A stretch of 64,000 nucleotides of DNA from NCBI RefSeq assembly GCF_008801715.1, contig NZ_VZPG01000001.1, forward strand, positions 1,364,001 to 1,428,000. The letters run 5' to 3'. The stretch comes from Pseudochrobactrum saccharolyticum (GTDB lineage: Bacteria > Pseudomonadota > Alphaproteobacteria > Rhizobiales > Rhizobiaceae). The translations under genes and the position numbers were made by a program. The notes beneath the pieces are model-generated. The model saw only the letters and a list, made by a program, of their open reading frames with translations. It was not told the origin of the DNA and did no database searches. Position 1 is the stretch's first letter. Every line of letters begins with the position of its first letter. This document shows, in pieces, positions 1-64,000 of this stretch.

Positions 1-439
1 GACCGGCATCATATTCGTCGAACACCAGAGCAACATTGTTCTGATAGGCCCATGGCAGAATACCGTCTTTGAATTCGGTAACCTGCATACCGTCTTTGAC
101 GACGATGGCATCTTTACCGATCAGATCAATACGGCTGACATGGCTGTCGAGGTTAACGCGAACACATGGCCAGTTCAGACGGGCTGCAACCTGTTCAATA
201 TGGGTGGATTTACCGGTGCCGTGATAGCCGGAGACCATAACGCGGCGGTTATAGGCAAAGCCGGCGAGAATCGCCAAGGTTGTCTGGCGGTCAAAAATGT
301 AATCCGGATCTGCATCCGGTACATGCGGATCTTTTTTGCTGTAAGCGGGCACGATCATATCGGAATCAATCCCGAACACGTCACGCACCGATACAGTTGT
401 GTCCGGCATATTGTTTATGTCGAGATCAACCTTGCTCAT
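1..439 (-). CDS. cobS: Cobaltochelatase subunit CobS, N-terminal part (cut by window edge)
   Basis: CobS is the AAA+ ATPase subunit of the aerobic cobaltochelatase; with CobT and CobN it inserts cobalt into hydrogenobyrinic acid a,c-diamide in B12 synthesis. About 146 codons are visible, reading MSKVDLDINNMPDTTVSVRD at the start, then a Walker A loop GYHGTGKST near residue 70 and the Walker B-like LVFDEYDAG at the edge. The family is about 330 residues long, so a little under half is present. The start at 439 has an AGGAGG ribosome site four bases upstream; an in-frame ATG directly before it is too close to that site. CobT would be expected next, outside the window. The assignment rests on the sequence resembling Brucella CobS. 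Confidence 0.93.
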   Translation of the reverse strand, partial: MSKVDLDINNMPDTTVSVRDVFGIDSDMIVPAYSKKDPHVPDADPDYIFDRQTTLAILAGFAYNRRVMVSGYHGTGKSTHIEQVAARLNWPCVRVNLDSHVSRIDLIGKDAIVVKDGMQVTEFKDGILPWAYQNNVALVFDEYDAG

Positions 440-476
440 CATGCCTCCTGAGCGGCGCCTGCATGCCGCTGTATCA

Positions 477-626
477 TCATATGTTCAGAGAGCCTTTCCC
501 TTTTCCTGCAGCGGAAAACCCCTCTATCGCTTTCTGTTCGTCTTGGCTCAGTTCTTCCGGCACAAACAGTTCCGGTTTTTGCTGAAACTGTCTGAAGTGC
601 TGTGCCGGTGTAGTTGTTTCGGCAGG
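477..626 (-). other. Protein-like open stretch without a start codon (possible eroded gene)
   Basis: On the minus strand a 49-codon frame runs from a TAA at 627-629 to a TGA at 477-479. It contains ELFVPEELSQDEQKAIEGF, which looks like a natural amphipathic sequence rather than random translation. It contains no ATG, only possible GTG/CTG starts, and no clear ribosome site. It lies just upstream of cobS on the same strand. It may be a remnant, a short leader using a rare start, or chance. I do not recognise it. Confidence 0.2.
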
Positions 627-696
627 TTAACAGGGAACGAAAGTTTTTTGCTTCCGTAATTTCCCTTTGTTCCCTGCAAATAATCTTTGTTTTACC

Positions 697-741
697 GCAT
701 GTCTTTCACCCAAAACCGGTATCCGTTTTCGGGCGGCATGC
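697..741. repeat. Dispersed palindromic intergenic repeat, copy 1
   Basis: GCATG...CATGC ends flank a core in which CCAAAACCGG faces CCGTTTTCGG across TAT (8 of 10 pairs). It resembles the widespread Rhizobiales intergenic element of the type GCAT...CCGAAAACCGG...CTTTTCGG...ATGC. Other copies are listed at 14711, 24407, 32386, 42393 and 52439. Confidence 0.5.
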
Positions 742-757
742 TTTAGTCTTTGCCTGT

Positions 758-1381
758 TTAGCAAAAACCTGCGGTCTTTAGCAATTGATAAGCTTGCACA
801 ACTTCGCGGAAACGTTCTTCCGAACCGCGATCGCCGCCATTGGCGTCCGGATGATGCTGCTTTACCAGCTCTTTATAGCGCGATTTGATCGCGTCGCTGG
901 TCGAATTTGCCGCAATGCCCAGGGTTGCAAAAGCCTTGGATTCGAGCGGACGCGGGCGTCTGGTCGGGGTTGCAGCTTCCGCACGGGCGCGTGTTTGTTC
1001 AAAGAGGTTCAGCGGATCACGGATCTTATTGTGATAGGCTGCCGTGCCTGAACGCATACGGGCAAATTGCGGGGCTGACTGGCGCGAAGTGGAGTTTTTG
1101 GTAGTTGTCCATGTCGGACGGTCACCAACGGCCGCATTCTTCTGGAACTTGGCGATTTCCTCATCGCTAAGACCGGAGAAAGCATTGAAGTTTTTATTAT
1201 ATTCGCGGACGTGATCCAGACAGAAGTGCAGATAAAGGCCTTCACGCGCACCGCCCGCAGGCGCTTTGTGTGTTCCGGTTTCTTCGCATCCTTCCCACTG
1301 GCACTGCGGGCCAGCCGGTTTTTTGTCTTCCTTGCGGGAACGGATACGGATGCTGTCAAAAAATTTTGAATTCGTTGCCAT
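758..1381 (-). CDS. J-domain protein with an N-terminal Cys/His cluster
   Basis: A 207-residue protein with a C-terminal J domain (about residues 148-205) that carries the HPD tripeptide in VKQHHPDANGG, the signature that stimulates Hsp70/DnaK ATPase. Unlike DnaJ it has no Gly/Phe region or four-repeat zinc finger. Instead the N-terminal part has C27-x4-C32 and C54-x2-H57, a spacing that could bind one zinc. In rhizobia such a gene sits between bolA and cobS, as here. It probably acts as a DnaK co-chaperone in the cytoplasm; its client is unknown. The start is the only upstream ATG in frame; the ribosome site is weak. Confidence 0.85.
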   Translation of the reverse strand: MATNSKFFDSIRIRSRKEDKKPAGPQCQWEGCEETGTHKAPAGGAREGLYLHFCLDHVREYNKNFNAFSGLSDEEIAKFQKNAAVGDRPTWTTTKNSTSRQSAPQFARMRSGTAAYHNKIRDPLNLFEQTRARAEAATPTRRPRPLESKAFATLGIAANSTSDAIKSRYKELVKQHHPDANGGDRGSEERFREVVQAYQLLKTAGFC

Positions 1382-1561
1382 GATATCAATATTACGGGGT
1401 CAGATCTGATGATACAAGAATTGACATTTCACGACGCATGACCGAACCCTGCGGGGCCGAGAGTCGAAGCAGACGTGAAATCGGGATTTAGCTGCATTAT
1501 GTATACCGGAATGGTAACGCATGCACATAACATAGTCCCTATATGGGGGCAGGAGATCAGA

Positions 1562-1891
1562 ATGTCTATTCCTTTGACGCGTCAAGAACGGATTACCGCA
1601 AAACTATCTGAGGCTTTTCAGCCTGTGTTGCTTGATGTCATCAATGAAAGTCATCTTCATGCCGGTCATCATCACACAGACGGCGGTCATGAGGAAGTGT
1701 TCGACGGTACCGGTGAAACACATTACCGCGTTATAATTGTGGCAGAGGCTTTTACAGGTTTGAGCCGCGTTGACCGTCATCGTGCGATCAATGCGCAGCT
1801 GGATGAAGAATTGCAGAGCGGTCTGCATGCGATTGCGCTGGAACCGAGCGCACCGGGGGAGCCGACCCGCCGTACCCGCAAACCGGCCTGA
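1562..1891 (+). CDS. bolA: BolA family protein
   Basis: A 109-residue BolA/IbaG-type protein. BolA proteins work with monothiol glutaredoxins in Fe-S handling and also affect cell shape. The class II KH-like fold is recognisable from LLDVINESHLHAGHHH and the following VIIVAEAFTGLSRVDRHRAI helix-strand pattern. An open frame extends upstream to 1475, but the ATG at 1562 follows an AGGAG-type site (1550-1554) and gives the normal family N-terminus. It is transcribed divergently from the J-domain gene, with about 180 bases between the starts. The Arg/Pro-rich last 15 residues are a short tail. Confidence 0.92.
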   Translation: MSIPLTRQERITAKLSEAFQPVLLDVINESHLHAGHHHTDGGHEEVFDGTGETHYRVIIVAEAFTGLSRVDRHRAINAQLDEELQSGLHAIALEPSAPGEPTRRTRKPA

Positions 1892-1897
1892 TTATTC

Positions 1898-1932
1898 AAA
1901 ACAAGTAACCGCAGACTTCCGGTTACTTGTTT
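1898..1932 (+). terminator. Rho-independent terminator of bolA
   Basis: The arms AAACAAGTAACCG and CGGTTACTTGTTT pair perfectly around an 8-base loop, 6 bases after the bolA stop, followed by a pyrimidine-rich tract. Confidence 0.8.
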
Positions 1933-2010
1933 CCTTTGTCATCTGCTGTTATGAGGCAGCAGTGAGCTTTTGGCTCTTCCGTAAGCGTTTAACGTTAAGC
2001 AACGCATCCA

Positions 2011-2073
2011 TGCCGGTCTTACACCGGACAAGCTCCTGTCTCGGGCGGGAGGGATGTGCTGATGTGTAAGACC
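2011..2073 (+). promoter_or_regulatory. Inverted repeat in the leader of the DUF2798 gene
   Basis: CGGTCTTACAC (2015-2025 region) faces GTGTAAGACCG (2064-2074 region), with a G/C-rich inner stem around CTCC...GGAG. It lies about 20 bases before the DUF2798 start. It could be a structured 5' leader or an operator; it matches no riboswitch that I can name. The half-site TGTAAGAC recurs upstream of the TerB-like gene (37553 and 37606). Confidence 0.35.
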
Positions 2074-2093
2074 GCAAATTTACGGAAATGATT

Positions 2094-2354
2094 ATGCAAT
2101 CTTCCAAATCTGTTCCTGCTTTTCCGAAGCTTCCGGCACGTTACATTCCGGTTGTGATGCCTTTTATTCTCTCTGTCCTGATGACTTTTGTTGTGTCTCT
2201 GATTGCCACACTGAAAAATCTCGGGTTCAGGGCTGATCTTTTATCGCACTGGATGCCCGCATGGGGGCTGTCGTGGATCGTGGCATTTCCGGTGTTGTTG
2301 CTGGTGCTGCCGCTGGTACGGCGGCTCGTCGGCATTGTGTGCCACAAGCCATAA
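2094..2354 (+). CDS. DUF2798 family small membrane protein
   Basis: An 86-residue protein with two hydrophobic segments (about residues 18-38 and 58-76). The wording YIPVVMPFILSVLMTFVVS and WGLSWIVAFPVLLLVLPLVR fits the DUF2798 family, whose function is unknown. I chose the ATG at 2094 over the one at 2088 because the TACGGA site upstream then has workable spacing. The gene stands alone between two terminators. In related genomes I recall a HlyC/CorC-type gene between bolA and aroB; this small gene occupies that place here. Confidence 0.8.
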   Translation: MQSSKSVPAFPKLPARYIPVVMPFILSVLMTFVVSLIATLKNLGFRADLLSHWMPAWGLSWIVAFPVLLLVLPLVRRLVGIVCHKP

Positions 2355-2364
2355 GGGCTTAAAC

Positions 2365-2403
2365 AAAAACCGCTCGCAAAACTCATTTGCGAGCGGTTTT
2401 TTT
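2365..2403. terminator. Bidirectional terminator between the DUF2798 gene and aroB
   Basis: AAAAACCGCTCGCAAA and TTTGCGAGCGGTTTTT pair perfectly around ACTCA, with A- and T-runs on the two sides, so it can serve both converging genes. Confidence 0.92.
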
Positions 2404-2422
2404 AAATTGATGATACGGAGTT

Positions 2423-3547
2423 TTAAGCCAGTTTTTCCTGCAGGAAAGCCTCTACATCAGCTGCATTGACATTTTTGGCGATGAAAGACTGGCCAAGACC
2501 ACGGGTCAGGATGAAAGTCAGCGAGCCGCGCGACACTTTTTTGTCCTGTGCAATATAAGACATCAGCACATCTGCGGAGGGCAGACCGGCAATCTCTTTC
2601 ATCGAAACCGGCAGGCCGACAGCTTTCAAATGCTTTTCTACCCGCACAGCAATATCTTCTGAAATCAGACCGAGGCGTGCAGAGAATTGATGCGCCAGTA
2701 CCATGCCGATGGCAACGGCTTCACCATGCACAAGGCGTGAGGAATCATAATTGGTGGCAGTTTCCAATGCGTGACCGAATGTATGGCCGAGATTGAGCAA
2801 GGCACGATCGCCGGTTTCACGCTCATCGCGGGCAACAACGGCTGCCTTGGCGCGGCAGGAGGTGGCAATGGCCTGCTGGCGTGCAGCACCGCCTGTAAAG
2901 ATACCCTGCCAGTTGTTTTCCAGCCATTCGAAAAATTCCGGCTGATCGATCAGACCATATTTGGCAACTTCTGCGTAACCGGCAGCGAATTCACGCTTGC
3001 TCAAAGTGTCGAGAATATCTGTATCAGCCAGCACCAGTTGCGGTTGATTGAAAACGCCGACAAGGTTTTTGCCGTAAGCGGTGTTGATGCCGGTTTTGCC
3101 ACCGACAGAAGAATCAACCTGCGCCAGCAATGAAGTCGGAATCTGGATGAAATTCATGCCACGGCGCACAATACCGGCAACGAAACCGGCGAGATCACCG
3201 ATCACACCGCCGCCCAGAGCAATAACAGCATCGCCGCGTTCAAGGCGGGCTTTGAGAATGTCATTGGTCACAGTTTCAAGCGTGGCAAAGCCTTTGGATT
3301 TTTCACCGGCAGCAACCACGACCGGTGTCGCATTAATACCGGCAGCTTCCAAAGCGTCGAGCAGTGATGGCAAATGCAGCTTGGCAAGATTTTCATCGGT
3401 GACCACAGCCGCACGGATGCCCGGCAGACGTGCAGCAATCTCCTGACCGGCGCGGGCAATCAGGCCGCTGCCGATCAGAATGTCATAAGAGCGGTCTCCC
3501 AGTGATACATGAACGGTTTCGGTTGCAACATGTCCGGTAGATGTCAT
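2423..3547 (-). CDS. aroB: 3-dehydroquinate synthase
   Basis: AroB converts DAHP to 3-dehydroquinate, the second step of the shikimate pathway, using NAD+ and a divalent metal. The 374-residue length is normal. Visible landmarks are the nucleotide-binding [11 protein letters not shown] (about 112-122), [19 protein letters not shown] (137-155) and the metal-ligand region [12 protein letters not shown] and HGEAVAIGM. It lies 22 bases downstream of aroK on the same strand, so the two form one transcription unit, as in many alphaproteobacteria. A bidirectional terminator follows it. Confidence 0.97.
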
Positions 3548-3569
3548 GGGAGATACTCGTGATTATGAT

Positions 3570-4178
3570 TTAGTCTTGGATTGGTTCGGTCTTGCGTAAA
3601 TGATCGAGCAGCAAGGTGATGACTTCCTGTGCAATCACTTCACGCTTTTCATCGCGGGAGATGATACTCAGATCAGCTGTAGCATAGACCGGATAACGTT
3701 CGGTCATCAGCTTCTGCATCACTGCACGCGGATCGTCATTTTTCAAAAGCGGACGATCCTGACGGCGTAAAACGCGCTCCATCAGCACATCCAGTTCCGC
3801 ATTGAGCCAGACGGAAATACCGGCAGAAGCAATATTCTCGCGGGTCTGTTCATTCATGAAAGCGCCGCCGCCGGTTGCGAGGATCATTGATCCGCCTTCC
3901 AGCAGGCGCTGCATAACACGGCGTTCAAGATCGCGGAATTCCGGCTCGCCATAGGAGGCAAATAATTCAGTAACGCTCATACGGGAGACATTTTCGATTT
4001 CCGTATCGAGATCGAAAAACGGCAAATCCAGCATTGCGGCCATTTTCTTGCCGATAGTGGATTTTCCTGCTCCCATAAGTCCGACAAGCACCACAGGGCG
4101 CTGGTTCAGGAGGGCTTTAATTTCGTCGGCCTGACTGCGCAAATGCGTCTGGTCAGCTTTTTTATTTGGGTTCGGCAT
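3570..4178 (-). CDS. aroK: Shikimate kinase
   Basis: AroK phosphorylates shikimate at O3 with ATP. The 202-residue product begins [10 protein letters not shown] and carries Walker [10 protein letters not shown] (33-41), the shikimate-binding DLDTEIE, and the conserved ATGGGAF. An open frame runs 17 codons further up, but the ATG at 4178 has a GAGAAGAAGA site before it and the upstream residues ([11 protein letters not shown]) are not family-like. The extra 27 or so residues before the kinase core are usual in this order. It is first in the aroK-aroB unit; 112 bases separate it from xerC upstream. Confidence 0.95.
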
Positions 4179-4290
4179 CGTCTTCTTCTCGTGACGGTGC
4201 TTCCATTTGAAACACTTGAGTAAAGTCAATCGCTGCTGATCTGCGGCTTGTCAAGAAAGATCGGAGATTTTCTGCCGCTATTGATGGTGC

Positions 4291-5262
4291 TTAAGGGTGC
4301 GCACGGGGGTGTGCTTTGTCGTAAATTTCTAGCAGGCGATCGGTATCCACGCCGGTATAGACCTGTGTAGTGGAAAGGCTGGCATGGCCAAGCAGTTCCT
4401 GAATGGTGCGCAGATCGCCGCCGCGCGCCAGAAGATGGGTCGCAAAAGAATGCCGCAAAGCATGGGGTGTTGCGGTTTCCGGTAGACTGAGCGCGCAGCG
4501 CATCTTCTGCATTTCCCGCTGGATAATACCGGCATGGAGTGCACCACCTTTAGCACCGCGAAACAGCGGCATTGTGCCGTTCAAATGAAAGGGGCAGAGG
4601 CGGCGATATTCGGCAATTGCCTGATGAACGGCAGGCAGCAGCGGTACGAGGCGGCTTTTGCCGCCTTTACCCTGAATTGTCAGGGAGCGGGCTGTTGTGT
4701 CGGCCACGGCATCCGGTGTCAGACCAAGCGCTTCTGAAATACGCAAGCCGCAGCCGTAAAGCAGAGTGAGAACAGCGGCATTGCGTGCGGCAATCCATGG
4801 CTCTTCCGCCAGCTGTTGCTGTGTGTTGACAACCCGCAAAGCTGCATCAGCCGACAAAGGTTTGGGCAGAGATTTCGGCTGGCGTGGTGCGCGTATAGCG
4901 CTGGCACCAGCTGCATTGGCCAGCCCCTGTTTTTCGAGATAGCGCAGCAGCGAGCGCACACCGGCAAGACCGCGCCCGAGAGTGCGGGCACCGGCTCCGT
5001 CATTACGGCGTGAGGCCAGATAGGAGCGCAAATCTGTAATGCGTAGATTCGAGACATCTTTCAAAGCCGGTGGTGTGCCCAGATGGCCGGTCATGAATTG
5101 CAGAAACTGACGGGTATCGCGCTCATAGGCATTCAGCGTATGGGCGGCCAGTCTGCGGCTGTTGGTTAAGCTGCCAAGCCAGTCCTGACGCGCCTGATTG
5201 AGGTCGGGCGCAGCGATAATCAGAAATTCTGCTTTTGAGGTTTCCGTTTTGGCCGTTTGCAT
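4291..5262 (-). CDS. xerC: Tyrosine recombinase XerC
   Basis: XerC pairs with XerD to resolve chromosome dimers at dif near the division septum. The 323-residue protein has the N-terminal SAM-like core-binding domain (RRLAAHTLNAYERDTRQFL) and the catalytic domain with Arg in GCGLRISEAL, Lys in GKGGKSRLVPL, HxxR in HALRHSFATHLL, the second His in LGHASLSTTQVY and the Tyr nucleophile in that last motif. N-terminal wording and the C-terminal HPRAHP favour XerC over XerD. I used the ATG at 5262; the longer frame to 5355 overlaps the divergent rimM start. Confidence 0.9.
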   Translation of the reverse strand: MQTAKTETSKAEFLIIAAPDLNQARQDWLGSLTNSRRLAAHTLNAYERDTRQFLQFMTGHLGTPPALKDVSNLRITDLRSYLASRRNDGAGARTLGRGLAGVRSLLRYLEKQGLANAAGASAIRAPRQPKSLPKPLSADAALRVVNTQQQLAEEPWIAARNAAVLTLLYGCGLRISEALGLTPDAVADTTARSLTIQGKGGKSRLVPLLPAVHQAIAEYRRLCPFHLNGTMPLFRGAKGGALHAGIIQREMQKMRCALSLPETATPHALRHSFATHLLARGGDLRTIQELLGHASLSTTQVYTGVDTDRLLEIYDKAHPRAHP

Positions 5263-5353
5263 GGATTGAATCTGTAATCCGGTTATCTTAATAAAAATAG
5301 AGTTTCTCACGGCGAGGTTACGGAACCGTTGCCGCCACAGTTTAAGGTTTTTC

Positions 5354-5977
5354 ATGTCTTCTCAGAAAAAAGGCAGTCCGGTGCGGGTTGCAAATCTTGA
5401 TAATCCGGTTCAGCTCGCCGTTATCGGCGCTGCCCATGGCATCAAAGGGGAAGTGCGCGTTAAAACCTATACGGGCGACCCTATGGATCTGGGCTCCTAT
5501 GGTCTGCTTTATGATGCATCCGGTAAAAGCTATGAAGTGCTGTCGATCCGCCCGAGCAAAACTGTGGTCGTGGTGCGCTTTGCCGGTGTTGAGGATCGCA
5601 ATGCGGCGGAAGCGCTGAATGGCAAAGAGCTTTATGTTGATCATGCGCAGCTGCCGCAGGATCTCGATGAGGACGAATTTTATTACACCGATCTGATCGG
5701 CCTTGCCGTGCGCGACAGCGCAGGCGTGTCCTATGGTAAAGTCTCTGCCGTGTTTAATTTCGGCGGCGGTGATGTGCTGGAGATCAAAGAAAGCGGCAAA
5801 AAGCCGGTTATGATCCCGTTTACACTGACTTCTGTACCGGAAATTCTGATGGAAGAAGGTGCGATTCTGATTGATCCGCTGGCGGCAGGTCTTGTTGATG
5901 ACGGTTCAACCTCTGCGGATGAAGAGGGTGATGAGCCTGAGACACCTGAGACTGATGATGACGGATGGGCGCGGTAA
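5354..5977 (+). CDS. rimM: 16S rRNA processing protein RimM
   Basis: RimM assists 30S assembly, binding ribosomal protein S19 and the 16S 3' domain. Residues 15-95 form the RimM N-terminal beta-barrel ([19 protein letters not shown]), and 100-180 the PRC-barrel, with [17 protein letters not shown] and [11 protein letters not shown]. The last 26 or so residues are strongly acidic ([19 protein letters not shown]), longer than in typical RimM. Its TAA overlaps the ATG of trmD by one base, so translation is coupled. The operon rimM-trmD-rplS is widely conserved. Confidence 0.96.
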
Positions 5978-6672
5978 TGAGTTTCAAAGCATCTGTCCTG
6001 ACCCTTTATCCTGAGATGTTTCCGGGGCCGCTGGGCTCTGCCCTTGCAGGCCGCGCCTTGCGCGATGATAAATGGCAGCTTGAAGCCGTCCAGATCAGAG
6101 ATTTTGCGCTCGATAAACACCGGATGGTTGATGACACACCGGCTGGCGGCAGCGCAGGTATGGTGATGAAACCGGATGTTGTAGCGCGTGCACTTGATAG
6201 CCTAGAACAGGATAACCGCCCGCGTATTCTGATGAGCCCACGTGGGCGACCTTTGACTCAGGATTTGGTGCGCGAACTGGCGAGCGGCGAGGGTGCAGTG
6301 ATTCTCTGCGGTCGTTTTGAAGGCGTGGATGAACGGGTTATTGAAGCACGCAATCTGATGGAAGTTTCGGTCGGGGACTATATTCTCTCCGGTGGTGAAA
6401 CCGGTGCGATTGTGCTGCTTGACGCGATTGTCCGGCTGATTCCGGGTGTGATGGGCAATCATGAATCCGGTGAGACCGAGAGTTTTGAAACCGGCCTGCT
6501 TGAGCATCCGCATTATACCCGTCCGCAGGAATGGGAAGGGCGCTCTATTCCCGCTGTGCTGACGTCCGGTAATCATAAGGCTGTCGATCAATGGCGGTTG
6601 GAAGAAGCAAAGCGCATTACCAGTGAGCGCCGTCCCGATTTGTGGGAGGCCTATCAGAACAGGAGTAAATAA
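5977..6672 (+). CDS. trmD: tRNA (guanine-N1)-methyltransferase TrmD
   Basis: TrmD makes m1G37 in tRNAs reading CNN codons, preventing +1 frameshifting, with SAM bound in a trefoil knot. The 231-residue product shows FDxxFPG-like [12 protein letters not shown], the knot sequences [14 protein letters not shown] and [10 protein letters not shown], and [11 protein letters not shown] took the ATG at 5977, overlapping the rimM stop, because [15 protein letters not shown] is the family N-terminus; an in-frame ATG 12 bases earlier lies inside rimM. The next gene overlaps its stop by one base. Confidence 0.97.
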
Positions 6673-7025
6673 TGCAGATTCTGAGACGTGCGGAATATGC
6701 AGCTATTTTACTGATTGCTCTGGGGTTTTATGCGCAAAGCGGTGAGGGCTGGTGGTGGTTTGCGCTGTTGTTTCTGGTGCCTGACATTACTATGGCAGGT
6801 TATGCATTTGGCAACCGTATCGGTGCGCTGGTCTATAATGCCGGTCATAGTTTTCTGAGTGTGGCCGCGCTTGGCCTGCTGATGTATGTGTCAGGGCAGC
6901 AATGGTTGTGGCCTTATGTGCTGATCTGGACTGCGCATATCGCTTTTGACCGGATGCTGGGCTACGGGCTGAAATATGCGTCCTCTTTTCAGGATACGCA
7001 TTTGGGACGGATCGGTCGCAACTGA
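6672..7025 (+). CDS. DUF4260 family membrane protein
   Basis: A 117-residue protein with three or four hydrophobic segments and the DUF4260 wording FLVPDITMAGYAFG, GALVYNAGHS and the C-terminal YGLKYASSFQDTHLGRIGR. The function of the family is unknown. Its ATG overlaps the trmD stop codon, so it is translationally coupled to trmD. This is an accessory insertion in an otherwise standard rimM-trmD-rplS order. Confidence 0.88.
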   Translation: MQILRRAEYAAILLIALGFYAQSGEGWWWFALLFLVPDITMAGYAFGNRIGALVYNAGHSFLSVAALGLLMYVSGQQWLWPYVLIWTAHIAFDRMLGYGLKYASSFQDTHLGRIGRN

Positions 7026-7059
7026 ATCAGAACTTCTTGCAGAGTTGAGTTGATTCACG

Positions 7060-7082
7060 GGCGGTAATGGTGTATTGCCGCC
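7060..7082 (+). terminator. Hairpin after the DUF4260 gene
   Basis: GGCGGTAAT and ATTGCCGCC pair perfectly around a 5-base loop. There is no U-run, so termination is not assured. A second small hairpin (GGATTTC/GAAATCC) follows near 7092-7107 in the 212-base rplS leader. Confidence 0.4.
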
Positions 7083-7237
7083 TCACATTTCGGGATTTCC
7101 TGAAATCCGATTTTCGTTGACCTGAAATCAATGAGTAGTGAAACCGCTCCTGTCTTAACGGCATAGCATGACGGCAAAGACTGTTTTGCAAGTGATAGCG
7201 CTCTGACTGTTCGAGAAGAATCAGAAGGATTAAAACT

Positions 7238-7672
7238 ATGAACATTATTAAGCAGCTTGAAGCTGAACAGATTGCAAAGATTGCTGAAAAGCGCGTTCTG
7301 CCAGATTTCGACGCCGGTGACACAGTTCGCGTTCTCGTACGCGTAACTGAAGGTACACGTACCCGTGTACAGGCTTACGAAGGCGTTTGCATCGGCCGTT
7401 CGGGCGCAGGTCTGCAGGAAAGCTTCACCGTTCGTAAGATTTCTTACGGCGAAGGCGTAGAGCGCGTATTCCCTGTTTATTCTCCGCTGGTTGAAGGCGT
7501 TGAAGTTGTTCGCCGCGGTAAAGTCCGTCGTGCGAAACTTTACTACCTTCGTGGTCTTACCGGTAAGGCTGCCCGTATCGTTGAGAAAAAAGACAATCGT
7601 TCGAAAGCTGAACGTGAAGCAGACAAGCGCGCTGCTGAGCGTGATGCTGCTGCCAAGGCAGCTGCAGAATAA
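7238..7672 (+). CDS. rplS: 50S ribosomal protein L19
   Basis: L19 sits at the 30S-50S interface. The 144-residue protein has the whole family core ([45 protein letters not shown]) plus a Lys/Ala-rich tail [18 protein letters not shown] typical of this order. It has its own long leader and a GAAGGA site. Codon choice is more biased (CGC/CGT, GGC/GGT, AAG) than in neighbours, as expected for a highly expressed gene. Confidence 0.98.
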
Positions 7673-7711
7673 TTTTCTGCATCTTTCTGCGATTATAAAA
7701 TTTCCAGGGAT

Positions 7712-7738
7712 AAGGGCGGCCTCAGGGTCGCCCTTTTT
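7712..7738 (+). terminator. Rho-independent terminator of rplS
   Basis: AAGGGCGGCC and GGTCGCCCTT pair (one G-U) around TCAG, then TTT; 40 bases after the rplS stop. Confidence 0.88.
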
Positions 7739-7807
7739 CTATTTGCAAAGATTAAATGCCGCTTGGGTAATAATCTTGCTGCGACACCCTGTTCCGCTTG
7801 TCATTTC

Positions 7808-7836
7808 TTGACGAAATCGCATAGCGGGTGCATATG
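7808..7836 (+). promoter_or_regulatory. Candidate sigma70-type promoter of leuC
   Basis: TTGACG (7808-7813) and CATATG (7831-7836) are 17 bases apart, lying between the rplS terminator and leuC. It is the best hexamer pair in the gap, but judged by eye only. Confidence 0.35.
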
Positions 7837-7918
7837 AACCATAATCATATCGGTTCTGTGGTCCTGTGATTGCCGGGAGGTAATGGCCGCAGAACGCTTG
7901 CAAAGGATACTAAGAGCC

Positions 7919-9328
7919 ATGAGCGCGCCGCGTACACTCTATGACAAGATCTGGGACGATCATCTGGTAGATCAGCAGGATGACGGTACCTGCCTGCTTT
8001 ATATTGATCGCCATCTTGTGCATGAAGTGACCAGCCCTCAGGCTTTTGAAGGTCTGCGTATGGCTGGCCGCAAAGTGCGCCATCCGGAACGCACCCTTGC
8101 TGTTGTTGACCATAACGTGCCGACTTCGGCAGATCGTGTGAATGGCATCAAGAATGAAGAAAGCCGTATTCAGGTTGAAGCTCTGGCCAAAAATGCGGCC
8201 GAGTTCGGCGTTGAATATTATTCCGAGCGCGATAAGCGTCAGGGTGTTGTGCATATTGTCGGTCCTGAACAGGGCTTCACCCTGCCGGGCATGACGATTG
8301 TTTGCGGCGACAGCCACACTTCTACCCACGGCGCCTTCGGTTCGCTGGCGCATGGTATCGGTACATCCGAAGTGGAGCACGTACTGGCCACCCAAACCCT
8401 GATCCAGAAAAAAGCTAAAAACATGCTGGTGCGTGTGGATGGCAAACTGGCAGCAGGTGTGACTGCGAAAGACATTACACTGGCGATCATCGGTAAAATC
8501 GGCACTGCCGGTGGTACAGGTTACGTGATTGAATATGCCGGTGATGCAATCACCTCTTTGACCATGGAAGGCCGTATGACGGTCTGTAACATGTCGATTG
8601 AAGGCGGCGCACGCGCTGGTCTGATCGCACCTGATGCGACAACTTTTGATTATATCCGTGGCAAGCCACGCGCACCTAAGGGCGAGCAGTTTGAACAGGC
8701 TCTGGCTTACTGGAAGACCCTGAGCTCCGATGAAGGCGCGCATTTCGATAAGATTGTGACTCTTGATGCCGCTGAAATCTCACCGGTTGTCACATGGGGT
8801 TCTTCGCCGGAAGACGTGGTTTTTGTGACCGATGTGGTGCCGAACCCTGATGACATTCAGGATGATACCAAGCGTTCATCGAAATGGCGTGCGCTGGAAT
8901 ATATGGATCTGAAGCCTGGCACCAAGATCACCGATATTGCGATTGATCGCGTCTTTATCGGCTCCTGCACCAATGGCCGCATTGAAGATCTGCGCGATGC
9001 TGCACGTATGGTTGAAGGTAAAAAAGTTGCCTCCACTGTCAATGCGATGATTGTTCCGGGTTCCGGTCTTGTAAAAGAGCAGGCTGAAGCTGAAGGTCTG
9101 GACAAGATTTTCATCGAAGCAGGCTTTGACTGGCGTGAGCCGGGCTGCTCGATGTGTCTGGCAATGAATGATGACCGTTTGAAGCCGGGTGAGCGTTGTG
9201 CATCGACCTCCAACCGTAACTTTGAAGGTCGTCAGGGCTTTAAAGGCCGCACGCATCTGGTGTCGCCTGCAATGGCCGCAGCCGCAGCCGTGGCGGGGCA
9301 TTTTGTTGATATCCGTGATTGGAACTAA
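7919..9328 (+). CDS. leuC: 3-isopropylmalate dehydratase large subunit
   Basis: LeuC with LeuD isomerises 2- to 3-isopropylmalate in leucine synthesis through a [4Fe-4S] cluster. The 469 residues match the family length. The cluster Cys residues lie in [13 protein letters not shown] and in [19 protein letters not shown] and [12 protein letters not shown] are substrate-side signatures. A longer frame starts at 7883, but [15 protein letters not shown] at 7919 is the normal start, with AAGGA about 12 bases upstream. leuD is not in the window. A terminator and several palindromes follow it. Confidence 0.97.
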
Positions 9329-9331
9329 ATA

Positions 9332-9466
9332 CCTGATCTAAAAGTCGCCATGCTTGGCTGCAAATGGCAATTTCTGTGCTTCCGATGCTCACGTACTTTT
9401 ATGTACGCTGCGCGTCGGTTCTTGAAATCACCATTTTCGCTTACGCCTGCCGCTTTTTGATTCAGG
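9332..9466. repeat. Long imperfect palindromic element (about 135 bp)
   Basis: The two halves fold on each other over about 65 bases each: CCTGATCTAAAAGTCGCC pairs with the far end GCCGCTTTTTGATTCAGG, ATGGCAATTTC with GAAATCACCAT, and CACGTAC with GTACG around a TTTTAT loop. It resembles the palindromic repeats of about 100 bp known from Brucella (Bru-RS type) in size and style; that identity is from memory and untested. Confidence 0.7.
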
Positions 9467-9486
9467 CATTAATTCGGCATCGTAAG

Positions 9487-9532
9487 AAAAAACCCGCTCA
9501 TTGCGTAAGATCAATGGGCGGGTTTTTCTTTT
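9487..9532 (+). terminator. Rho-independent terminator downstream of leuC
   Basis: AAAAACCCGCTCATTG and CAATGGGCGGGTTTTT pair over 16 bases (one G-U) around CGTAAGAT, then CTTTT. The palindromic element sits between it and the leuC stop, so it was inserted into the original 3' region. Confidence 0.9.
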
Positions 9533-9582
9533 CAGCTAAAGCAGCATTGATTAGGCTGGTTTTTTTTAACGAAGCAGCTACT

Positions 9583-9660
9583 CTAGTGGATTGAATTTGA
9601 CGTTTGGCTGCCGACTGAAACAAGCGCTGCTCCAAACGTCAAATTCAAAAAATCCACTAG
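9583..9660. repeat. Inverted repeat element A of a related pair
   Basis: CTAGTGGATT + GAATTTGACGTTTGG on the left matches the right arm exactly in reverse, except for a 4-base A-run bulge in the right arm. The loop is 24 bases. Element B (9676-9747) has the same plan. Confidence 0.8.
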
Positions 9661-9675
9661 TTTTATATAGTCTTT

Positions 9676-9747
9676 AGTGGTCTTTTTGATTCCGACATTT
9701 GCTCTGCACAATACCCCACGGAATGCAAATGTCGGAATCAGACCACT
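9676..9747. repeat. Inverted repeat element B of a related pair
   Basis: AGTGGTC + TGATTCCGACATTTGC on the left matches the right arm exactly in reverse, except for a 4-base T-run bulge in the left arm. The loop is 22 bases. Both A and B have TAGTGG at the start and CCACTAG at the end, and their arms align (TTGAATTTGACGTTTG against CTGATTCCGACATTTG), so they look like diverged copies. Confidence 0.8.
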
Positions 9748-9776
9748 AGTTCTTATTCGCCAAAAGGGAAGGCATC

Positions 9777-10244
9777 ATGACACAGGATCACGCTATTGAT
9801 ATTTCATTGCTTCACTTACGTGATGCCCGTGAACTTGCGCCTTTGCTGGCCGATTATGCGCAGGCGCTGAAGCGCGGTGCACCGCGCCGTCCGGATGAAT
9901 ATTATGCGGAAAAGCTGTTGCAGGATCGCAGTGCTGAATTGCTCGGTGCGCGGCTTGATGGCGTACTGGTCGGCTTTGTGATTTTCTATGATCTGCCGGA
10001 GCCGGTATCGGGCATGCGCGCAGGGCAGGTGGACCATATTTACGTCCATCACGAGCACCGCAAAAAAGGTATCGCCAAGGCTTTGATTGATGTGCTGGCT
10101 GATAAGGCCGAAGAGCGCTCATGGAGCAAGCTGGCACTCAATGCACCGCGTCAGCCGGAAGATGGCCGCAAGCTGTATGAACAGGTCGCGGCCACAGCGG
10201 ACTGGAGCAGTTTTGTGATTCGTTTTGCACCACATCTCCAGTAA
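9777..10244 (+). CDS. GNAT family N-acetyltransferase
   Basis: A 155-residue acetyltransferase of the GNAT fold. Acetyl-CoA motif A is visible as VDHIYVHHEHRKKGIAKALI (about residues 82-101, with the pyrophosphate-binding HRKKGIAKA), followed by the motif B-like NAPRQPEDGRKLYEQV. The substrate cannot be told. An AAGGGAAGG site precedes the ATG. It stands alone between palindromic repeats and its own terminator. Confidence 0.85.
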   Translation: MTQDHAIDISLLHLRDARELAPLLADYAQALKRGAPRRPDEYYAEKLLQDRSAELLGARLDGVLVGFVIFYDLPEPVSGMRAGQVDHIYVHHEHRKKGIAKALIDVLADKAEERSWSKLALNAPRQPEDGRKLYEQVAATADWSSFVIRFAPHLQ

Positions 10245-10260
10245 ACCTGTTGAAACACAG

Positions 10261-10310
10261 TCCGGCGGCTCATAATCAGGACAATTTAACTGCCGCCGGA
10301 TTTTATTTTT
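10261..10310 (+). terminator. Rho-independent terminator of the GNAT gene
   Basis: TCCGGCGGC and GCCGCCGGA pair perfectly around a 22-base loop, followed by TTTTATTTTT. Confidence 0.85.
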
Positions 10311-10320
10311 ATCGCGGATG

Positions 10321-10482
10321 TCAGGTAATAGGCCGCATAAAACCGTTTAAAACGTCATCTCTCTGCTCAGGTGCGACTAATTGCATGGCTGGCCGCATGG
10401 TTGTGACTTTGACGTGGTGACAAAAGCGCAGTAGATAAGCCTTAACATGGTCGTCCTTTAAACGATCTTGGCCGTATTCGCT
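10321..10482 (-). other. Protein-like stretch without a start codon, antisense to the sdhC leader
   Basis: A 53-codon minus-strand frame between TAG (10483-10485) and TGA (10321-10323) reads SEYGQDRLKDDHVKAYLLRF and ends ...NGFMRPIT. Composition is natural, but the only in-frame ATGs are at codon 29 or later (MRPAMQLVAPEQ). A second frame over the same DNA gives a 23-residue ORF (MLRLIYCAFVTT...) after an AAAGGA site. It could be an eroded gene, a small protein, or a structured RNA. I do not recognise it. Confidence 0.25.
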
Positions 10483-10491
10483 CTACTGCGC
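10426..10491. repeat. Long-range inverted pair GCGCAGTAG/CTACTGCGC
   Basis: Nine-base arms pair perfectly across 48 bases that contain a further weak stem (GGTCGT/ACGATC). This may be the base of a folded RNA. Confidence 0.4.
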
Positions 10492-10539
10492 GGCTCCTGA
10501 GCCTGTGAAGCTTCAAGAATTGCGCAGCATGTTAAAATG

Positions 10540-10591
10540 ACAGAGTTTATATCTATGCTGGGCGCAGGTTCATCATAGATATAGACTCTGT
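10540..10591. repeat. Near-perfect inverted repeat upstream of sdhC
   Basis: ACAGAGTTTATATCTATG and CATAGATATAGACTCTGT are inverse of each other with one mismatch over 18 bases; the loop is 16 bases. It lies about 85 bases before the sdhC start, where it could be a hairpin, an operator or a mobile palindrome. Confidence 0.7.
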
Positions 10592-10675
10592 TGGGCATGA
10601 ACAGACCATAGATTTTGCCGGTATAGCGGCATGTTTAGCAAGGCCTGTTTATCGGTAACATTTACCAGGATAGCT

Positions 10676-11077
10676 ATGACAACAAGACCAATAGTCAAAA
10701 GCCAGCGCCCGCTGTCACCGCATTTGTCGATTTATAAACCGGCAATTACCATGACAACGTCGATCATTCACCGCATCACCGGCGGCGCACTCTATTTCGG
10801 CACCGTATTGCTTGCAGTATGGCTGATTTCCGCAGCGGTCAGTGAAGATTGCTTTAATTTCGTCAACGGCCTGTTCGGCTCATGGATCGGACGCCTTGTG
10901 CTGTTCGGCTACACATGGGCTTTGATGCAGCATCTGGCAGGCGGTATCCGCCATTTCATCTGGGATATGGGCGCAGGCCTCGAAAAACACACCGCCAGCA
11001 AAATGGCCTGGGCGACTGTGGTATTTTCCGTGATTGCGACAATCCTGATCTGGGTTGTGGCTTATAGCCTGCGCTGA
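10676..11077 (+). CDS. sdhC: Succinate dehydrogenase cytochrome b556 subunit
   Basis: SdhC anchors complex II in the inner membrane and helps bind heme b and ubiquinone. The 133-residue product has the N-terminal signature RPLSPHLSIYKPAITMTTSIIHRITG (split here by position, residues about 9-34) and three membrane helices. HLAGGIRHFIWD supplies the heme-ligand His. The start at 10676 follows ACCAGGA; the longer frame from 10631 adds unlikely residues. It leads sdhC-sdhD-sdhA-sdhB, all closely spaced. Confidence 0.96.
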   Translation: MTTRPIVKSQRPLSPHLSIYKPAITMTTSIIHRITGGALYFGTVLLAVWLISAAVSEDCFNFVNGLFGSWIGRLVLFGYTWALMQHLAGGIRHFIWDMGAGLEKHTASKMAWATVVFSVIATILIWVVAYSLR

Positions 11078-11089
11078 GAGGACTGATAT

Positions 11090-11473
11090 ATGCAAGATAT
11101 GCGCACCCCTCTGGGTAAGGTTCGCGGCCTTGGTTCTGCCAAGGAAGGCACCGGCCATTTCTGGACACAGCGTATGAGTGCTGTCGCACTTGTGCCGCTG
11201 GTGATTTATTTCATCGGCCTGATTATCTGCCTCAATGGTGCAGATTATGCAGAAGTCCGCGCTGCAATCGCCCATCCGTTTAATGCGATTGTGATGGCAC
11301 TGTTTGTTCTGACCGGTGTTTATCACATGCGTCTGGGCATGCAGGTTATTATCGAAGATTATATTCACGGCGAAGGCCTGAAGATTGTTTGCGTTATGCT
11401 CAACACCTTCTTTGCGATTGTTGTTGGCGGCGCGAGTGTATTTGCAATCCTCAAGCTCAGCTTCGGAGGTTGA
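11090..11473 (+). CDS. sdhD: Succinate dehydrogenase membrane anchor subunit
   Basis: SdhD is the second anchor of complex II. The 127-residue protein has three hydrophobic helices and the family sequence [20 protein letters not shown] near the start, with [16 protein letters not shown] providing the conserved His. A GAGGAC site precedes the ATG, 12 bases after sdhC; sdhA starts 8 bases after its stop. Confidence 0.95.
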
Positions 11474-11481
11474 TAGGCCAA

Positions 11482-13317
11482 ATGGCAACAACTAAAGACA
11501 CAGCTGCTAACGGCAGCAAATATACCTATGTCGACCACAAATTTGACGTTGTGGTTGTCGGTGCCGGTGGTGCAGGCTTGCGTGCAACACTGGGTATGGC
11601 AGAGCAGGGCTTTAAAACAGCCTGTATTACCAAAGTTTTCCCGACGCGCTCCCACACGGTTGCAGCGCAGGGCGGTATTGCTGCTTCGCTTTCCAATATG
11701 GGTCCGGACAGCTGGCAGTGGCATATGTATGACACTGTTAAAGGCTCCGACTGGCTCGGTGATACAGACGCCATGGAATATCTGGCTCGTGAAGCGCCTG
11801 CGGCGGTTTATGAGCTGGAACATTACGGCGTGCCGTTCTCCCGTACAGAGGAAGGTAAAATCTATCAGCGTCCGTTCGGCGGTCATATGCAGAACTTCGG
11901 TGACGGCCCTCCGGTACAGCGTACCTGTGCTGCTGCCGACCGTACCGGTCACGCTATTCTGCACACGCTCTACGGCCAGTCGCTCAAGAACAATGCGCAG
12001 TTCTTCATTGAATATTTTGCGCTTGATCTGATCATGACTGACGGTGTTTGCACCGGTGTTGTGGCTTGGAACCTCGATGACGGCACCATTCACCGTTTCT
12101 CCGCTAAAATGGTCGTCCTGGCCACCGGCGGTTACGGTCGTTCGTATTTCTCGGCAACCTCTGCCCATACCTGCACCGGCGATGGTGGCGGTATGGTTGC
12201 ACGTGCCGGTCTGCCTCTGCAGGATATGGAATTCGTTCAGTTCCACCCGACCGGTATTTACGGCGCAGGCTGCCTGATTACTGAAGGCGCACGCGGTGAA
12301 GGCGGTTATCTTGTGAACTCTGAGGGTGAGCGCTTTATGGAGCGTTATGCACCTTCCGCTAAGGATCTGGCATCGCGTGACGTTGTGTCCCGCTGCATGA
12401 CCATTGAGATCCGTGAAGGCCGCGGCGTTGGCAAGAACAAAGATCACATTTATCTGCATCTGGATCATCTTGATCCGGCAATTCTGCATGAGCGTCTGCC
12501 GGGTATTTCGGAAAGCGCCAAGATTTTCGCCGGTGTTGATCTGACCAAAGAGCCGATTCCGGTTCTGCCGACAGTTCACTACAATATGGGCGGCGTGCCG
12601 ACCAACTATTGGGGTGAAGCGCTGAACCCGACGGAAGAAAATCCTGATCGTGTACAGCCTGGTCTGATGGCTGTGGGTGAAGCCGGTTGTGCGTCCGTGC
12701 ATGGTGCAAACCGTCTCGGTTCAAACTCGCTGATCGATCTCGTGGTATTCGGCCGTGCGGCTGCAATCCGCGCCGGTGAAGTGATTGACCGCGCTGCAAA
12801 AATTCCTGATCTCAATCTCGCTGCCTGCGATAAGATCATGGAACGTTTTGACCGTCTGCGCTTTGCTGACGGCGGCACTCCGACTGCTGTTCTGCGTGAA
12901 AAAATGCAGCGCACCATGCAGGAAGATGCTGCAGTATTCCGTACCTCAGAATCCCTGAAACAGGGTTGTGAACGTATGGCCGCGATCTGGAAAGAAATGC
13001 CGGATATTAAAGTGACTGATCGCTCATTGATCTGGAACTCCGACCTGATGGAAACATTGGAGCTGGAAAACCTGATGGCCAATGCGATGACCACTGTTGT
13101 GGCCGCTGAAGCCCGTAAGGAAAGCCGTGGTGCCCATGCCCATGAGGATTTCCCGAACCGTGATGACGTGAACTGGCGCAAGCACTCGCTGTCCTGGCTC
13201 TCAGAAGACGGTAAAGTTACGCTTGGCAGCCGCCCTGTTCATCTTGACCCGCTGGTCAAGGAAGAAGACGGTGGCATCAGCCTCGCTAAAATTGCGCCTA
13301 AAGCGCGCGTTTACTAA
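11482..13317 (+). CDS. sdhA: Succinate dehydrogenase flavoprotein subunit
   Basis: SdhA oxidises succinate to fumarate with covalently bound FAD on the cytoplasmic side. The 611-residue protein shows the dinucleotide site [15 protein letters not shown], the FAD-attachment His in [10 protein letters not shown], and the active-site [20 protein letters not shown] region. The ATG at 11482 gives [11 protein letters not shown], the usual start; the frame continuing from 11389 lies inside sdhD. Third gene of the sdhCDAB operon. Confidence 0.98.
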
Positions 13318-13334
13318 GGATTGGGGAAAGAGCA

Positions 13335-14114
13335 ATGGTAGAACTGGCACTTCCCAAGAATTCGCAGATCCGTCCCGGCAAAGTCTGGGACAAACCTGCG
13401 GGTGCAACGAACCTGCGTGAATTCAAGATTTACCGCTGGTCGCCGGATGACGGTCAGAACCCGCGTCTCGACACATTTTATGTTGATCTTGATGATTGCG
13501 GCCCGATGGTTCTCGATGCACTTCTGTACATCAAGAACAAGATTGATCCGACTCTGACGCTGCGTCGCTCGTGCCGTGAAGGTATTTGCGGCTCCTGCGC
13601 TATGAATATTGATGGTTCGAATACGCTTGCATGCACCAAAGGCATGGAAGATATCAAAGGCACTGTTAAGATCTATCCTCTGCCGCATATGCCGGTTGTG
13701 AAGGATCTGGTGCCTGATCTGAGCCATTTCTATGCACAGCACCGCTCGATTGAGCCATGGCTGAAAACGGTTTCGCCTGAGCCGCAGAAAGAGTGGCTGC
13801 AGAGCCATGAAGACCGCGCCAAGCTTGATGGTCTTTATGAGTGCATTCTCTGCGCCTGCTGCTCGACGTCGTGCCCGAGCTACTGGTGGAACGGCGACCG
13901 TTATCTCGGTCCTGCCGTATTGTTGCAGGCTTATCGCTGGTTGATTGACTCGCGTGATGAAGCAAAAGGCGAACGTCTCGATAATCTCGAAGATCCGTTC
14001 CGTCTTTATCGCTGCCACACGATCATGAACTGCGCGCAGACCTGCCCTAAAGGCCTGAACCCTGCAAAGGCGATTGCCGAGATCAAGAAAATGATGGTCG
14101 AGCGCCGCGTATAA
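13335..14114 (+). CDS. sdhB: Succinate dehydrogenase iron-sulfur subunit
   Basis: SdhB passes electrons from FAD to ubiquinone through three Fe-S clusters. The 259-residue protein has the plant-type [2Fe-2S] Cys set in [15 protein letters not shown], and the ferredoxin-like [16 protein letters not shown] and [11 protein letters not shown] for the [4Fe-4S] and [3Fe-4S] clusters. It follows sdhA by 17 bases with a GGGGAAAG site and is closed by a strong terminator. Confidence 0.98.
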
Positions 14115-14138
14115 TCACGGCGAATAACCAAAAAACTA

Positions 14139-14165
14139 AAAGGCACCGTTCGCGGTGCCTTTTTT
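14139..14165 (+). terminator. Rho-independent terminator of sdhCDAB
   Basis: AAGGCACCG and CGGTGCCTT pair perfectly around a stable TTCG tetraloop, followed by seven T. Confidence 0.95.
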
Positions 14166-14285
14166 GTGGCTTCATAAATCTGCCCGATTAAGCGCGCTTA
14201 AATTTTTATGCTTTAGTCTGCAACTCTTACGCGCTGTCAGCGTTTCGTGTTTGCATAAGTTGTGTAATCTTTGGCGGAGGCCGCT

Positions 14286-14657
14286 ATGCTGGATCAGATC
14301 GGATTTATGGTCACCAATAAAGATAAAGCGCGGGCTTTTTACTCTGCTGCTTTGGCACCACTGGGCATTGATGCTGTCACGGAATTCGGCAACTGGCAGG
14401 GCTATGGCCGTCACGGCAAGCCGGAATTCTGGATCGGCTCACAAAAAGGTTCAGCCTATCAGGGAAAAATGCATCTGGCATTTCTGGCGGGCACACGCGG
14501 CGAAGTTGAGCGCTTTTATCAGGCAGCACTCAGTGCAGGCGGTGTTGAGCACAGCGCACCGGTTTTACGCCCGAATTATCATGCGGACTATTTTAGTGCT
14601 CAGGTTAAAGACCCGGACGGGCATATTATCGAAGTTGTCTGTCACATGCCCGCTTAG
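14286..14657 (+). CDS. VOC (glyoxalase/bleomycin-resistance fold) family protein
   Basis: A 123-residue single-domain VOC protein. MLDQIGFMVTNKDKARAFY is the first beta-alpha unit, and VKDPDGHIIEVVCH supplies the family's metal-ligand Glu near the C-terminus. Such proteins are metal-dependent lyases or dioxygenases, or bind drugs; the substrate is not evident. I chose 14286 over 14271 because of the GGAGG site seven bases before it. Confidence 0.85.
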   Translation: MLDQIGFMVTNKDKARAFYSAALAPLGIDAVTEFGNWQGYGRHGKPEFWIGSQKGSAYQGKMHLAFLAGTRGEVERFYQAALSAGGVEHSAPVLRPNYHADYFSAQVKDPDGHIIEVVCHMPA

Positions 14658-14697
14658 AGCGGTTACAGTTAATGCTAATCGATAGAACCGCTCTTTT
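14656..14697 (+). terminator. Terminator-like hairpin after the VOC gene
   Basis: AGAGCGGTT and AACCGCTCT pair perfectly over a 21-base loop and are followed by TTTTTA. The 5' arm overlaps the TAG stop codon. Confidence 0.75.
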
Positions 14698-14710
14698 TAT
14701 ATGATTTGAC

Positions 14711-14755
14711 GCACATCTTATTCCGAAAACCGCTTCACACTTTTCGGGATGCGCT
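14711..14755. repeat. Dispersed palindromic intergenic repeat, copy 2
   Basis: ATTCCGAAAACCGCTTC and CACTTTTCGGGATGCGC form the core of the Rhizobiales-type intergenic palindrome. It lies between two terminators, where no gene is disturbed. Confidence 0.65.
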
Positions 14756-14761
14756 TGAAAG

Positions 14762-14796
14762 AAAAAAGCCGCAGATCAAATCTGCGGCTTTTTTTA
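14762..14796. terminator. Bidirectional terminator between the VOC and OsmC genes
   Basis: AAAAAAGCCGCAGAT and ATCTGCGGCTTTTTT pair perfectly around CAA. Confidence 0.93.
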
Positions 14797-14809
14797 ATTG
14801 TACTCAGAT

Positions 14810-15247
14810 TTAAAGCAATGTGGCCGTGAGATTGATTTCCAGCGCATTCAACGCGCGGGAGACAGGACAATTTTCTTTGGCTTGTTTGGCCAGTTTCTGA
14901 AAATCATTTTCGGAAATATTGGCGACACGTGCGCGCAAGGTCAGATCGCTTTTGGCAATGGAAAAACCGCCGCCTTCATTCGGCACGGTGCTGATGGTCG
15001 CGGTTGCCTGTAATTCCGTTGGTGGGGTGCCATTGGTGGAAAGCAGGGACGACAGCATCATGGCAAAGCAACCGGCATGGGCAGCACCAATCAGTTCTTC
15101 CGGATTGGTGCCTGCATTGCCGTGTATATCTTCAGTGCGTGATTTAAAGCTGTAAGGCAGTTCATTGAGTGCGGTGCTCTGGGTTGTCAGTTTTCCGGTG
15201 CCGGTTTTCAGGTCGCCGTTCCAGATGGCCGTGGCAGTTCGGTTCAT
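14810..15247 (-). CDS. OsmC family peroxiredoxin-like protein
   Basis: A 145-residue OsmC/Ohr-fold protein, which reduces organic hydroperoxides with a Cys pair. The peroxidatic Cys is in GAAHAGCFAMML (about residue 56) and the resolving Cys in KENCPVSRAL near the C-terminus. The wording GTNPEELIGAAHAGCF favours OsmC over Ohr. A TAGGAGAGAG site precedes the ATG. It converges on the VOC gene and shares its terminator. Confidence 0.9.
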   Translation of the reverse strand: MNRTATAIWNGDLKTGTGKLTTQSTALNELPYSFKSRTEDIHGNAGTNPEELIGAAHAGCFAMMLSSLLSTNGTPPTELQATATISTVPNEGGGFSIAKSDLTLRARVANISENDFQKLAKQAKENCPVSRALNALEINLTATLL

Positions 15248-15340
15248 TGTCTCTCTCCTAATTGATCCCGTGTCTGAGACTCTATGAAAAGAAATAGTTT
15301 TGACGTGCCTATTATCCAGTGCAATCCAAGCAGATTTTTG

Positions 15341-16612
15341 TCAGATCGCTTCACCTTGTAACAGGCGCGGGTTTTCCTTACCGAAACCGGCGGCCTGTTT
15401 GATGAAATAGTTCTTCATCACCGGCAGGCGGTCAACAAGACCGAGCCCGATATCGCGCACGGTGCGTAGTGCCAGATTGTCATTAGAAAACAATCGGGTC
15501 AGAACATCGGTGCTGACGCCCATCTGCACGGTGTCGAAGCGGCGCCATGTCTGGTATTTTTCGAGTGCAGCAAAAGAACCGATATCAAGGCCGAGGCGCT
15601 CGGTATCAACAATCACCTGTGCCAGCGTTGCCGCATCGCGGAAACCGAGATTAAGCCCCTGTCCGGCAATCGGGTGAATACCGTGCGCGGCATCACCGAC
15701 CAGTGCGAAACGTGGCTTTACAAATTCACGCGCCAATGTGAGACCCAGTGGGAATGCACGCTTGTTGCCTTCTACGCGGATTTCGCCCAGATGATGACCG
15801 AAGCGCTGTTCCAGTTCGGCTTCAAAAACAAAATCATCCTGCGCAACCAGACGGTTTGCATCTTCAGTGCGCTCTGCCCAGACGAGGGAGGAGCGGTTGC
15901 CTTTGAGCGGCAGAATGGCAAAAGGCCCTGCAGGCAGGAAGTGTTCAATCGCGCGGCCTTCATGCGGACGCTCATGGGAGACATTGCAGACAATGCCAGA
16001 CTGACCATAGCTCCAGTGAACGGTTTTAATACCGGCCTGATCGCGCATACGGGAGCGCACGCCATCGGCGCCGACCAGCAGTCTTGTTTCCAGTATGCGG
16101 CCATCGGCCAGTGTTACAGTCACGGCATTGGATTCGGTGGTAAAACCGTCCACACCGCAGCCTTCAATCACATTAATTCCGAGTTCAGTTGCCTTGGCAT
16201 GAAGCGAGGCATTGAGAACCTTGTTTTCAACCATATGGGCGAAAGGTTCACCCGGATTTACTTCACCGGCAAAGGTCAGGAAAACAGGGCGCACCGGATC
16301 GGACACGCGGGAATCGGTGATCACCATGTCATTGATCGGCTGTGCATCCGGTTTGATCGCCTGCCAGCAACCAAGCTGTTCCAGCATACGGGTGGCGGCA
16401 GCGGCAATCGCCGAAGCGCGGGGATCTTTTTTCCACTGACCGGCCAGTGCAGCATCAATGATTGTGACATCCAGTTGAGGTGCGCCGGTTTTAATGGCAA
16501 CCGCCGTGGTCATCCCCACATAACCCGCGCCCGCGATCAGAACATCAGTTTTGACCGGAGCAGATGCCGCCTCAGCAGCAGCCGGAGATGATTTGCGGGA
16601 CGATTTGGCCAT
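15341..16612 (-). CDS. UbiH/COQ6-family FAD-dependent hydroxylase (ubiquinone biosynthesis)
   Basis: A 423-residue aromatic-ring flavin monooxygenase. Three family signatures are visible: the N-terminal FAD site DVLIAGAGYVGMTTAVAI, the GADGVRSRMRDQAG motif, and FALVGDAAHGIHPIAGQGLN, the GD motif with the ubiH-type tail. The likely job is hydroxylation of the ubiquinone ring; which position cannot be said, since alphaproteobacteria use UbiL, UbiM or UbiH-type enzymes. The start at 16612 follows GAGAAGGAAA; the longer frame to 16750 is discarded. It is divergent from tesB. Confidence 0.88.
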   Translation of the reverse strand: MAKSSRKSSPAAAEAASAPVKTDVLIAGAGYVGMTTAVAIKTGAPQLDVTIIDAALAGQWKKDPRASAIAAAATRMLEQLGCWQAIKPDAQPINDMVITDSRVSDPVRPVFLTFAGEVNPGEPFAHMVENKVLNASLHAKATELGINVIEGCGVDGFTTESNAVTVTLADGRILETRLLVGADGVRSRMRDQAGIKTVHWSYGQSGIVCNVSHERPHEGRAIEHFLPAGPFAILPLKGNRSSLVWAERTEDANRLVAQDDFVFEAELEQRFGHHLGEIRVEGNKRAFPLGLTLAREFVKPRFALVGDAAHGIHPIAGQGLNLGFRDAATLAQVIVDTERLGLDIGSFAALEKYQTWRRFDTVQMGVSTDVLTRLFSNDNLALRTVRDIGLGLVDRLPVMKNYFIKQAAGFGKENPRLLQGEAI

Positions 16613-16814
16613 GACGGTTTCCTTCTCTGCACGACAGGTTTGCAGGACTGTCAGTTCTCCTTCAACCAGTTCGTGCTTTATAACACATAGATGTAGATAG
16701 GCTTTAAGCCGGTTTGTCTCAAGCGGAAATGCCGCAGTTTTTACCCGCAATCCCTTGCGCCGCCAGACGACCGGTTGTAGCCATAGTATAGCTATTGCAG
16801 AAAATGAGTTTCCT

Positions 16815-17678
16815 ATGTCTGAAGCAATGAAAGAACTTTTGTCGATCCTTGATCTGGAGCCGCTGGAACATAATCTGTTCCGCGGACGTAGCCCTCAGGT
16901 GGGCTGGCAGCGGGTTTTTGGCGGGCAGGTGATTGGTCAGGCACTGGTTGCGGCACAGCGCACTGTTGAGGAAGGACGCTTTGTCCATTCCCTGCACGGC
17001 TATTTCATGCGCCCCGGCGATCCTTCCATTCCGATTATTTATCGTGTGGAACGGCTTCGTGACGGTTCGAGCTTTTCGACCCGTCAGGTGGTTGCGATCC
17101 AGCATGGCGAGGCTATTTTTACTTTGTCTGCCTCGTTCCAGATTGATGAAGCAGGGCTTGAGCATCAGATTCCGATGCCTCTTCATGTGCCGATGCCGGA
17201 AAAACTGCTCAGCATCAAAGATATGAAAGAGCAATATATCCAGATGGCGCCAAAGGCCGTGCGCAAATATCTGGAGCGCGACCAGCCGATTGATATGAAA
17301 CCGGTATCGCTCAGTCATTATCTCACCAAAGATCCGTTGCCGCCGGAGCAAAATGTCTGGGTGCGCGCCTGCGGTGAGGTGCCGGATGACCGTGCCTTGC
17401 AGGCGGCAATTCTGGCCTATCTCTCAGACATGACTTTGCTGGATACATCGCTGCATGCGCATGGACGCGCGGTGTTTGATCCGGGTATGCAGGTTGCCAG
17501 TCTTGATCATTCGATGTGGTTCCATCATCCGTGCCGGCTGAATGACTGGCTGCTCTATAGTCAGGACAGCCCGATGGCAACCGGTGCACGCGGCTTCAAC
17601 CGCGGTTCAATCTTTACCCGTGACGGTGTGCTGATTGCCTCCACGGCGCAGGAAGGTCTGATCCGCGTCCGCGATTGA
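16815..17678 (+). CDS. tesB: Acyl-CoA thioesterase II
   Basis: TesB hydrolyses medium- and long-chain acyl-CoA. The 287 residues form the double hotdog; landmarks are FRGRSPQVGWQRVFGGQVIG near the start, HSLHGYFMRPGD, YLSDMTLLDTSL (region of the catalytic Asp) and the C-terminal STAQEGLIRVR (catalytic Gln region). The ATG at 16815 gives the family start; a longer frame from 16755 adds unlike residues. A terminator follows 30 bases downstream. Confidence 0.94.
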   Translation: MSEAMKELLSILDLEPLEHNLFRGRSPQVGWQRVFGGQVIGQALVAAQRTVEEGRFVHSLHGYFMRPGDPSIPIIYRVERLRDGSSFSTRQVVAIQHGEAIFTLSASFQIDEAGLEHQIPMPLHVPMPEKLLSIKDMKEQYIQMAPKAVRKYLERDQPIDMKPVSLSHYLTKDPLPPEQNVWVRACGEVPDDRALQAAILAYLSDMTLLDTSLHAHGRAVFDPGMQVASLDHSMWFHHPCRLNDWLLYSQDSPMATGARGFNRGSIFTRDGVLIASTAQEGLIRVRD

Positions 17679-17709
17679 GATATGCACTGCAAAACAGAGT
17701 GAAATTACA

Positions 17710-17740
17710 AAACACGCCCGAAAACGGGCGTGTTTCTGTA
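17710..17740 (+). terminator. Rho-independent terminator of tesB
   Basis: AAACACGCCCG and CGGGCGTGTTT pair perfectly around AAAA. Confidence 0.9.
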
Positions 17741-17893
17741 TTTTAAGCCTGCTGAATATGTCAAGGAATGACGGACTCATGGTTAATGCTGTCTTAACTA
17801 CCATTATTGTATGATCGGACGCGATTCATAAAATTTACCTGTCTTCCGCATTTCTGCGGATTGAAACAGGTGAAAAAAATTGAGGCAGGTTTC

Positions 17894-20452
17894 ATGCGGC
17901 AAGGCTATTCACCGTCCTACGGGCCAGATGAACAGGAAATTCGGGGAGAACGTCTGAGGCTCAGCGCTTTGCTGCGCCGCCAGATTGATATTTTCTCCGG
18001 CCTGTTGCTGCTGGCTTTGGTGGCGGGCGCTGTTGCCGCACTTGCCACATGGAATGTGGCTGATCCGAGTTTCAGCCATGCGACAGCCAATGAAGTGACC
18101 AATGCTACAGGTTATCCGGGGGCGGTTTTTGCCGATCTGGCCATGCAGTTTTATGGTCTTTCCAGTGTTGTTGTGCTGCTGCCGCTGGTTTTCTGGGGCA
18201 TTTTGATGATCGTCAATGGTCGTATTGACCGTTTGGCACGACGTATTTCTGCATGGTTTTTTGCATCATTGTTGTTTGCTGCGATTGCCAGCTGTGTCAC
18301 GCCGCCGGAAAGCTGGCCGATGCAGATCGGCCTTGGCGGTGTGTTCGGCGATATGGTGCTCAAAGTGCCGGGCGTGTTTTTGGGGGAATTCCCTACCGGT
18401 GTGATTGCGCTTGGTATTGCCGTTATTTTGTCCGTTCCGGCTTTGTGGTTATGCGCCTTTGCCAGCGGCCTGATCGGCCGTGAGCGCAGCCTGACAAAAC
18501 CTGTCCGTGCCAAAGCACGTCAGGTGGTAGATGATCATTATGATGAAGACTATGATGAGGAAACCGGCGAAATCCGCGCGGGCTTCTTCTCAACTCTGTC
18601 CGCATCGACCTTGGGTGCTGCATCTCACTGGATGCTGAGCGCCAAGGCATCGGTGCGGCGCATGTTCGGTCTGAAACGCAATCCGTCTTCATCGCGCAAA
18701 CGCAACCGTGATGATGATCCGTTCGGTGATGTGACAGTCGCGCGTCGGGGAGCAGGTCAGCGCTTTGAACCGGGCTTTGAACCTGCCGGTCATGCTGCTG
18801 ATGACATGCATTTTGACGATGATGATTATGATGATGCACCGGCACCGCAGCAACCTGCGGCTGTACAAGCTCCGCGTATGCAGGCGGCACGTAAGGCGCC
18901 GACAGCCCGTGCGCCAATGCATCCGGTGAATAATGGCGGCCGCTTCATGCTGCCGGATCTCAATTATCTGAGCGAACCGAAAGTGGTTGCGCGTGATCCG
19001 TCCTTGTCGAAAGAAGCGCTGGAGCAGAATGCCCGTGTTCTGGAAGGTGTGCTGGAAGATTTCGGTGTGCGCGGTGAGATTATTCAGGTCAAGCCGGGTC
19101 CGGTTGTAACCATGTATGAGCTGGAGCCGGCACCGGGGATTAAATCTTCCCGTGTAATCGGTCTGGCTGATGATATTGCCCGTTCAATGAGTGCGATTTC
19201 TGCCCGTGTGGCGGTGGTGCCGGGGCGCAATGCTATTGGTATTGAACTGCCTAATCCGAAGCGCGAAATGGTATTTCTGCGTGAAATGCTGGCGAGCCGT
19301 GATTTCATGCAGACCAAAACAAAACTGGCACTGGCATTGGGCAAGACCATTAATGGCGAGCCGGTGATTGCCGATCTCGCCAAAATGCCTCACGTGCTGG
19401 TAGCCGGTACCACAGGTTCCGGTAAATCTGTGGCGATTAATACCATGATCCTGTCACTGGTTTATCGCATGACCCCGCAGGAATGCCGCCTGATTATGAT
19501 TGATCCGAAAATGCTGGAACTTTCCGTTTATGACGGTATTCCGCATTTGCTCACCCCTGTGGTGACTGATCCGAAGAAAGCGGTTGTCGCACTGAAATGG
19601 GCAGTGCGCGAGATGGAAGACCGCTATCGCAAAATGTCGAAAGTCGGCGTTCGCAATATTGACGGTTTCAACAGTCGGGTTTCACTGGCCGAGAAAAAAG
19701 GCGAACAGATTTCCCGTACGGTACAGACCGGCTTTGACCGCAATACCGGTGAGGCGGTTTATGAAACCGAAGAACTGGATCTGTCGCCAATGCCATATAT
19801 CGTCGTGATTATCGACGAAATGGCCGATCTGATGATGGTTGCCGGTAAGGATATTGAAGGCGCGGTGCAGCGTCTGGCACAGATGGCTCGTGCTGCCGGT
19901 ATCCATGTGATTATGGCAACGCAGCGCCCGTCGGTGGATGTGATTACCGGTACGATCAAGGCGAATTTCCCGACCCGTATTTCGTTTCAGGTTACCTCCA
20001 AAATTGACAGCCGCACAGTGCTTGGTGAGCAGGGGGCAGAGCAGCTTTTGGGTATGGGTGATATGTTATTTATGGCCGGTGGCGGTCGTATCCAGCGTGT
20101 TCACGGACCTTTTGTCGGTGATGATGAAGTTGAACAGGTGGTTCAGCACCTTAAAGCGCAGGGCGTGCCGGAATATCTGGATGCCGTTATGGAAGATGAT
20201 GAGGACGAGGGCGGTTCCGCACCGTCCGGTACGTCCAATCTGGAAAATTCCGACGATCCTTACGATCAGGCTGTTGCGGTGGTGTTGCGTGATAAGAAGG
20301 CCTCAACCAGCTATATCCAGCGCCGTCTCGGCATTGGTTATAACCGCGCAGCTTCGATCATTGAGCGTATGGAAGAAGAAGGTATTGTGGGGCCAGCCAA
20401 TCATGCGGGCAAACGCGATATTCTTGTTCCGACGCAGGATGATGATTACTGA
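17894..20452 (+). CDS. ftsK: DNA translocase FtsK
   Basis: FtsK sits at the septum and pumps DNA toward dif, where XerCD acts (xerC is also in this window). The 852-residue protein has four membrane helices in the first 200 residues, an acidic/Pro/Ala linker (about 205-340), the RecA-like motor with Walker [13 protein letters not shown] and Walker [16 protein letters not shown], and the C-terminal gamma winged helix ([20 protein letters not shown]) that reads KOPS sites. I chose the ATG at 17894 after GAGGCAGG; the frame opens at 17807. Confidence 0.96.
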
Positions 20453-20537
20453 TTTTGCTCTGCCATAGTCAGGTCAAACTACCGGTTTAAAAGATAAAAG
20501 AACACGGTGAAAACCGTCATAACGAATACGGGAGCGT

Positions 20538-21188
20538 ATGTTTCTGATGAAACTGAAATTGCCTTTCATGGTCGCAAAATATCTCACTGCTGCATCTATT
20601 GCTCTGGGCGTGCTGCTGCCTACCGGTTTTGCGCAGGCGCAATCAGCAAATAGTGGTGCGCAGGCGCAGGCTATTGCCAATCAGTTTACAGCTGTGAAAA
20701 CCATGACCGGTGAATTTGTGCAGTTTGGTCCGAAAGGCGATCAGACCGGCGGTAAATTCTACATTGAGCGTCCGGGTAAAATTCGTTTCAACTATGATAA
20801 ATCGCCGATCACCGTGATCTCTGATGGTGAATCCGTCGTCGTCAATAATAAGAAGCTGGATACTTGGGATTTGTATCCGCTGTCGAAAACACCACTGAAA
20901 TTGCTGCTCAGCGATCATGTTGATCTGGGCGGCGGCCGTTTGCGCGGTTTGAAAAACGAACCGGATGCGCTGACCATGATTTTGGGCGACAAAGCGGTTT
21001 TTGCCGATGCCACAATTGCGCTGATGTTTGATCCGGCCAATGCGGAATTGAAGCAGTGGACGATTACCGATGCGCAGCGTCAGGATACCACGGTGATGAT
21101 CTTCAACGTGCAGAAAGGTGTGCGTTTTGCGGATAATATGTTCAAGATTGACTATCAGCGTCTGGCTATGAAACGCAAAAATCGCTGA
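20538..21188 (+). CDS. lolA: Outer-membrane lipoprotein carrier protein LolA
   Basis: LolA ferries lipoproteins through the periplasm from LolCDE to the outer membrane. The 216-residue precursor has a signal peptide ending GFAQAQ|S near residue 35, then FTAVKTMTGEFVQFGPKGDQTGG and FYIERPGKIRFNYDKSP, typical of alphaproteobacterial LolA (the half-open barrel). The first ATG (20538) and one three codons later are both possible; GGGAG is nearest the first. It lies 85 bases downstream of ftsK, an arrangement common in this order. Confidence 0.92.
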   Translation: MFLMKLKLPFMVAKYLTAASIALGVLLPTGFAQAQSANSGAQAQAIANQFTAVKTMTGEFVQFGPKGDQTGGKFYIERPGKIRFNYDKSPITVISDGESVVVNNKKLDTWDLYPLSKTPLKLLLSDHVDLGGGRLRGLKNEPDALTMILGDKAVFADATIALMFDPANAELKQWTITDAQRQDTTVMIFNVQKGVRFADNMFKIDYQRLAMKRKNR

Positions 21189-21206
21189 TCCTTGTTCAAA
21201 CTATTG

Positions 21207-21240
21207 AAAATGCCGCGTCTGCTTTAGCGCGGCATTTTTT
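21207..21240 (+). terminator. Rho-independent terminator of lolA
   Basis: AAAATGCCGCG and CGCGGCATTTT pair around TCTGCTTTAG, followed by more T. Confidence 0.92.
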
Positions 21241-21345
21241 ATTTATCCTGCATTTGCACATCCTGCATAAGCGGCTTATGTTACGCAAACTATGGTGAAA
21301 CCTCACCTGTTTTGTCTTTTACCCTTCAGCCCGTTGAGCAGTTTA

Positions 21346-22152
21346 ATGAGTTTTTCCGTCGCCACCTGGAATATCAATTCAGTTCGCCTTCGTTTGCCGC
21401 TGGTTCTGGACTTTCTGGAGAAGCACACACCGGATGTGTTGTGCCTGCAGGAAACCAAATGCCCTGATAACCAGTTTCCGCTCAAAGAGCTGCGCAATGC
21501 CGGTTATGAGCACATCGCGATCAGCGGTCAGAAGGGCTATCACGGTGTAGCTACACTGTCGCGCAGGCCGATGGAAAATACGGAAGTTATTGGCTTCTGT
21601 GATATGGGGGACTGCCGTCACCTCAGCAGTGTTGTGCAGGCAGGCGGTAAATCAATCCGCATCCATAATTTCTATGTGCCTGCCGGCGGGGATGAACCGG
21701 ATGTGACGATCAATCCGAAATTTGCCCATAAGCTGAATTTCCTTGAGGAAATGCGGGCAGTAACGGCAGATCGCGGTGATGGTTTTTCTTCTATTCTGGT
21801 GGGCGATCTGAATATTGCACCGCTGGAAAATGATGTCTGGTCACATAAGCAAATGCTGAAAATTGTCAGCCATACGCCGGTTGAAACCGAGACACTGGAA
21901 GATTTGCGGGTGAAAGGCGGCTGGAGTGATCTGATGCGGCAGGTTATCCCTGCAGATCAGAAAATTTACACTTGGTGGAGCTACCGAGCCAAGGATTGGG
22001 ATGCATCTGATCGCGGCCGTCGTCTCGATCACGTCTGGGGTTCCAAAGATCTTGAACCTCATATGAAAGAATTGCAGGTTCTGCGCCATGCCCGTGGCTG
22101 GGAGCGTCCTTCCGATCACGTGCCGGTTATTGCCCGCTTCGATCTCGACTGA
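21346..22152 (+). CDS. xthA: Exodeoxyribonuclease III (AP endonuclease, XthA family)
   Basis: This Mg-dependent enzyme cuts at abasic sites and removes 3' blocks in base excision repair. The 268-residue protein has the EEP-fold signatures VATWNINSVRLRLP, LCLQETKCPDNQFP, ILVGDLNIAP and the C-terminal RPSDHVPVIARF with the catalytic Asp-His. The ATG at 21346 gives MSFSVATWNINS; the frame open from 21292 adds residues not seen in the family. The ribosome site is weak. Confidence 0.93.
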   Translation: MSFSVATWNINSVRLRLPLVLDFLEKHTPDVLCLQETKCPDNQFPLKELRNAGYEHIAISGQKGYHGVATLSRRPMENTEVIGFCDMGDCRHLSSVVQAGGKSIRIHNFYVPAGGDEPDVTINPKFAHKLNFLEEMRAVTADRGDGFSSILVGDLNIAPLENDVWSHKQMLKIVSHTPVETETLEDLRVKGGWSDLMRQVIPADQKIYTWWSYRAKDWDASDRGRRLDHVWGSKDLEPHMKELQVLRHARGWERPSDHVPVIARFDLD

Positions 22153-22160
22153 AACATTCG

Positions 22161-22192
22161 AGGCATCGTGACTTGAATAAGTCACGATGCCT
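22161..22192 (+). terminator. Hairpin after xthA
   Basis: AGGCATCGTGACTT and AAGTCACGATGCCT pair perfectly around GAAT, 9 bases after the stop. The U-run is missing, so it may act as a 3' stabiliser. Confidence 0.75.
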
Positions 22193-22253
22193 GTCTAAAT
22201 AAATGTCACGGCTACTCATGCCGGTTAAAAGTGTATTTGAGGAGTTCATCACA

Positions 22254-22361
22254 ATGAAGCAGACAGCACAGTTTTTCTTAACTGATGTTTTTGTTGTTTC
22301 ACTGGATGCTGCTCTTGATAACGCTGTACACACTGCAAAATATTTCTGCGCAAACGCCTGA
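22254..22361 (+). CDS. Possible 35-codon leader ORF overlapping the ABC-F start
   Basis: An ATG with a strong GAGGAG site opens a 35-residue frame (MKQTAQFFLTDVFVVS...) that ends inside the first codons of the ABC-F gene in another frame. The ABC-F starts available (22285, 22306) have no ribosome site, so initiation here may control or couple ABC-F translation. I do not recognise the peptide. Confidence 0.35.
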   Translation: MKQTAQFFLTDVFVVSLDAALDNAVHTAKYFCANA

Positions 22362-23898
22362 CGGCCGCAGTCTTTTTCAAAATCTTTCTCTTCATCTGTC
22401 CCGTGAACGTACCGGTCTGATCGGGCGTAACGGCACCGGTAAATCAACTCTATTGCGTATCATAGCGGGCGAAACAGCACCGGCCAGTGGTTCGCTGACC
22501 AGTCATGCCAAACTCGGCTTCCTGCATCAGAATACGAATGAAGCGCATGAAACGATTGCCGACTTGTTTGGTGTGACGGAGCAACTGGCTGCACAGGCGC
22601 GTATTCTGGCAGGTGAAGGCAGCGACGATGATCTGGCTGATGCGGACTGGACATTGGAAAGCAGGATTAAGGATGCGCTCTCCCAAATGGGTCTGCCAGA
22701 ACTCCACCCGCAAACGCAGCTGGGTAGTTTGAGCGGCGGGCAGAAAACCCGTGCCGCTCTGGCTGCCCTGATTTTCCATGAGCCGGATCTGATCCTGCTG
22801 GATGAGCCGACCAATAATCTGGATATGCAGGGGCGTGAGGCTGTACTGCATTTGCTGCGCAACTGGCGTGGCGGGGCGCTGGTGGTCAGCCATGACCGCA
22901 CATTATTGCGCGAGATGGACCGGATTATTGAGCTGACGCCGATTGGTGTGTCGTCTTATAGCGGTAACTGGGATTTTTATGAGATGCGCAAAGCGGAAGA
23001 GATAGCCGCTGCCCGTCATGATCTTGCAGTGGCTGAAACAGCTGTCAAACAGGCGGAGAAACAGGCGCGGCTCATCAGGGAACGGCAGGAAAAGCGGGAT
23101 TCTGCCGGTAAGAAATCCCGTTTCAGTGCAGGGCAAAGCAAATTGCTGCTGGATGCCAGAGAAGATCGCGCACAGGCAACCGGCGGGCGTAATAATCAAC
23201 TGGCGCAAAAGCAGGCAGAAAGCAGCCAGCAGGCACTGAGCGAGGCGCAGAGCAAGTTTGAGCGGCTGATCCCGCAGAATTTTGGCCTCGGCAATCTCAG
23301 TCTTGCCGCAACGAAAACGGTACTCGTTGCGGAACATCTGACAATGGCTTTTAATGATCGTCAGCCGTTATTTCAGGATTTGTCTTTGCAGATTACCGGC
23401 CCGGAACGCATTGCATTATGCGGGCCAAACGGATCAGGAAAAACGACTTTGCTGCATATATTGGCGGGAAAGCTGACACCGCAGCAGGGCAGCGTACAAT
23501 ATTATGTCCGTCATGCCATGCTGGATCAGCATGTGAGCCTGTTGAATGATGATCTGAGTATCAGGGATAATTTCAAACTTCTGCAACCTGAAGCTACGGA
23601 CAATGATTGCCGCGCCGCGCTGGCGCGCTTCATGTTCCGTGCGGATGCGGCTTTGCAAAAGGTTGGAGAACTCAGCGGTGGTGAGAGGCTGCGGGCAGGT
23701 TTGGCTTGTGTTCTGGGTGGTGTTCAGGCACCGGAACTGCTCATCCTTGATGAGCCAACCAATCATCTGGATATTGTCGCACTGCAATCAGTGGAAACGG
23801 CGCTCAATGCCTATGAAGGCGCATTGCTGATTACCAGCCATGATGAGGTGTTTTTGAACGCAATCGCACTTACGCGGCGTATCGAATTGCCGCTTTAA
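22306..23898 (+). CDS. ABC-F family ATPase
   Basis: A soluble protein with two ABC domains in tandem and no membrane part, about 530 residues. Domain 1 has Walker A IGRNGTGKSTLL, signature LSGGQKTR and Walker B LILLDEPTNNLD; domain 2 has CGPNGSGKTTLL, LSGGERLR and LLILDEPTNHLD. Between them lies a charged linker (about 215-300). ABC-F proteins bind the ribosomal E site and relieve stalling; some give antibiotic resistance, but nothing here indicates that. The start is uncertain: MLLLITLYTLQNISAQTPDG at 22306 is most family-like; 22285 is also in frame. Neither has a good ribosome site (see the overlapping leader ORF). Confidence 0.9.
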   Translation: MLLLITLYTLQNISAQTPDGRSLFQNLSLHLSRERTGLIGRNGTGKSTLLRIIAGETAPASGSLTSHAKLGFLHQNTNEAHETIADLFGVTEQLAAQARILAGEGSDDDLADADWTLESRIKDALSQMGLPELHPQTQLGSLSGGQKTRAALAALIFHEPDLILLDEPTNNLDMQGREAVLHLLRNWRGGALVVSHDRTLLREMDRIIELTPIGVSSYSGNWDFYEMRKAEEIAAARHDLAVAETAVKQAEKQARLIRERQEKRDSAGKKSRFSAGQSKLLLDAREDRAQATGGRNNQLAQKQAESSQQALSEAQSKFERLIPQNFGLGNLSLAATKTVLVAEHLTMAFNDRQPLFQDLSLQITGPERIALCGPNGSGKTTLLHILAGKLTPQQGSVQYYVRHAMLDQHVSLLNDDLSIRDNFKLLQPEATDNDCRAALARFMFRADAALQKVGELSGGERLRAGLACVLGGVQAPELLILDEPTNHLDIVALQSVETALNAYEGALLITSHDEVFLNAIALTRRIELPL

Positions 23899-23925
23899 AG
23901 CATGTCAGGCAAAGCCGGAGATGCT

Positions 23926-24381
23926 TTAATCGGAAAAACGAGATGACAGCTTGTCGATCTGCTCGACCATCTCATTCAGATTATTGCTGATATGCAGATA
24001 GAGCGAAGCGGCAAGCTCCGGATATTCTTCCAAAATACGGTGGAAGATGGAGCGGCTGAGACGGATGACTTCGGTTTCTGTATCGGCGACGGCACCGGTC
24101 AGACGGCTGGTCTGTGCAATCAGTGCCATTTCACCCAGCACTGAGCCGGTGCTGATTGAGCGCAGATTGACGCGTCCCTGCTTGCCTTCATGAAAAAGGG
24201 TAATGCTGCCGCTGACAACAATATAGGCGCAGTCAGCACTTTGCCCTTCATGAAACAGTTCCCTGCCGGTACGCAGAACCATGCGTTCTGCGCCAAAGGC
24301 AAGCAGCCGCAGGTGCTGAGCCGAGAAGGCCTCGAAAAGGCCAATCGTACTCAGGAACTGAATGTCATCATCGAGCGCCAT
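23926..24381 (-). CDS. Stand-alone cyclic-nucleotide-binding domain protein
   Basis: A 151-residue protein made of one cNMP-binding (CRP/PKA-R) domain. The phosphate-binding cassette is visible as GSVLGEMALIAQTSRLTGAV, and YIVVSGSITLFHEGKQGRV is the beta-roll. It ends without a helix-turn-helix, so it is not a CRP-type transcription factor. It lies 187 bases downstream of the OtpR-type regulator on the same strand. In Brucella, as I recall, otpR is co-transcribed with a gene annotated as a cAMP-dependent protein kinase regulatory subunit, which is the same arrangement. Its partner is unknown. Confidence 0.88.
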   Translation of the reverse strand: MALDDDIQFLSTIGLFEAFSAQHLRLLAFGAERMVLRTGRELFHEGQSADCAYIVVSGSITLFHEGKQGRVNLRSISTGSVLGEMALIAQTSRLTGAVADTETEVIRLSRSIFHRILEEYPELAASLYLHISNNLNEMVEQIDKLSSRFSD

Positions 24382-24406
24382 ATGTCTCTTTCTTACACAT
24401 AATACT

Positions 24407-24436
24407 TATTCCGGAACCGGTTCCCGCTCGGGAATA
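24407..24436. repeat. Dispersed palindromic intergenic repeat, copy 3 (short)
   Basis: TTATTCCGGAACCGG faces TTCCCGCTCGGGAATAA. A shortened copy of the CCGAAAACCGG-type palindrome, located between the regulator and the cyclic-nucleotide-binding gene. Confidence 0.5.
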
Positions 24437-24530
24437 ATCGTGTCCTGTTCCGGAAGAATTATGCTGTAACCCAAATTACCGAAAAATATCTAAAGTTTTC
24501 GATAAGATCATCTTTTATGCAGAATATTAA

Positions 24531-24565
24531 GCAGCCCGGAAAAAATGAATGCCGGGCTGCCTTCA
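24531..24565 (-). terminator. Hairpin downstream of the OtpR-type gene
   Basis: GCAGCCCGG and CCGGGCTGC pair perfectly around 12 bases right after the stop at 24569. The following U-tract (TTAATATT) is weak, so partial read-through to the cyclic-nucleotide-binding gene is plausible. Confidence 0.65.
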
Positions 24566-24568
24566 TTC

Positions 24569-25249
24569 TTAGGGAACCAGCTTATACCCGCCGCTTTCGG
24601 TAATCAGCAGGCTGGCATTGGACGGATCCAGTTCGATTTTCTGACGCAGGCGATAGACATGGGTTTCCAGCGTGTGCGTGGTAACGCCGGAATTATAGCC
24701 CCAGACTTCTTCCAGCAAGACATCGCGTCCGACCACACCACCGGCGCGGTACAGGAATTTGATGATTGCCGCTTCTTTTTCAGTGAGGCGGATTTTATCG
24801 CCTTTCTGGTCAAGCAGCAGCTTCTGGCTTGGTTTGAATGTATAAGGCCCGACGATAAAGGTCGCGTCTTCGCTCTGTTCATGCTGGCGCAGCTGCGCAC
24901 GGATGCGGGCAAGCAGCACTGCAAAACGGAACGGCTTGGTCACATAGTCATTGGCACCGGACTCAAAGCCCAGAATGGTGTCGCAATCTGTATCGTGACC
25001 GGTCAGCATGATGATCGGTGATGTAAAACCACCGGCACGCAGCTGTTTGACGGCATCACGGCCATCCATATCCGGCAGGCCGACATCCATAATCAGCAGG
25101 CTGATATTATTTGCCCGTGCGGTCTGAATTGCTTTGCCGGCAGTATCTTCCTGCAGGATCTGAAATTCAGGATGAAGTGACAGCTGGTCGATCAGGATGG
25201 AACGAAGATCCTCATCATCATCAACGATCAGAAGTGTATGGGCGATCAT
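24569..25249 (-). CDS. otpR: OmpR-family response regulator (OtpR/CenR type)
   Basis: A 226-residue two-component regulator. The receiver has the acidic pocket at D10-D12, the phosphorylated D55 in LLIMDVGLPDMDG, and the conserved Lys in YVTKPFR. The DNA-binding winged helix follows with KLLLDQKGDKIRLTEKEAAI and THTLETHVYRLRQKIE. Its context (a cyclic-nucleotide-binding gene downstream and a divergent L,D-transpeptidase) fits Brucella OtpR, which I recall being linked to envelope integrity and beta-lactam tolerance and homologous to Caulobacter CenR. No histidine kinase is adjacent. The ATG at 25249 gives MIAHTLLIVDDDED; the frame opens at 25270. Confidence 0.85.
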   Translation of the reverse strand: MIAHTLLIVDDDEDLRSILIDQLSLHPEFQILQEDTAGKAIQTARANNISLLIMDVGLPDMDGRDAVKQLRAGGFTSPIIMLTGHDTDCDTILGFESGANDYVTKPFRFAVLLARIRAQLRQHEQSEDATFIVGPYTFKPSQKLLLDQKGDKIRLTEKEAAIIKFLYRAGGVVGRDVLLEEVWGYNSGVTTHTLETHVYRLRQKIELDPSNASLLITESGGYKLVP

Positions 25250-25523
25250 ATCTGCCTCATTCGGTTTCAAAAACGGGAGCTGAACATCAGCAAGATGGGT
25301 GATTTATGACATTTAACGAAGAAAAACTAAAGAGAGGTCAGATGAAACAAAATTTACCTTATAAAATACGCCTTTAATGCTGCTTTTAAGCGATCTGACA
25401 TCAGTTTATGGATGTGAATAAAATTAGCTGTGTAAATATATGGCAGGAGAAATGATTCTCTGGTGTTTCCAGAGCGTTACCGGAAAATAGCATGCAAAAC
25501 CGGTCCGGAGGGGGCCTATACAT

Positions 25524-26123
25524 ATGATACTGGGCAGAGAAGCAAAGCAAAGCGGCCTTATGCAGGGCGATACAGGCAGAAAGACATCCCGCACGATTAA
25601 AGTTATGGATGTTCATATGCGTCCTGGGCATCGCAGTCAGGGTTATCTGGTTGCCGGACCGCTGGTGCTGCGCTGTGCTTTGGGCAAGGGCGGAGTGTCC
25701 TCCCGCAAGCGCGAAGGGGATGGTGCAACGCCTTTGACGCAGATGCGTCTGCTTTACGGATACCGCCGTCAGACACCGGTGATCGGGGATCAGCCGGCAA
25801 CAGCATTGCGCTTTCGGGCTACGCAGCCGCAGGATGGCTGGTGTGATGCCGCCAATGACCGCAATTATAACCGGCCGGTCGCAGCCACCTATCAGCGCAG
25901 CCATGAGAAGATGTGGCGCAAGGATGAGCTCTACGATATTTGCGTGGTCATGGACTGGAATATTACCGAGCGCAAAAAAGGCTGCGGCAGCGCGATATTT
26001 TTCCATCTTTCACGGGAAACCTATACGCCGACAGAGGGCTGTATTGCTCTGAGCCGTCGCGACATGATGCGTTTATTACCGCATCTTTCGGGAGATACGG
26101 TTATCCGTGTGCGACGCGGCTGA
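25524..26123 (+). CDS. L,D-transpeptidase family (YkuD) protein
   Basis: A 199-residue protein of the COG3786-like YkuD group. The catalytic motif is IFFHLSRETYTPTEGCIALS, in which the usual S/T-HGC is TEGC; the Cys is retained and followed by the conserved ALSR. HMRPGHRSQGYLVAGPLVLRCALGKGG is the first strand pair of the fold. L,D-transpeptidases make 3-3 peptidoglycan cross-links or attach outer-membrane proteins. I see no signal peptide at the start, which is odd for a periplasmic enzyme. A GGAGGG site precedes the ATG. It is divergent from otpR, suggesting regulation by it. Confidence 0.87.
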   Translation: MILGREAKQSGLMQGDTGRKTSRTIKVMDVHMRPGHRSQGYLVAGPLVLRCALGKGGVSSRKREGDGATPLTQMRLLYGYRRQTPVIGDQPATALRFRATQPQDGWCDAANDRNYNRPVAATYQRSHEKMWRKDELYDICVVMDWNITERKKGCGSAIFFHLSRETYTPTEGCIALSRRDMMRLLPHLSGDTVIRVRRG

Positions 26124-26135
26124 TTGATCTCACAT

Positions 26136-27626
26136 TCATGTCGCGGGCAGATACATGATCTGTCTGAGCGTATCGAAAATCTTCGGATGAACGGACTGGG
26201 CAACATTAAACCGCATGAACCGGCTGCATGTCTGTGACTGGCTGAAAATATTACCGGGTGCCAGAACGATATTGTGATCCAAAGCGCGTCTGGCAATCAT
26301 GTCGCTGTCCACACCCTCCGGCAGATCATCCGGCAATTGCGCCCAGAGAAACATGCCGCCAACCGGCTCACACCAGAGCTTGAAGCCTGCATTAAGAAGC
26401 TTTTGCCGCGTCCGTGTCTGACATTCTGCCAGCCGGACGCGGATTTTCTCAATATGGCTGCGGTAGCTGCCGTCTGTCAGCAACTGATAGATGATCTGTG
26501 AAGACAGTGCATTGCTGGCGAAGTTGGTTGCCAGTTTCATGTCGGTAAGATTTTCCAGCCAGTCAGGACGCGCGGCAATATAACCGGTGCGCGTGGCCGC
26601 TGACAGGGATTTGGAGAAGCTGCCAATATGGATCACCCGCTCCAGACCGTCGAGTTCTGCTAAGAGCGGAGGCGGATTCTGATGAAAGTCCGCAAAAATA
26701 TTATCTTCGACCAGAATCAGATCATGCTGTTCGGCGAGTTTGAGCAGGCGGTGTGCCGTTGCAGGTTGTATGGTGGCACCGGTCGGATTGTGAATGCCGG
26801 AATTGCAGAGATAGAGTTTTGGCCGGTATTGCGTGCAAAGGCGTGCGAAGCTTTCCAGATCAGGTCCTTGGGGGGTGTAAGATACGCCGACAAGATTGAC
26901 GCCCTGCGCCAGTAACAGACCACGGAAATTGAAATAGCACGGATCATCAATCAGCACCGTATCGCCGGAGCGGATAAATGTACGGCAGATCAGATCAAGT
27001 GCATTGGTGCCGGAATCGGTGAGCAGGATTTGTGACGGGGCTGCTGTAACGCCCTGTTCACGCAGACGGGTGCTGAGCAACTGGCGCAGCAATGGCAGGC
27101 CGAGCGGTTCGTCATATTCCGATATATTCGATGCAGGGTTGCGGGCGATCTGGCGCAAGGCGCGGCGGATGGCTTCTTCCGGCAACCAGTCTGACGGCAG
27201 CCAGCCGCAACCCGGTCTGAAGGTGGTTTCTGTATTGCTCAGCGATTGGCGCATCACCCAATAGGGATTGATATTGCGGTTATGAGTGTCTGCAAAATCC
27301 GAGCTGATGAGCGGCGGATGATTTTTCTCAGCGACATAAAAACCGGCACCGCGCCGCGCCTGAATAATGCCTTCAGCCACCAGCCGGTCATAGGCTTCCA
27401 CGACCGTGGATTTGGATATGGACATGGTTTCCGACAGACGGCGGATGGAGGGCAGGCGCGCGCCCGGCATCAGGCTCATGGCGCTGATACGGTCGCGGAT
27501 GATTGTCATCACCTTCTCAACCAGCGTTGTCGCTTCCAGAATTTCCTGACTGACGGAAAGCTGATCAGCCGTATCGCTTGCTGTTTGCAGCGCGTCCGGC
27601 GCTGTATATCCGGAATGATAAGTCAT
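26136..27626 (-). CDS. MocR-type transcriptional regulator (GntR HTH + aminotransferase fold)
   Basis: A 496-residue MocR/PdxR-type protein. Residues about 35-115 are a GntR winged helix (LMPGARLPSIRRLSETMSIS and STVVEAYDRLVAEGIIQARR). The rest is a fold-type I aminotransferase domain with IHNPTGATIQP and the PLP-Lys motif IGSFSKSLSAATRTGYI. Such proteins use PLP or an amino-compound adduct as effector. The start at 27626 follows a CGGAGA site; the frame opens at 27770. It is divergent from an EamA-type exporter 120 bases away, its probable target. Confidence 0.92.
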   Translation of the reverse strand: MTYHSGYTAPDALQTASDTADQLSVSQEILEATTLVEKVMTIIRDRISAMSLMPGARLPSIRRLSETMSISKSTVVEAYDRLVAEGIIQARRGAGFYVAEKNHPPLISSDFADTHNRNINPYWVMRQSLSNTETTFRPGCGWLPSDWLPEEAIRRALRQIARNPASNISEYDEPLGLPLLRQLLSTRLREQGVTAAPSQILLTDSGTNALDLICRTFIRSGDTVLIDDPCYFNFRGLLLAQGVNLVGVSYTPQGPDLESFARLCTQYRPKLYLCNSGIHNPTGATIQPATAHRLLKLAEQHDLILVEDNIFADFHQNPPPLLAELDGLERVIHIGSFSKSLSAATRTGYIAARPDWLENLTDMKLATNFASNALSSQIIYQLLTDGSYRSHIEKIRVRLAECQTRTRQKLLNAGFKLWCEPVGGMFLWAQLPDDLPEGVDSDMIARRALDHNIVLAPGNIFSQSQTCSRFMRFNVAQSVHPKIFDTLRQIMYLPAT

Positions 27627-27645
27627 CTGTATCTCCGAATTGAGC

Positions 27646-27682
27646 AGTACAGTTTGTTTAAATTGTACTGAAATTGTATCTG
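27646..27682. promoter_or_regulatory. Operator candidate between the MocR gene and the DMT gene
   Basis: A dyad AGTACAGTTT-GTTT-AAATTGTACT (9 of 10 pairs) overlaps a direct repeat AAATTGTACTG / AAATTGTATCTG. MocR regulators often bind direct or mixed repeats in such divergent gaps. No other repeats of this kind are seen in the gap. Confidence 0.5.
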
Positions 27683-27746
27683 ACAATTTTGCCTGTGTAT
27701 CAATATTTATCGCGAAATACGCAATAAATTTCGAGAATATGTGAAA

Positions 27747-28628
27747 ATGAATAAGCAAGCGGATAGCCAAAGTGCTGGCTGGATCAGCGGTTTTATAGGT
27801 GTTTTAATTTTCAGCGGCTCTCTGCCTGCAACGCGTTTGGCTGTCTTGCAGATTGATCCGGTTTTTCTGACAGTGCTACGGGCGACCATTGCCGGTCTTT
27901 TGGGCGGCGCTCTGTTGCTGGCATTTCGCGAGAAATTGCCGACACCATCTGAGTTGATTTCACTCGCGCTGGTTTCAGGCGGTGTTGTGGTCGGGTTCCC
28001 GCTATTTACGGCTTTGGCCTTGCAATATGTGACCTCTGCCCATGCAATTGTCTTTATCGGTCTGCTGCCGCTCAGTACGGCAATTTTTGCGGTGTTGCGG
28101 GGAGACAGCAATCCGTCATGGCGGTTCTGGATGTTCTCGCTGGCAGGCAGTGCAGCGGTGGCATTTTTTGCTTTGGCAAAAGACCAGTCGGGCGGGGAAT
28201 TTTCGCTCTATGGTAATGTAATGATGCTGTTATCGATCATTGTCTGCGGCTATGGCTATGCGGAAGGTGCGCGGCTGTCCCGCACGATTGGCGGCTGGCA
28301 GGTGATCTGCTGGGCGCTGGTATTGGCGTTGCCGGTAATGCTGGTGTTGGCTGTCGCGTTGCGACCGGATAATTTTGCGGGTATTGAAGCGCCTGCATGG
28401 CTGGGTGTGGGATATGTATCGCTGTTCAGTATGCTGATCGGCTTTTTCTTCTGGTATCACGGGCTGGCACTTGGTGGTGCGGCAGGCGTGGGCCAGTTGC
28501 AATTATTGCAGCCGTTTTTTGGCCTCGCTCTGGCAGCCTTTGTACTGGGCGAACCGGTGAGCATAGCGATGATGGCTGTGGCATGTGTTGTGGTGATGTG
28601 TGTTGCCGGAGCTAAGCGCTATATTTGA
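27747..28628 (+). CDS. DMT superfamily (EamA) transporter
   Basis: About 293 residues with ten hydrophobic helices and two EamA halves; helix 3 region VTSAHAIVFIGLLPLSTAIFA and the second-half GVGYVSLFSMLIGFFFWYHG are typical. These carriers usually export amino acids or metabolites. The substrate is unknown; the divergent MocR regulator suggests an amino compound. Either the GTG at 27741 or the ATG at 27747 could start it; I used the ATG. The last codons and the stop lie inside a perfect 21-bp hairpin. Confidence 0.88.
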   Translation: MNKQADSQSAGWISGFIGVLIFSGSLPATRLAVLQIDPVFLTVLRATIAGLLGGALLLAFREKLPTPSELISLALVSGGVVVGFPLFTALALQYVTSAHAIVFIGLLPLSTAIFAVLRGDSNPSWRFWMFSLAGSAAVAFFALAKDQSGGEFSLYGNVMMLLSIIVCGYGYAEGARLSRTIGGWQVICWALVLALPVMLVLAVALRPDNFAGIEAPAWLGVGYVSLFSMLIGFFFWYHGLALGGAAGVGQLQLLQPFFGLALAAFVLGEPVSIAMMAVACVVVMCVAGAKRYI

Positions 28629-28656
28629 GCACTATTGCTCAAATATAGCGCTTAGC
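28611..28656. repeat. Perfect 21-bp hairpin over the DMT stop codon
   Basis: GCTAAGCGCTATATTTGAGC plus A pairs without mismatch with its inverse across a CTAT loop. The TGA at 28626-28628 is in the 5' arm. There is no clear T-run after it. It probably stabilises or ends the mRNA. Confidence 0.85.
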
Positions 28657-28739
28657 GACAAAACTAAAAAATGTGCGATGCGATATATCTGAATAATATC
28701 GCTATACTTCGCAAATCATCATATGGATCAAACCAATCA

Positions 28740-28763
28740 GGCGTGGCTTTTAGCTACGCCTTT
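28740..28763. terminator. Terminator between the DMT gene and the methyltransferase gene
   Basis: AGGCGTGGC and GCTACGCCT pair (one G-U) around TTTTA, with TTTTG on the plus side. It overlaps the 3' end of the methyltransferase gene and can serve both directions. Confidence 0.7.
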
Positions 28764-29437
28764 TGCGTTTCACCATAGTGCCAGACAGTGGTGCGCTTTA
28801 CGTCTGCATCTTCCAGAGCGCGGGTGACTGGCACGGAATAGACTTCCAGCTCTGTCAGGCGGTGCCGCGGCAGATAAGACCGTCCGGGATCGCCGACGAT
28901 AATCTGCACGCCTTTAGCAGCCAGCATGTCAAACCAGACGATCAGCCGGTCAGCCAATGGCTTGTCATAAAAGACATCTCCGGCGAGCAGAACATCAAAA
29001 GAGCCGCTTACATCCTGCCCGATCAGATCAGCGTCACTGAAGTCACAGGATACTTTGTTCAAAACACTGTTCAGGCTGATGGCATGGCGGGCAAAAGGAT
29101 CGATATCATTGGCGGTTACAGAACTTGCGCCGCTCAAAAGGGCTGCAATGCCGACCAGACCGGAGCCGGAGGCAAAATCCAGTACGCGTTTATTTTGCAC
29201 AGCCTGCGGATGATCGAGAATATAGCGGGCAACGCCCTGACCGCCTGCCCATGCGAAAGCCCAATAGGGCGGCGGTAATCCGATTTCGGAAAGCTCTTCT
29301 TCGGTCTTGTGCCAAAGCTCATGAGCCTCATCGGCAAGATGAAGCGCGATTTCCGGCACATGGGGCGGGTGGTGAATGCCGGTATTGTCGAGGATGAATT
29401 GCGTAGCGCGCGTCGAGTCCGGGATCAGGAGGGGCAT
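28754..29437 (-). CDS. Class I SAM-dependent methyltransferase (ETFB-lysine methyltransferase-like)
   Basis: A 227-residue methyltransferase of the family-16 (METTL20/ETFBKMT-like) group. The SAM site is VLDFASGSGLVGIAALLSGA, and PPPYWAFAWAGGQGVARYI and the DPFARHAISLN region are characteristic. A related alphaproteobacterial enzyme (Agrobacterium) methylates electron-transfer-flavoprotein beta on lysine; the same role is plausible here but inferred. It is the last gene of the tsaD-gpsA-yciI-EVE cluster, 90 bases after the EVE gene. Confidence 0.82.
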   Translation of the reverse strand: MPLLIPDSTRATQFILDNTGIHHPPHVPEIALHLADEAHELWHKTEEELSEIGLPPPYWAFAWAGGQGVARYILDHPQAVQNKRVLDFASGSGLVGIAALLSGASSVTANDIDPFARHAISLNSVLNKVSCDFSDADLIGQDVSGSFDVLLAGDVFYDKPLADRLIVWFDMLAAKGVQIIVGDPGRSYLPRHRLTELEVYSVPVTRALEDADVKRTTVWHYGETQKA

Positions 29438-29527
29438 AGACGCTCCGGATCAAGCAGAGGATAAGCGACTGCAAACGCAGAACGCTTCCGGAATAGTGTT
29501 TGGGTTGCGTTCTGCATTGTTGTGCTC

Positions 29528-29956
29528 TTAAATTTTGGTGTGGTCTAATCCGCCCATGCGGCAGACCTCGATCCATTCGTCTTCTTTGACCGGCTGTACG
29601 GAAAGACGCATGGATGTGACCAGCGCCATATCGCTCAACAGCGGATTGACCTTCACATCTTTCAATGTCACCGGCTTCGGCATATCGCAGACGGCGCGGA
29701 TATCCACACATTCCCAGCGGTGATCGTCCGTTGTGCTGTCAGGATGCGCTAATGCACAAACTTCCACAATGCCGACGACTTCCAGTCCCTCATTGGAATG
29801 ATAGAAAAAGCCCTTATCGCCAAGCTGCATAGCGCGCATATTATTGCGTGCCTGATAATTGCGCACGCCGTCCCATTGCTCGCCGACAGCGCCTTTGGCT
29901 TTTTGCATTTCCCACGACCATTTGAATGGTTCAGATTTAAACAGCCAATATGCCAC
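29528..29956 (-). CDS. EVE domain protein
   Basis: A 142-residue EVE-domain protein, a PUA-like fold thought to bind modified bases in DNA or RNA. MAYWLFKSEPFKWSWEMQ is the usual N-terminus, with GVRNYQARNNMRAMQLGDKGFFYHS as the second block. The length is that of a single EVE domain. Fourth gene on the minus strand after tsaD, gpsA and the YciI gene; 32 bases separate it from the last. Confidence 0.93.
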   Translation of the reverse strand: MAYWLFKSEPFKWSWEMQKAKGAVGEQWDGVRNYQARNNMRAMQLGDKGFFYHSNEGLEVVGIVEVCALAHPDSTTDDHRWECVDIRAVCDMPKPVTLKDVKVNPLLSDMALVTSMRLSVQPVKEDEWIEVCRMGGLDHTKI

Positions 29957-29988
29957 AGTTTTCTCCGGATTTATTCAGCAGGCCAAGT

Positions 29989-30279
29989 TTATTCAGCAGG
30001 TTTGTTGATGACCCAGTTCCACGGGCGCACAGTCACATTGTCGAACAGACCAGCCAATGCATAAGGATCTGCAGCGGCAACGGCTTTTGCATCCTCAATG
30101 GTTTCAGCTTCAACCATCAGCATGCTGCCAACCGGTTTCTGATCGGCTTCGCTCAGAAAAGGGCCGCCGAATTTGATCTTGTCGCCGAGGCTTTTCAGAT
30201 AATCGAGATGGGCAGGGCGGGTATCGAGACGCAGTTGCAGATGGTCGGCTTTGTCATTGCAGAGAATGGCGAACAGCAT
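29989..30279 (-). CDS. YciI family protein
   Basis: A 96-residue ferredoxin-like YciI-domain protein. MLFAILCNDKADHLQLRLDT and HLDYLKSLGDKIKFGGPFL are the family's start and active-site His region; DPYALAGLFDNVTVRPWNWV is the typical end. The biochemical role of the family is unsettled. It follows gpsA by 12 bases, so the two are co-transcribed. Confidence 0.92.
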   Translation of the reverse strand: MLFAILCNDKADHLQLRLDTRPAHLDYLKSLGDKIKFGGPFLSEADQKPVGSMLMVEAETIEDAKAVAAADPYALAGLFDNVTVRPWNWVINKPAE

Positions 30280-30291
30280 GAGGTCAGGTTC

Positions 30292-31272
30292 CTAATCTTC
30301 GTTTTTCAAAGGACGGGACAGTAATCCGGTAACAGCCGCATCAATAGTAATACTGCCATTGAGCAAGGCCGCAATTGTGGTGATGATTGGTGCATTGATC
30401 TGCTTGCGCGCGCAAAGTTCGGCAATCACCGGCGCTGTGGCCACACCTTCGGCGAGCAACAGGCCTTCCAGTGGTTCGCCGCGTCCCAAGGCCAGCCCGT
30501 AGGAATAATTGCGCGATTGCGGGGAGGAGCAGGACAGCATCAGATCGCCGAGGCCTGATAATCCCATCAGGGTTTCAGGTCGTCCGCCAAAGGCCACGGC
30601 AATACGGCGCAGTTCTGCAAAAGCGCGGGTGACCAAAGCTGCCTGCGCCGATGCGCCAAGACCTTTGCCGATCGTTGCACCGGCTGCAACGGCGATCACA
30701 TTTTTCAACGCGCCGCCGATTTCAACGCCGGTCAGATCATCGGAGGAATAGCAACGGAAGGTGCTGCCGGAAAACTGTGCGGCCAGATCATCGGCAATGG
30801 CAATATTTTCACAGGCAATCGTCACGGCAGTCGGAAAGCCACGGGCAACATCACTGGCAAAGCTCGGGCCGGAAAGGGCAGCAATCGGATGGTCAGGCAA
30901 AATATCGGCAATGATCTGCGACATCAGCCGTCCGGTGGAGCGTTCAATCCCTTTGGCGCAAAGCACAACAGGGCAATCAGCCGGAATGAGCGGTTTCAGT
31001 TCCTGTAATGCGGCAGCCATGGATTGCGCAGGGATAACGGCCAGAACCGTATCGGCATTGTTCAGCGCTGCAGCTGCATCGCTGGTGGCACGCAGATTAT
31101 CATGCAGGGCGATATCACCGAGATAACGGTTGTTACGGTGGTTGTGGTTGATATCATCAACCGTTGCCGGATCGCGCGCATAGAGCACGACCTCATGGCC
31201 GTTCTGTGCGGCCATGCACCCCAGAGCTGTTCCCCATGCACCGCCGCCGAGAATAACGATCTTCTTGCTCAT
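30292..31272 (-). CDS. gpsA: NAD(P)-dependent glycerol-3-phosphate dehydrogenase
   Basis: GpsA reduces dihydroxyacetone phosphate to sn-glycerol 3-phosphate for phospholipid synthesis. The 326-residue protein has the Rossmann start [19 protein letters not shown], then [14 protein letters not shown], the substrate-site [11 protein letters not shown] with its Lys, and [14 protein letters not shown]. Its ATG overlaps the end of tsaD by four bases (ATGA-type), showing translational coupling. The tsaD-gpsA-yciI-EVE order recurs in related genomes, as I recall. Confidence 0.96.
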
Positions 31273-32360
31273 GCTTTTGCTCCCCTGCGGCCAAAACCGA
31301 CCAACGGCGCTGATGTGCTGTCCAGCGGCCAGCGCGAGCGCGGTGCAAAATCGAGATTGTCAGGCTCCGTGCGTGCTGCATGTTCAGCACCTGCCCATGC
31401 AATCATGGCTGCATTGTCGGTACACAGAATATGCGGCGGGGCGAGGAAGTCGAAACCGTGCTTCTCACAAAGTGTTTCAAGTCCTTTGCGCAGTACTTTA
31501 TTGGCGGCAACACCACCGGCAACAACCAATGTCGGATTTTCTTTATCCGGATAGGTTTCACGAAAACGGAGCAGAGAACGCTTTACGCGATCATTGAGCG
31601 TATCGGCAACGGCAGTCTGAAAAGACGCGCAGATATCCGCCACATCCTGATCGCTCAGCGGCACAAGCTGAGTTGCTGTCTGGCGCACGGCGGTTTTGAG
31701 ACCGGAGAAAGAGAAATCCAGCCGTGCTTCACCTTTGAGCGGGCGTGGCAGTTCAAACCGTGAGGCATCGCCCTTGAGTGCAGCCTGCTCAACCGCAGGG
31801 CCGCCCGGATAAGGCAATCCCAACAGCTTGGCGGTTTTGTCAAAAGCTTCACCCAACGCATCGTCAATCGTGGTGCCGAGGCGTTCATAATGGCCGAGGC
31901 CGTGCACGAGAATAACCTGCGTATGACCGCCGGATACCAGCAATAACAGATATGGAAAAGCCAGTCCGTCGGTCAGGCGTGCTGTCAGGGCATGGCCTTC
32001 GAGATGGTTGACGGCATAGAAAGGCTTGTCCGCAGCAAAGGCCATGGCTTTCGCCGTCATCAGTCCGACAATCAGCCCGCCGATCAGGCCGGGGCCTGCT
32101 GTTGCAGCGACAGCATCCACATCATTGATGGTCATATCCGCATCGGAAAGCGCTTTGGCAATCAATCCGTCGAGCGCTTCCACATGGGCGCGTGCCGCGA
32201 TTTCCGGCACCACGCCGCCATAGGGTTCATGCTCGGCAATCTGGCTGAGAACAACATTAGACAGGATGCGTGAAGACACCCCGCCTTGTTCATTTTCATG
32301 GCGTTCAATGATAGCTGCGGCTGTTTCGTCGCAACTTGTCTCTATTCCAAGCACGCGCAT
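31269..32360 (-). CDS. tsaD: tRNA N6-adenosine threonylcarbamoyltransferase TsaD
   Basis: TsaD transfers threonylcarbamoyl to A37 of ANN-decoding tRNAs (t6A), with TsaB and TsaE. The 363-residue ASKHA-fold protein has [19 protein letters not shown], the metal-binding [26 protein letters not shown] and [13 protein letters not shown]. It is divergent from hemC with about 214 bases between starts, and is first in the five-gene minus-strand unit. Confidence 0.97.
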
Positions 32361-32385
32361 AAGCGATTAGACCCGTATTAACAAA

Positions 32386-32431
32386 GCATTTCCGGCAAAA
32401 AGCGTGAAGCACTTTTGCATAAGGAGAATGC
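32386..32431. repeat. Dispersed palindromic intergenic repeat, copy 4
   Basis: GCATTTCCGGCAAAAAGC ... CTTTTGCATAAGGAGAATGC fits the same dispersed family (GCATTTCC-AAAAAGCGTGAAGC-CTTTTGC-AATGC). It lies in the tsaD/hemC divergent gap. Confidence 0.55.
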
Positions 32432-32574
32432 GTTCAATAAACAAACTTCGCTGATCTTTCTGTCTTGCACCGGATAGTGGCATTATATTCATGATATTAC
32501 AGTCATGAATTTGCCCCTGAGGTGAAAGGCAGTTAGAGAAGCCTTTGACATTCGCGTATCACGGACAGAGCCAG

Positions 32575-33504
32575 ATGCAAACACCACGTTTAAAAATCGG
32601 AACACGTTCCAGCGCTTTAGCACTGGCACAGGCAGAAGAAACACGCGCACGCCTGATGGCTGCGCATGGTTTAAGCGAAACGGATGTTGAAATCGTGCCG
32701 ATGTCCACACAGGGCGACCGTATTCAGGATCGTGCATTGTCGGAGATAGGTGGTAAAGGCCTGTTCACCCAAGAGATTGAAGATGCACTGTTACAGGGAC
32801 GTATTGATATTGCAGTGCATTCCTCCAAAGATATGCCGACGGTTTTGCCGGAGGGTTTGCATCTTTCCACCTATCTCGAACGCGAAGACCCGCGGGATGC
32901 TTTTGTCGGTAAAACCAGTGCAAAACTGACCGATCTGCCGCATGGGGCGACCGTTGGTTCATCCAGTTTGCGTCGTCAGGCACAAATCCGGCATATCCGT
33001 CCTGATCTCAATGTTATTATTTTTCGCGGCAATGTGAATTCCCGTCTGCGCAAGCTCGATGAAGGTCAGGTTGATGGTACATTTCTCGCTTTTGCAGGAC
33101 TGAAGCGCCTCGGGCTTGAGCATGTGGTCACAGAATTGATGGATACAGAACGGTTTTTACCTGCTCCGGGACAGGGCGCGATAACCATTGAAAGCCGTGT
33201 GAATGATGCGCGGGTTGATGCGCTGCTTAAGCCGCTCAATCATGAAGAGACATTTATCCGCCTGACTTGTGAACGTGCATTTCTGGCGCAGCTTGACGGT
33301 TCCTGCCGCACGCCGATTGCCGGTCTGGCGGAAGTTAAAGATGGGCATTTGCATTTCTCCGGTATGATTTTGACACCGGACGGTTCACGCCTGCATCGCG
33401 TTTTCATAGATGGTGCTGCAGCAGATGCGGCGGCGCTGGGCAAGGAAGCCGCGGAGCGGATCCGTGCAGAAGCCGGTGCTGATTTCTTCACCAGCTGGGC
33501 TTGA
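32575..33504 (+). CDS. hemC: Hydroxymethylbilane synthase (porphobilinogen deaminase)
   Basis: HemC links four porphobilinogens into hydroxymethylbilane on a dipyrromethane cofactor. The 309-residue protein shows [16 protein letters not shown], the [14 protein letters not shown] catalytic region, [18 protein letters not shown] and the cofactor Cys in [11 protein letters not shown]. The ATG at 32575 gives [11 protein letters not shown]; the frame opens at 32545. It starts the hemC-hemD-Mic60-hemY cluster. Confidence 0.96.
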
Positions 33505-33507
33505 AAC

Positions 33508-34218
33508 ATGCGCAGGGTTCTGGTCACACGCCCGCAACCGGATGCAGCTTTAACCGCCGCTAAACTTGAAACGGCAGGTTATCTGCCGTCTTGTCTGCCG
33601 GTGAGTGAAACTGTGGCGACGGGCGCATCATTGCCGCTGGGCAGTTTTGATGCCGTTGCTGTGACCAGCGCCAATGCCTTGCGCCATATCAATTCTGATT
33701 TACTGGCACCCTACCGGCATTTGCAGCTTTATGCAGTTGGCGAGAAAACGGCATCTGTTGCGCGGGATGCGGGCTTTGAGACAATCTATGCCGGTGACGG
33801 CTGGGGGCTGCATCTGGGGCGCCATGTGGCAGCTGTTATGTCTGCGGGCAGCCATGTGCTTTATCTGACCGGCAAAATCCGGCGGCCGGATTTTGAGGCG
33901 CAACTGTCAGCGGCCGGTATCAATCTGACGGTTACTGAGACCTATGACACCCGCCCTGTTGCCTATAGCGATGCCGAGCTGAACGGGATTGCTGATACCG
34001 GCAGGGCAGAGGTGATTTTGCTCTATTCCGCTGTCGCTGCACGGCAGTTTGTTGCACTGGACAAGCAGGCAAAGGGTGCTTTTATCCAGAACGCGAAATA
34101 TATTTTTTGTCTTTCTCAGCGGATTGCTGCAGAATTACCAGATAACTGGAATGCGCAGGTGCGTATCAGTGAAATGCCGGATGAGGATGCTTTATTACGC
34201 CTGCTGGCATTGATCTGA
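33508..34218 (+). CDS. hemD: Uroporphyrinogen-III synthase
   Basis: HemD closes hydroxymethylbilane to uroporphyrinogen III. HemD sequences are poorly conserved, but the 236-residue length, the start MRRVLVTRPQPDAALTAAKL, VTSANALRHI and the C-terminal AEVILLYSAVAARQF fit. It follows hemC by three bases, which together with function makes the assignment safe. Confidence 0.93.
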   Translation: MRRVLVTRPQPDAALTAAKLETAGYLPSCLPVSETVATGASLPLGSFDAVAVTSANALRHINSDLLAPYRHLQLYAVGEKTASVARDAGFETIYAGDGWGLHLGRHVAAVMSAGSHVLYLTGKIRRPDFEAQLSAAGINLTVTETYDTRPVAYSDAELNGIADTGRAEVILLYSAVAARQFVALDKQAKGAFIQNAKYIFCLSQRIAAELPDNWNAQVRISEMPDEDALLRLLALI

Positions 34219-34298
34219 CGAAAATATGCAACCATTTGTTCAATTTCGTCATTTAGGTTGCATCTGAAGTTTAAAATACAGATTTTGCGAGAGGACTC

Positions 34299-35717
34299 AT
34301 GGCTAAATCCACAGTGTCACGTCACAGCAAGACCACCCGTAAACCGGTGGTGATTGATCTTGATCCGTCTGATGTGAAAGCTGTTGAGGCATCCGCTGCA
34401 AAATCTGCGGGTAAAACTGTGCCGGATGCAGAGCCGGTGGGTGATCCGAAACCTGTGGCACAACCGGCTGCAAAATCTTCCGCACCACCACCGCCAAAAG
34501 CGCATGTTGAAGCGAAACCTGCAACCTCGGTTCCGCCGCAGAGCACATCCCGACCGGCTTCTTCAGCCGGTGTTTCCGGCCCTAATCCTTTTGCATCAGG
34601 AAAAACCATGAATTCTGCCACCAGTCCAACGCCGCAGACGAAAAAAACAACTTCGCCCTGGATTGCCGGACTGGCGGGTGGTGTGATTGTTCTGCTGGGT
34701 ACGACCGCACTGCAATGGGCGGGGCTGGGTTTGTTTCCGGCACAGACCAGCAATCGTGATGAGGCGGCAATTGCAGAAATCGCAGATCTGAAACAGCAGA
34801 TCGCCGGTTTGCAGGCCGCAACCAAACCGGATGCGGATTTGTTAGCACGTCTGGAAGCCGCAGAGAAAAATGCTGCAGAAGCTCAGCAACGCCTGAATGC
34901 ACTACCGCAAGCCAGTGAAATACCAGCCGGAAATGATGAGGCGATCCGTGCCGATGTGACAGCTTTGCAGGAGCAACTGAAAGCGCTGGCAGGGCAGGCG
35001 CAGCCTGCGGATAGCGCGCTGGTGAATGGTCTGACCGAGCGCCTGAATGCGATGGAAACAAAGCTCAATACGATCGGCTCTCAGGCAGAACAGGCCAATG
35101 CCGCATTAAATACTGATACGGACGAGGTCAAAGCACTGCAACAGCAATTGGGTGCTTTGCAGACGAAGATTGATGCGCAGGCCACGCAGCCGGATATGGC
35201 AGCGATTATTGCGGCTAATGCTTTGAAATCAGCGATTGATCGCGGTGGTTCTTATCTGAATGAATTGCAGACCTATAAATCATTGCTGCCGGAGCAGGCA
35301 GGTTCTGTTGCTGCGCTTGAAGCGCAGGCGGAAATCGGTATTCCGACACTAAGCCAGCTGAACACACAATTCGCATCATTGGCGGATGATATGGTGGCCG
35401 CGGTGAACAAACCTGCGGCAGATGCCGGTATCTGGGATCAGCTGGTGGGCAGTGCAAAAAATCTGGTGCGGTCGCGACCAATCGGTGATGTCGCTGGTTC
35501 CGGCGTCGGGCCAGCGACTGCACGCATAGAATTTGCGTTGCAAAATGGGGACGTGCAGCGGGCTATGACCGAATGGGCGCAATTGCCGGAAGCCGCCAAA
35601 CAAGTTGGTCAGAGCTTTTATAATGCATTGAATGCACGGCGCGATGCGGATGCATTGCTTGCACAGCTGATGACCGCTTCAACGCAGGCATCTGAGCCAA
35701 AACCGGCTGCGCAATAA
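34299..35717 (+). CDS. Mic60/mitofilin-like inner-membrane protein
   Basis: A 472-residue protein with a Pro/Ala/Lys-rich cytoplasmic part (1-120), one membrane helix (about 125-145, IAGLAGGVIVLLGTTALQWA), a long coiled coil (about 155-300) and a C-terminal mitofilin-type domain (LKSAIDRGGSYLNELQTY, ATARIEFALQNGDVQRAM). Alphaproteobacterial homologues of mitochondrial Mic60 lie in the hem operon next to hemY and can bend membranes, so position and design agree. A GAGAGGA site precedes the ATG, 80 bases after hemD. Confidence 0.88.
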   Translation: MAKSTVSRHSKTTRKPVVIDLDPSDVKAVEASAAKSAGKTVPDAEPVGDPKPVAQPAAKSSAPPPPKAHVEAKPATSVPPQSTSRPASSAGVSGPNPFASGKTMNSATSPTPQTKKTTSPWIAGLAGGVIVLLGTTALQWAGLGLFPAQTSNRDEAAIAEIADLKQQIAGLQAATKPDADLLARLEAAEKNAAEAQQRLNALPQASEIPAGNDEAIRADVTALQEQLKALAGQAQPADSALVNGLTERLNAMETKLNTIGSQAEQANAALNTDTDEVKALQQQLGALQTKIDAQATQPDMAAIIAANALKSAIDRGGSYLNELQTYKSLLPEQAGSVAALEAQAEIGIPTLSQLNTQFASLADDMVAAVNKPAADAGIWDQLVGSAKNLVRSRPIGDVAGSGVGPATARIEFALQNGDVQRAMTEWAQLPEAAKQVGQSFYNALNARRDADALLAQLMTASTQASEPKPAAQ

Positions 35718-35741
35718 GCGAAACAGGAAAGGGAGAACGGT

Positions 35742-37451
35742 ATGATACGGGTAATCCTGTTTCTTGTTGTAGTCGCAGTGCTGGGGCTAGGGTTTGGCTG
35801 GTTGGCGGATCGTCCCGGTGATCTGGTGTTCACTTTTGCCGGAGAACGGCACAATATTTCTCTGATGACCGCCGCCAGTATGGTTGTGGCTGCCATTGCC
35901 TGTGCCATGCTGTTGTGGTGGATCGTCAAAAATCTTGTTCGCTCGCCTTATATTTTGCAGCGTCATTTTCGTGCCCGCAAGCGTGACCGTGGCTATCAGT
36001 CACTCTCGACCGGCCTGATTGCTGCCGGTGCCGGTGATGCCGAAGCGGCGCGGCGTATGAGCAAACAGGCATCCAAATTGCTGAGCGTGGATCAGGAGCC
36101 GCTGATCCGGCTGCTTGATGCGCAAACCGCTTTATTGGAAGGGCGCAAAGATGATGTGCGCCGTTATTTTGAAGAAATGATTGCTGATCCTGAAACTAAA
36201 TTGCTGGGTTTGCGGGGATTATATCTCGAGGCCAGCCGTGAAGGCGTGCAGGAAGCAGCCTATCAATATGCGCAGGAAGCCAGCACTATGGCACCGCAGC
36301 TGGAATGGGCGTCGAATGCAGTGCTCGGACATAAGGTTTTGCAGGGCGATGTTACTGGTGCATTGCGGGTACTTGAGGCACGCAAGGCGGTTATTCCTTA
36401 TGGCAAAGACGGTAAAGCTGCCCGTGAGACATTGAAACGCAACCGTGCGGTTTTGCTGACAGCACAGGCGATGGACAGTTTTGAAACGGATGCTGTGGCT
36501 TCCCGTGAGGCAGCGAATGAGGCGTTCAAGCTGGAACCGGAACTGATACCGGCTGCATTGATTGCTGCGCGTTGCTTGCTGCGTGACGGCAGTATCCGCA
36601 AGGGTAATCGTATTCTTGAAGCGGCATGGAAACGCGAGCCGCATCCTGAGATTGCCGAAGCCTATATTCACGGACGCGCCGGAGATACAGCGCTTGACCG
36701 GCTGAAAAAGGCGCGCCAGCTCGCAAGCTTACGCAGTCACCATGCGGAATCGGTTTTGATTGTTGCACGGGCTGCGCTGGATGCCGGAGAGCTGACGCTG
36801 GCACGGGAAAATGCCGAAGCTGCATTGAAGCTTAATCCGCGTGAAAGCGCTTATTTGCTGATGGCTGATATTGAAGAAGCGCAGACAGGCGATCAGGGAC
36901 GCGTGCGTGAATGGCTTGCACGGGCTGTCAAAGCGCCGCGCGATCCGGCATGGACGGCTGACGGTATTGTTTCTGACCATTGGGCACCGGCCTCGCCGGT
37001 GACAGGTCGCCTGAACGCCTTTGAATGGAGGGTGCCGTTTACGGAAATAGCGGCGGATACGTCTCCGGTTCTTGATGATGACAGTTTGAAAGAGCCGTTT
37101 TTACCCGTCACTTATTCGCGAGCGGAAGAGGCTGAGCCGGTAAACATGCCCGCGGTGAAGGAGCCGGTCTTTGCCGATGATCCTGATGATGCGGAAACTA
37201 TGCCTCTTGTTGCGGATAAAACTAAAGCTGCTCCGAAGAAAACGGAACCGCAGGACAATAATCTGCGCAATGCCAAAGTAACTATTCTCACTGAGACGGG
37301 CGATAATCCTGCGGTGCAGGCCGCAAAGGATTCGCAGCCTGATAGTTCCGACGCTGCGAAGGATAAGCACAGTCTGATTGTTGATGATCCGGGTGTGGCG
37401 GCAGAACATGATGTGCCGTTGCGCAAGGAAGGGACGTTCCGGCTGTTTTAA
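35742..37451 (+). CDS. hemY: HemY-family membrane TPR protein
   Basis: This is the HemY_N/TPR protein of the hem cluster, not protoporphyrinogen oxidase. The 569-residue protein has two N-terminal membrane helices (MIRVILFLVVVAVLGLGFGW and TAASMVVAAIACAMLLWWIV), then TPR-like helices up to about 410, then a long acidic Pro/Lys-rich tail (about 430-569) with no recognisable fold. Its role in heme synthesis is inferred from gene position in many genomes. It starts 24 bases after the Mic60-like gene with an AAAGGGAG site. Confidence 0.9.
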   Translation: MIRVILFLVVVAVLGLGFGWLADRPGDLVFTFAGERHNISLMTAASMVVAAIACAMLLWWIVKNLVRSPYILQRHFRARKRDRGYQSLSTGLIAAGAGDAEAARRMSKQASKLLSVDQEPLIRLLDAQTALLEGRKDDVRRYFEEMIADPETKLLGLRGLYLEASREGVQEAAYQYAQEASTMAPQLEWASNAVLGHKVLQGDVTGALRVLEARKAVIPYGKDGKAARETLKRNRAVLLTAQAMDSFETDAVASREAANEAFKLEPELIPAALIAARCLLRDGSIRKGNRILEAAWKREPHPEIAEAYIHGRAGDTALDRLKKARQLASLRSHHAESVLIVARAALDAGELTLARENAEAALKLNPRESAYLLMADIEEAQTGDQGRVREWLARAVKAPRDPAWTADGIVSDHWAPASPVTGRLNAFEWRVPFTEIAADTSPVLDDDSLKEPFLPVTYSRAEEAEPVNMPAVKEPVFADDPDDAETMPLVADKTKAAPKKTEPQDNNLRNAKVTILTETGDNPAVQAAKDSQPDSSDAAKDKHSLIVDDPGVAAEHDVPLRKEGTFRLF

Positions 37452-37645
37452 TACTGCGTCCGGTCGGGTTTGCAGAATGAAGTCCGTTAATTCCGTTGCA
37501 AAACAGTATTTTTGTTGCAGCTTGGTGACTCTGAGAAAGATTAGAAGATACTTGTAAGACAAAACATGTCTGTATGCTTGGCATCCTTCCGGATGCTGGT
37601 CTATGTGTAAGACCTGTCAAAGGCTGTATAAGCACTGGAGCATGT

Positions 37646-38182
37646 ATGTTTGAGCGTCTGATCAGTTTTTTCAAAGAATTGCCGGGTTTGGATCCCTCGA
37701 AGAAAAAACAAACATTCTCTGATGAAGACCCGCGTCTGGCCGCTGCTGCATTGATGTTTCATGTCATTGAAGCGGATGGTGAGCAGCACGAAAAAGAGCG
37801 CAAACGTTTGTCGGATTTGCTGTCGCAGGCTTATGATTTGCAAGGCGATGACTTGCAGGCTTTGATTAAAGCGGCAGAAGTTGCGGATCAGGAATCGATT
37901 GATCTTTATCGTTTCACCAGTGTTTTGAAACGCCATCTGGATGTGCCGGCTCGTTTGAGCTTTATCGAGGTGCTGTGGGAAATGGTTTATGCCGATGGTG
38001 ATGTCGGTGAAATCGAAGATAATATTATGTGGCGTATTGCCGAGCTGATCGGTGTGGATCAGGAGCAGCGCATCGGGATTAAATTACGGGTCGCTGAGCG
38101 TGCCCGTTCAATGCGCGATGCCTTGGCTTCAATATCCATGGCTGAAGAGCAGACCAATGCCGAGGCCGAAAAGGCTGAATAA
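37646..38182 (+). CDS. TerB-like (COG4103) protein
   Basis: A 178-residue helical protein of the TerB/DjlA-like fold. Two repeats with acidic loops are visible, ALMFHVIEADGEQHEKERKR and EVLWEMVYADGDVGEIEDNI, which in TerB bind divalent metal. There is no evidence of tellurite resistance genes nearby, and the function is unknown. I chose the ATG at 37646 after CTGGAG; an ATG four bases earlier is out of frame and stops after three codons. Two TGTAAGAC motifs and a GCATCC/GGATGC hairpin lie in the leader. Confidence 0.85.
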   Translation: MFERLISFFKELPGLDPSKKKQTFSDEDPRLAAAALMFHVIEADGEQHEKERKRLSDLLSQAYDLQGDDLQALIKAAEVADQESIDLYRFTSVLKRHLDVPARLSFIEVLWEMVYADGDVGEIEDNIMWRIAELIGVDQEQRIGIKLRVAERARSMRDALASISMAEEQTNAEAEKAE

Positions 38183-38204
38183 AAGCAGCGGATTTGAAAG
38201 AGTG

Positions 38205-38229
38205 AAGGCCGTCATTGACGGCCTTTTTT
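38205..38229. terminator. Terminator between the TerB-like gene and the aquaporin gene
   Basis: AAGGCCGTC and GACGGCCTT pair perfectly around a tiny loop, followed by T-rich sequence on the plus side. Confidence 0.88.
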
Positions 38230-38244
38230 ATTTGTCGCGGTCAA

Positions 38245-38949
38245 TCAGTCTTTCGCGAGAAGACCTTTCCAGATGATTGCGCCGATAGCGGCACCGATCA
38301 GCGGAGCAACCCAGAACAACCAAAGCTGGCTGATGGCAGCTGTATCTGCGAACAGGGCTGCAGCTGTGGAGCGGGCCGGATTGACGGATGTATTGGTTAC
38401 CGGAATTGAAATCAGGTGGATCAATGTCAGACCGAGACCAATCGCGATTGGTGCAAAACCGGCCGGTGCCCGCGATGAGGTGGAGCCGAGAATAATAATC
38501 AGGAAGAAGGCAGTCAGCACGACTTCAATGGCAAGGGCTGCCCCAAGGCTATATTTGCCTGGTGAAAGATCGCCGTAGCCGTTGGAAGCGAAGCCGCCTG
38601 CGCTGAAATCAGCTTTACCGCTGGCAATAAAATACAGAATTGCAGCAGCAATAATGCCGCCGACCAGCTGTGCGATCCAGTAGGGAATGAGGTCTTTAGC
38701 CTCAAAGCGCCCGCCCAGAGTAAGGCCGAGAGTGACAGCCGGATTGAAATGTCCGCCCGAAATACCACCGACAGCATAGGCCATTGTCAGGACAGTCAGA
38801 CCGAATGCCAGCGCGACACCGGCAAAGCCGATACCCAGTTCCGGAAAGGCTGCAGCGAGAACGGCGCTGCCGCAACCGCCGAAGACCAGCCAGAAGGTGC
38901 CAAAACACTCTGCCGACAATTTATTCATCATGGAAGGCGTATCTTGCAT
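38245..38949 (-). CDS. aqpZ: Aquaporin Z-type water channel
   Basis: A 234-residue MIP-family channel with six helices and both NPA loops: [12 protein letters not shown] (NPA near residue 69) and [15 protein letters not shown]. The NPARSTA sequence and short loops fit the water-selective AqpZ group rather than GlpF. The start at 38949 ([14 protein letters not shown]) has GGGGAT upstream; a start at the MMNK would be 6 codons shorter. It is divergent from a small lipoprotein gene. Confidence 0.92.
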
Positions 38950-39323
38950 GTTAATCCCCGTAGACGATTGAACAAAAATGAAATCTGCACGGAACTTATA
39001 TTGCCCGCCGAATATGGACAGATTTGTCAGGATTGAACAGTCTTTTTTTGAACACAATTGGTGTAAATATTTGTCTTACAAAGAAATATTCTGTCTTATA
39101 TTATAATTATTATAAAATAGGCGCAGATGTCAGGCCGAGGGTAAGCAACTATCCTGTTATTAACCGGCAGCAACAGACGGCTGATTGCAGGATTGTGGCG
39201 GTTTTCACTTTTTCGGGCTGTTATGGTGTTTTAAAGTGTTGTACCGTCTTGGAAATTCATGAGCGGTTTCGACGCTTTATAAGGTTTCGGGATAATATTA
39301 ACGGTTTCCGGAGTACCGGCTTG
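38950..39323. other. AT-rich divergent gap between aqpZ and the small lipoprotein gene
   Basis: In 374 bases I see no gene. Around 39060-39118 the sequence is very AT-rich, with a direct repeat AAATATTTGTCTTA / AAATATTCTGTCTTA 18 bases apart and the near-palindrome TTATAATTATTATAA. This is a likely site for regulator binding, but no known box can be assigned. Confidence 0.4.
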
Positions 39324-39593
39324 ATGTCTAGGTTCGAGCGCCGACTGGCTTTTAATTTCAAACTGTTCTGTTTGCCTTTGGCTGCTGTGCTGGCAGGTTG
39401 CACAGGGACTGCAACGGCATGGACTGAAAAAGTCACGATTGAACAGGTTGAACTGCCAAAAGAATGCGCCGGATGGCAAAAGATTAATATGAAGCAGCGT
39501 GCTTATTACATGCTGATGCGTGATGATCCTGCGCTGATTATGGAAATTGATTCCCATAATCTTAAAGGTAAAAATCTTGGTTGCTGGCAATAG
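39324..39593 (+). CDS. Small predicted lipoprotein of unknown function
   Basis: An 89-residue precursor with a charged start (MSRFERRLAFNFK), a hydrophobic segment and a lipobox LAGC with Cys26, then a 63-residue exported part containing VTIEQVELPKECAGWQKINM and ending in LGCWQ. Three Cys in the mature part could allow a disulfide. I do not recognise the family. The ATG at 39324 has GGAG upstream at workable spacing; the longer frame from 39024 runs through the AT-rich gap and is not credible. Confidence 0.72.
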   Translation: MSRFERRLAFNFKLFCLPLAAVLAGCTGTATAWTEKVTIEQVELPKECAGWQKINMKQRAYYMLMRDDPALIMEIDSHNLKGKNLGCWQ

Positions 39594-39659
39594 CCGTATG
39601 GCGGTGTGACATGGCAGCTTCATTGAAACATGCAGGGCTGCTCAACTGATTCAGGGTAA

Positions 39660-40442
39660 ATGATGCATCTGGATATTATAGAGCTGCAGTCATTTTATTC
39701 GACAGCATTGGGCAAACTGGCTGCTTCGGTTATTACGTCAGCACTGGATCCTTTATGGCTGCCAATGCCGCAGGAGCGGCTTGTCGGGATCGGCTATACG
39801 CTGCCTTATCTGGATCATTTTGCTTCACAAGCGGAGCGGGCATTTGCTTTTATGCCAGCACGGCAGGGCGCAACCGGCTGGCCGCATGGCGAGGCACTGA
39901 GCACGGCGCTGGTCTATGATGAGGAGCTGCCTTTGCCGGATAGTTCTGTAGACCGCATCTTACTGGTACATACGCTTGAATTTTCTGAAAGCAGCGCGGA
40001 AACGCTGAAAGAAATGTGGCGTGTCTTATCACCGAACGGACAGTTGATCGTCGTGGTGCCAAACCGCCGTGGTGTCTGGGCGCGTATGGAACATACGCCT
40101 TTCGGCAGCGGACGCCCCTTCAGTCGCGGGCAGTTATTGCAGGCTTTCAGAGAAGCCAATTTCACGCCGGGAAAAGTGGTCAATGCGCTGCATGTGCCGC
40201 CGACACGCTGGCGTTGGCTGCAACAATCATCCGGCTTGATAGAAACGGTCGGAACCCGTCTCTGGCCGTTGTTTGGCGGGGTGGTGATCGGGGAGGCGCA
40301 TAAGCGCCTCTATCAGGGACTGCCGGTGCTGAAGCGTGCTTCACGCCGTGTTTTCGTGCCGGTGCTGACACCGCAGGGGACAGCACGGCAGCAGCCGGTG
40401 AAGGTGAAAATTCACGATCACCGTGAGCGCTCCGGTCAATAA
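39660..40442 (+). CDS. Class I SAM-dependent methyltransferase
   Basis: A 260-residue protein with the later half of a Methyltransf_11 domain clearly visible (LPDSSVDRILLVHTLEFSES, EMWRVLSPNGQLIVVVPNRR). The first SAM motif (VGIGYTLPYLDHFA) is a weak version of the usual GxGxG. The C-terminal 60 residues are basic. In relatives a gene like this lies near gloB; the substrate is unknown. Two adjacent ATGs (39660, 39663) follow GGGTAA. It converges on metW with a 22-base gap. Confidence 0.82.
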   Translation: MMHLDIIELQSFYSTALGKLAASVITSALDPLWLPMPQERLVGIGYTLPYLDHFASQAERAFAFMPARQGATGWPHGEALSTALVYDEELPLPDSSVDRILLVHTLEFSESSAETLKEMWRVLSPNGQLIVVVPNRRGVWARMEHTPFGSGRPFSRGQLLQAFREANFTPGKVVNALHVPPTRWRWLQQSSGLIETVGTRLWPLFGGVVIGEAHKRLYQGLPVLKRASRRVFVPVLTPQGTARQQPVKVKIHDHRERSGQ

Positions 40443-40464
40443 ACCGGATTTAAGAAATTATGCT

Positions 40465-41136
40465 CTAGCGTTTAAGCAGAAAAACAGCCTGCTGGCCGAG
40501 CAGGTTCCACATGCCCCATGGCAGGCTGAACGGCATGCGCTCACCATTACGGTTCAGTGCCACAGCATCTTCAACTGTTGCACCAACCTCTTTGGTCATA
40601 TCGACAAAATCACGGATGGTGCAGAAGTGAATATTCGGCGTATCATACCAGCTGAACGGCAGTTCTTTGGTTACCGGCATGCGGCCGCGAAACAGCAGTG
40701 AACCACGCACCCGCCAGTAGCCGAAATTCGGAATGGAAACGATCGCACGCTCACCGATGCGTAGTAATTCGCTCAGGACCTTTTTCGGATTAAGCGTGGC
40801 CTGCAAAGTCTGTGACAGGATCACATAATCGAAGCTTGAATCGGGATAATAGACCAGATCACGGTCAGCATCGCCTTGTATCACCGACAATCCGCGCATC
40901 AGGCACTGGTTCACACCGCTTTGTGATAATTCCACGCCGCGTCCGTCTACATTGCGGCTGTCGCGCAGCAATTGCAGCAATTCACCATCACTGCAGCCCA
41001 CATCCAGAACCCGTGTTCCTGGGCGTACCAGCGAGGCGATAATATCAAAATCAACGCGGTTATGGATATGCAGGTTTTCGGTATTTTCAGCTGTGAAAAA
41101 TGTCGTATCGCCTGAACCGGCTTTGGTATCAGTCAT
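40465..41136 (-). CDS. metW: Methionine biosynthesis protein MetW
   Basis: MetW is a methyltransferase-fold protein that works with MetX in many proteobacteria; it is thought to activate or partner the acyltransferase. The 223-residue protein has VLDVGCSDGELLQLL, GVELSQSGVNQCL and FGYWRVRGSLLFRGRMPVTK. The start at 41136 lies 4 bases after the metX stop; the frame opens further up inside metX. metX-metW is a coupled pair here. Confidence 0.93.
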   Translation of the reverse strand: MTDTKAGSGDTTFFTAENTENLHIHNRVDFDIIASLVRPGTRVLDVGCSDGELLQLLRDSRNVDGRGVELSQSGVNQCLMRGLSVIQGDADRDLVYYPDSSFDYVILSQTLQATLNPKKVLSELLRIGERAIVSIPNFGYWRVRGSLLFRGRMPVTKELPFSWYDTPNIHFCTIRDFVDMTKEVGATVEDAVALNRNGERMPFSLPWGMWNLLGQQAVFLLKR

Positions 41137-41140
41137 CGGA

Positions 41141-42322
41141 TTACAGACCTTTCGCACGGGCTGCGGAGCGGATGAAACCGTCAATGGTTGAGAAAAGAAC
41201 CGGTTCATCCAGCAGGAAAGCATCGTGCCCGCGGTCGGTTTCGATTTCAACGAATGAAACAGACGCCCCTGCAGCATTCAGCGCATGGACAACGAGACGG
41301 CTCTCGGATGTCGGGAACAGCCAATCGCTGGAGAAGGATGCAACGAAAAAGCGGGTTTTGGTGCCGGAAAAAGCCGAAGCCAATAAGCCGTTATGTTCTG
41401 CTGCCATGTCGAAATAATCCATGGCACGGGTCAGATAGAGATAGGAATTGGCGTCAAAACGGTCAACGAAGCTGTTACCCTGATGGCGCAGATAGCTCTC
41501 AATTTGGAAGTCAGCTTCAAAACCGAAGGTAATATTGGTGCGATCCTGCAGATTGCGCCCGAATTTACGGTGCAGCGCGGCTTCCGACAAATAGGTGATA
41601 TGCGCTGCCATCCGCGCAACCGACAGGCCTTTGCGCGGAACGGAGTCCGATTGGGTAAGATATTGACCGTTGAGCCACAGCGGGTCGGCCATGACCGCCT
41701 GACGGCCAACCTCGTTAAAAGCGATATTCTGCGCTGACAAACGCGCGCCGCTGGCCAGAACCACAGCCGAGAAAACCTTGTCCGGATAGCTTGATGCCCA
41801 TTGCAGCACCTGCATACCACCAACGGAGCCGCCGACAACAGCCAGCAGTTGCTCAATACCGAAATGATCGACCAGCATCGCCTGTGCCCGCACCATATCG
41901 CCGATCGTTATGATTGGCAGATCAAGTGCGTAAGGTTTGCCGGTTGCCGGATTAATGGATGCAGGGCCGGTTGAGCCCATGCAGCTGCCGATAACATTGG
42001 AACAGAGCACAAAATAACGGTCAGTATCAATCGGCTTGCCGGAGCCGACAAGTGAAGTCCACCAGCCGTCTTTACCGGTGAGCGGATTGGTGCTGGCAAC
42101 ATGCTGATCGCCGGTCAGGGCATGGCAGATCAGGATGGCATTGCTCTTATCGGCATTGAGTGTGCCATAGGACTGATAAGCGAGCTGAAACGGGCTCAGA
42201 ACGGAACCGCTGTCGAGTTGAAGCGGTTTGTCTTCACCAAAATACACCACAGGACTGTTCGGCTGAACAGCTTCCTGATTGCGGTTGTCTGATAGGGCGG
42301 CAGTTTCAGCTGATATCGTCAT
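41141..42322 (-). CDS. metX: Homoserine O-acetyltransferase
   Basis: MetX acylates L-homoserine from acetyl-CoA, the first committed methionine step. The 393-residue alpha/beta hydrolase has the oxyanion and nucleophile elbow [15 protein letters not shown] (catalytic Ser), the Asp region [15 protein letters not shown] and the catalytic His in DRGHDAFLL. It is first in metX-metW and divergent from hisC. The ribosome site is weak. A possible 16-residue leader ORF with two Cys codons lies upstream. Confidence 0.95.
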
Positions 42323-42347
42323 AAAACATGTCTGCGTCAGAGCATTT

Positions 42348-42398
42348 TCAGGTCTGTTTGCAACAAACCCAATGCCCTAATTCCCTGATTTTACGCAT
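42348..42398 (-). CDS. Possible 16-residue leader ORF upstream of metX
   Basis: An ATG with a strong GAGAGGA site opens [16 protein letters not shown], ending 26 bases before metX. The tandem Cys codons (TGT TGC) sit in the loop of a small stem GTTTG/CAAAC, and the same left arm can pair with a later CAGACC. That is the layout of an amino-acid-sensing leader, but the ribosome site lies within a repeat element, so it may be accidental. Confidence 0.3.
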
Positions 42399-42439
42399 AA
42401 TCCTCTCCGAAAGCCGATTTGTTTTTCGGGATTCTGCGT
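42393..42439. repeat. Dispersed palindromic intergenic repeat, copy 5
   Basis: ACGCATAATCCTCTCCGAAAG ends face TTTTTCGGGATTCTGCGT (given here as the two outer parts); same family as the other copies. Confidence 0.55.
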
Positions 42440-42530
42440 TAGAATTTGTCCGGTGACCGGAACTGGATGCGGATATGCAGGCAATTTCTGCCTGTTTTGC
42501 GCATTTTTGACTAGCCGGCCGCGTTGGTGA

Positions 42531-42552
42531 TTTCAGATATTTTTATCTGAAA
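42531..42552. repeat. Small perfect palindrome between metX and hisC
   Basis: TTTCAGATA and TATCTGAAA are exact inverses around TTTT. It lies 195 bases before hisC and 209 before metX. It could be a hairpin or a regulator site. Confidence 0.5.
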
Positions 42553-42746
42553 CTACTGCGATCTAGGGGCTAGAGGGGTTTAAAGTCAAGGTTTCTCTCG
42601 ACTTGTTCTGCGATGCGGTTTATGCCGCTAAAGTCATTCGGTTTCAGCGGGAATATTTCGCTGGTCACAGACCGGCAAATGTTTCTGCAATGCTGTTTCC
42701 GTACATAATCTCTATCAACAATACAGGCTCTTAATATTGGATAAGA

Positions 42747-43859
42747 ATGATGAACGATTTCGCGAAAGCTCAACGCCCGACACCTAAAGCCGGCGTCATG
42801 GATATTGCTGCTTATGTTCCTGGCAAAGCCACCGTTCACGGTGTTGCCAAAGTGCACAAGCTGTCTGCCAATGAAAGCCCGCTGGGTGCAAGCCCGCATG
42901 CTGTTGAAGCCTATCGTGCAACCGATCATTATCTGAGCTCTTATCCGGACGGCGAAGTCATTGCGCTGCGTCAGGCCATTGCGGAAACGCAAGGCCTGAA
43001 TATTGAGAATATTCTCTGCGGCAACGGTTCGGATGAATTGCTCGGCCTGTTGTGCCAGACCTATCTGGCACCGGGTGATGAAGCGATTTTCACCGATCAC
43101 GGTTTTCTGGTCTATAAAATCCAGACATTGGCGGCCGGTGCAAAACCGGTGATCGTGAAAGAAAAGGACACGGTGATTGATGTGGATGCGGTACTTGCTG
43201 CGGTCACAGACAAGACCAAGGTTGTTTTCATCACCAATCCGGGCAATCCGACCGGTACTTATGTCCCGTTTGAGGAAGTGAAGCGCCTGCATGCCGGCCT
43301 GCCGCCGCATGTTCTGCTGGTGCTGGATGCGGCCTATGCGGAATATGTGCGCAAGAATGATTATGATGCAGGTGTGGCCCTGGTCTCTGCGAGCGACAAT
43401 GTGGTGATGACCCGCACATTCTCGAAGATTCACGGCCTGCCTGCGCTGCGTATCGGCTGGATGTATGCACCATTGCATGTCACAGACGCGGTGAACCGTG
43501 TGCGCGGACCTTTCAACATGAACAGCGCGGCGATTGCTGCCGGTACTGCGGCAATCCGCGACCGCGATCATGTGCAGAAAGCCTGTGCGTTCAATGCGGA
43601 ATGGGCGCAGTGGCTGACAGACGAGTTCACCAAGCTCGGTCTGAAAGTTACACCTTCAGTCACCAATTTCCTGCTGGTGCATTTCCCTGACACACAGAAC
43701 AAGTCTGCCGCCAAAGCGGACGTATATCTGCAGTCCAAGGGATATATTCTGCGTCGCGTGACATCCTATGGCTTCCCTGAAGCCCTGCGGATGAGCATCG
43801 GCTCGGAAGAAGCCAATCGCGGTGTGATTGCCGCTCTCACAGAATTTTTGAAGTCCTGA
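42747..43859 (+). CDS. hisC: Histidinol-phosphate aminotransferase family (HisC)
   Basis: A 370-residue PLP enzyme of the HisC family. [36 protein letters not shown] and the Lys site [17 protein letters not shown] are visible. HisC makes histidinol phosphate; many HisC proteins also transaminate aromatic keto acids. Its coupling to tyrA (1 base between stop and start) suggests a part in tyrosine/phenylalanine synthesis as well. The ribosome site (GATAAG) is weak. Confidence 0.94.
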
Positions 43860-43860
43860 T

Positions 43861-44790
43861 ATGTCTGATATTCATTTTAATAAAATTGCGCTGATCGGTA
43901 TTGGTCTGATCGGTTCGTCGCTGGCTCGTGTCATCCGCCGTGAAGGTCTGGCTGGTCATATTGCTATTGCTACTCGCAGTCCTGAAACGCTGAAACGCGC
44001 GGAAGAACTGGGGCTGGGCGACAGTTACACCACGGATAATGCGGTTGCGGTGCAAGATGCTGATCTGGTGATTGTATCTGTGCCGGTTGGCTCGTCCGGT
44101 CTGGTTGCGAGCCAGATTGCCGGCAGCCTCAAAGCCGGTGCGATTGTCACCGATGTGGGCTCTACAAAAGGCTCGGTGATTGCGCAGATGCAGCCGGAAT
44201 TGCCGGATCATGTGCATTTCATTCCGGGACATCCGATTGCCGGTACCGAATATTCAGGGCCGGATGCAGGCTTTGCTGATCTGTTCATCAACCGCTGGTG
44301 CATTCTCACACCGCTGCCGGATACGGATGCAGATGCGCTGGCAAAACTCAATGCGTTCTGGGAAGCCTGCGGTTCCAAAACAGACCAGATGGATCCGCAG
44401 CATCATGATCTGGTATTAGCGATCGTTTCGCATCTGCCGCATATCATTGCCTATAATATTGTTGGTACGGCCAATGATCTGGAGAAGGTTACTGAATCAG
44501 AAGTGATTAAATATTCGGCTTCCGGTTTCCGTGACTTTACCCGTCTTGCGGCATCGGATCCGACCATGTGGCGCGACGTTTGCCTGCATAATAAGGATGC
44601 TATTCTGGAAATGCTTGGGCGTTTTTCGGAAGATCTGGCCTCATTGCAGCGGGCAATCCGCTGGAGTGACGGCGATGCCTTGTTTGACCTGTTTACGCGT
44701 ACCCGCGCAATCCGCCGTGGCATTATTGATGCCGGTCAGGAAGTGGATGCACCGAACTTTGGCCGCGAAGCTGCAAGCAAGCAAAAGTAA
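43861..44790 (+). CDS. tyrA: Prephenate/arogenate dehydrogenase
   Basis: A 309-residue TyrA/TyrC-type dehydrogenase that oxidises prephenate or arogenate toward tyrosine. Rossmann motif LIGIGLIGSSLARVI, then DVGSTKGSV, the active-site His in FIPGHPIAGTEYSGP, and ASGFRDFTRLAASDP are characteristic. Which substrate it prefers cannot be read from sequence. It follows hisC directly and ends at a strong terminator. Confidence 0.95.
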   Translation: MSDIHFNKIALIGIGLIGSSLARVIRREGLAGHIAIATRSPETLKRAEELGLGDSYTTDNAVAVQDADLVIVSVPVGSSGLVASQIAGSLKAGAIVTDVGSTKGSVIAQMQPELPDHVHFIPGHPIAGTEYSGPDAGFADLFINRWCILTPLPDTDADALAKLNAFWEACGSKTDQMDPQHHDLVLAIVSHLPHIIAYNIVGTANDLEKVTESEVIKYSASGFRDFTRLAASDPTMWRDVCLHNKDAILEMLGRFSEDLASLQRAIRWSDGDALFDLFTRTRAIRRGIIDAGQEVDAPNFGREAASKQK

Positions 44791-44853
44791 TATGCTAGGC
44801 TGCAAGCAAGCTAATAAATACGTGAGGCTGTTGCTTTGTTTAAATTAAAAATG

Positions 44854-44882
44854 AAAAACCCGCCATTCCGGCGGGTTTTTTG
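44854..44882. terminator. Bidirectional terminator between tyrA and the DUF2125 gene
   Basis: AAAAACCCGCC and GGCGGGTTTTT pair perfectly around ATTCC. Confidence 0.93.
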
Positions 44883-44884
44883 CA

Positions 44885-45901
44885 TTAAAGGCGCGGTACG
44901 CGTCCCAGCGGGATAAAGCCGGCGCTGATTTTGCCTTCTTTGATGACTACCGGAACAATCGTTGCTCCTGTTTCATCTTTCGGCATGGAGCCGAGAGCAA
45001 AAACCACCGTATTGATATTTTTAGCCTGATCGGGAAAGGCGGCCTGCAATGTCTGGCCGATTGCCGGAGCATTGGTCAGACGGATTTTCAGATCCGCATT
45101 GGCCAGCCCTTCGCTGTCGACAGCAAGCGGGCCGCTGATGCTGATGCTGGCGCCGGACGGCAGCAGAAACAGCATCTGATTAAGCTGCAAGGATTTTCCG
45201 CGCAGCAGACTGCCGCTTTCATCAGGCTCTTTGAAGGCTGCGAGGCTTGCCGGAGAGGTGATATCAATCAGACCGTCGAGCTCCGGCAGGGCAGCCAGAG
45301 ATTTGTCGCCGGTGAGGCGCAGATCATCAAAGGTCATTTTGGCCTGAAGCGGCTCTTCAAGACTGTTGAGATCAAATTGCAGGCCGAGCAAAGAGAGTGT
45401 TGCCGGTGCAGCCGCATTTTCAGCGGTCACAGTTTGCACGCGCAGATTATCGGCACTGAGGCTGATATTCTGTGGCGAACGGCCGTCAATGCGCGCAGAT
45501 GCTTTGAGATTGTCCCAATCTGCTTTCAACGGGTCAGCGCCGGACATTGCAAGTGCCGCAGGGCCGGTGAGCTGTGTCTGCACCGTGCGGAAAGAGAGCA
45601 GGGAAGCGCCGACATTTACAGCACTGGTTGCAGCATTCAGCGTCTGATCTTTGTCACGGAAGTTAAAGCCGGAACAGCTGATATACATGGAGAAGGGATA
45701 GCCGCGTGCCGAGAGGGACTGACATTCCAGCGTTTCGCCCTGACCGGCAGTATTGGCTAGCTCAGTGCGAACGCGGTCTTTGGCCATGGAAGCAAGATAA
45801 AACCAGCCCGCCGTGTATAAAATGACGATGACCAGAGCAAAGAGAATGCCCCATGTCATGCGTTTTGAGCTTTGCGGGTTAGGACGCGATTTAGCTACCA
45901 T
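44885..45901 (-). CDS. DUF2125 domain protein
   Basis: A 338-residue protein with one N-terminal membrane helix (about 15-35) and an exported beta-rich body, with the signature CQSLSARGYPFSMYISCSGF near residues 59-78. DUF2125 is an alphaproteobacterial family of unknown function that resembles the AsmA/YdgA type in design. It converges on tyrA and is divergent from the ChaC-type gene; I recall this neighbourhood in other rhizobia. Confidence 0.85.
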   Translation of the reverse strand: MVAKSRPNPQSSKRMTWGILFALVIVILYTAGWFYLASMAKDRVRTELANTAGQGETLECQSLSARGYPFSMYISCSGFNFRDKDQTLNAATSAVNVGASLLSFRTVQTQLTGPAALAMSGADPLKADWDNLKASARIDGRSPQNISLSADNLRVQTVTAENAAAPATLSLLGLQFDLNSLEEPLQAKMTFDDLRLTGDKSLAALPELDGLIDITSPASLAAFKEPDESGSLLRGKSLQLNQMLFLLPSGASISISGPLAVDSEGLANADLKIRLTNAPAIGQTLQAAFPDQAKNINTVVFALGSMPKDETGATIVPVVIKEGKISAGFIPLGRVPRL

Positions 45902-46165
45902 AGCTATGCCTCTCAGATTTCAAAGGGCATTCTGCTGACAGGGCAGAAGAACTCTTCTATAATCTTTTTATTCACAATGCCGCGCTGACAACACATCATG
46001 CGGTATTGTTTTGCAGATAAAAGTCATTCGGCGGTACATTTTTCTACACAAAATCATGCCGGAAAAATGTTTGCCTGTTGGGAAATGCGGGACACAGGGT
46101 GTAAACTATATGCCTGTGCATTCTATGCATTATATGAATTTGGCGAGACAAGCAAAAGCAAACAA

Positions 46166-46753
46166 ATGACCCCAATGGATAGTTCACACACGGATTTCGT
46201 GTTCCAGAATAATGTGGCTGATTCCGGTTCTGACTTCTGGGTCTTCGGTTACGGGTCACTGATGTGGCGGCCGGGTTTTGACAGTGCCGAGAATATTCCG
46301 GCGCTGCTGACAGGCTTCAGCCGGTCTTTATGCATCTATTCTCATGTTTATCGCGGTACGCCTGAATTGCCGGGGCTGGTGCTGGGTCTGAACAGCGGCG
46401 GCTTCTGCCACGGACAGGCATTTCGCGTGACAGCGGACAACAGATTGCCGGTGATGAACTATCTGCGTGAACGTGAACAGATCAGCGGTGTTTATGTGGA
46501 AAAATGGCTGACGGTTGAACTGGCAGACGGCCGCGATGTCGAAGCATTGGTCTATGTGGCCGATCCCTTGCATAAACAATATGCAGGCGGTCTCAGTGCT
46601 GAGGATATGGCTTTGCTTGTCCGGCGCGCCAGTGGTCAGGCCGGACCAAACCGCGATTATGTTGCCAATACTGCCCGTCATTTACAGGCAATGGATATCT
46701 GGGATGAGCGGCTGGAAGCTGTTTTAAAGCTGCTGGATAATCATACAGACTGA
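46166..46753 (+). CDS. Gamma-glutamylcyclotransferase (ChaC family)
   Basis: A 195-residue ChaC-like enzyme that breaks glutathione to 5-oxoproline and Cys-Gly. The substrate loop WVFGYGSLMWRPGFD and the catalytic Glu region (YLREREQISGVYVEKW) are visible; FCHGQAFRV is also typical. I chose the ATG at 46166; the frame opens at 45998, but its upstream residues are not family-like, and the ribosome site is poor either way. Confidence 0.9.
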   Translation: MTPMDSSHTDFVFQNNVADSGSDFWVFGYGSLMWRPGFDSAENIPALLTGFSRSLCIYSHVYRGTPELPGLVLGLNSGGFCHGQAFRVTADNRLPVMNYLREREQISGVYVEKWLTVELADGRDVEALVYVADPLHKQYAGGLSAEDMALLVRRASGQAGPNRDYVANTARHLQAMDIWDERLEAVLKLLDNHTD

Positions 46754-46904
46754 CAGGATTGATAGTTTTACCCGATCTTTGACTGACTTTTTCCGGTCTG
46801 TGATCTTGTGAATAGCAAGAGCGCTGTTTAAATGTGTCTCAACCTTTGCCCGTGCTGATACAAGCACCGGTGCAATGAACAGTCCGACTGAGTAGGAGAC
46901 ATTT

Positions 46905-47198
46905 ATGCTCGCAATTTTGCAAACCGTTGATCTGGCGCTGGATATTTATACCTGGATCATCATTGCCAGTGCGGTGTTTTCCTGGCTGTATGCTTTTAAC
47001 GTGGTCAATTCACGCAACCGCTTTGTCGCCTCGATCGGTGAGTTTCTTTACAAGGTGACAGAACCTGCATTGCGACCTATCCGTAAAATTTTGCCGGATC
47101 TCGGCGGTATTGATATTTCGCCGATTGTTCTGCTGCTGGCGATCTTCTTTGTCCGCCGCTTCATGTGGACGACATTGGCTCCGATGCTCTTAAGCTAA
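46905..47198 (+). CDS. YggT family membrane protein
   Basis: A 97-residue YggT/Ycf19-type protein with two membrane helices and the conserved linker [27 protein letters not shown]. YggT proteins are linked to osmotic or division functions in other bacteria; the exact role is unknown. A TAGGAGA site precedes the ATG. Confidence 0.93.
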
Positions 47199-47203
47199 TC
47201 AAT

Positions 47204-47231
47204 AAAAAACCCGCTTGAAAGCGGGTTTTTT
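47204..47231. terminator. Terminator between the YggT gene and ppa
   Basis: AAAAAACCCGCTT and AAGCGGGTTTTTT pair around GA, with T/A runs on both sides. Confidence 0.92.
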
Positions 47232-47282
47232 ATTATCTGTGATTGAAAATCCGGCCACTTGGGAGATTGGCCAGTTTTTCAA

Positions 47283-47816
47283 TTATTTCGCGTTTTTAGC
47301 GCGTTCGATCGCTTCAACGATGAATTTACGTGCGTAATCTTCATCGCCCCAGTCGCCGATCTTTACCCATTTGCCTGGCTCCAGATCTTTGTAATGTTCA
47401 AAGAAATGAGCAATCTGCTGCAGAGTGATTTCCGGCAGATCGGTGTAGTTATGAACTTTTTCATAACGACGGGTCAGCTTTGGTGACGGTACGGCGATGA
47501 TTTTTTCATCTTTACCGGCATTGTCTTCCATCACGAGAACGCCGATCGGGCGAACATTGATGACGCAGCCCGGAATCAGCGGACGGGTGTTGCAAACCAG
47601 AACGTCAATCGGGTCGCCATCTTCCGACAGAGTGTGCGGAACAAAGCCGTAATTGCCCGGATAGGTCATTGGTGTGTAGAGAAAACGGTCGACGATCAGA
47701 GCGCCGGCGCTTTTGTCCATCTCGTATTTGATCGGATGACCACCGACCGGTACTTCGATAATGACGTTAACGTCTTCAGGAGGGTTGGAGCCGATGGAAA
47801 TGGCATCGATATTCAT
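47283..47816 (-). CDS. ppa: Inorganic pyrophosphatase
   Basis: Ppa hydrolyses PPi and drives biosynthetic reactions. The 177-residue family I enzyme has [23 protein letters not shown] with the Mg-binding Asp set, and [21 protein letters not shown] as its start. Length is normal. It converges on the YggT gene. Confidence 0.96.
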
Positions 47817-47928
47817 GGGCGTGTCCTTTCATTTGGCGTTCTGATATCGGTTTTCGTGAAACCGTGCAACAAAAACGCAATTTCAGATAAAGCGGCTTAT
47901 TGTCATGTTCGTGAAATTCTGAGCGCTG

Positions 47929-48738
47929 TTATGCCTTTGTTTCAGCCTCATTGCGCTGCGCCTGCAATTCCGCGAGGCGGGCTTTGGCTGTCGGCGGCAT
48001 AGGCGGCGCATTATTATCCTGTGAGGCATGTACCAGAAATTCGTCACAAGCTGTTTCTGTGGCTTCAATCAGACGCTGCAAAAAGACTTCCTTATCCAGA
48101 CCCGCTTCAATCGGCGGCAGAATACGGCAACGGATGGTGCCGGGATAGCGCAGGAATTTGCGGCGCGGCCAGTACAGACCGGCATTATGGGCAATTGGCA
48201 CGACCGGCAGACCGAGATTGGCATAGAGATGGACGACACCATATTTATAGGCCGGTGGCGCACCGGGTGCGCGGCGTGTGCCCTCCGGATAGATCATGAT
48301 CTGGCGCCCGTCAGCAATGGCTTCCTGCGTGCCGCCGGAAATGGAATGCAAAGCTTTGATCCCCGTACCGCGATCAACAGGGATCATTTTCATTTTCTTC
48401 AGATACCAGCCGAATAGCGGAATACGCATCAGGTCGCGTTTGAGAATATAAACCGGATCGGGCGTGTAAGACAAAAACGCATAAACATCCCAGAAAGACT
48501 GGTGTTTTGGTGCGCAAATATAGGCGCCTTCCGGCAGGTTTTCTGCCCCTTCGACCACAAAATCGGTGCCGACAATATATTTTTGCAGAAACAGATTGGA
48601 GCGTGCCCAGAATTTAGGGACGATCCATGCTTTTTTGCGCGGCAAAATCAAAGTGAGCGGTAAAAACAGGATCATCTGTATGATCAGACTGATATAGAAA
48701 GCCAGATTAAACAGCACTGACCGGATGACTATGATCAT
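47929..48738 (-). CDS. plsC: 1-acyl-sn-glycerol-3-phosphate acyltransferase (PlsC family)
   Basis: PlsC makes phosphatidic acid from lysophosphatidic acid at the inner membrane. The 269-residue protein has an N-terminal membrane segment, the catalytic HQSFWD motif in APKHQSFWDVYAF, VDRGTG, and MIYPEGTRRAPG. A Gln/Ala/Glu-rich tail (last 25 residues) extends past the domain. Orders of this group often have more than one paralogue, so the physiological acyl acceptor is likely but not certain. Confidence 0.88.
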   Translation of the reverse strand: MIIVIRSVLFNLAFYISLIIQMILFLPLTLILPRKKAWIVPKFWARSNLFLQKYIVGTDFVVEGAENLPEGAYICAPKHQSFWDVYAFLSYTPDPVYILKRDLMRIPLFGWYLKKMKMIPVDRGTGIKALHSISGGTQEAIADGRQIMIYPEGTRRAPGAPPAYKYGVVHLYANLGLPVVPIAHNAGLYWPRRKFLRYPGTIRCRILPPIEAGLDKEVFLQRLIEATETACDEFLVHASQDNNAPPMPPTAKARLAELQAQRNEAETKA

Positions 48739-48873
48739 ATCTTGTATCAGCCTTTTAATACGTGCATGACAGGTAAAATAGCTCGGTTTTAAACAGAGCG
48801 GTTCTTCAAATAGAAGAAAAATCAGCGCTTATCAATTCCGGACATCATTGCGTATCGATCAGCAACTTGTGTT

Positions 48874-49602
48874 TTAATCATTTTGGCTGAGACTGATATG
48901 CGCAAGAGCGCCAATATATTTGACATATTCGGTAAATAACACGCGCAGCGTATCGCCCTGACGCATCCAGTTATTGTTTTTCAGATCGCTGTTAATGACC
49001 GGATAGGGCAGGAGTTCGACATTACCGACCTGCCGTGACAATTCCAGAATTGAGCGTGGAATGTGGTAATTATTGGTTACAATGAATATGCGCTTGTAAT
49101 TATGCTGTTTAATCCATTTGGCGCTTTCAACCGCATTGCCGATTGTGTTGAGTGCCGTACGATCGAGATCTACGCAGCAGGCAAATAAAGCCGGATCCGT
49201 TCTGGTAACACGCTGCAAGGCCTCGCGTTTGGTAGACGGATGAACGCCGCTGATCAGCAGCCGTTCTCCGCGTTTCTCTGCCAGCAGTTCCAGTGCGACT
49301 TCAATACGGGATTTCCCGCCGGTCAGAACGATAATCGCATCGGCTTTCTGATCGGCAGGTGGTGCCTGCAAATTGCTGACATGCTCGCTGAAAATGACAA
49401 ATCCGATGCCGAGAGCAACGATCAATGAGAACAGGACAACCGCGACCGGCGGGATGCGTCTGCGCAGGCGCTTCAGCCAATGGCGAATAAAGCCGTCTTT
49501 AGAGATATGCACGGATGCTTCGCGGCCGGTTGTTTCTGCCGGTCGTTCGTCATTCTGCCGGTTTTGTTCCGCAGTGGCTGAAGCATTGTTTTGCACATGC
49601 AT
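48874..49602 (-). CDS. DUF218 (YdcF/SanA-like) membrane protein
   Basis: A 242-residue protein with one membrane helix (about 52-72) and a DUF218 domain: ADAIIVLTGGKSRIEVALEL, RLLISGVHPSTKREA and FIVTNNYHIPRSI. DUF218 proteins such as SanA affect envelope barrier function in enterics, while ElyC acts on lipid carrier; the role here is unknown. It lies 118 bases after ftsX on the same strand, so co-transcription is possible. Confidence 0.88.
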   Translation of the reverse strand: MHVQNNASATAEQNRQNDERPAETTGREASVHISKDGFIRHWLKRLRRRIPPVAVVLFSLIVALGIGFVIFSEHVSNLQAPPADQKADAIIVLTGGKSRIEVALELLAEKRGERLLISGVHPSTKREALQRVTRTDPALFACCVDLDRTALNTIGNAVESAKWIKQHNYKRIFIVTNNYHIPRSILELSRQVGNVELLPYPVINSDLKNNNWMRQGDTLRVLFTEYVKYIGALAHISLSQND

Positions 49603-49683
49603 TGCCGTTTGGCCTGTTCATTTTCTTGTATCAGCGCAGATTGCTGTAACCTGCGCAAATCAGTCTTATAGTATAGAGCAGAC

Positions 49684-49722
49684 AGGACAGCGGAGGAAAC
49701 TGCTTTGTCCGCTGACTGTCCT
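49684..49722 (-). terminator. Hairpin at the end of ftsX
   Basis: AGGACAGCGGA faces TCCGCTGACTGTCCT with one bulge; it begins at the ftsX stop codon. Only short U stretches follow on the minus strand. Confidence 0.6.
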
Positions 49723-50716
49723 AATCTTTGCTGCCGCTGATACTGTCCATATCTTTGAGCTGCCGGATCACGGTCAGACGGCTGGTCAGCATTGTGAGAA
49801 TGCTGACAATGATAATTGTGGCGGCAATACCGATATAGCCTTCGCGTCCGATGGCAAAACTGCCAAACAAAGCTGCGGCCTGATCGCCTTCCGGCGTTGC
49901 CAGATTGCGGCTGGTCCACCAGGAAACAATCAGAAATACCAGCAAGGCCGCCGCGCCGCCGTAACAGGCACCTTTGAGTGCTGTGCGGAAGAAATGCCAT
50001 TCAAATTCACGGGCAACAAAGCGGGCTTCTGCACCGATAAAATGCAGCACTTCAATAATATGGCTGTTTCCTGCCATCGCGCCACGCGTGGCAAAAATCA
50101 CGGTCAGCACTGTGGCAGACAGCATCAGAAACAAGACACCCATACCGATCAGTACGGTTGTGTGCGCCATGGACACCAGACGATCCACCCATGTGCGGTG
50201 ATCATCAAAACTGGCGCCGGGAATATTCTTCTGCAATTCCGAGCGCAGAGTTTCAAAATCCGGTGGATTTTGCTCGTCAATTGTCACCACCACGAGGCGG
50301 GGTACCGGCAATTCGTCAATGTCCAGACCGGTGCCGAGCCATGGTTCCAGCAGGCGTGCTGTAGCTGCACGGTCAACAATATTGGTGCCTGTGACACCGG
50401 CAAAACCGGATGCAATCTGACTGGCTTGTGCGAGGGCAGCTTCCATATCCTGACCGTCGACCGGCCGGATCTGAATTGTTGCTTCACGTGAAATCTGGCT
50501 CTGCCACTGGGCTGCCGATGCGCGCACCAGACTAACCCCGCCGATAGTGATGCAGGCGAGAAAGGTCATGATTGCGATAACGGTAATCAGCGTGGTGCCG
50601 GAAACACTGACCGGCGGTACAATCGGCGTTGGTCCGCGTTTTTCCCGTTTGCGCTTGCCCAGCAGTTCGAAAAAAATCCCGTGATAATGATCAATCGTTG
50701 CACGCAGGTCAGCCAT
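49721..50716 (-). CDS. ftsX: Cell division protein FtsX
   Basis: FtsX is the membrane half of FtsEX, which controls peptidoglycan hydrolases at the septum. The 331-residue protein has four membrane helices, with the extracytoplasmic domain between the first and second, and the FtsX/MacB-type C-terminal part. It overlaps ftsE by eight bases. FtsX is poorly conserved, but position after ftsE and topology make it secure. Confidence 0.92.
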   Translation of the reverse strand: MADLRATIDHYHGIFFELLGKRKREKRGPTPIVPPVSVSGTTLITVIAIMTFLACITIGGVSLVRASAAQWQSQISREATIQIRPVDGQDMEAALAQASQIASGFAGVTGTNIVDRAATARLLEPWLGTGLDIDELPVPRLVVVTIDEQNPPDFETLRSELQKNIPGASFDDHRTWVDRLVSMAHTTVLIGMGVLFLMLSATVLTVIFATRGAMAGNSHIIEVLHFIGAEARFVAREFEWHFFRTALKGACYGGAAALLVFLIVSWWTSRNLATPEGDQAAALFGSFAIGREGYIGIAATIIIVSILTMLTSRLTVIRQLKDMDSISGSKD

Positions 50717-51368
50717 AAATATCCAGCCTTCCCTGATCGAGAATCATACGGCGCGCATCTACCTGATCCATCAATGTCAGATCATGGGTGGCGATAATCA
50801 CTGCAGTGCCGGAACGGTTAAGTTCCGCGAACAGGCGCAGCAGGCGGCGTGCCAGCGGCGGGTCCACATTACCGGTCGGCTCATCGGCCAGCAGAATTTC
50901 CGGCTGGTCAATCAGCGCTCGGGCAATAGCCGCACGTTGTTTTTCACCGCCTGACAGAACCGGTGGCAGCACATGCATACGGTCACCGAGACCAACCCAC
51001 TGCATCAGTTCCTGCACTTCATGGCGGTAGGTTGCTTCTTCTTTGCCGCGAACACGCAATGGCAATGAAACATTCTCATAGGTCGTCATATGGTCGAGCA
51101 GGCGGAAATCCTGAAAGACGATGCCGATACGGCGGCGCAGCAATGGAATTTCACTGCGCTGCATTGTGGAGATGTCTTTGCCGAAAATCGTAATCAGGCC
51201 GCGTGTCGGTTTCAACGCCATGAAAAGCAGGCGCATCAGCGATGTTTTACCGGCACCTGACGGGCCGGTCAGAAACTGAAAGGAGCGCGGCGGAATATGA
51301 AAGGAAACATCCCGCAGGATTTCCGATCCCATGCCGTACCGTAATCCTACATTTTCAAAGCGAATCAC
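50709..51368 (-). CDS. ftsE: Cell division ATP-binding protein FtsE
   Basis: The 219-residue ABC ATPase has Walker A FLTGPSGAGKTSLMRLLF, the signature LSGGEKQRAAIARAL and Walker B EILLADEPTGNVDP, with RIGIVFQDFRLLDHMT as the Q-loop typical of FtsE. It works with FtsX, whose gene overlaps its end. It is separated by 408 bases from divergent hpt. Confidence 0.96.
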   Translation of the reverse strand: MIRFENVGLRYGMGSEILRDVSFHIPPRSFQFLTGPSGAGKTSLMRLLFMALKPTRGLITIFGKDISTMQRSEIPLLRRRIGIVFQDFRLLDHMTTYENVSLPLRVRGKEEATYRHEVQELMQWVGLGDRMHVLPPVLSGGEKQRAAIARALIDQPEILLADEPTGNVDPPLARRLLRLFAELNRSGTAVIIATHDLTLMDQVDARRMILDQGRLDIYG

Positions 51369-51776
51369 TGATTATTTTCCCGATGTTTTTTGCCGGTTTT
51401 CTTATGGTTGCCGAACATTGACCCTTGTGGTTAATCTCGCGTTAATCTGCATGCAAGTTTGGCATTTTGAGGTTGAAAAAAGAATAGAAATTTTATGGCG
51501 CTTTGTGCACAGACCTGCTGTGTGTAACCGGATAAAACGCAGATTTGATGCGGAACAGGCGTAAATAATGTAAAACTGCCCTTTCAGCAAAAGGCGTAGT
51601 ACTGTAACAGCTACTTTTTTCTTGCCGGAGATATTTCGGTTCAAGCAGTTTTAGGAAAAGTGGGAACCGCCTCGGCGGGGAAAACAATTCACCGGATTGT
51701 TTTCTTTTCCCGCTTCGATCCGTTAGAAACTGCGTAATATAAAATCCTAGTGCGGATTAAGACCGGAGACGTGTTT
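51369..51776. other. Intergenic region between ftsE and hpt
   Basis: No convincing gene in 408 bases; the minus-strand frames at 51402-51687 are Cys/Arg-rich and lack family character. AAAACAAT/ATTGTTTT around TCACCGG (51679-51702), followed by CTTTT, looks like a terminator without an obvious gene before it. GGAAAAGTGGGAACCGCC (51654-51671) resembles part of the dispersed repeat. Confidence 0.4.
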
Positions 51777-52322
51777 ATGCCTTATGTAGGTGGCAGAAAT
51801 CTTGAAGTTCTGTTCAGTGCGGAGCAGATTGCAGAACGCAATCGTGAACTGGCACAAAAAATTGCCGAGCGTAAGCTGGAACGGCCGCTGGCAGTTTCTA
51901 TCCTCAAAGGCTCATTCATTTTTGCGGCAGACCTGATCCGCGCCATGCATGATGCCGGTGTTGAACCGGATGTGGAATTCATCACTGTCTCCAGCTATGG
52001 CGCAGGCACAAAGGGCGGCGAAATCCGTCTGGTGCGCGATATCGACAGCGATGTTGAAGGCCGCGATATTCTGCTGATTGATGATATTCTTGAATCCGGC
52101 AAAACGCTGAATTTTGTGCGTGAACTGATGATGTCACGCGGCGCACGCAGTGTGAGTATTGCTGTGCTGCTGGACAAGCCGGGTCACCGTAAGCTTGATC
52201 TTTATGCGGATTTCACAGCTTTTGAATGTCCGGATTATTTCGTTGTCGGCTATGGCATGGATGTGGCGCATTCTTTCCGCCAGCTGCCTTATGTCGGCCG
52301 CGTTATGGATGAGCAGGAATAA
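51777..52322 (+). CDS. hpt: Hypoxanthine phosphoribosyltransferase
   Basis: This purine-salvage enzyme makes IMP (and often GMP) from PRPP. The 181-residue protein has the PRPP loop ILLIDDILESGKTLNFV and SILKGSFIFAADLIRAM, YVGRVM at the end. The ATG at 51777 follows GGAGA and gives MPYVGGRNLEVLFSAEQI; an in-frame upstream ATG at 51750 is discarded. Confidence 0.94.
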   Translation: MPYVGGRNLEVLFSAEQIAERNRELAQKIAERKLERPLAVSILKGSFIFAADLIRAMHDAGVEPDVEFITVSSYGAGTKGGEIRLVRDIDSDVEGRDILLIDDILESGKTLNFVRELMMSRGARSVSIAVLLDKPGHRKLDLYADFTAFECPDYFVVGYGMDVAHSFRQLPYVGRVMDEQE

Positions 52323-52344
52323 GATCCGACCATTCGCTGAATTT

Positions 52345-52377
52345 AAAAAGCCGCTCATGATTATGAGCGGCTTTTTT
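52345..52377. terminator. Rho-independent terminator of hpt
   Basis: AAAAAGCCGCTCAT and ATGAGCGGCTTTTT pair perfectly around GATT. Confidence 0.93.
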
Positions 52378-52438
52378 ATAAATAGAGTAGTTCCAGTTAA
52401 GTCTGAATTTTGGGAACCGCTCTATCCTTTTGTTTTGC

Positions 52439-52482
52439 GCATTATCCAACGCAAAACCGCTTCGCACTTTTTCTGAAAATGC
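52439..52482. repeat. Dispersed palindromic intergenic repeat, copy 6
   Basis: GCATTATCCAACGCAAAACC ... CACTTTTTCTGAAAATGC: both ends GCATT/AATGC and the CGCTTCGCACTTTT core are as in the other copies. It sits between the hpt terminator and the end of the TIGR02302 gene. Confidence 0.6.
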
Positions 52483-52483
52483 T

Positions 52484-55003
52484 TTATTGATCGCGTTTCA
52501 GCAGACGTTCCAGATAGTCTTTTTCCTGCTGCGGGCTCAGCGCATCGCCGAGTTTTTTGCGGATTTCATCAAGAATGCGGCGGGCTTTCTGGATATCAAT
52601 CTGGTTCGGCAGCTGATTGCCGGTGCCTTCCGAACTGCCCTGACCGGTTTGACGCCCTAACGGATCCTGACCTTCACCGGTTTGCTGCCCCTGACCTTCA
52701 CCCTGCGCCTGCTGCAATTGCTGCATCATGGAGCGGGCACCGCGGCGCAAGGCATCAAGCGCCTCGGCCTGCTGATCTGTGGCCTGTCCGCTTTCGCCAT
52801 TGCCCAGCGAGCGGCCTGCACGCCCCATGGAGTTCAGCGCCTGATCCATTTCTTTCGAGGATTCAAGCCCCTGTTGTTTTAGCTGGTCTGTCAGCGCATT
52901 CAGCTCATTTTGCAAGTCGCGCTGCTGCTGCTGTAAATCTTTCAGAGCCTGTTCGGTTTCCTGACGGGACTGGCCGTTTTGCGGGCGCTGCTCTCCTTCG
53001 CCGTCATAATTGAAATCATCAGACTGTTCCTGCAATTGCTGATCCAGCTTGAAAGTTTCATTCATCAGCTCCTGCTGACGGCGCATCAGATCACCGAGCT
53101 TATTCAGCTGTTGCTGTGCGCCGCTGCCTTGTCCCTGACCTTGGCCTTGACCGCTACCCTGACCTTGCTGAGCGCTCTGACCAGGCTGAAGATTGTTGAG
53201 CATTTCCTGCAATTGCGACAGCATCTGCTGAGCTTCCGCATGATTGCCGGAACGGGCGAGGTCTTCAATCTGCTGCATCATCCGGTCAATATCGCGCTGG
53301 CTGAGCACGCGGGTATTGGGATTGTTCTGGGCGTTTTTATTCGGATTGGTTTGCTGGCGGCGTGCCATTTCGTTTAAGTATCGGTTCATGGCTTCGCGCA
53401 GTTCTTTCGTCAGTCGGGCAATTTCTTCCGGACTGGCATTATTCTGCAATGCCTGACTTAACGCCTCCTGCGCTGCACGCAGGGCTTTTTCCGCATCGGA
53501 AAGCTGACCATCTTCAATGCCGCGCGCGACATTCCACATATAGCTGACAATCTCGCGCAGCTCCCCATCATTGCGTGCCAGTTTCAGACGTTCCCGCACA
53601 GAGCGCAGACCCAGAAAATGGCTGACATTGGCAATGGTGGTCTGCGGATGCATGGTGAGCGCATCCAGCATTTGCACAACAGGTGTTTTCTGATTGCTGT
53701 CGAGCGCCAGCACCTGACGCTGCTCGGCAATGGCGCGTGCCAGCGGATTGATAAACGGGCGTTGCGGCAGCACAAAACGGATTTCTTTGCTTGTGCCTGT
53801 CTGGCCTGCATCATCAATCGCCTGCAATTGCAGGGAGACATATTTGCCAGCCCACGGATGCATAGTCAGATCCTGAAGGGCTGTGGTCTCGTCCGTGCTG
53901 TTTTTGCCGCGCTTGGGTATAGTCAGCCGTAGTTCCGGCGCGTCTGTCAGCGATTGCGCGCCTTCTTCAGGTTGTTCCAGAAGTTTGATGACAGGCTGTA
54001 ATTTAGTCACGCCATAGTCATCGCCAGCTTTATAGTGCAGTTCCAATGTGCCGTTCAGCGCATAGGTCGGATTGCGGGTAAAATCGACGACGGGCGGCGT
54101 ATCCGGCGTGATGTTAAACTGCCACGCCTGACGACGTGAACCGGCCTGCAGACTGGCAGCGACCGTTTTATTCAGAAGCAGTTCAAAATTGGTGCTGTCT
54201 TGTGTTTTCGCTGTACCGGAAGCCGGTTTGGCCTCAACTGAATAGGCTTTGCCGTCCTGACCGGTCATAGTCAGCTGATTACGTGTACTGCCGCTGATCT
54301 GAACGCTGAGAATACTGCCCTGAGGCACATCCAGCGGTTTTACATCTGTATTGGCACTCAAAAAGACCGGTGCTTTGCCCGTATAGGCGGGTGGCGTAAT
54401 CCATGCATCAATGCGGCCTTCCGGCCCTGCAAAGCCTTCAGGCGGGTTCCACAGATCACTGATTTTACCGGACGACGGGCTGAAGGAATAAGCCGCCGTT
54501 GAAGCAAACAGCAAAATGACAAATGTGCGCAGGGCATAAGGATCGCGCTGCGGAATATCAGGATGGGGCAGAAATCCGTGCAGCCTGTCCGTCAGCGCGG
54601 CCATACGCTTGCGGTGTTCCTGCCAGAGTGCCTGTGCCAGCGGATCGTCACTCTGTCCGGCAAGCTGATCGTCGCTCAGTTGCAACGGGCTGTGCTGCAA
54701 GCCGTTTTCACGCTCAATCCGGTTGTTGACCGTCTGATCGTCCGGCAATTGAAAATGCCGGAAACGGAAAAGCGCATAGGCATAGGCCAGTATAAAAACG
54801 GCAGACAGCGTGAAATGCAGCCAACGCGGCATGGCCTGAAACAGACCGAGCCAGGCCAGACTGGCCAATAATGCTGTTAAAAGCAGAACCGGTAATATCA
54901 ACGGCCATAAACGCTCAAAGCACAAGACCAATGCCGCTTTGATCCGCAGACGATAAAGCCTGCGGTCTGCGTTTTCAAAAGATCTGGTGTCCGGTTCAGG
55001 CAT
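52484..55003 (-). CDS. TIGR02302 (DUF4175) family large membrane protein
   Basis: An 839-residue protein with two or three N-terminal membrane helices (about 35-90) plus one near 155-175, a long extracytoplasmic body, and a helical C-terminal part from about 480. Residues about 605-640 are a Gly/Gln low-complexity run (SAQQGQGSGQGQGQGQGSG), and 735-800 is another Gln/Gly-rich zone. The family is alphaproteobacterial, of unknown function, with an envelope role likely from its topology. It lies between hpt and lptM-argH, the conserved place. Confidence 0.88.
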   Translation of the reverse strand: MPEPDTRSFENADRRLYRLRIKAALVLCFERLWPLILPVLLLTALLASLAWLGLFQAMPRWLHFTLSAVFILAYAYALFRFRHFQLPDDQTVNNRIERENGLQHSPLQLSDDQLAGQSDDPLAQALWQEHRKRMAALTDRLHGFLPHPDIPQRDPYALRTFVILLFASTAAYSFSPSSGKISDLWNPPEGFAGPEGRIDAWITPPAYTGKAPVFLSANTDVKPLDVPQGSILSVQISGSTRNQLTMTGQDGKAYSVEAKPASGTAKTQDSTNFELLLNKTVAASLQAGSRRQAWQFNITPDTPPVVDFTRNPTYALNGTLELHYKAGDDYGVTKLQPVIKLLEQPEEGAQSLTDAPELRLTIPKRGKNSTDETTALQDLTMHPWAGKYVSLQLQAIDDAGQTGTSKEIRFVLPQRPFINPLARAIAEQRQVLALDSNQKTPVVQMLDALTMHPQTTIANVSHFLGLRSVRERLKLARNDGELREIVSYMWNVARGIEDGQLSDAEKALRAAQEALSQALQNNASPEEIARLTKELREAMNRYLNEMARRQQTNPNKNAQNNPNTRVLSQRDIDRMMQQIEDLARSGNHAEAQQMLSQLQEMLNNLQPGQSAQQGQGSGQGQGQGQGSGAQQQLNKLGDLMRRQQELMNETFKLDQQLQEQSDDFNYDGEGEQRPQNGQSRQETEQALKDLQQQQRDLQNELNALTDQLKQQGLESSKEMDQALNSMGRAGRSLGNGESGQATDQQAEALDALRRGARSMMQQLQQAQGEGQGQQTGEGQDPLGRQTGQGSSEGTGNQLPNQIDIQKARRILDEIRKKLGDALSPQQEKDYLERLLKRDQ

Positions 55004-55121
55004 TCAATATCCGGTTCTGTATCTTAGCGCAGTTAAATTGACTGAATTTAACCTCAGCGAACATGCGGCTGCTCAAAAAATCTGAAGCGGACGCAGTGGA
55101 TAGGTTGAAATGCGACCCGCT

Positions 55122-55304
55122 TTAAATCAGCTTATCCAGAATAAATGGTTTTTCTTCGACAGCTTTTTTATCCGGTTTGCGCCAGTCATCATGCACTGTC
55201 GCATTTGGCGGGGCTTCCAGTGCGCCACGACGGCCGCAGCCGGATACAATGCTGCCAACGGCAACAAGCATAATCACAGAGGTCATGAATACGCGGCTAT
55301 TCAT
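55122..55304 (-). CDS. lptM: LptM-like small lipoprotein
   Basis: A 60-residue lipoprotein with signal VIMLVAVGSIVSGCGRRGAL, lipobox VSGC and Cys23, followed by the RRGALEAPP motif of the LptM/LPAM_2 family. LptM helps mature the LptD/LptE lipopolysaccharide translocon in E. coli. The ATG at 55304 has CAGGA upstream; the longer frame to 55409 is not credible. It follows argH as in related genomes; lysA, which I would expect next, is absent. Confidence 0.85.
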   Translation of the reverse strand: MNSRVFMTSVIMLVAVGSIVSGCGRRGALEAPPNATVHDDWRKPDKKAVEEKPFILDKLI

Positions 55305-55426
55305 CAAAAAATATCCTGAAACTGGTGTTTGGCCGCAAAGCCGTGAGTAATTTTCGCTGACAGTTTTAGCTGAATTACGGGACAACGCAAACTGTTCGGA
55401 GACAAACACAAATCTTTGAAGGGATG

Positions 55427-55457
55427 CAGACCGGAGGCATAAACCGCCTCCGGTCTG
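55427..55457 (-). terminator. Hairpin between argH and lptM
   Basis: CAGACCGGAGGC and GCCTCCGGTCTG pair perfectly over 12 bases around ATAAACC, 17 bases after argH. There is no U-run, so it may be an mRNA-stabilising or partial terminator. Confidence 0.65.
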
Positions 55458-55474
55458 TTGTATAGCGGGGCGGA

Positions 55475-56875
55475 TCAGGCCTTAATCAGGCGTTTTTTCC
55501 AGTATTTGATCTGGCGGCGCACTTCCTGCGGTGCGGTGCCACCGAAAGACTGGCGGCTTTTTACCGATTTATCCACAGTTAGGAAACCGAACACTGCATC
55601 ATTAATCTGCGGATGGATCGACTGCATGTCTTCCAGCGTCAGTTTGGACAGATCGACTTTCTTCGATTCTGCCAGTGCAACGGCACGGCCTGTCACATGA
55701 TGGGCTTCACGGAATGGCAGGCCAAGCTCACGCACCAGCCAGTCAGCAAGATCAGTTGCAGTGGAGTAACCGGAACCGGCAGCCTTTTTCATCGAGGCTT
55801 CAATCACGGTGAGGTCGGAAACCATACCGCTCATGGCTGCGAGTGCCAGTTCGATGGATTCAGCAGCATCAAAAACCGCTTCTTTGTCTTCCTGCATATC
55901 TTTGGAATAGGCCAGCGGCAGGCCTTTCATCACCATCAGTAGGCCGACAAGCGAGCCGGTGATACGGCCGGTCTTGGCGCGCACCAGTTCTGCGGCATCC
56001 GGATTTTTCTTCTGCGGCATGATCGAAGAGCCGGTGGAGAAAGCGTCGGACAGGCGGATGAAATTGAACTGCGAGGTTGACCAGATCACAATTTCTTCGG
56101 CCAGACGCGACAGATGGGTTGCACAGATCGAAGCAATCGACAGGAATTCCAGCGCATAGTCGCGGTCGGAAACGCTATCGATCGAATTGCGGGTCGGTTC
56201 GCGGAAACCGAGCGCTTCGGCAGTCATGTGGCGGTCAATCGGGAAACCGGTGCCGGCCAGCGCTGCCGCACCGAGCGGGCTTTCATTCATACGTTCAATC
56301 GCATCGCGCACGCGGGACAAATCGCGGCCGAACATTTCCACATAGGCCATGCAATGATGACCGAAAGTCACCGGCTGTGCCGTCTGCAAATGGGTGAAAC
56401 CCGGCATCACAGTTGCTGCGTGCTCTTCCGCGCGGATCAGGAAGGCTTCGATCAGGATTTTCAGCGAGGCAGCAGTCTTTTCCAGCTCATTTTTGACCCA
56501 GAGACGGAAATCAAGCGCAACCTGATCGTTACGCGAACGGGCAGTATGCAGACGACCGGCCGGAGCGCCAATCAGATCAGCCAGACGGGCTTCCACATTC
56601 ATATGGATGTCTTCAAGCTTACGCGAGAAGGTAAATTTGCCATTTTCGATCTCGGCTAATATGGTATTGAGACCATCGGAGATCTGTTTGTGATCATCTG
56701 CAGAGATGATGCCGGTCTTGGCAAGCATGGCAGCATGCGCCAGCGATCCGGCAATGTCCTGTGCATAGAGTTTGCGGTCATAACCGATCGAAGCATTAAT
56801 CTCTTCCATGATGGCAGAGGGTCCTGAGGCGAAACGGCCACCCCACATCTGGTTACTGGATTTTTCTGTCGTCAT
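55475..56875 (-). CDS. argH: Argininosuccinate lyase
   Basis: ArgH splits argininosuccinate into arginine and fumarate. The 466-residue protein has [35 protein letters not shown], the catalytic-Ser loop [16 protein letters not shown] and [15 protein letters not shown]. Length is normal. It is divergent from the TlpA-type gene with only 45 bases between starts, a pairing that I recall from other rhizobia. Confidence 0.97.
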
Positions 56876-56920
56876 GCGCTTATGCCCTGAGCCGGAACTG
56901 TGAAGTAAAAGAACGATATT

Positions 56921-57634
56921 ATGGCCGAAGATAATAAAGAGACAAAACCGAAAAGCGCAATCAGCCCGAAGATGATTTTGTTCGCCGGTATTGCCGGACT
57001 TCTGGCCGGTGCCCTTGCGGTATACGTGATGGAACCGCCTTCTGGCAATGTTGTTCCGACAGAGAATACGGCCAGTAATGCCGCAGCAGGCGGCGCAGAG
57101 GATGCAAAATGTGCGTTAAATCAGGAGCAGTTAGCTAAACTCTCCGCTGCTGCAACCGGTGAAGTTGCCGGAATGCAGCCATCGGATAAGCCTGCTTTGC
57201 TGACACATCTGCAATTTGATGCCCCAGACGGATCAAAAACCACCATCGGCGATATGAAGGGCAAGACCCTGCTGGTTAATCTCTGGGCGAGCTGGTGCGC
57301 GCCGTGCCGTGAGGAAATGCCCGCGCTGGATAAGCTGCAGGCCGAGCAGGGCAGTGACGATTTTGAAGTGGTGGCGCTGAATATCGACACCGGCGATATT
57401 TCCAAGCCGAAGAATTTCCTCAACGAGATCGGCGTTGAGAAGCTCGGTTTTTATCGCGATGCCAGTCTGACTGTTTTTAATGATCTGAAACGCAGAGGTT
57501 TGGCTTTTGGTTTGCCTGTAACTTTGCTGATTGATGAAACCGGTTGTCAGATTGCGGCAATGAACGGACCAGCACACTGGGCGGGGCAGGACGCTGTTAA
57601 TCTGGTGAATACAGCCAAGAGCCTGCGTAACTGA
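56921..57634 (+). CDS. tlpA: TlpA-type thiol:disulfide oxidoreductase
   Basis: A 237-residue membrane-anchored thioredoxin. One helix (about 17-36) anchors it, followed by a periplasmic thioredoxin fold with CxxC in [20 protein letters not shown] (C126, C129) and the cis-Pro region [13 protein letters not shown]. TlpA reduces periplasmic thiols, notably for cytochrome c oxidase assembly in Bradyrhizobium. An extra Cys64 and Cys near 215 are also present. It is divergent from argH. Confidence 0.9.
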
Positions 57635-57641
57635 TTGGTCG

Positions 57642-57681
57642 CCAAATCCTGTATAATGTGATTTTACAGGATTTGGGTTTT
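57642..57681 (+). terminator. Terminator of the tlpA gene
   Basis: CCAAATCCTGTA and TACAGGATTTGG pair perfectly around 11 bases, followed by GTTTTCTG. Confidence 0.85.
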
Positions 57682-57714
57682 CTGCTCTGCTGAAGATCTT
57701 AAGGGAGATTTTCT

Positions 57715-58335
57715 ATGGGGCTGGATGTCTGGCTTGCCTTCACGGCTGCATCAATTGTTTTGCTGGTGATACCGGGGCCAACAATTTTGTTGGTGGTTTC
57801 CTATGCCTTGGGGCAGGGCTGGCGCACTGCCATGCCGATGGCGGCCGGTGTAGCGCTTGGTGATTTTACGGCAATGACATTGTCGATGCTCGGCATCGGT
57901 GCGTTGCTTGCTGCCTCTGCCACAATATTTACAATCGTGAAATGGCTTGGCGCTGCCTATCTGATCTGGCTTGGTATCAAATTATTCCGTTCAGGTGCTA
58001 CAATGCAGGCAGAGGCGCGGGATGCCGATGTATCACCTGTGAAAATGCTGGCGCATGCATGGCTGGTGACATCTCTCAACCCGAAAAGCATCACGTTTTT
58101 CGTGGCTTTCCTGCCGCAGTTTCTTGACCGGCATGGCGATTTCTGGACGCAGATGCTGATTTTTGAAGCCACATTTCTGGTGCTGTCTTTCAGCAATGCG
58201 TTTCTCTACGCTTTTGCAGCGCATCGTGCGCGCACACTGTTTAAAAGCCCGCGGATTTTGCGTGCTTTCAACCGTACCGGCGGCACATTGCTGATCGGTG
58301 CCGGTGTGGCAACGGCAACAATGCGCTCTTCGTAA
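57715..58335 (+). CDS. LysE/RhtB family exporter
   Basis: A 206-residue amino-acid exporter with six helices. The signature FTAASIVLLVIPGPTILLVVSYALGQG near the start (residues about 9-35), GAAYLIWLGIKLFRSG and TSLNPKSITFFVAFLPQF are all typical. The substrate may be an amino acid or homoserine lactone and cannot be read. An AAGGGAG site precedes the ATG. Confidence 0.92.
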   Translation: MGLDVWLAFTAASIVLLVIPGPTILLVVSYALGQGWRTAMPMAAGVALGDFTAMTLSMLGIGALLAASATIFTIVKWLGAAYLIWLGIKLFRSGATMQAEARDADVSPVKMLAHAWLVTSLNPKSITFFVAFLPQFLDRHGDFWTQMLIFEATFLVLSFSNAFLYAFAAHRARTLFKSPRILRAFNRTGGTLLIGAGVATATMRSS

Positions 58336-58343
58336 TTTTTTTG

Positions 58344-58844
58344 TTATGCGGTGAAACCGTCACGCTTTAACCGCACAATTGCGAGGTCCAGCGCTGAGAG
58401 AAATGCGGAGCGGTCGCGGGCTGAAAACGGCTTTGAACCGCCGAATTGGCCTGATGAAACCGGATTGGCGGAACGCAGCTCATCCATCAGATTGCGGGTG
58501 GCAAGAATATTGCCGATATTGGCCGCACTGAACAGGCGGCCGTCCGGTGCAAGCGCAACAGCTCCGGCAGTGACAGCACGATGTGCCAGCGGGATATCTG
58601 CCGTGATAACAATCGCACCGGCACGCGACCGCTCGGCAATCCAGTCATCGGCCACATCCAGACCGGCAGGGACGATCACACGTTCAATCAGCGGTTCATC
58701 ACGCGGAATAGCGATAAAGCTGTTGGCGACCACAAAGGTTCTGATGCGGTGGCGCTCAGCAACTTTATAGGTCTCGTTTTTAACCGGACAGGCATCGGCA
58801 TCGACATAAATGCAGATGGTTTTGTTTTCATCGGAGTGTGTCAT
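58344..58844 (-). CDS. YaiI/YqxD family protein (DUF188)
   Basis: A 166-residue PIN-like nuclease-fold protein of unknown function. [20 protein letters not shown] is the family start, with D residues that would bind metal; [20 protein letters not shown] and [19 protein letters not shown] complete the signature. It converges on the LysE gene with an 8-base gap. Confidence 0.92.
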
Positions 58845-58944
58845 TCATGCTTCATGGCAAAGCCAAATGTGAATGGCAAGCGTTTAACGCTTGGCGAGGC
58901 AGGGCGGCAGGGATAAGCCGGTTGTATAGTTCGTGGAACAGATC

Positions 58945-59820
58945 ATGCCAGTCAAATATTTCCCTGCTTTATTCGTCTTTCTCTGGGCAACCGGTTTTAT
59001 CGGTGCGGGGCTTGCTATGCCCTATGCCGAGCCGTTCTGGTTTATGACCGCACGGTTTTTCATTGCTGCAATTATTCTGGCAGTCTGGGCACTGGCAACC
59101 GGTGCCCGCTGGCCGGACAGGCGCGGGCTTGTGAACGCCGCGATTGTCGGCTGTCTCATTCACGGGATTTATCTCTCCGGCGTGTTCTGGGCAGTGCGCC
59201 ATGGTTTGCCTGCGGGTATGACAGCGCTGGTTTCCGGCTTGCAGCCGCTGATTACCACGTTGATTGCCGCACTCTTCTTGCGTGAGACAGTTTTGCCACG
59301 ACAATGGCTGGGGCTACTGATCGGCTTCTGTGGTGTGGCGCTGGTGGTTGCACCGAAGTTTTCCTTGAGTTCCGGTGGGATTAATCCCGCAACATTAAGT
59401 GCGGCGCTCGCTGCTGTGATGGCGATCAGTATCGGCACGGTATGGCAAAAACGCTTTGCAGTGAAAATTGACCTGAGAACCGGTACCACCGTGCAATATA
59501 TTGCAGCGGGTATTCTGACCGGCTTGTTGTCGCTGACTTTCGAAACGCAGACGGTGATCTGGTCGCCGGAATTGCTGTTTGCAATGCTCTGGCTGGTGCT
59601 GGTTCTGTCAATCGGTGCGATCTTGCTGCTGCTGATCCTGATCGGGCAGGGTGAAGTGTCAAAAGTCGCTTCGTTCTTCTATCTGGTGCCGGGAACCGCC
59701 GCGATTATGGCCTATCTGCTGTTTGGAGAAACGCTGACGCTGGTGCAGATTGCCGGTATGGTGCTGACCACATTTGGTGTGGCACTGGCAACTTTACAAA
59801 AGAAAAAACCGGCAGCTTAA
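58945..59820 (+). CDS. DMT superfamily (EamA) transporter
   Basis: About 291 residues with ten helices in two EamA repeats: FVFLWATGFIGAGLAMPYAEP at the start, GLPAGMTALVSGLQPLITTL and VPGTAAIMAYLLFGETLTLVQ. It is unrelated in sequence detail to the DMT protein at 27.7 kb. The substrate is unknown. The ATG at 58945 is preferred to the GTG four codons earlier. Its last codons are inside a hairpin that ends the converging ABC operon. Confidence 0.9.
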   Translation: MPVKYFPALFVFLWATGFIGAGLAMPYAEPFWFMTARFFIAAIILAVWALATGARWPDRRGLVNAAIVGCLIHGIYLSGVFWAVRHGLPAGMTALVSGLQPLITTLIAALFLRETVLPRQWLGLLIGFCGVALVVAPKFSLSSGGINPATLSAALAAVMAISIGTVWQKRFAVKIDLRTGTTVQYIAAGILTGLLSLTFETQTVIWSPELLFAMLWLVLVLSIGAILLLLILIGQGEVSKVASFFYLVPGTAAIMAYLLFGETLTLVQIAGMVLTTFGVALATLQKKKPAA

Positions 59821-59830
59821 AGCCGCCGGT
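59801..59830 (-). terminator. Terminator of the ABC transporter operon
   Basis: ACCGGCAGCTT and AAGCCGCCGGT (mostly paired, one mismatch) read on the minus strand are followed by TTTTTTCTTTT. It overlaps the end of the converging EamA gene. Confidence 0.75.
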
Positions 59831-59851
59831 CTGATTATTATTCTGATGTGA

Positions 59852-61117
59852 TTAGCGGCGCGGCAGCAGCTTTTTCACTTCATCGGCTGCATCGGCAAGG
59901 GCTTCTTCCGGTGTGGCCTTCTGCTCAACAACGCGGGACAGATTATCAACAATAGTCTGGGTTACTTTCACGCCGTTTGATCCGGGGAAAGCATACCAAG
60001 GGATCATGATATTCATCTGGCTGAGACCGGCTTTGAACAGTGGGTTTTCGTCATAGAATTTACCGAGATATTCGTCAGATTTTGCGGCCAGCTCATTATT
60101 CGGCACATAGCCGGTACCCGGCACAACGACCGATGCGCCATAAGGACCGGCAGCAAATTTGGCAAATTTCCATGCGGCTTCAATTTTCGCGTCGTCCGAT
60201 GTCAGGATAACAACCGCATTACCACCGGTTGGCAGGCGGCCTTTTTCCGGATTAAGCAGCGGGATTTTAGCGGTACGCATATCGAATTTGTCGCCAACAT
60301 TCTTGATTGTATTGCGCAGGCCGCCGGTGGTCTGGAAAGCAAAGCCGACATTTCCGGCCGCAAAGGCCTGTTCACCGGCTTCTTTGGTAAAGACCGGCAG
60401 GCCGCCTTCTTTGACCATGCGGTCGAGCAGTTTGAAAGCCGCTTCACCTTCAGCACCGCTGAATGCGACCTGTTTTTCATCTTCTGAAAGCATCCGGCCA
60501 CCGGCACCGAATAACAGGGCTGAGAACATCCAGTCATCACCCTGCCAGCGGAAATCAATGCCCTGAACGCCGTTGCCGAGCGCTTTGATCTTGCCGCCGA
60601 TGCGGATGACATCATCCCATGTTGCCGGAGGCGTATCCGGGTTCTCGCCAACTTTTTTAAACAGATCCGCATTGTAATACATGATCGGATTGGAAGTGGC
60701 GAAAGCCAGACCAACCTGACGGTCACCGATTTTGGCAAGGTTCAGAATGGTCGGAGTGAAACCCTGTGCTTCAAAATCAGTTTCTTTCTCGACCAGCGGT
60801 TTCAGATCAAGGCCGATATTGCGTTCACTTAAAATGCGCAGGCGGTTCAGGCCGGTAAAGGTGATGTCCGGCAGCTCAGCGGTGCCATTCTGACGCATAA
60901 TCAGCTGAATGCCGTCTTCATAGGTCGCGGAAGGATTGACGAAATGGATTTTGATATCCGGATTTTCTTCCGTGAATTTCTTGGAAATATTGGCCATCAC
61001 GTCCTGAAAAAAGCCCGGCATAGGATAATGCACATTGAGCGTGGTTTCAGCCAGAGCTGTGCTGCACAGACCGGAAAAAAGGGCAGCAGCGGTCAGAGTA
61101 CGGGAGAAGAATGTCAT
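59852..61117 (-). CDS. CUT1-type ABC transporter substrate-binding protein
   Basis: A 421-residue periplasmic binding protein with a signal peptide cleaved near ALA|ETTLNVHYPM (residue 23). KFTEENPDIKIHFVNPSATYEDG, PIMYYNADLFKKVGENPDTPPATWDD and the C-terminal SRVVEQKATPEEALADAADEVKKLL are typical of family 1 (carbohydrate) binding proteins, including UgpB. The ligand could be a sugar, glycerol phosphate or related compound. It is the last gene of its operon, 53 bases after a permease gene; a more common order puts it first. Confidence 0.9.
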   Translation of the reverse strand: MTFFSRTLTAAALFSGLCSTALAETTLNVHYPMPGFFQDVMANISKKFTEENPDIKIHFVNPSATYEDGIQLIMRQNGTAELPDITFTGLNRLRILSERNIGLDLKPLVEKETDFEAQGFTPTILNLAKIGDRQVGLAFATSNPIMYYNADLFKKVGENPDTPPATWDDVIRIGGKIKALGNGVQGIDFRWQGDDWMFSALLFGAGGRMLSEDEKQVAFSGAEGEAAFKLLDRMVKEGGLPVFTKEAGEQAFAAGNVGFAFQTTGGLRNTIKNVGDKFDMRTAKIPLLNPEKGRLPTGGNAVVILTSDDAKIEAAWKFAKFAAGPYGASVVVPGTGYVPNNELAAKSDEYLGKFYDENPLFKAGLSQMNIMIPWYAFPGSNGVKVTQTIVDNLSRVVEQKATPEEALADAADEVKKLLPRR

Positions 61118-61170
61118 TACAGGCTCCGTAAATGTTTGGGAGGAAGAGCGTTACAGACGTGAGGTTGCGA

Positions 61171-61992
61171 TCAGCCTTTGAGGCCGGTCATGGTAATGCC
61201 CTCAATGAAGCGGCGTTGCGCTGCAAGAAAAGCAAGAACGAGGGGAAGGGTGATAATCAGCGTGGCAGCCATCAGTGCGCCATAGTCATCACCGGCTTCG
61301 GCAGCACGGAAATACAGCAGCCCCAGAGGCGGTGTGGCCATGTCCATATTTGTGACAACAATCAGCGGCCAGAACAAATCATTCCAGTGTGCAACCACGG
61401 AAAAGATCGAAAAAGCAGTAATCGCAGGCCATGCATTCGGCACAATAACGCGGGCGACAATGCCGGTTTCCGACATACCGTCGAGGCGGGCGGCATTAAT
61501 TAGATCATCCGGCATCGACCGAAAAAACTGCAGAAACAGGAAGATGCCGAACACCGAGATGAAGAATGGTGCGCTGATGGCGAAATAGGTGTTCAGCAGG
61601 CCTGTGCGCTCAAAACCTAAATAGAAAGGCAGAGCCGTGGCATGGATCGGCACCAGCAGACCGAGCATAACCGCGCTCATCATCACCTGTGCCGCACGAA
61701 AGCGCAGCTTAGCCATAGCATAGGCGCAAGGGATAGCGATGATAACCTGAACCACCAGAATGAGTGCGCAGACCAGAATGCCGTTGAGCAGCAATTGCCC
61801 CATCGGCACACGGGAAAAGGCCTTGGTGACATTTTCGATCAGCGCCCAGTTCTGTGGAATGAGGCTGAGCGATGAGGAGAAAATATCCGATTGTGATTTA
61901 GCGGCCGTGGAGAGCATCCAGATATAAGGTGCAAGGAACAGCATCGCACCGAGAGACAAAATCCCGAGGCGGGTAAAACGTAAGACTGACAT
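61171..61992 (-). CDS. CUT1-type ABC permease (UgpE/MalG class)
   Basis: A 273-residue permease with six helices and the EAA loop NAARLDGMSETGIVARVIVPNAWPA, which docks with the ATPase. MLSTAAKSQSDIFSSSLSLIP near the start is typical of the MalG/UgpE class. It follows the first permease by 12 bases. Confidence 0.93.
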   Translation of the reverse strand: MSVLRFTRLGILSLGAMLFLAPYIWMLSTAAKSQSDIFSSSLSLIPQNWALIENVTKAFSRVPMGQLLLNGILVCALILVVQVIIAIPCAYAMAKLRFRAAQVMMSAVMLGLLVPIHATALPFYLGFERTGLLNTYFAISAPFFISVFGIFLFLQFFRSMPDDLINAARLDGMSETGIVARVIVPNAWPAITAFSIFSVVAHWNDLFWPLIVVTNMDMATPPLGLLYFRAAEAGDDYGALMAATLIITLPLVLAFLAAQRRFIEGITMTGLKG

Positions 61993-62004
61993 GATTTCCG
62001 CCTC

Positions 62005-62937
62005 TTAATAATGCACGCGGCGGTCAAGCACGCGATATTGCAACAACATCATTACGATCAGCACCATGAGGAAAATCACGGTCATGGCGGAGGCGTAGCC
62101 GACGCGCAGGAACACGAAACCTTCCTGATAGATCGTATGCAGCAGCACTTCCGAGGCTTTGTTCGGCCCGCCCTGTGTGAGGGTTTTGACCGATTCAAAG
62201 ACTTTGACGGAATTGATGACGCTGATAGTGAGAACAAAAAGTGTGGTGGGGCCGAGCAGTGGCCATGTCACCAGCCGGAAACGCTCCCATGCGCTTTTAG
62301 CGCCGTCCATTTCGGCAGCAGCATATAGTTCGCGCGGAATGGCGGTAAGACCAGCCAGAAACAGCACCATATTGAAGCCGACCGATTGCCAGATGCCGAT
62401 CATAGCAAGACTTGGCAGCACGGTTGAAGAACTGCCGAGCCAGTTGGGGCCGTCGATGCCTAACAGGCCGAGCATCGCGTTGACCGGCCCCATTGTCGGA
62501 TGCAGCAGATATTGCCAGACAGTGGCCATGGCCACGAGCAGCGAGGCAACAGGCAGGAAATAGACGGTGCGGAAAAAGGCTTTGCCGCGTGCTTCACTTT
62601 CAATCAGCAGAGCTGCACCTAATCCGAGAAAAACGGAAAGCGGGGTGACGATCAGCGTATAGAGTGCGGTATTTTGCAAGGAAATGCGGAAGGTGCGGTC
62701 TTTGAAAAGTTCAATATAGTTTTCTAAGCCGACGAACTGATAATCCGTATATCCCAGTTCAAAATTGGTGAAACTGAGATAAAATACCGCCAAGGTCGGC
62801 AGTAAAATGAACAGAAGTACCAGCGACACAGCCGGTGCCATCAGCTTCCATGCCAGACGCTCTTCACGTTTGCGTGCGGCATTGGCAGCCTCACGCGCCG
62901 TCATCACAGGGGAGAAGGTTTGCGCAATATCAGACAT
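62005..62937 (-). CDS. CUT1-type ABC permease (UgpA/MalF class)
   Basis: A 310-residue permease with six helices and the EAA loop YAAAEMDGAKSAWERFRLVTWPLLGP. An N-terminal cytoplasmic tail (1-35) precedes the first helix. I used the ATG at 62937 (MSDIAQTFSPVMTARE); the frame opens further up, inside the ATPase gene. Its start overlaps the ATPase gene by eight bases, indicating coupling. Confidence 0.92.
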   Translation of the reverse strand: MSDIAQTFSPVMTAREAANAARKREERLAWKLMAPAVSLVLLFILLPTLAVFYLSFTNFELGYTDYQFVGLENYIELFKDRTFRISLQNTALYTLIVTPLSVFLGLGAALLIESEARGKAFFRTVYFLPVASLLVAMATVWQYLLHPTMGPVNAMLGLLGIDGPNWLGSSSTVLPSLAMIGIWQSVGFNMVLFLAGLTAIPRELYAAAEMDGAKSAWERFRLVTWPLLGPTTLFVLTISVINSVKVFESVKTLTQGGPNKASEVLLHTIYQEGFVFLRVGYASAMTVIFLMVLIVMMLLQYRVLDRRVHY

Positions 62938-64000
62938 GGCTGTCTGCCTTGATGCGGCTTGAAACTGTATGGGAAAGTTTGCGCAGGCGCTGACCTTCGG
63001 TATCAAACAGCAGTGCTTTATTCGGCTCAAAAGTCAGAAAAACCGGCATATCCGGTTGCAGATCTGCTGCCATGGCCGGACTGCATCGTGCAGTCAGTAA
63101 TTCCTGAGCACCCGGAGCATTGAGATAGACCAGAGCTTCAGAGCCAAGAAATTCAATACGCGCTACTGTGGCTGAGATCGCCCTGTCCGCAGGTTTTTCA
63201 TGGGCACGGCGGATTTGCAGGTCTTCGGGCCGGATAGCTACACTGAGTGCAGAGCCGGCATGAATGTCAATTTCGCTTAAAATTGCTTTGCCGGCAAAAT
63301 GAATAATGCCCTGATCGCTGGCGCGAGCGCTCAGCACATTGATTTTCGGGCTGCCGATGAAGCGGGCAACTTCGATATGACGCGGATTATTGTAAATCTC
63401 GGACGGTGTATCGATTTGCAGCAGGTTGCCACCGATCATCACAGCAACACGGTCGGCCATGCTCAGTGCTTCCGACTGATCATGGGTTACATAGAGGCTT
63501 GGCACACCGGCACGGCGATGCAGATCGACAATTTCAGCACGGGTATGTACACGCAAATTGGCATCGAGATTGGAGAGCGGCTCATCCATCAGGAAGACTT
63601 GCGGCTGGCGCACCATGGCACGGGCAAGCGCGACACGCTGGCGCTGACCGCCGGACATTTGCGCAGGTTTTCGATCCAATAAATGGTCGATTTTCAGGTT
63701 CTGCGCAGTTGCCTGCACCTGTTGCTGAATGGCGGCACGTTTTGCCGCCTGACCCGGCATCCAGTTGCCGATCAGCGGCAGACGTTCTGTCATGGTCAGA
63801 TCACGCATGGCCAGCGGTACGGCGATATTCTCCCGCGTGGTCAGATGCGGATAGAGCGCATAGGACTGGAACACCATTGCGATATTGCGGTCAGAAGGAT
63901 GAGCGGCAGTGATATTGCGCCCGCCCAGCCAGATATTGCCGTCATCGGCATGTTCCAAACCGGCGGCAATGCGCAGAATTGTGCTTTTTCCGCAACCGGA
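62930..64000 (-). CDS. CUT1-type ABC transporter ATPase, cut at the window edge
   Basis: About 357 codons are visible; the N-terminus is beyond the window. It opens with the end of Walker A (SGCGKSTILRIAAG), then VFQSYALYPHLTTRENIAV, signature MSGGQRQRVALARAM, Walker B VFLMDEPLSNLDANL and HDQSEALSMADRV. The C-terminal TOBE/MalK-type regulatory domain follows (SVAIRPEDLQIRRAHEK). An insert of about 15 residues (LTMTERLPLIGNWMPGQ) lies between Q-loop and signature. It resembles UgpC/MalK. The first visible Met (63958) is not the start. Confidence 0.92.
   Translation of the reverse strand, partial: SGCGKSTILRIAAGLEHADDGNIWLGGRNITAAHPSDRNIAMVFQSYALYPHLTTRENIAVPLAMRDLTMTERLPLIGNWMPGQAAKRAAIQQQVQATAQNLKIDHLLDRKPAQMSGGQRQRVALARAMVRQPQVFLMDEPLSNLDANLRVHTRAEIVDLHRRAGVPSLYVTHDQSEALSMADRVAVMIGGNLLQIDTPSEIYNNPRHIEVARFIGSPKINVLSARASDQGIIHFAGKAILSEIDIHAGSALSVAIRPEDLQIRRAHEKPADRAISATVARIEFLGSEALVYLNAPGAQELLTARCSPAMAADLQPDMPVFLTFEPNKALLFDTEGQRLRKLSHTVSSRIKADSHV

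Follow-up and report, generated by a model that had tools for sequence, protein, structure and literature searches.

In the window, the 64-kb stretch of Pseudochrobactrum saccharolyticum DNA analysed here, two palindromes lie side by side in the gap between an aconitase-family open reading frame, which we take to be leuC, and an open reading frame for a GNAT acetyltransferase. The features of this interval are listed by position, strand and description.

7883..9328, plus strand: upstream neighbour, aconitase-family ORF (Pfam PF00330)
9488..9527, plus strand: inverted repeat resembling a terminator, with T's at its end; precedes the element and is conserved in sister species
9583..9749, minus strand: whole two-hairpin element, a probable MITE; spans 167 bp with the CTAG on either side and adds a net 163 bp to the site, family orientation on the minus strand
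9583..9586, no strand: left CTAG, target-site copy (TA or full CTAG duplicated), from empty sites at two loci
9583..9660, minus strand: hairpin B, arms 9583-9607 and 9632-9660, from letter check and covariation
9661..9674, no strand: AT-rich linker, 14 bp, partly conserved across the family
9675..9748, minus strand: hairpin A, arms 9675-9702 and 9725-9748, from letter check and covariation
9746..9749, no strand: right CTAG, target-site copy, from the empty-site comparison
9777..10244, plus strand: downstream neighbour, GNAT acetyltransferase ORF (Pfam PF00583), starting 27 bp after the element

A consensus terminator scan did not report the inverted repeat at 9488..9527 and found no terminator-like site within the element, and a promoter scan returned one weak match over hairpin B and the linker, which is no excess given a shuffle average of 0.7. 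Directly after leuC lies a second, commoner repeat of about 140 bp (9333-9473) with several to many matches in each of seven genus genomes at roughly 73-90% identity; the two ends appear to be inverted copies (CCTGA.C.AAAAG), with GATTC in one of them. In three sisters (G001, G002 and G006; loci L097, L098 and L099) the leuC-GNAT gap is filled by a different insertion-like stretch with AGAGCGTGTCGCGTTTAATCGTA, so the gap may collect mobile sequences. Elsewhere, window positions 28611-28656 contain a short-spaced perfect inverted repeat (about 21 bp) that lacks a T tail and does not start with TAGTGG.

Letter-by-letter checking resolves each palindrome into a hairpin with exact arms. In hairpin B, 9583-9590 pair with 9653-9660 and 9591-9607 with 9632-9648, giving 25 exact pairs, a 24-nt loop (9608-9631) and an AAAA bulge (9649-9652). 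In hairpin A, 9675-9682 pair with 9741-9748 and 9687-9702 with 9725-9740, giving 24 exact pairs, a 22-nt loop (9703-9724) and a TTTT bulge (9683-9686). The exact arms, single four-base homopolymer bulges and 22-24-base loops of the original prediction are all confirmed by this check; its position for the first palindrome also holds, although that palindrome begins CTAGTGG rather than TAGTGG, and its second palindrome was placed one base off at each end. Inverted repeats with exact 16-base arms and a short spacer occur at five places in the 64-kb window, two of them hairpins A and B, and nowhere in 20 mononucleotide shuffles of it. Both window occurrences of the pattern TAGTGG-N10-30-GACNTTTG fall in the hairpin pair, against an average of 0.01 in 100 dinucleotide shuffles. 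Folded as DNA, positions 9582-9748 (167 bases) reach -49.7 kcal/mol (z = -12.2), and the RNA fold of the element reaches -76.7 kcal/mol (z -11.1).

The two palindromes are inverted halves of one unit, not tandem copies. Read inward from its outer end, each hairpin starts TAGTGG and contains GACRTTTG, and the consensus outer ends of A and B are identical at 23 of 30 positions, so terminal inverted repeats are present. In family order the unit runs from hairpin A (GATTCCGACATTTGC) through a linker of about 14 bp to hairpin B (GAATTTGACGTTTG), and family copies align to the window copy reversed. The initial view of two adjacent copies of one palindrome is accordingly revised, as the recurring unit is the hairpin pair in inverted double form, and is retained to the extent that one-hairpin variants occur. 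No ORF of at least 80 aa overlaps the element, whose 163 bp leave room for at most 54 codons.

We searched the source genome with window positions 9560-9770 and recovered two further full-length matches, G000:C6:110771-110940 and G000:C4:142257-142417, each 79-80% identical to the query from hairpin to hairpin, linker included. They are neighboured by a zinc-type dehydrogenase gene and lgt, which are unrelated to the neighbours of the window copy. At least part of the element is present somewhere in five of seven genus genomes, and the window site is without the element in all six other genus genomes. The filled window site reads ACT-CTAG[TGG...CCA]CTAG-TTCTTATT; the sisters G004 and G005 read ACTCTGGTTCTTATT and G003 reads ACTCTGCTGTTATT. 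Where the window has CTAG...CTAG, G004 and G005 have CTGG, and no sister shows CTAG itself at this insertion point. A second locus, filled as CCCTGAT-CTAG[element]CTAG-CCATATTATGC, is empty in G006 (CCCTGATCTAGCCATATTATGC) and in G002 and G004 (GATCTAGCCATATT), and in G001 match coordinates indicate an empty site at which the query parts overlap by the same four bases; two further rows of this comparison (L314 and L315), cut at the wrong end, contain coding sequence. At the second locus the empty site thus has a single CTAG and the filled site has two, a picture in which duplication of TA and of CTAG look alike. Together, filled and empty sites indicate a net insertion of 163 bp with CTAG or its inner TA doubled. 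Eight of the 20 rows of a joined-flank BLAST show the window site empty, from three genomes that were fetched repeatedly; the other rows are mostly tandem-array neighbours or the same locus, with divergent rows at 69-75%. A third empty site, sought for one Brucella daejeonensis copy, gave no clean ortholog. In G001, a fused single hairpin joins the left arm of B to the right arm of A (L026, about 1501-1570; G001:C2:853656-853725), and its flanks match those of a full G003 element (L023), indicating an internal deletion.

Beyond the genus, 61 of 394 family genomes match the 167-bp query at E<=0.01 in a search that scored at most two candidates per genome. Deeper searches, counting pieces and scoring up to 40 candidates per genome, returned at least 112 matches in B. 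daejeonensis DSM 26944 (G022), at least 54 in G298, at least 31 in G193, at least 19 in G249 and at least 10 in G296. B. daejeonensis holds at least 30 full-length matches with 92-100% identity to one of its own copies (up to 98% with another copy as query), as well as at least five tandem arrays with a period of 163, in which CTAG is shared at the junction CCACTAGTGG. A 24-base end pattern with at most two mismatches occurs there 45 times forward and 48 times in reverse, compared to 0 and 0 for the reversed control. The same genome carries one-hairpin variants of 72-74 bp with CTAG-like flanks (C9:23-94, C34:22821-22892, C14:8260-8331 and C10:89015-89088) and outer ends of type A/A, A/B or B/B. 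These variants hint that lone hairpins may move or may result from rearrangement.

An end-pattern scan of genome contigs, with a pattern that also matches IS ends, returned at least 119 stretches, 80 of them with titles, and 38 of these 80 titled loci yield full elements. Hosts of full elements include Brucella, Rhizobium, Mesorhizobium, Chelatococcus, Nitrobacter, Pleomorphomonas, Sphingobium, Novosphingobium and a Hyphomonadaceae genome; Caulobacterales and Rhodospirillaceae genomes, among the matches listed, have end matches only. In a phylum sample, the end occurs at one mismatch in six of 398 genomes, 6/135 within the class and 0/263 outside it. Loci L001-L113 and L142-L268 yielded 127 distinct full-length copies (164-171 bp), under a demand for recognisable ends at 155-182 bp spacing that leaves out decayed and short copies; 61 remain at <88% mutual identity. 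Among the 95 of 127 copies with enough flank, an ORF of at least 120 aa covers more than half the length of 23, compared to 183 of 190 controls placed at a distance of 700 bp, an intergenic bias. A search of 50,697 phage records at E<=0.1 returned no match, and two of 72,556 plasmid records match the element.

The element is short, has no transposase of its own, occupies unrelated sites and combines inverted ends with target duplication, all features of MITEs, and we assign it to a MITE family across several alphaproteobacterial orders. The original prediction had proposed a non-autonomous mobile palindrome and looked to further copies, target-site duplication and element-free orthologous regions downstream of leuC. 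This proposal is well supported by two more copies in this genome and many in other alphaproteobacteria, by CTAG (or TA) doubled at two loci and by the absence of the element from the window site in six other genus genomes. The double-hairpin architecture, the copies at unrelated sites, the four bases present once in empty and twice in filled sites and the intergenic placement are observed directly, and mobility is what comparison of these sequences suggests.

Across the 61 copies, 93.5% of cells pair and 29 of 49 pairs have changed on both sides. Doubly changed cells number 154, compared to 46.6 in shuffles, and none of 500 shuffles is as high; sliding the partners by 1-3 columns leaves 11-18 doubly changed pairs, in a control where the structure is taken from the window copy and so favours the real pairing. 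These compensatory changes support the earlier claim that arm pairing is maintained. With two ill-defined pairs left out, mismatches comprise 60 G-T, 54 A-C and 65 others among 2860 cells, and the near equality of G-T and A-C indicates that neither RNA strand is favoured, in a test that mainly sees decay after insertion and with which RNA selection on source copies remains compatible. Stem differences were also counted between copies, whose pairs are not independent of one another, by degree of divergence. Copies less than 4% different show 121 one-sided and no two-sided stem differences; copies 4-8% different show 346 one-sided and 23 compensated differences, the latter at seven pair positions and compared to about five expected from independent changes; and copies 20-30% different show 7577 one-sided and 7199 compensated differences, with stems at 0.094 per side and unpaired columns at 0.453.

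These counts bear on whether the arms stay identical through arm-to-arm copying (template switching at quasi-palindromes) with no selection on pairing, an explanation of the arms only that is compatible with a MITE. The excess of compensated differences at 4-8% fits such copying, as do B. daejeonensis one-hairpin variants with the same outer sequence at both ends (A/A at C9:23-94 and C34:22821-22892, B/B at C10:89015-89088). Fast copying would yield two-sided differences first, whereas stem differences between the closest copies are all one-sided, and one-sided ones still predominate at 4-8%, and we consider this explanation unlikely. Recent arm-to-arm copying, which the original prediction had allowed, is not a straightforward answer, since two-sided changes are missing from the closest copies, although a few occur in the next class. 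Our reading is that inserted copies decay neutrally and copies that spread have paired arms, with a possible contribution from arm-to-arm copying. A shared protein-binding site alone would not explain the pairing, because A and B differ within one copy.

We identified a candidate mobilising enzyme among 27 loci that carry an end with no partner at element distance. At seven of these loci (L152, L171, L187, L196, L223, L244 and L254), a CTAGTGG end in the opposite orientation lies 1047-1169 bp from the first, and the end pairs enclose a transposase frame, interrupted in some, that belongs to the IS630 family (NF033545, E 4.6e-82; DDE_3, E 3.3e-22); L152, L187 and L254 encode the same protein. 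Among 20 of the 27 loci tested, 14 have a transposase match and six have none. The resulting IS elements of 1.05-1.17 kb have CTAG flanks in common with the MITE, and in L152 the transposase stop codon TAG sits inside the terminal CTAG. One IS end, CTAGTGGATTGATTCCAACGTTTGGNNCCC, is identical to the consensus of either element outer end at 22-23 of 30 positions (23/30 for L152, 22/30 for L171), and the other IS end matches more weakly (16 and 20 of 30). The CCC that the IS carries at 28-30 recurs in 36/61 A ends and 42/61 B ends, and inner arms have CCC anywhere in 25-30 in only 1 and 0 cases; positions 25-30 lay outside the end search pattern. By this resemblance the element shares its ends with IS630-type elements, as RUP does. 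It is not a simple internal deletion of the IS, because both of its outer ends resemble the same IS end and no inner arm occurs in the first 60 bases of that end. On a viral contig, L261 holds a truncated hairpin A followed directly by sequence like an IS630-type IS end (7757-7882), which looks like insertion of an IS into the element; the contig stops at this point, with no transposase match.

An end-independent protein search for the IS clade, scoring up to five candidates in each genome at E<=1e-60, detects the IS transposase in 24 of 394 family genomes. Of 30 IS loci fetched in this way, six have CTAGTGG-like ends on both sides, seven on one side, two of them probably by chance, and 17 on neither, many of these being distant or truncated. 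Three of the 24 IS-bearing genomes hold the element, compared to 3.7 expected by chance, and at this threshold the partner IS is absent from the window genus (g1) and the sampled Brucella (g17) genomes, where the element is most abundant. IS630-type genes of g17 and g21, seen as weak tblastn matches (E 10), reach at most about 30% identity over 105-148 residues. Pfam DDE_3 IS630 genes of six genomes were rejected as partners, since their 23 loci, several cut by contig ends, contain no inverted CTAGTGG end pair. IS630-family elements insert into TA with TA duplication (PMC2170065). As judged from its ends and frame, an IS630-family transposase is the likeliest mover. The title of Tenzen and Ohtsubo 1991 reportedly points to a preference for TA in CTAG.

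We compared the element to published repeat families, and none of the papers searched names it. Palindromic Brucella repeats Bru-RS1 and Bru-RS2, reportedly from Halling and Bricker 1994, and CIR repeats, reportedly from Chen and Shapiro 2003, were compared by description. The Bru-RS repeats share palindromy with the element and differ in length, at 103 and 106 bp (PMC10800456), and are reported as preferred IS711 targets (PMC2266754). By description, the 9333-9473 repeat is possibly related to Bru-RS or CIR and may be a likelier Bru-RS relative than the element. RUP and other IS630-type MITEs are similarly small, mainly intergenic and TA-targeted, with IS630-like ends and presumed mobilisation in trans; RUP, a pneumococcal element, is 107 bp long (PMC2229807, PMC3049150), whereas the element here measures 163 bp, consists of two inverted hairpins and a linker, occurs in several orders and has its richest hosts among genomes that lack the IS. 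MITEPsy1 of Pseudomonas syringae likewise inserts at CTAG or YTAA with target duplication but is 100 bp with 18-nt terminal repeats and is linked to ISPsy2 of the IS5 family (PMC3189936).

CIR is the nearest published architecture by description, being intergenic in the alphaproteobacteria Caulobacter and Brucella and combining a pair of long stem-loop arms, a linker between them, TA at the termini and a GANTC motif in one of the arms (PMC2229807). The element shares the two arms, the linker and the terminal TA, and similarly carries GANTC in the A left arm of 42/61 copies and in B arms of 1/61. Membership in CIR would be compatible with a MITE but seems quite unlikely to us: CIR is about 110 bp, compared to about 165 bp (164-171 bp) here, its GANTC lies at the terminal loop, compared to mid stem here with 19/61 left arms lacking it, and the consulted part of its description gives no target duplication (PMC2229807), in contrast to the empty sites and duplication seen here.

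The hairpin doublet also invites comparison to single-stranded systems. REPIN/BIME elements, associated with RAYT, form inverted hairpin doublets, solo units and tandem arrays. A REP/REPIN-like element moved by a Y1 transposase of the IS200/IS605 or RAYT type, for which CTAG would be the tetranucleotide cleaved and not a duplicated target, would account for the inverted doublet, one-hairpin variants and arrays seen here; required hairpin recognition would fit the compensatory pairing, and insertion beside CTAG with no duplication would give the same picture. Y1_Tnp matches occur in G193 (three) and the source genome G000 (two, one of them beyond the cut-off and containing a stop codon), but none occurs in G022, G298, G249 or G296, which include the two richest genomes, in a search that was positive in 5 of 14 controls including E. 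coli. The hairpins of about 75 nt with 22-24-nt loops also exceed the 20-40 bp given for REPs (PMC3733652), and the element differs further in its CTAG flanks and in the existence of an IS630-family IS with similar ends, making a Y1-moved element very unlikely.

At the Rfam gathering score, the window, L146 and L148 gave no element match and L152 gave only an ALIL pseudoknot elsewhere, and at E<=1 two sub-threshold matches appeared, one ending before the element and one over its first four bases. The suggested structured RNA family, in which hairpins kept in place by selection would act in the transcript as leader, terminator or mRNA stabiliser, has in its favour a very stable RNA fold, covariation and a position 27 bp before a start codon, but is unsupported and highly improbable given the lack of an Rfam match, the unfixed gene context, absence from orthologous sister sites, the balanced G-T and A-C mismatches, the one-armed differences of the closest copies and the lack of a terminator-like site.

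Together, these data suggest that the window element is probably a MITE copy composed of two inverted hairpins and a linker and mobilised in trans by an IS630-type transposase. The 163-bp unit with its 14-bp linker would have inserted at a CTAG-like site between leuC and the GNAT gene and duplicated TA (or CTAG). An IS630 (Tc1/mariner-like) transposase supplied in trans would bind the outer ~30 bp of both ends, cut the element out and paste it at TA within CTAG. More tentatively, copies that still fold back may be those that go on to transpose, such that pairing is kept across lineages as inserted copies decay neutrally. A stronger version, which we regard as rather unlikely, holds that mobility depends on fold-back: each end would be a hairpin that must pair, recognised or moved as a cruciform or single-stranded hairpin pair, and the MITE would outlive its IS through transposases that come and go. 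We know of no Tc1/mariner-type element with such pairing-dependent ends.

In the source genome the element sets two strong hairpins ahead of genes, and the many near-identical copies of B. daejeonensis, a genome in which no partner IS was recognised, suggest that a transposase since lost, or one that escaped recognition, was active recently. These results join an unexplained palindrome pair to a mobile family of Rhizobiales, Sphingomonadales and one Hyphomonadaceae genome, give this family a target site and a candidate transposase, and pose a testable puzzle of why DNA transposon ends keep their base pairing while their sequence changes.
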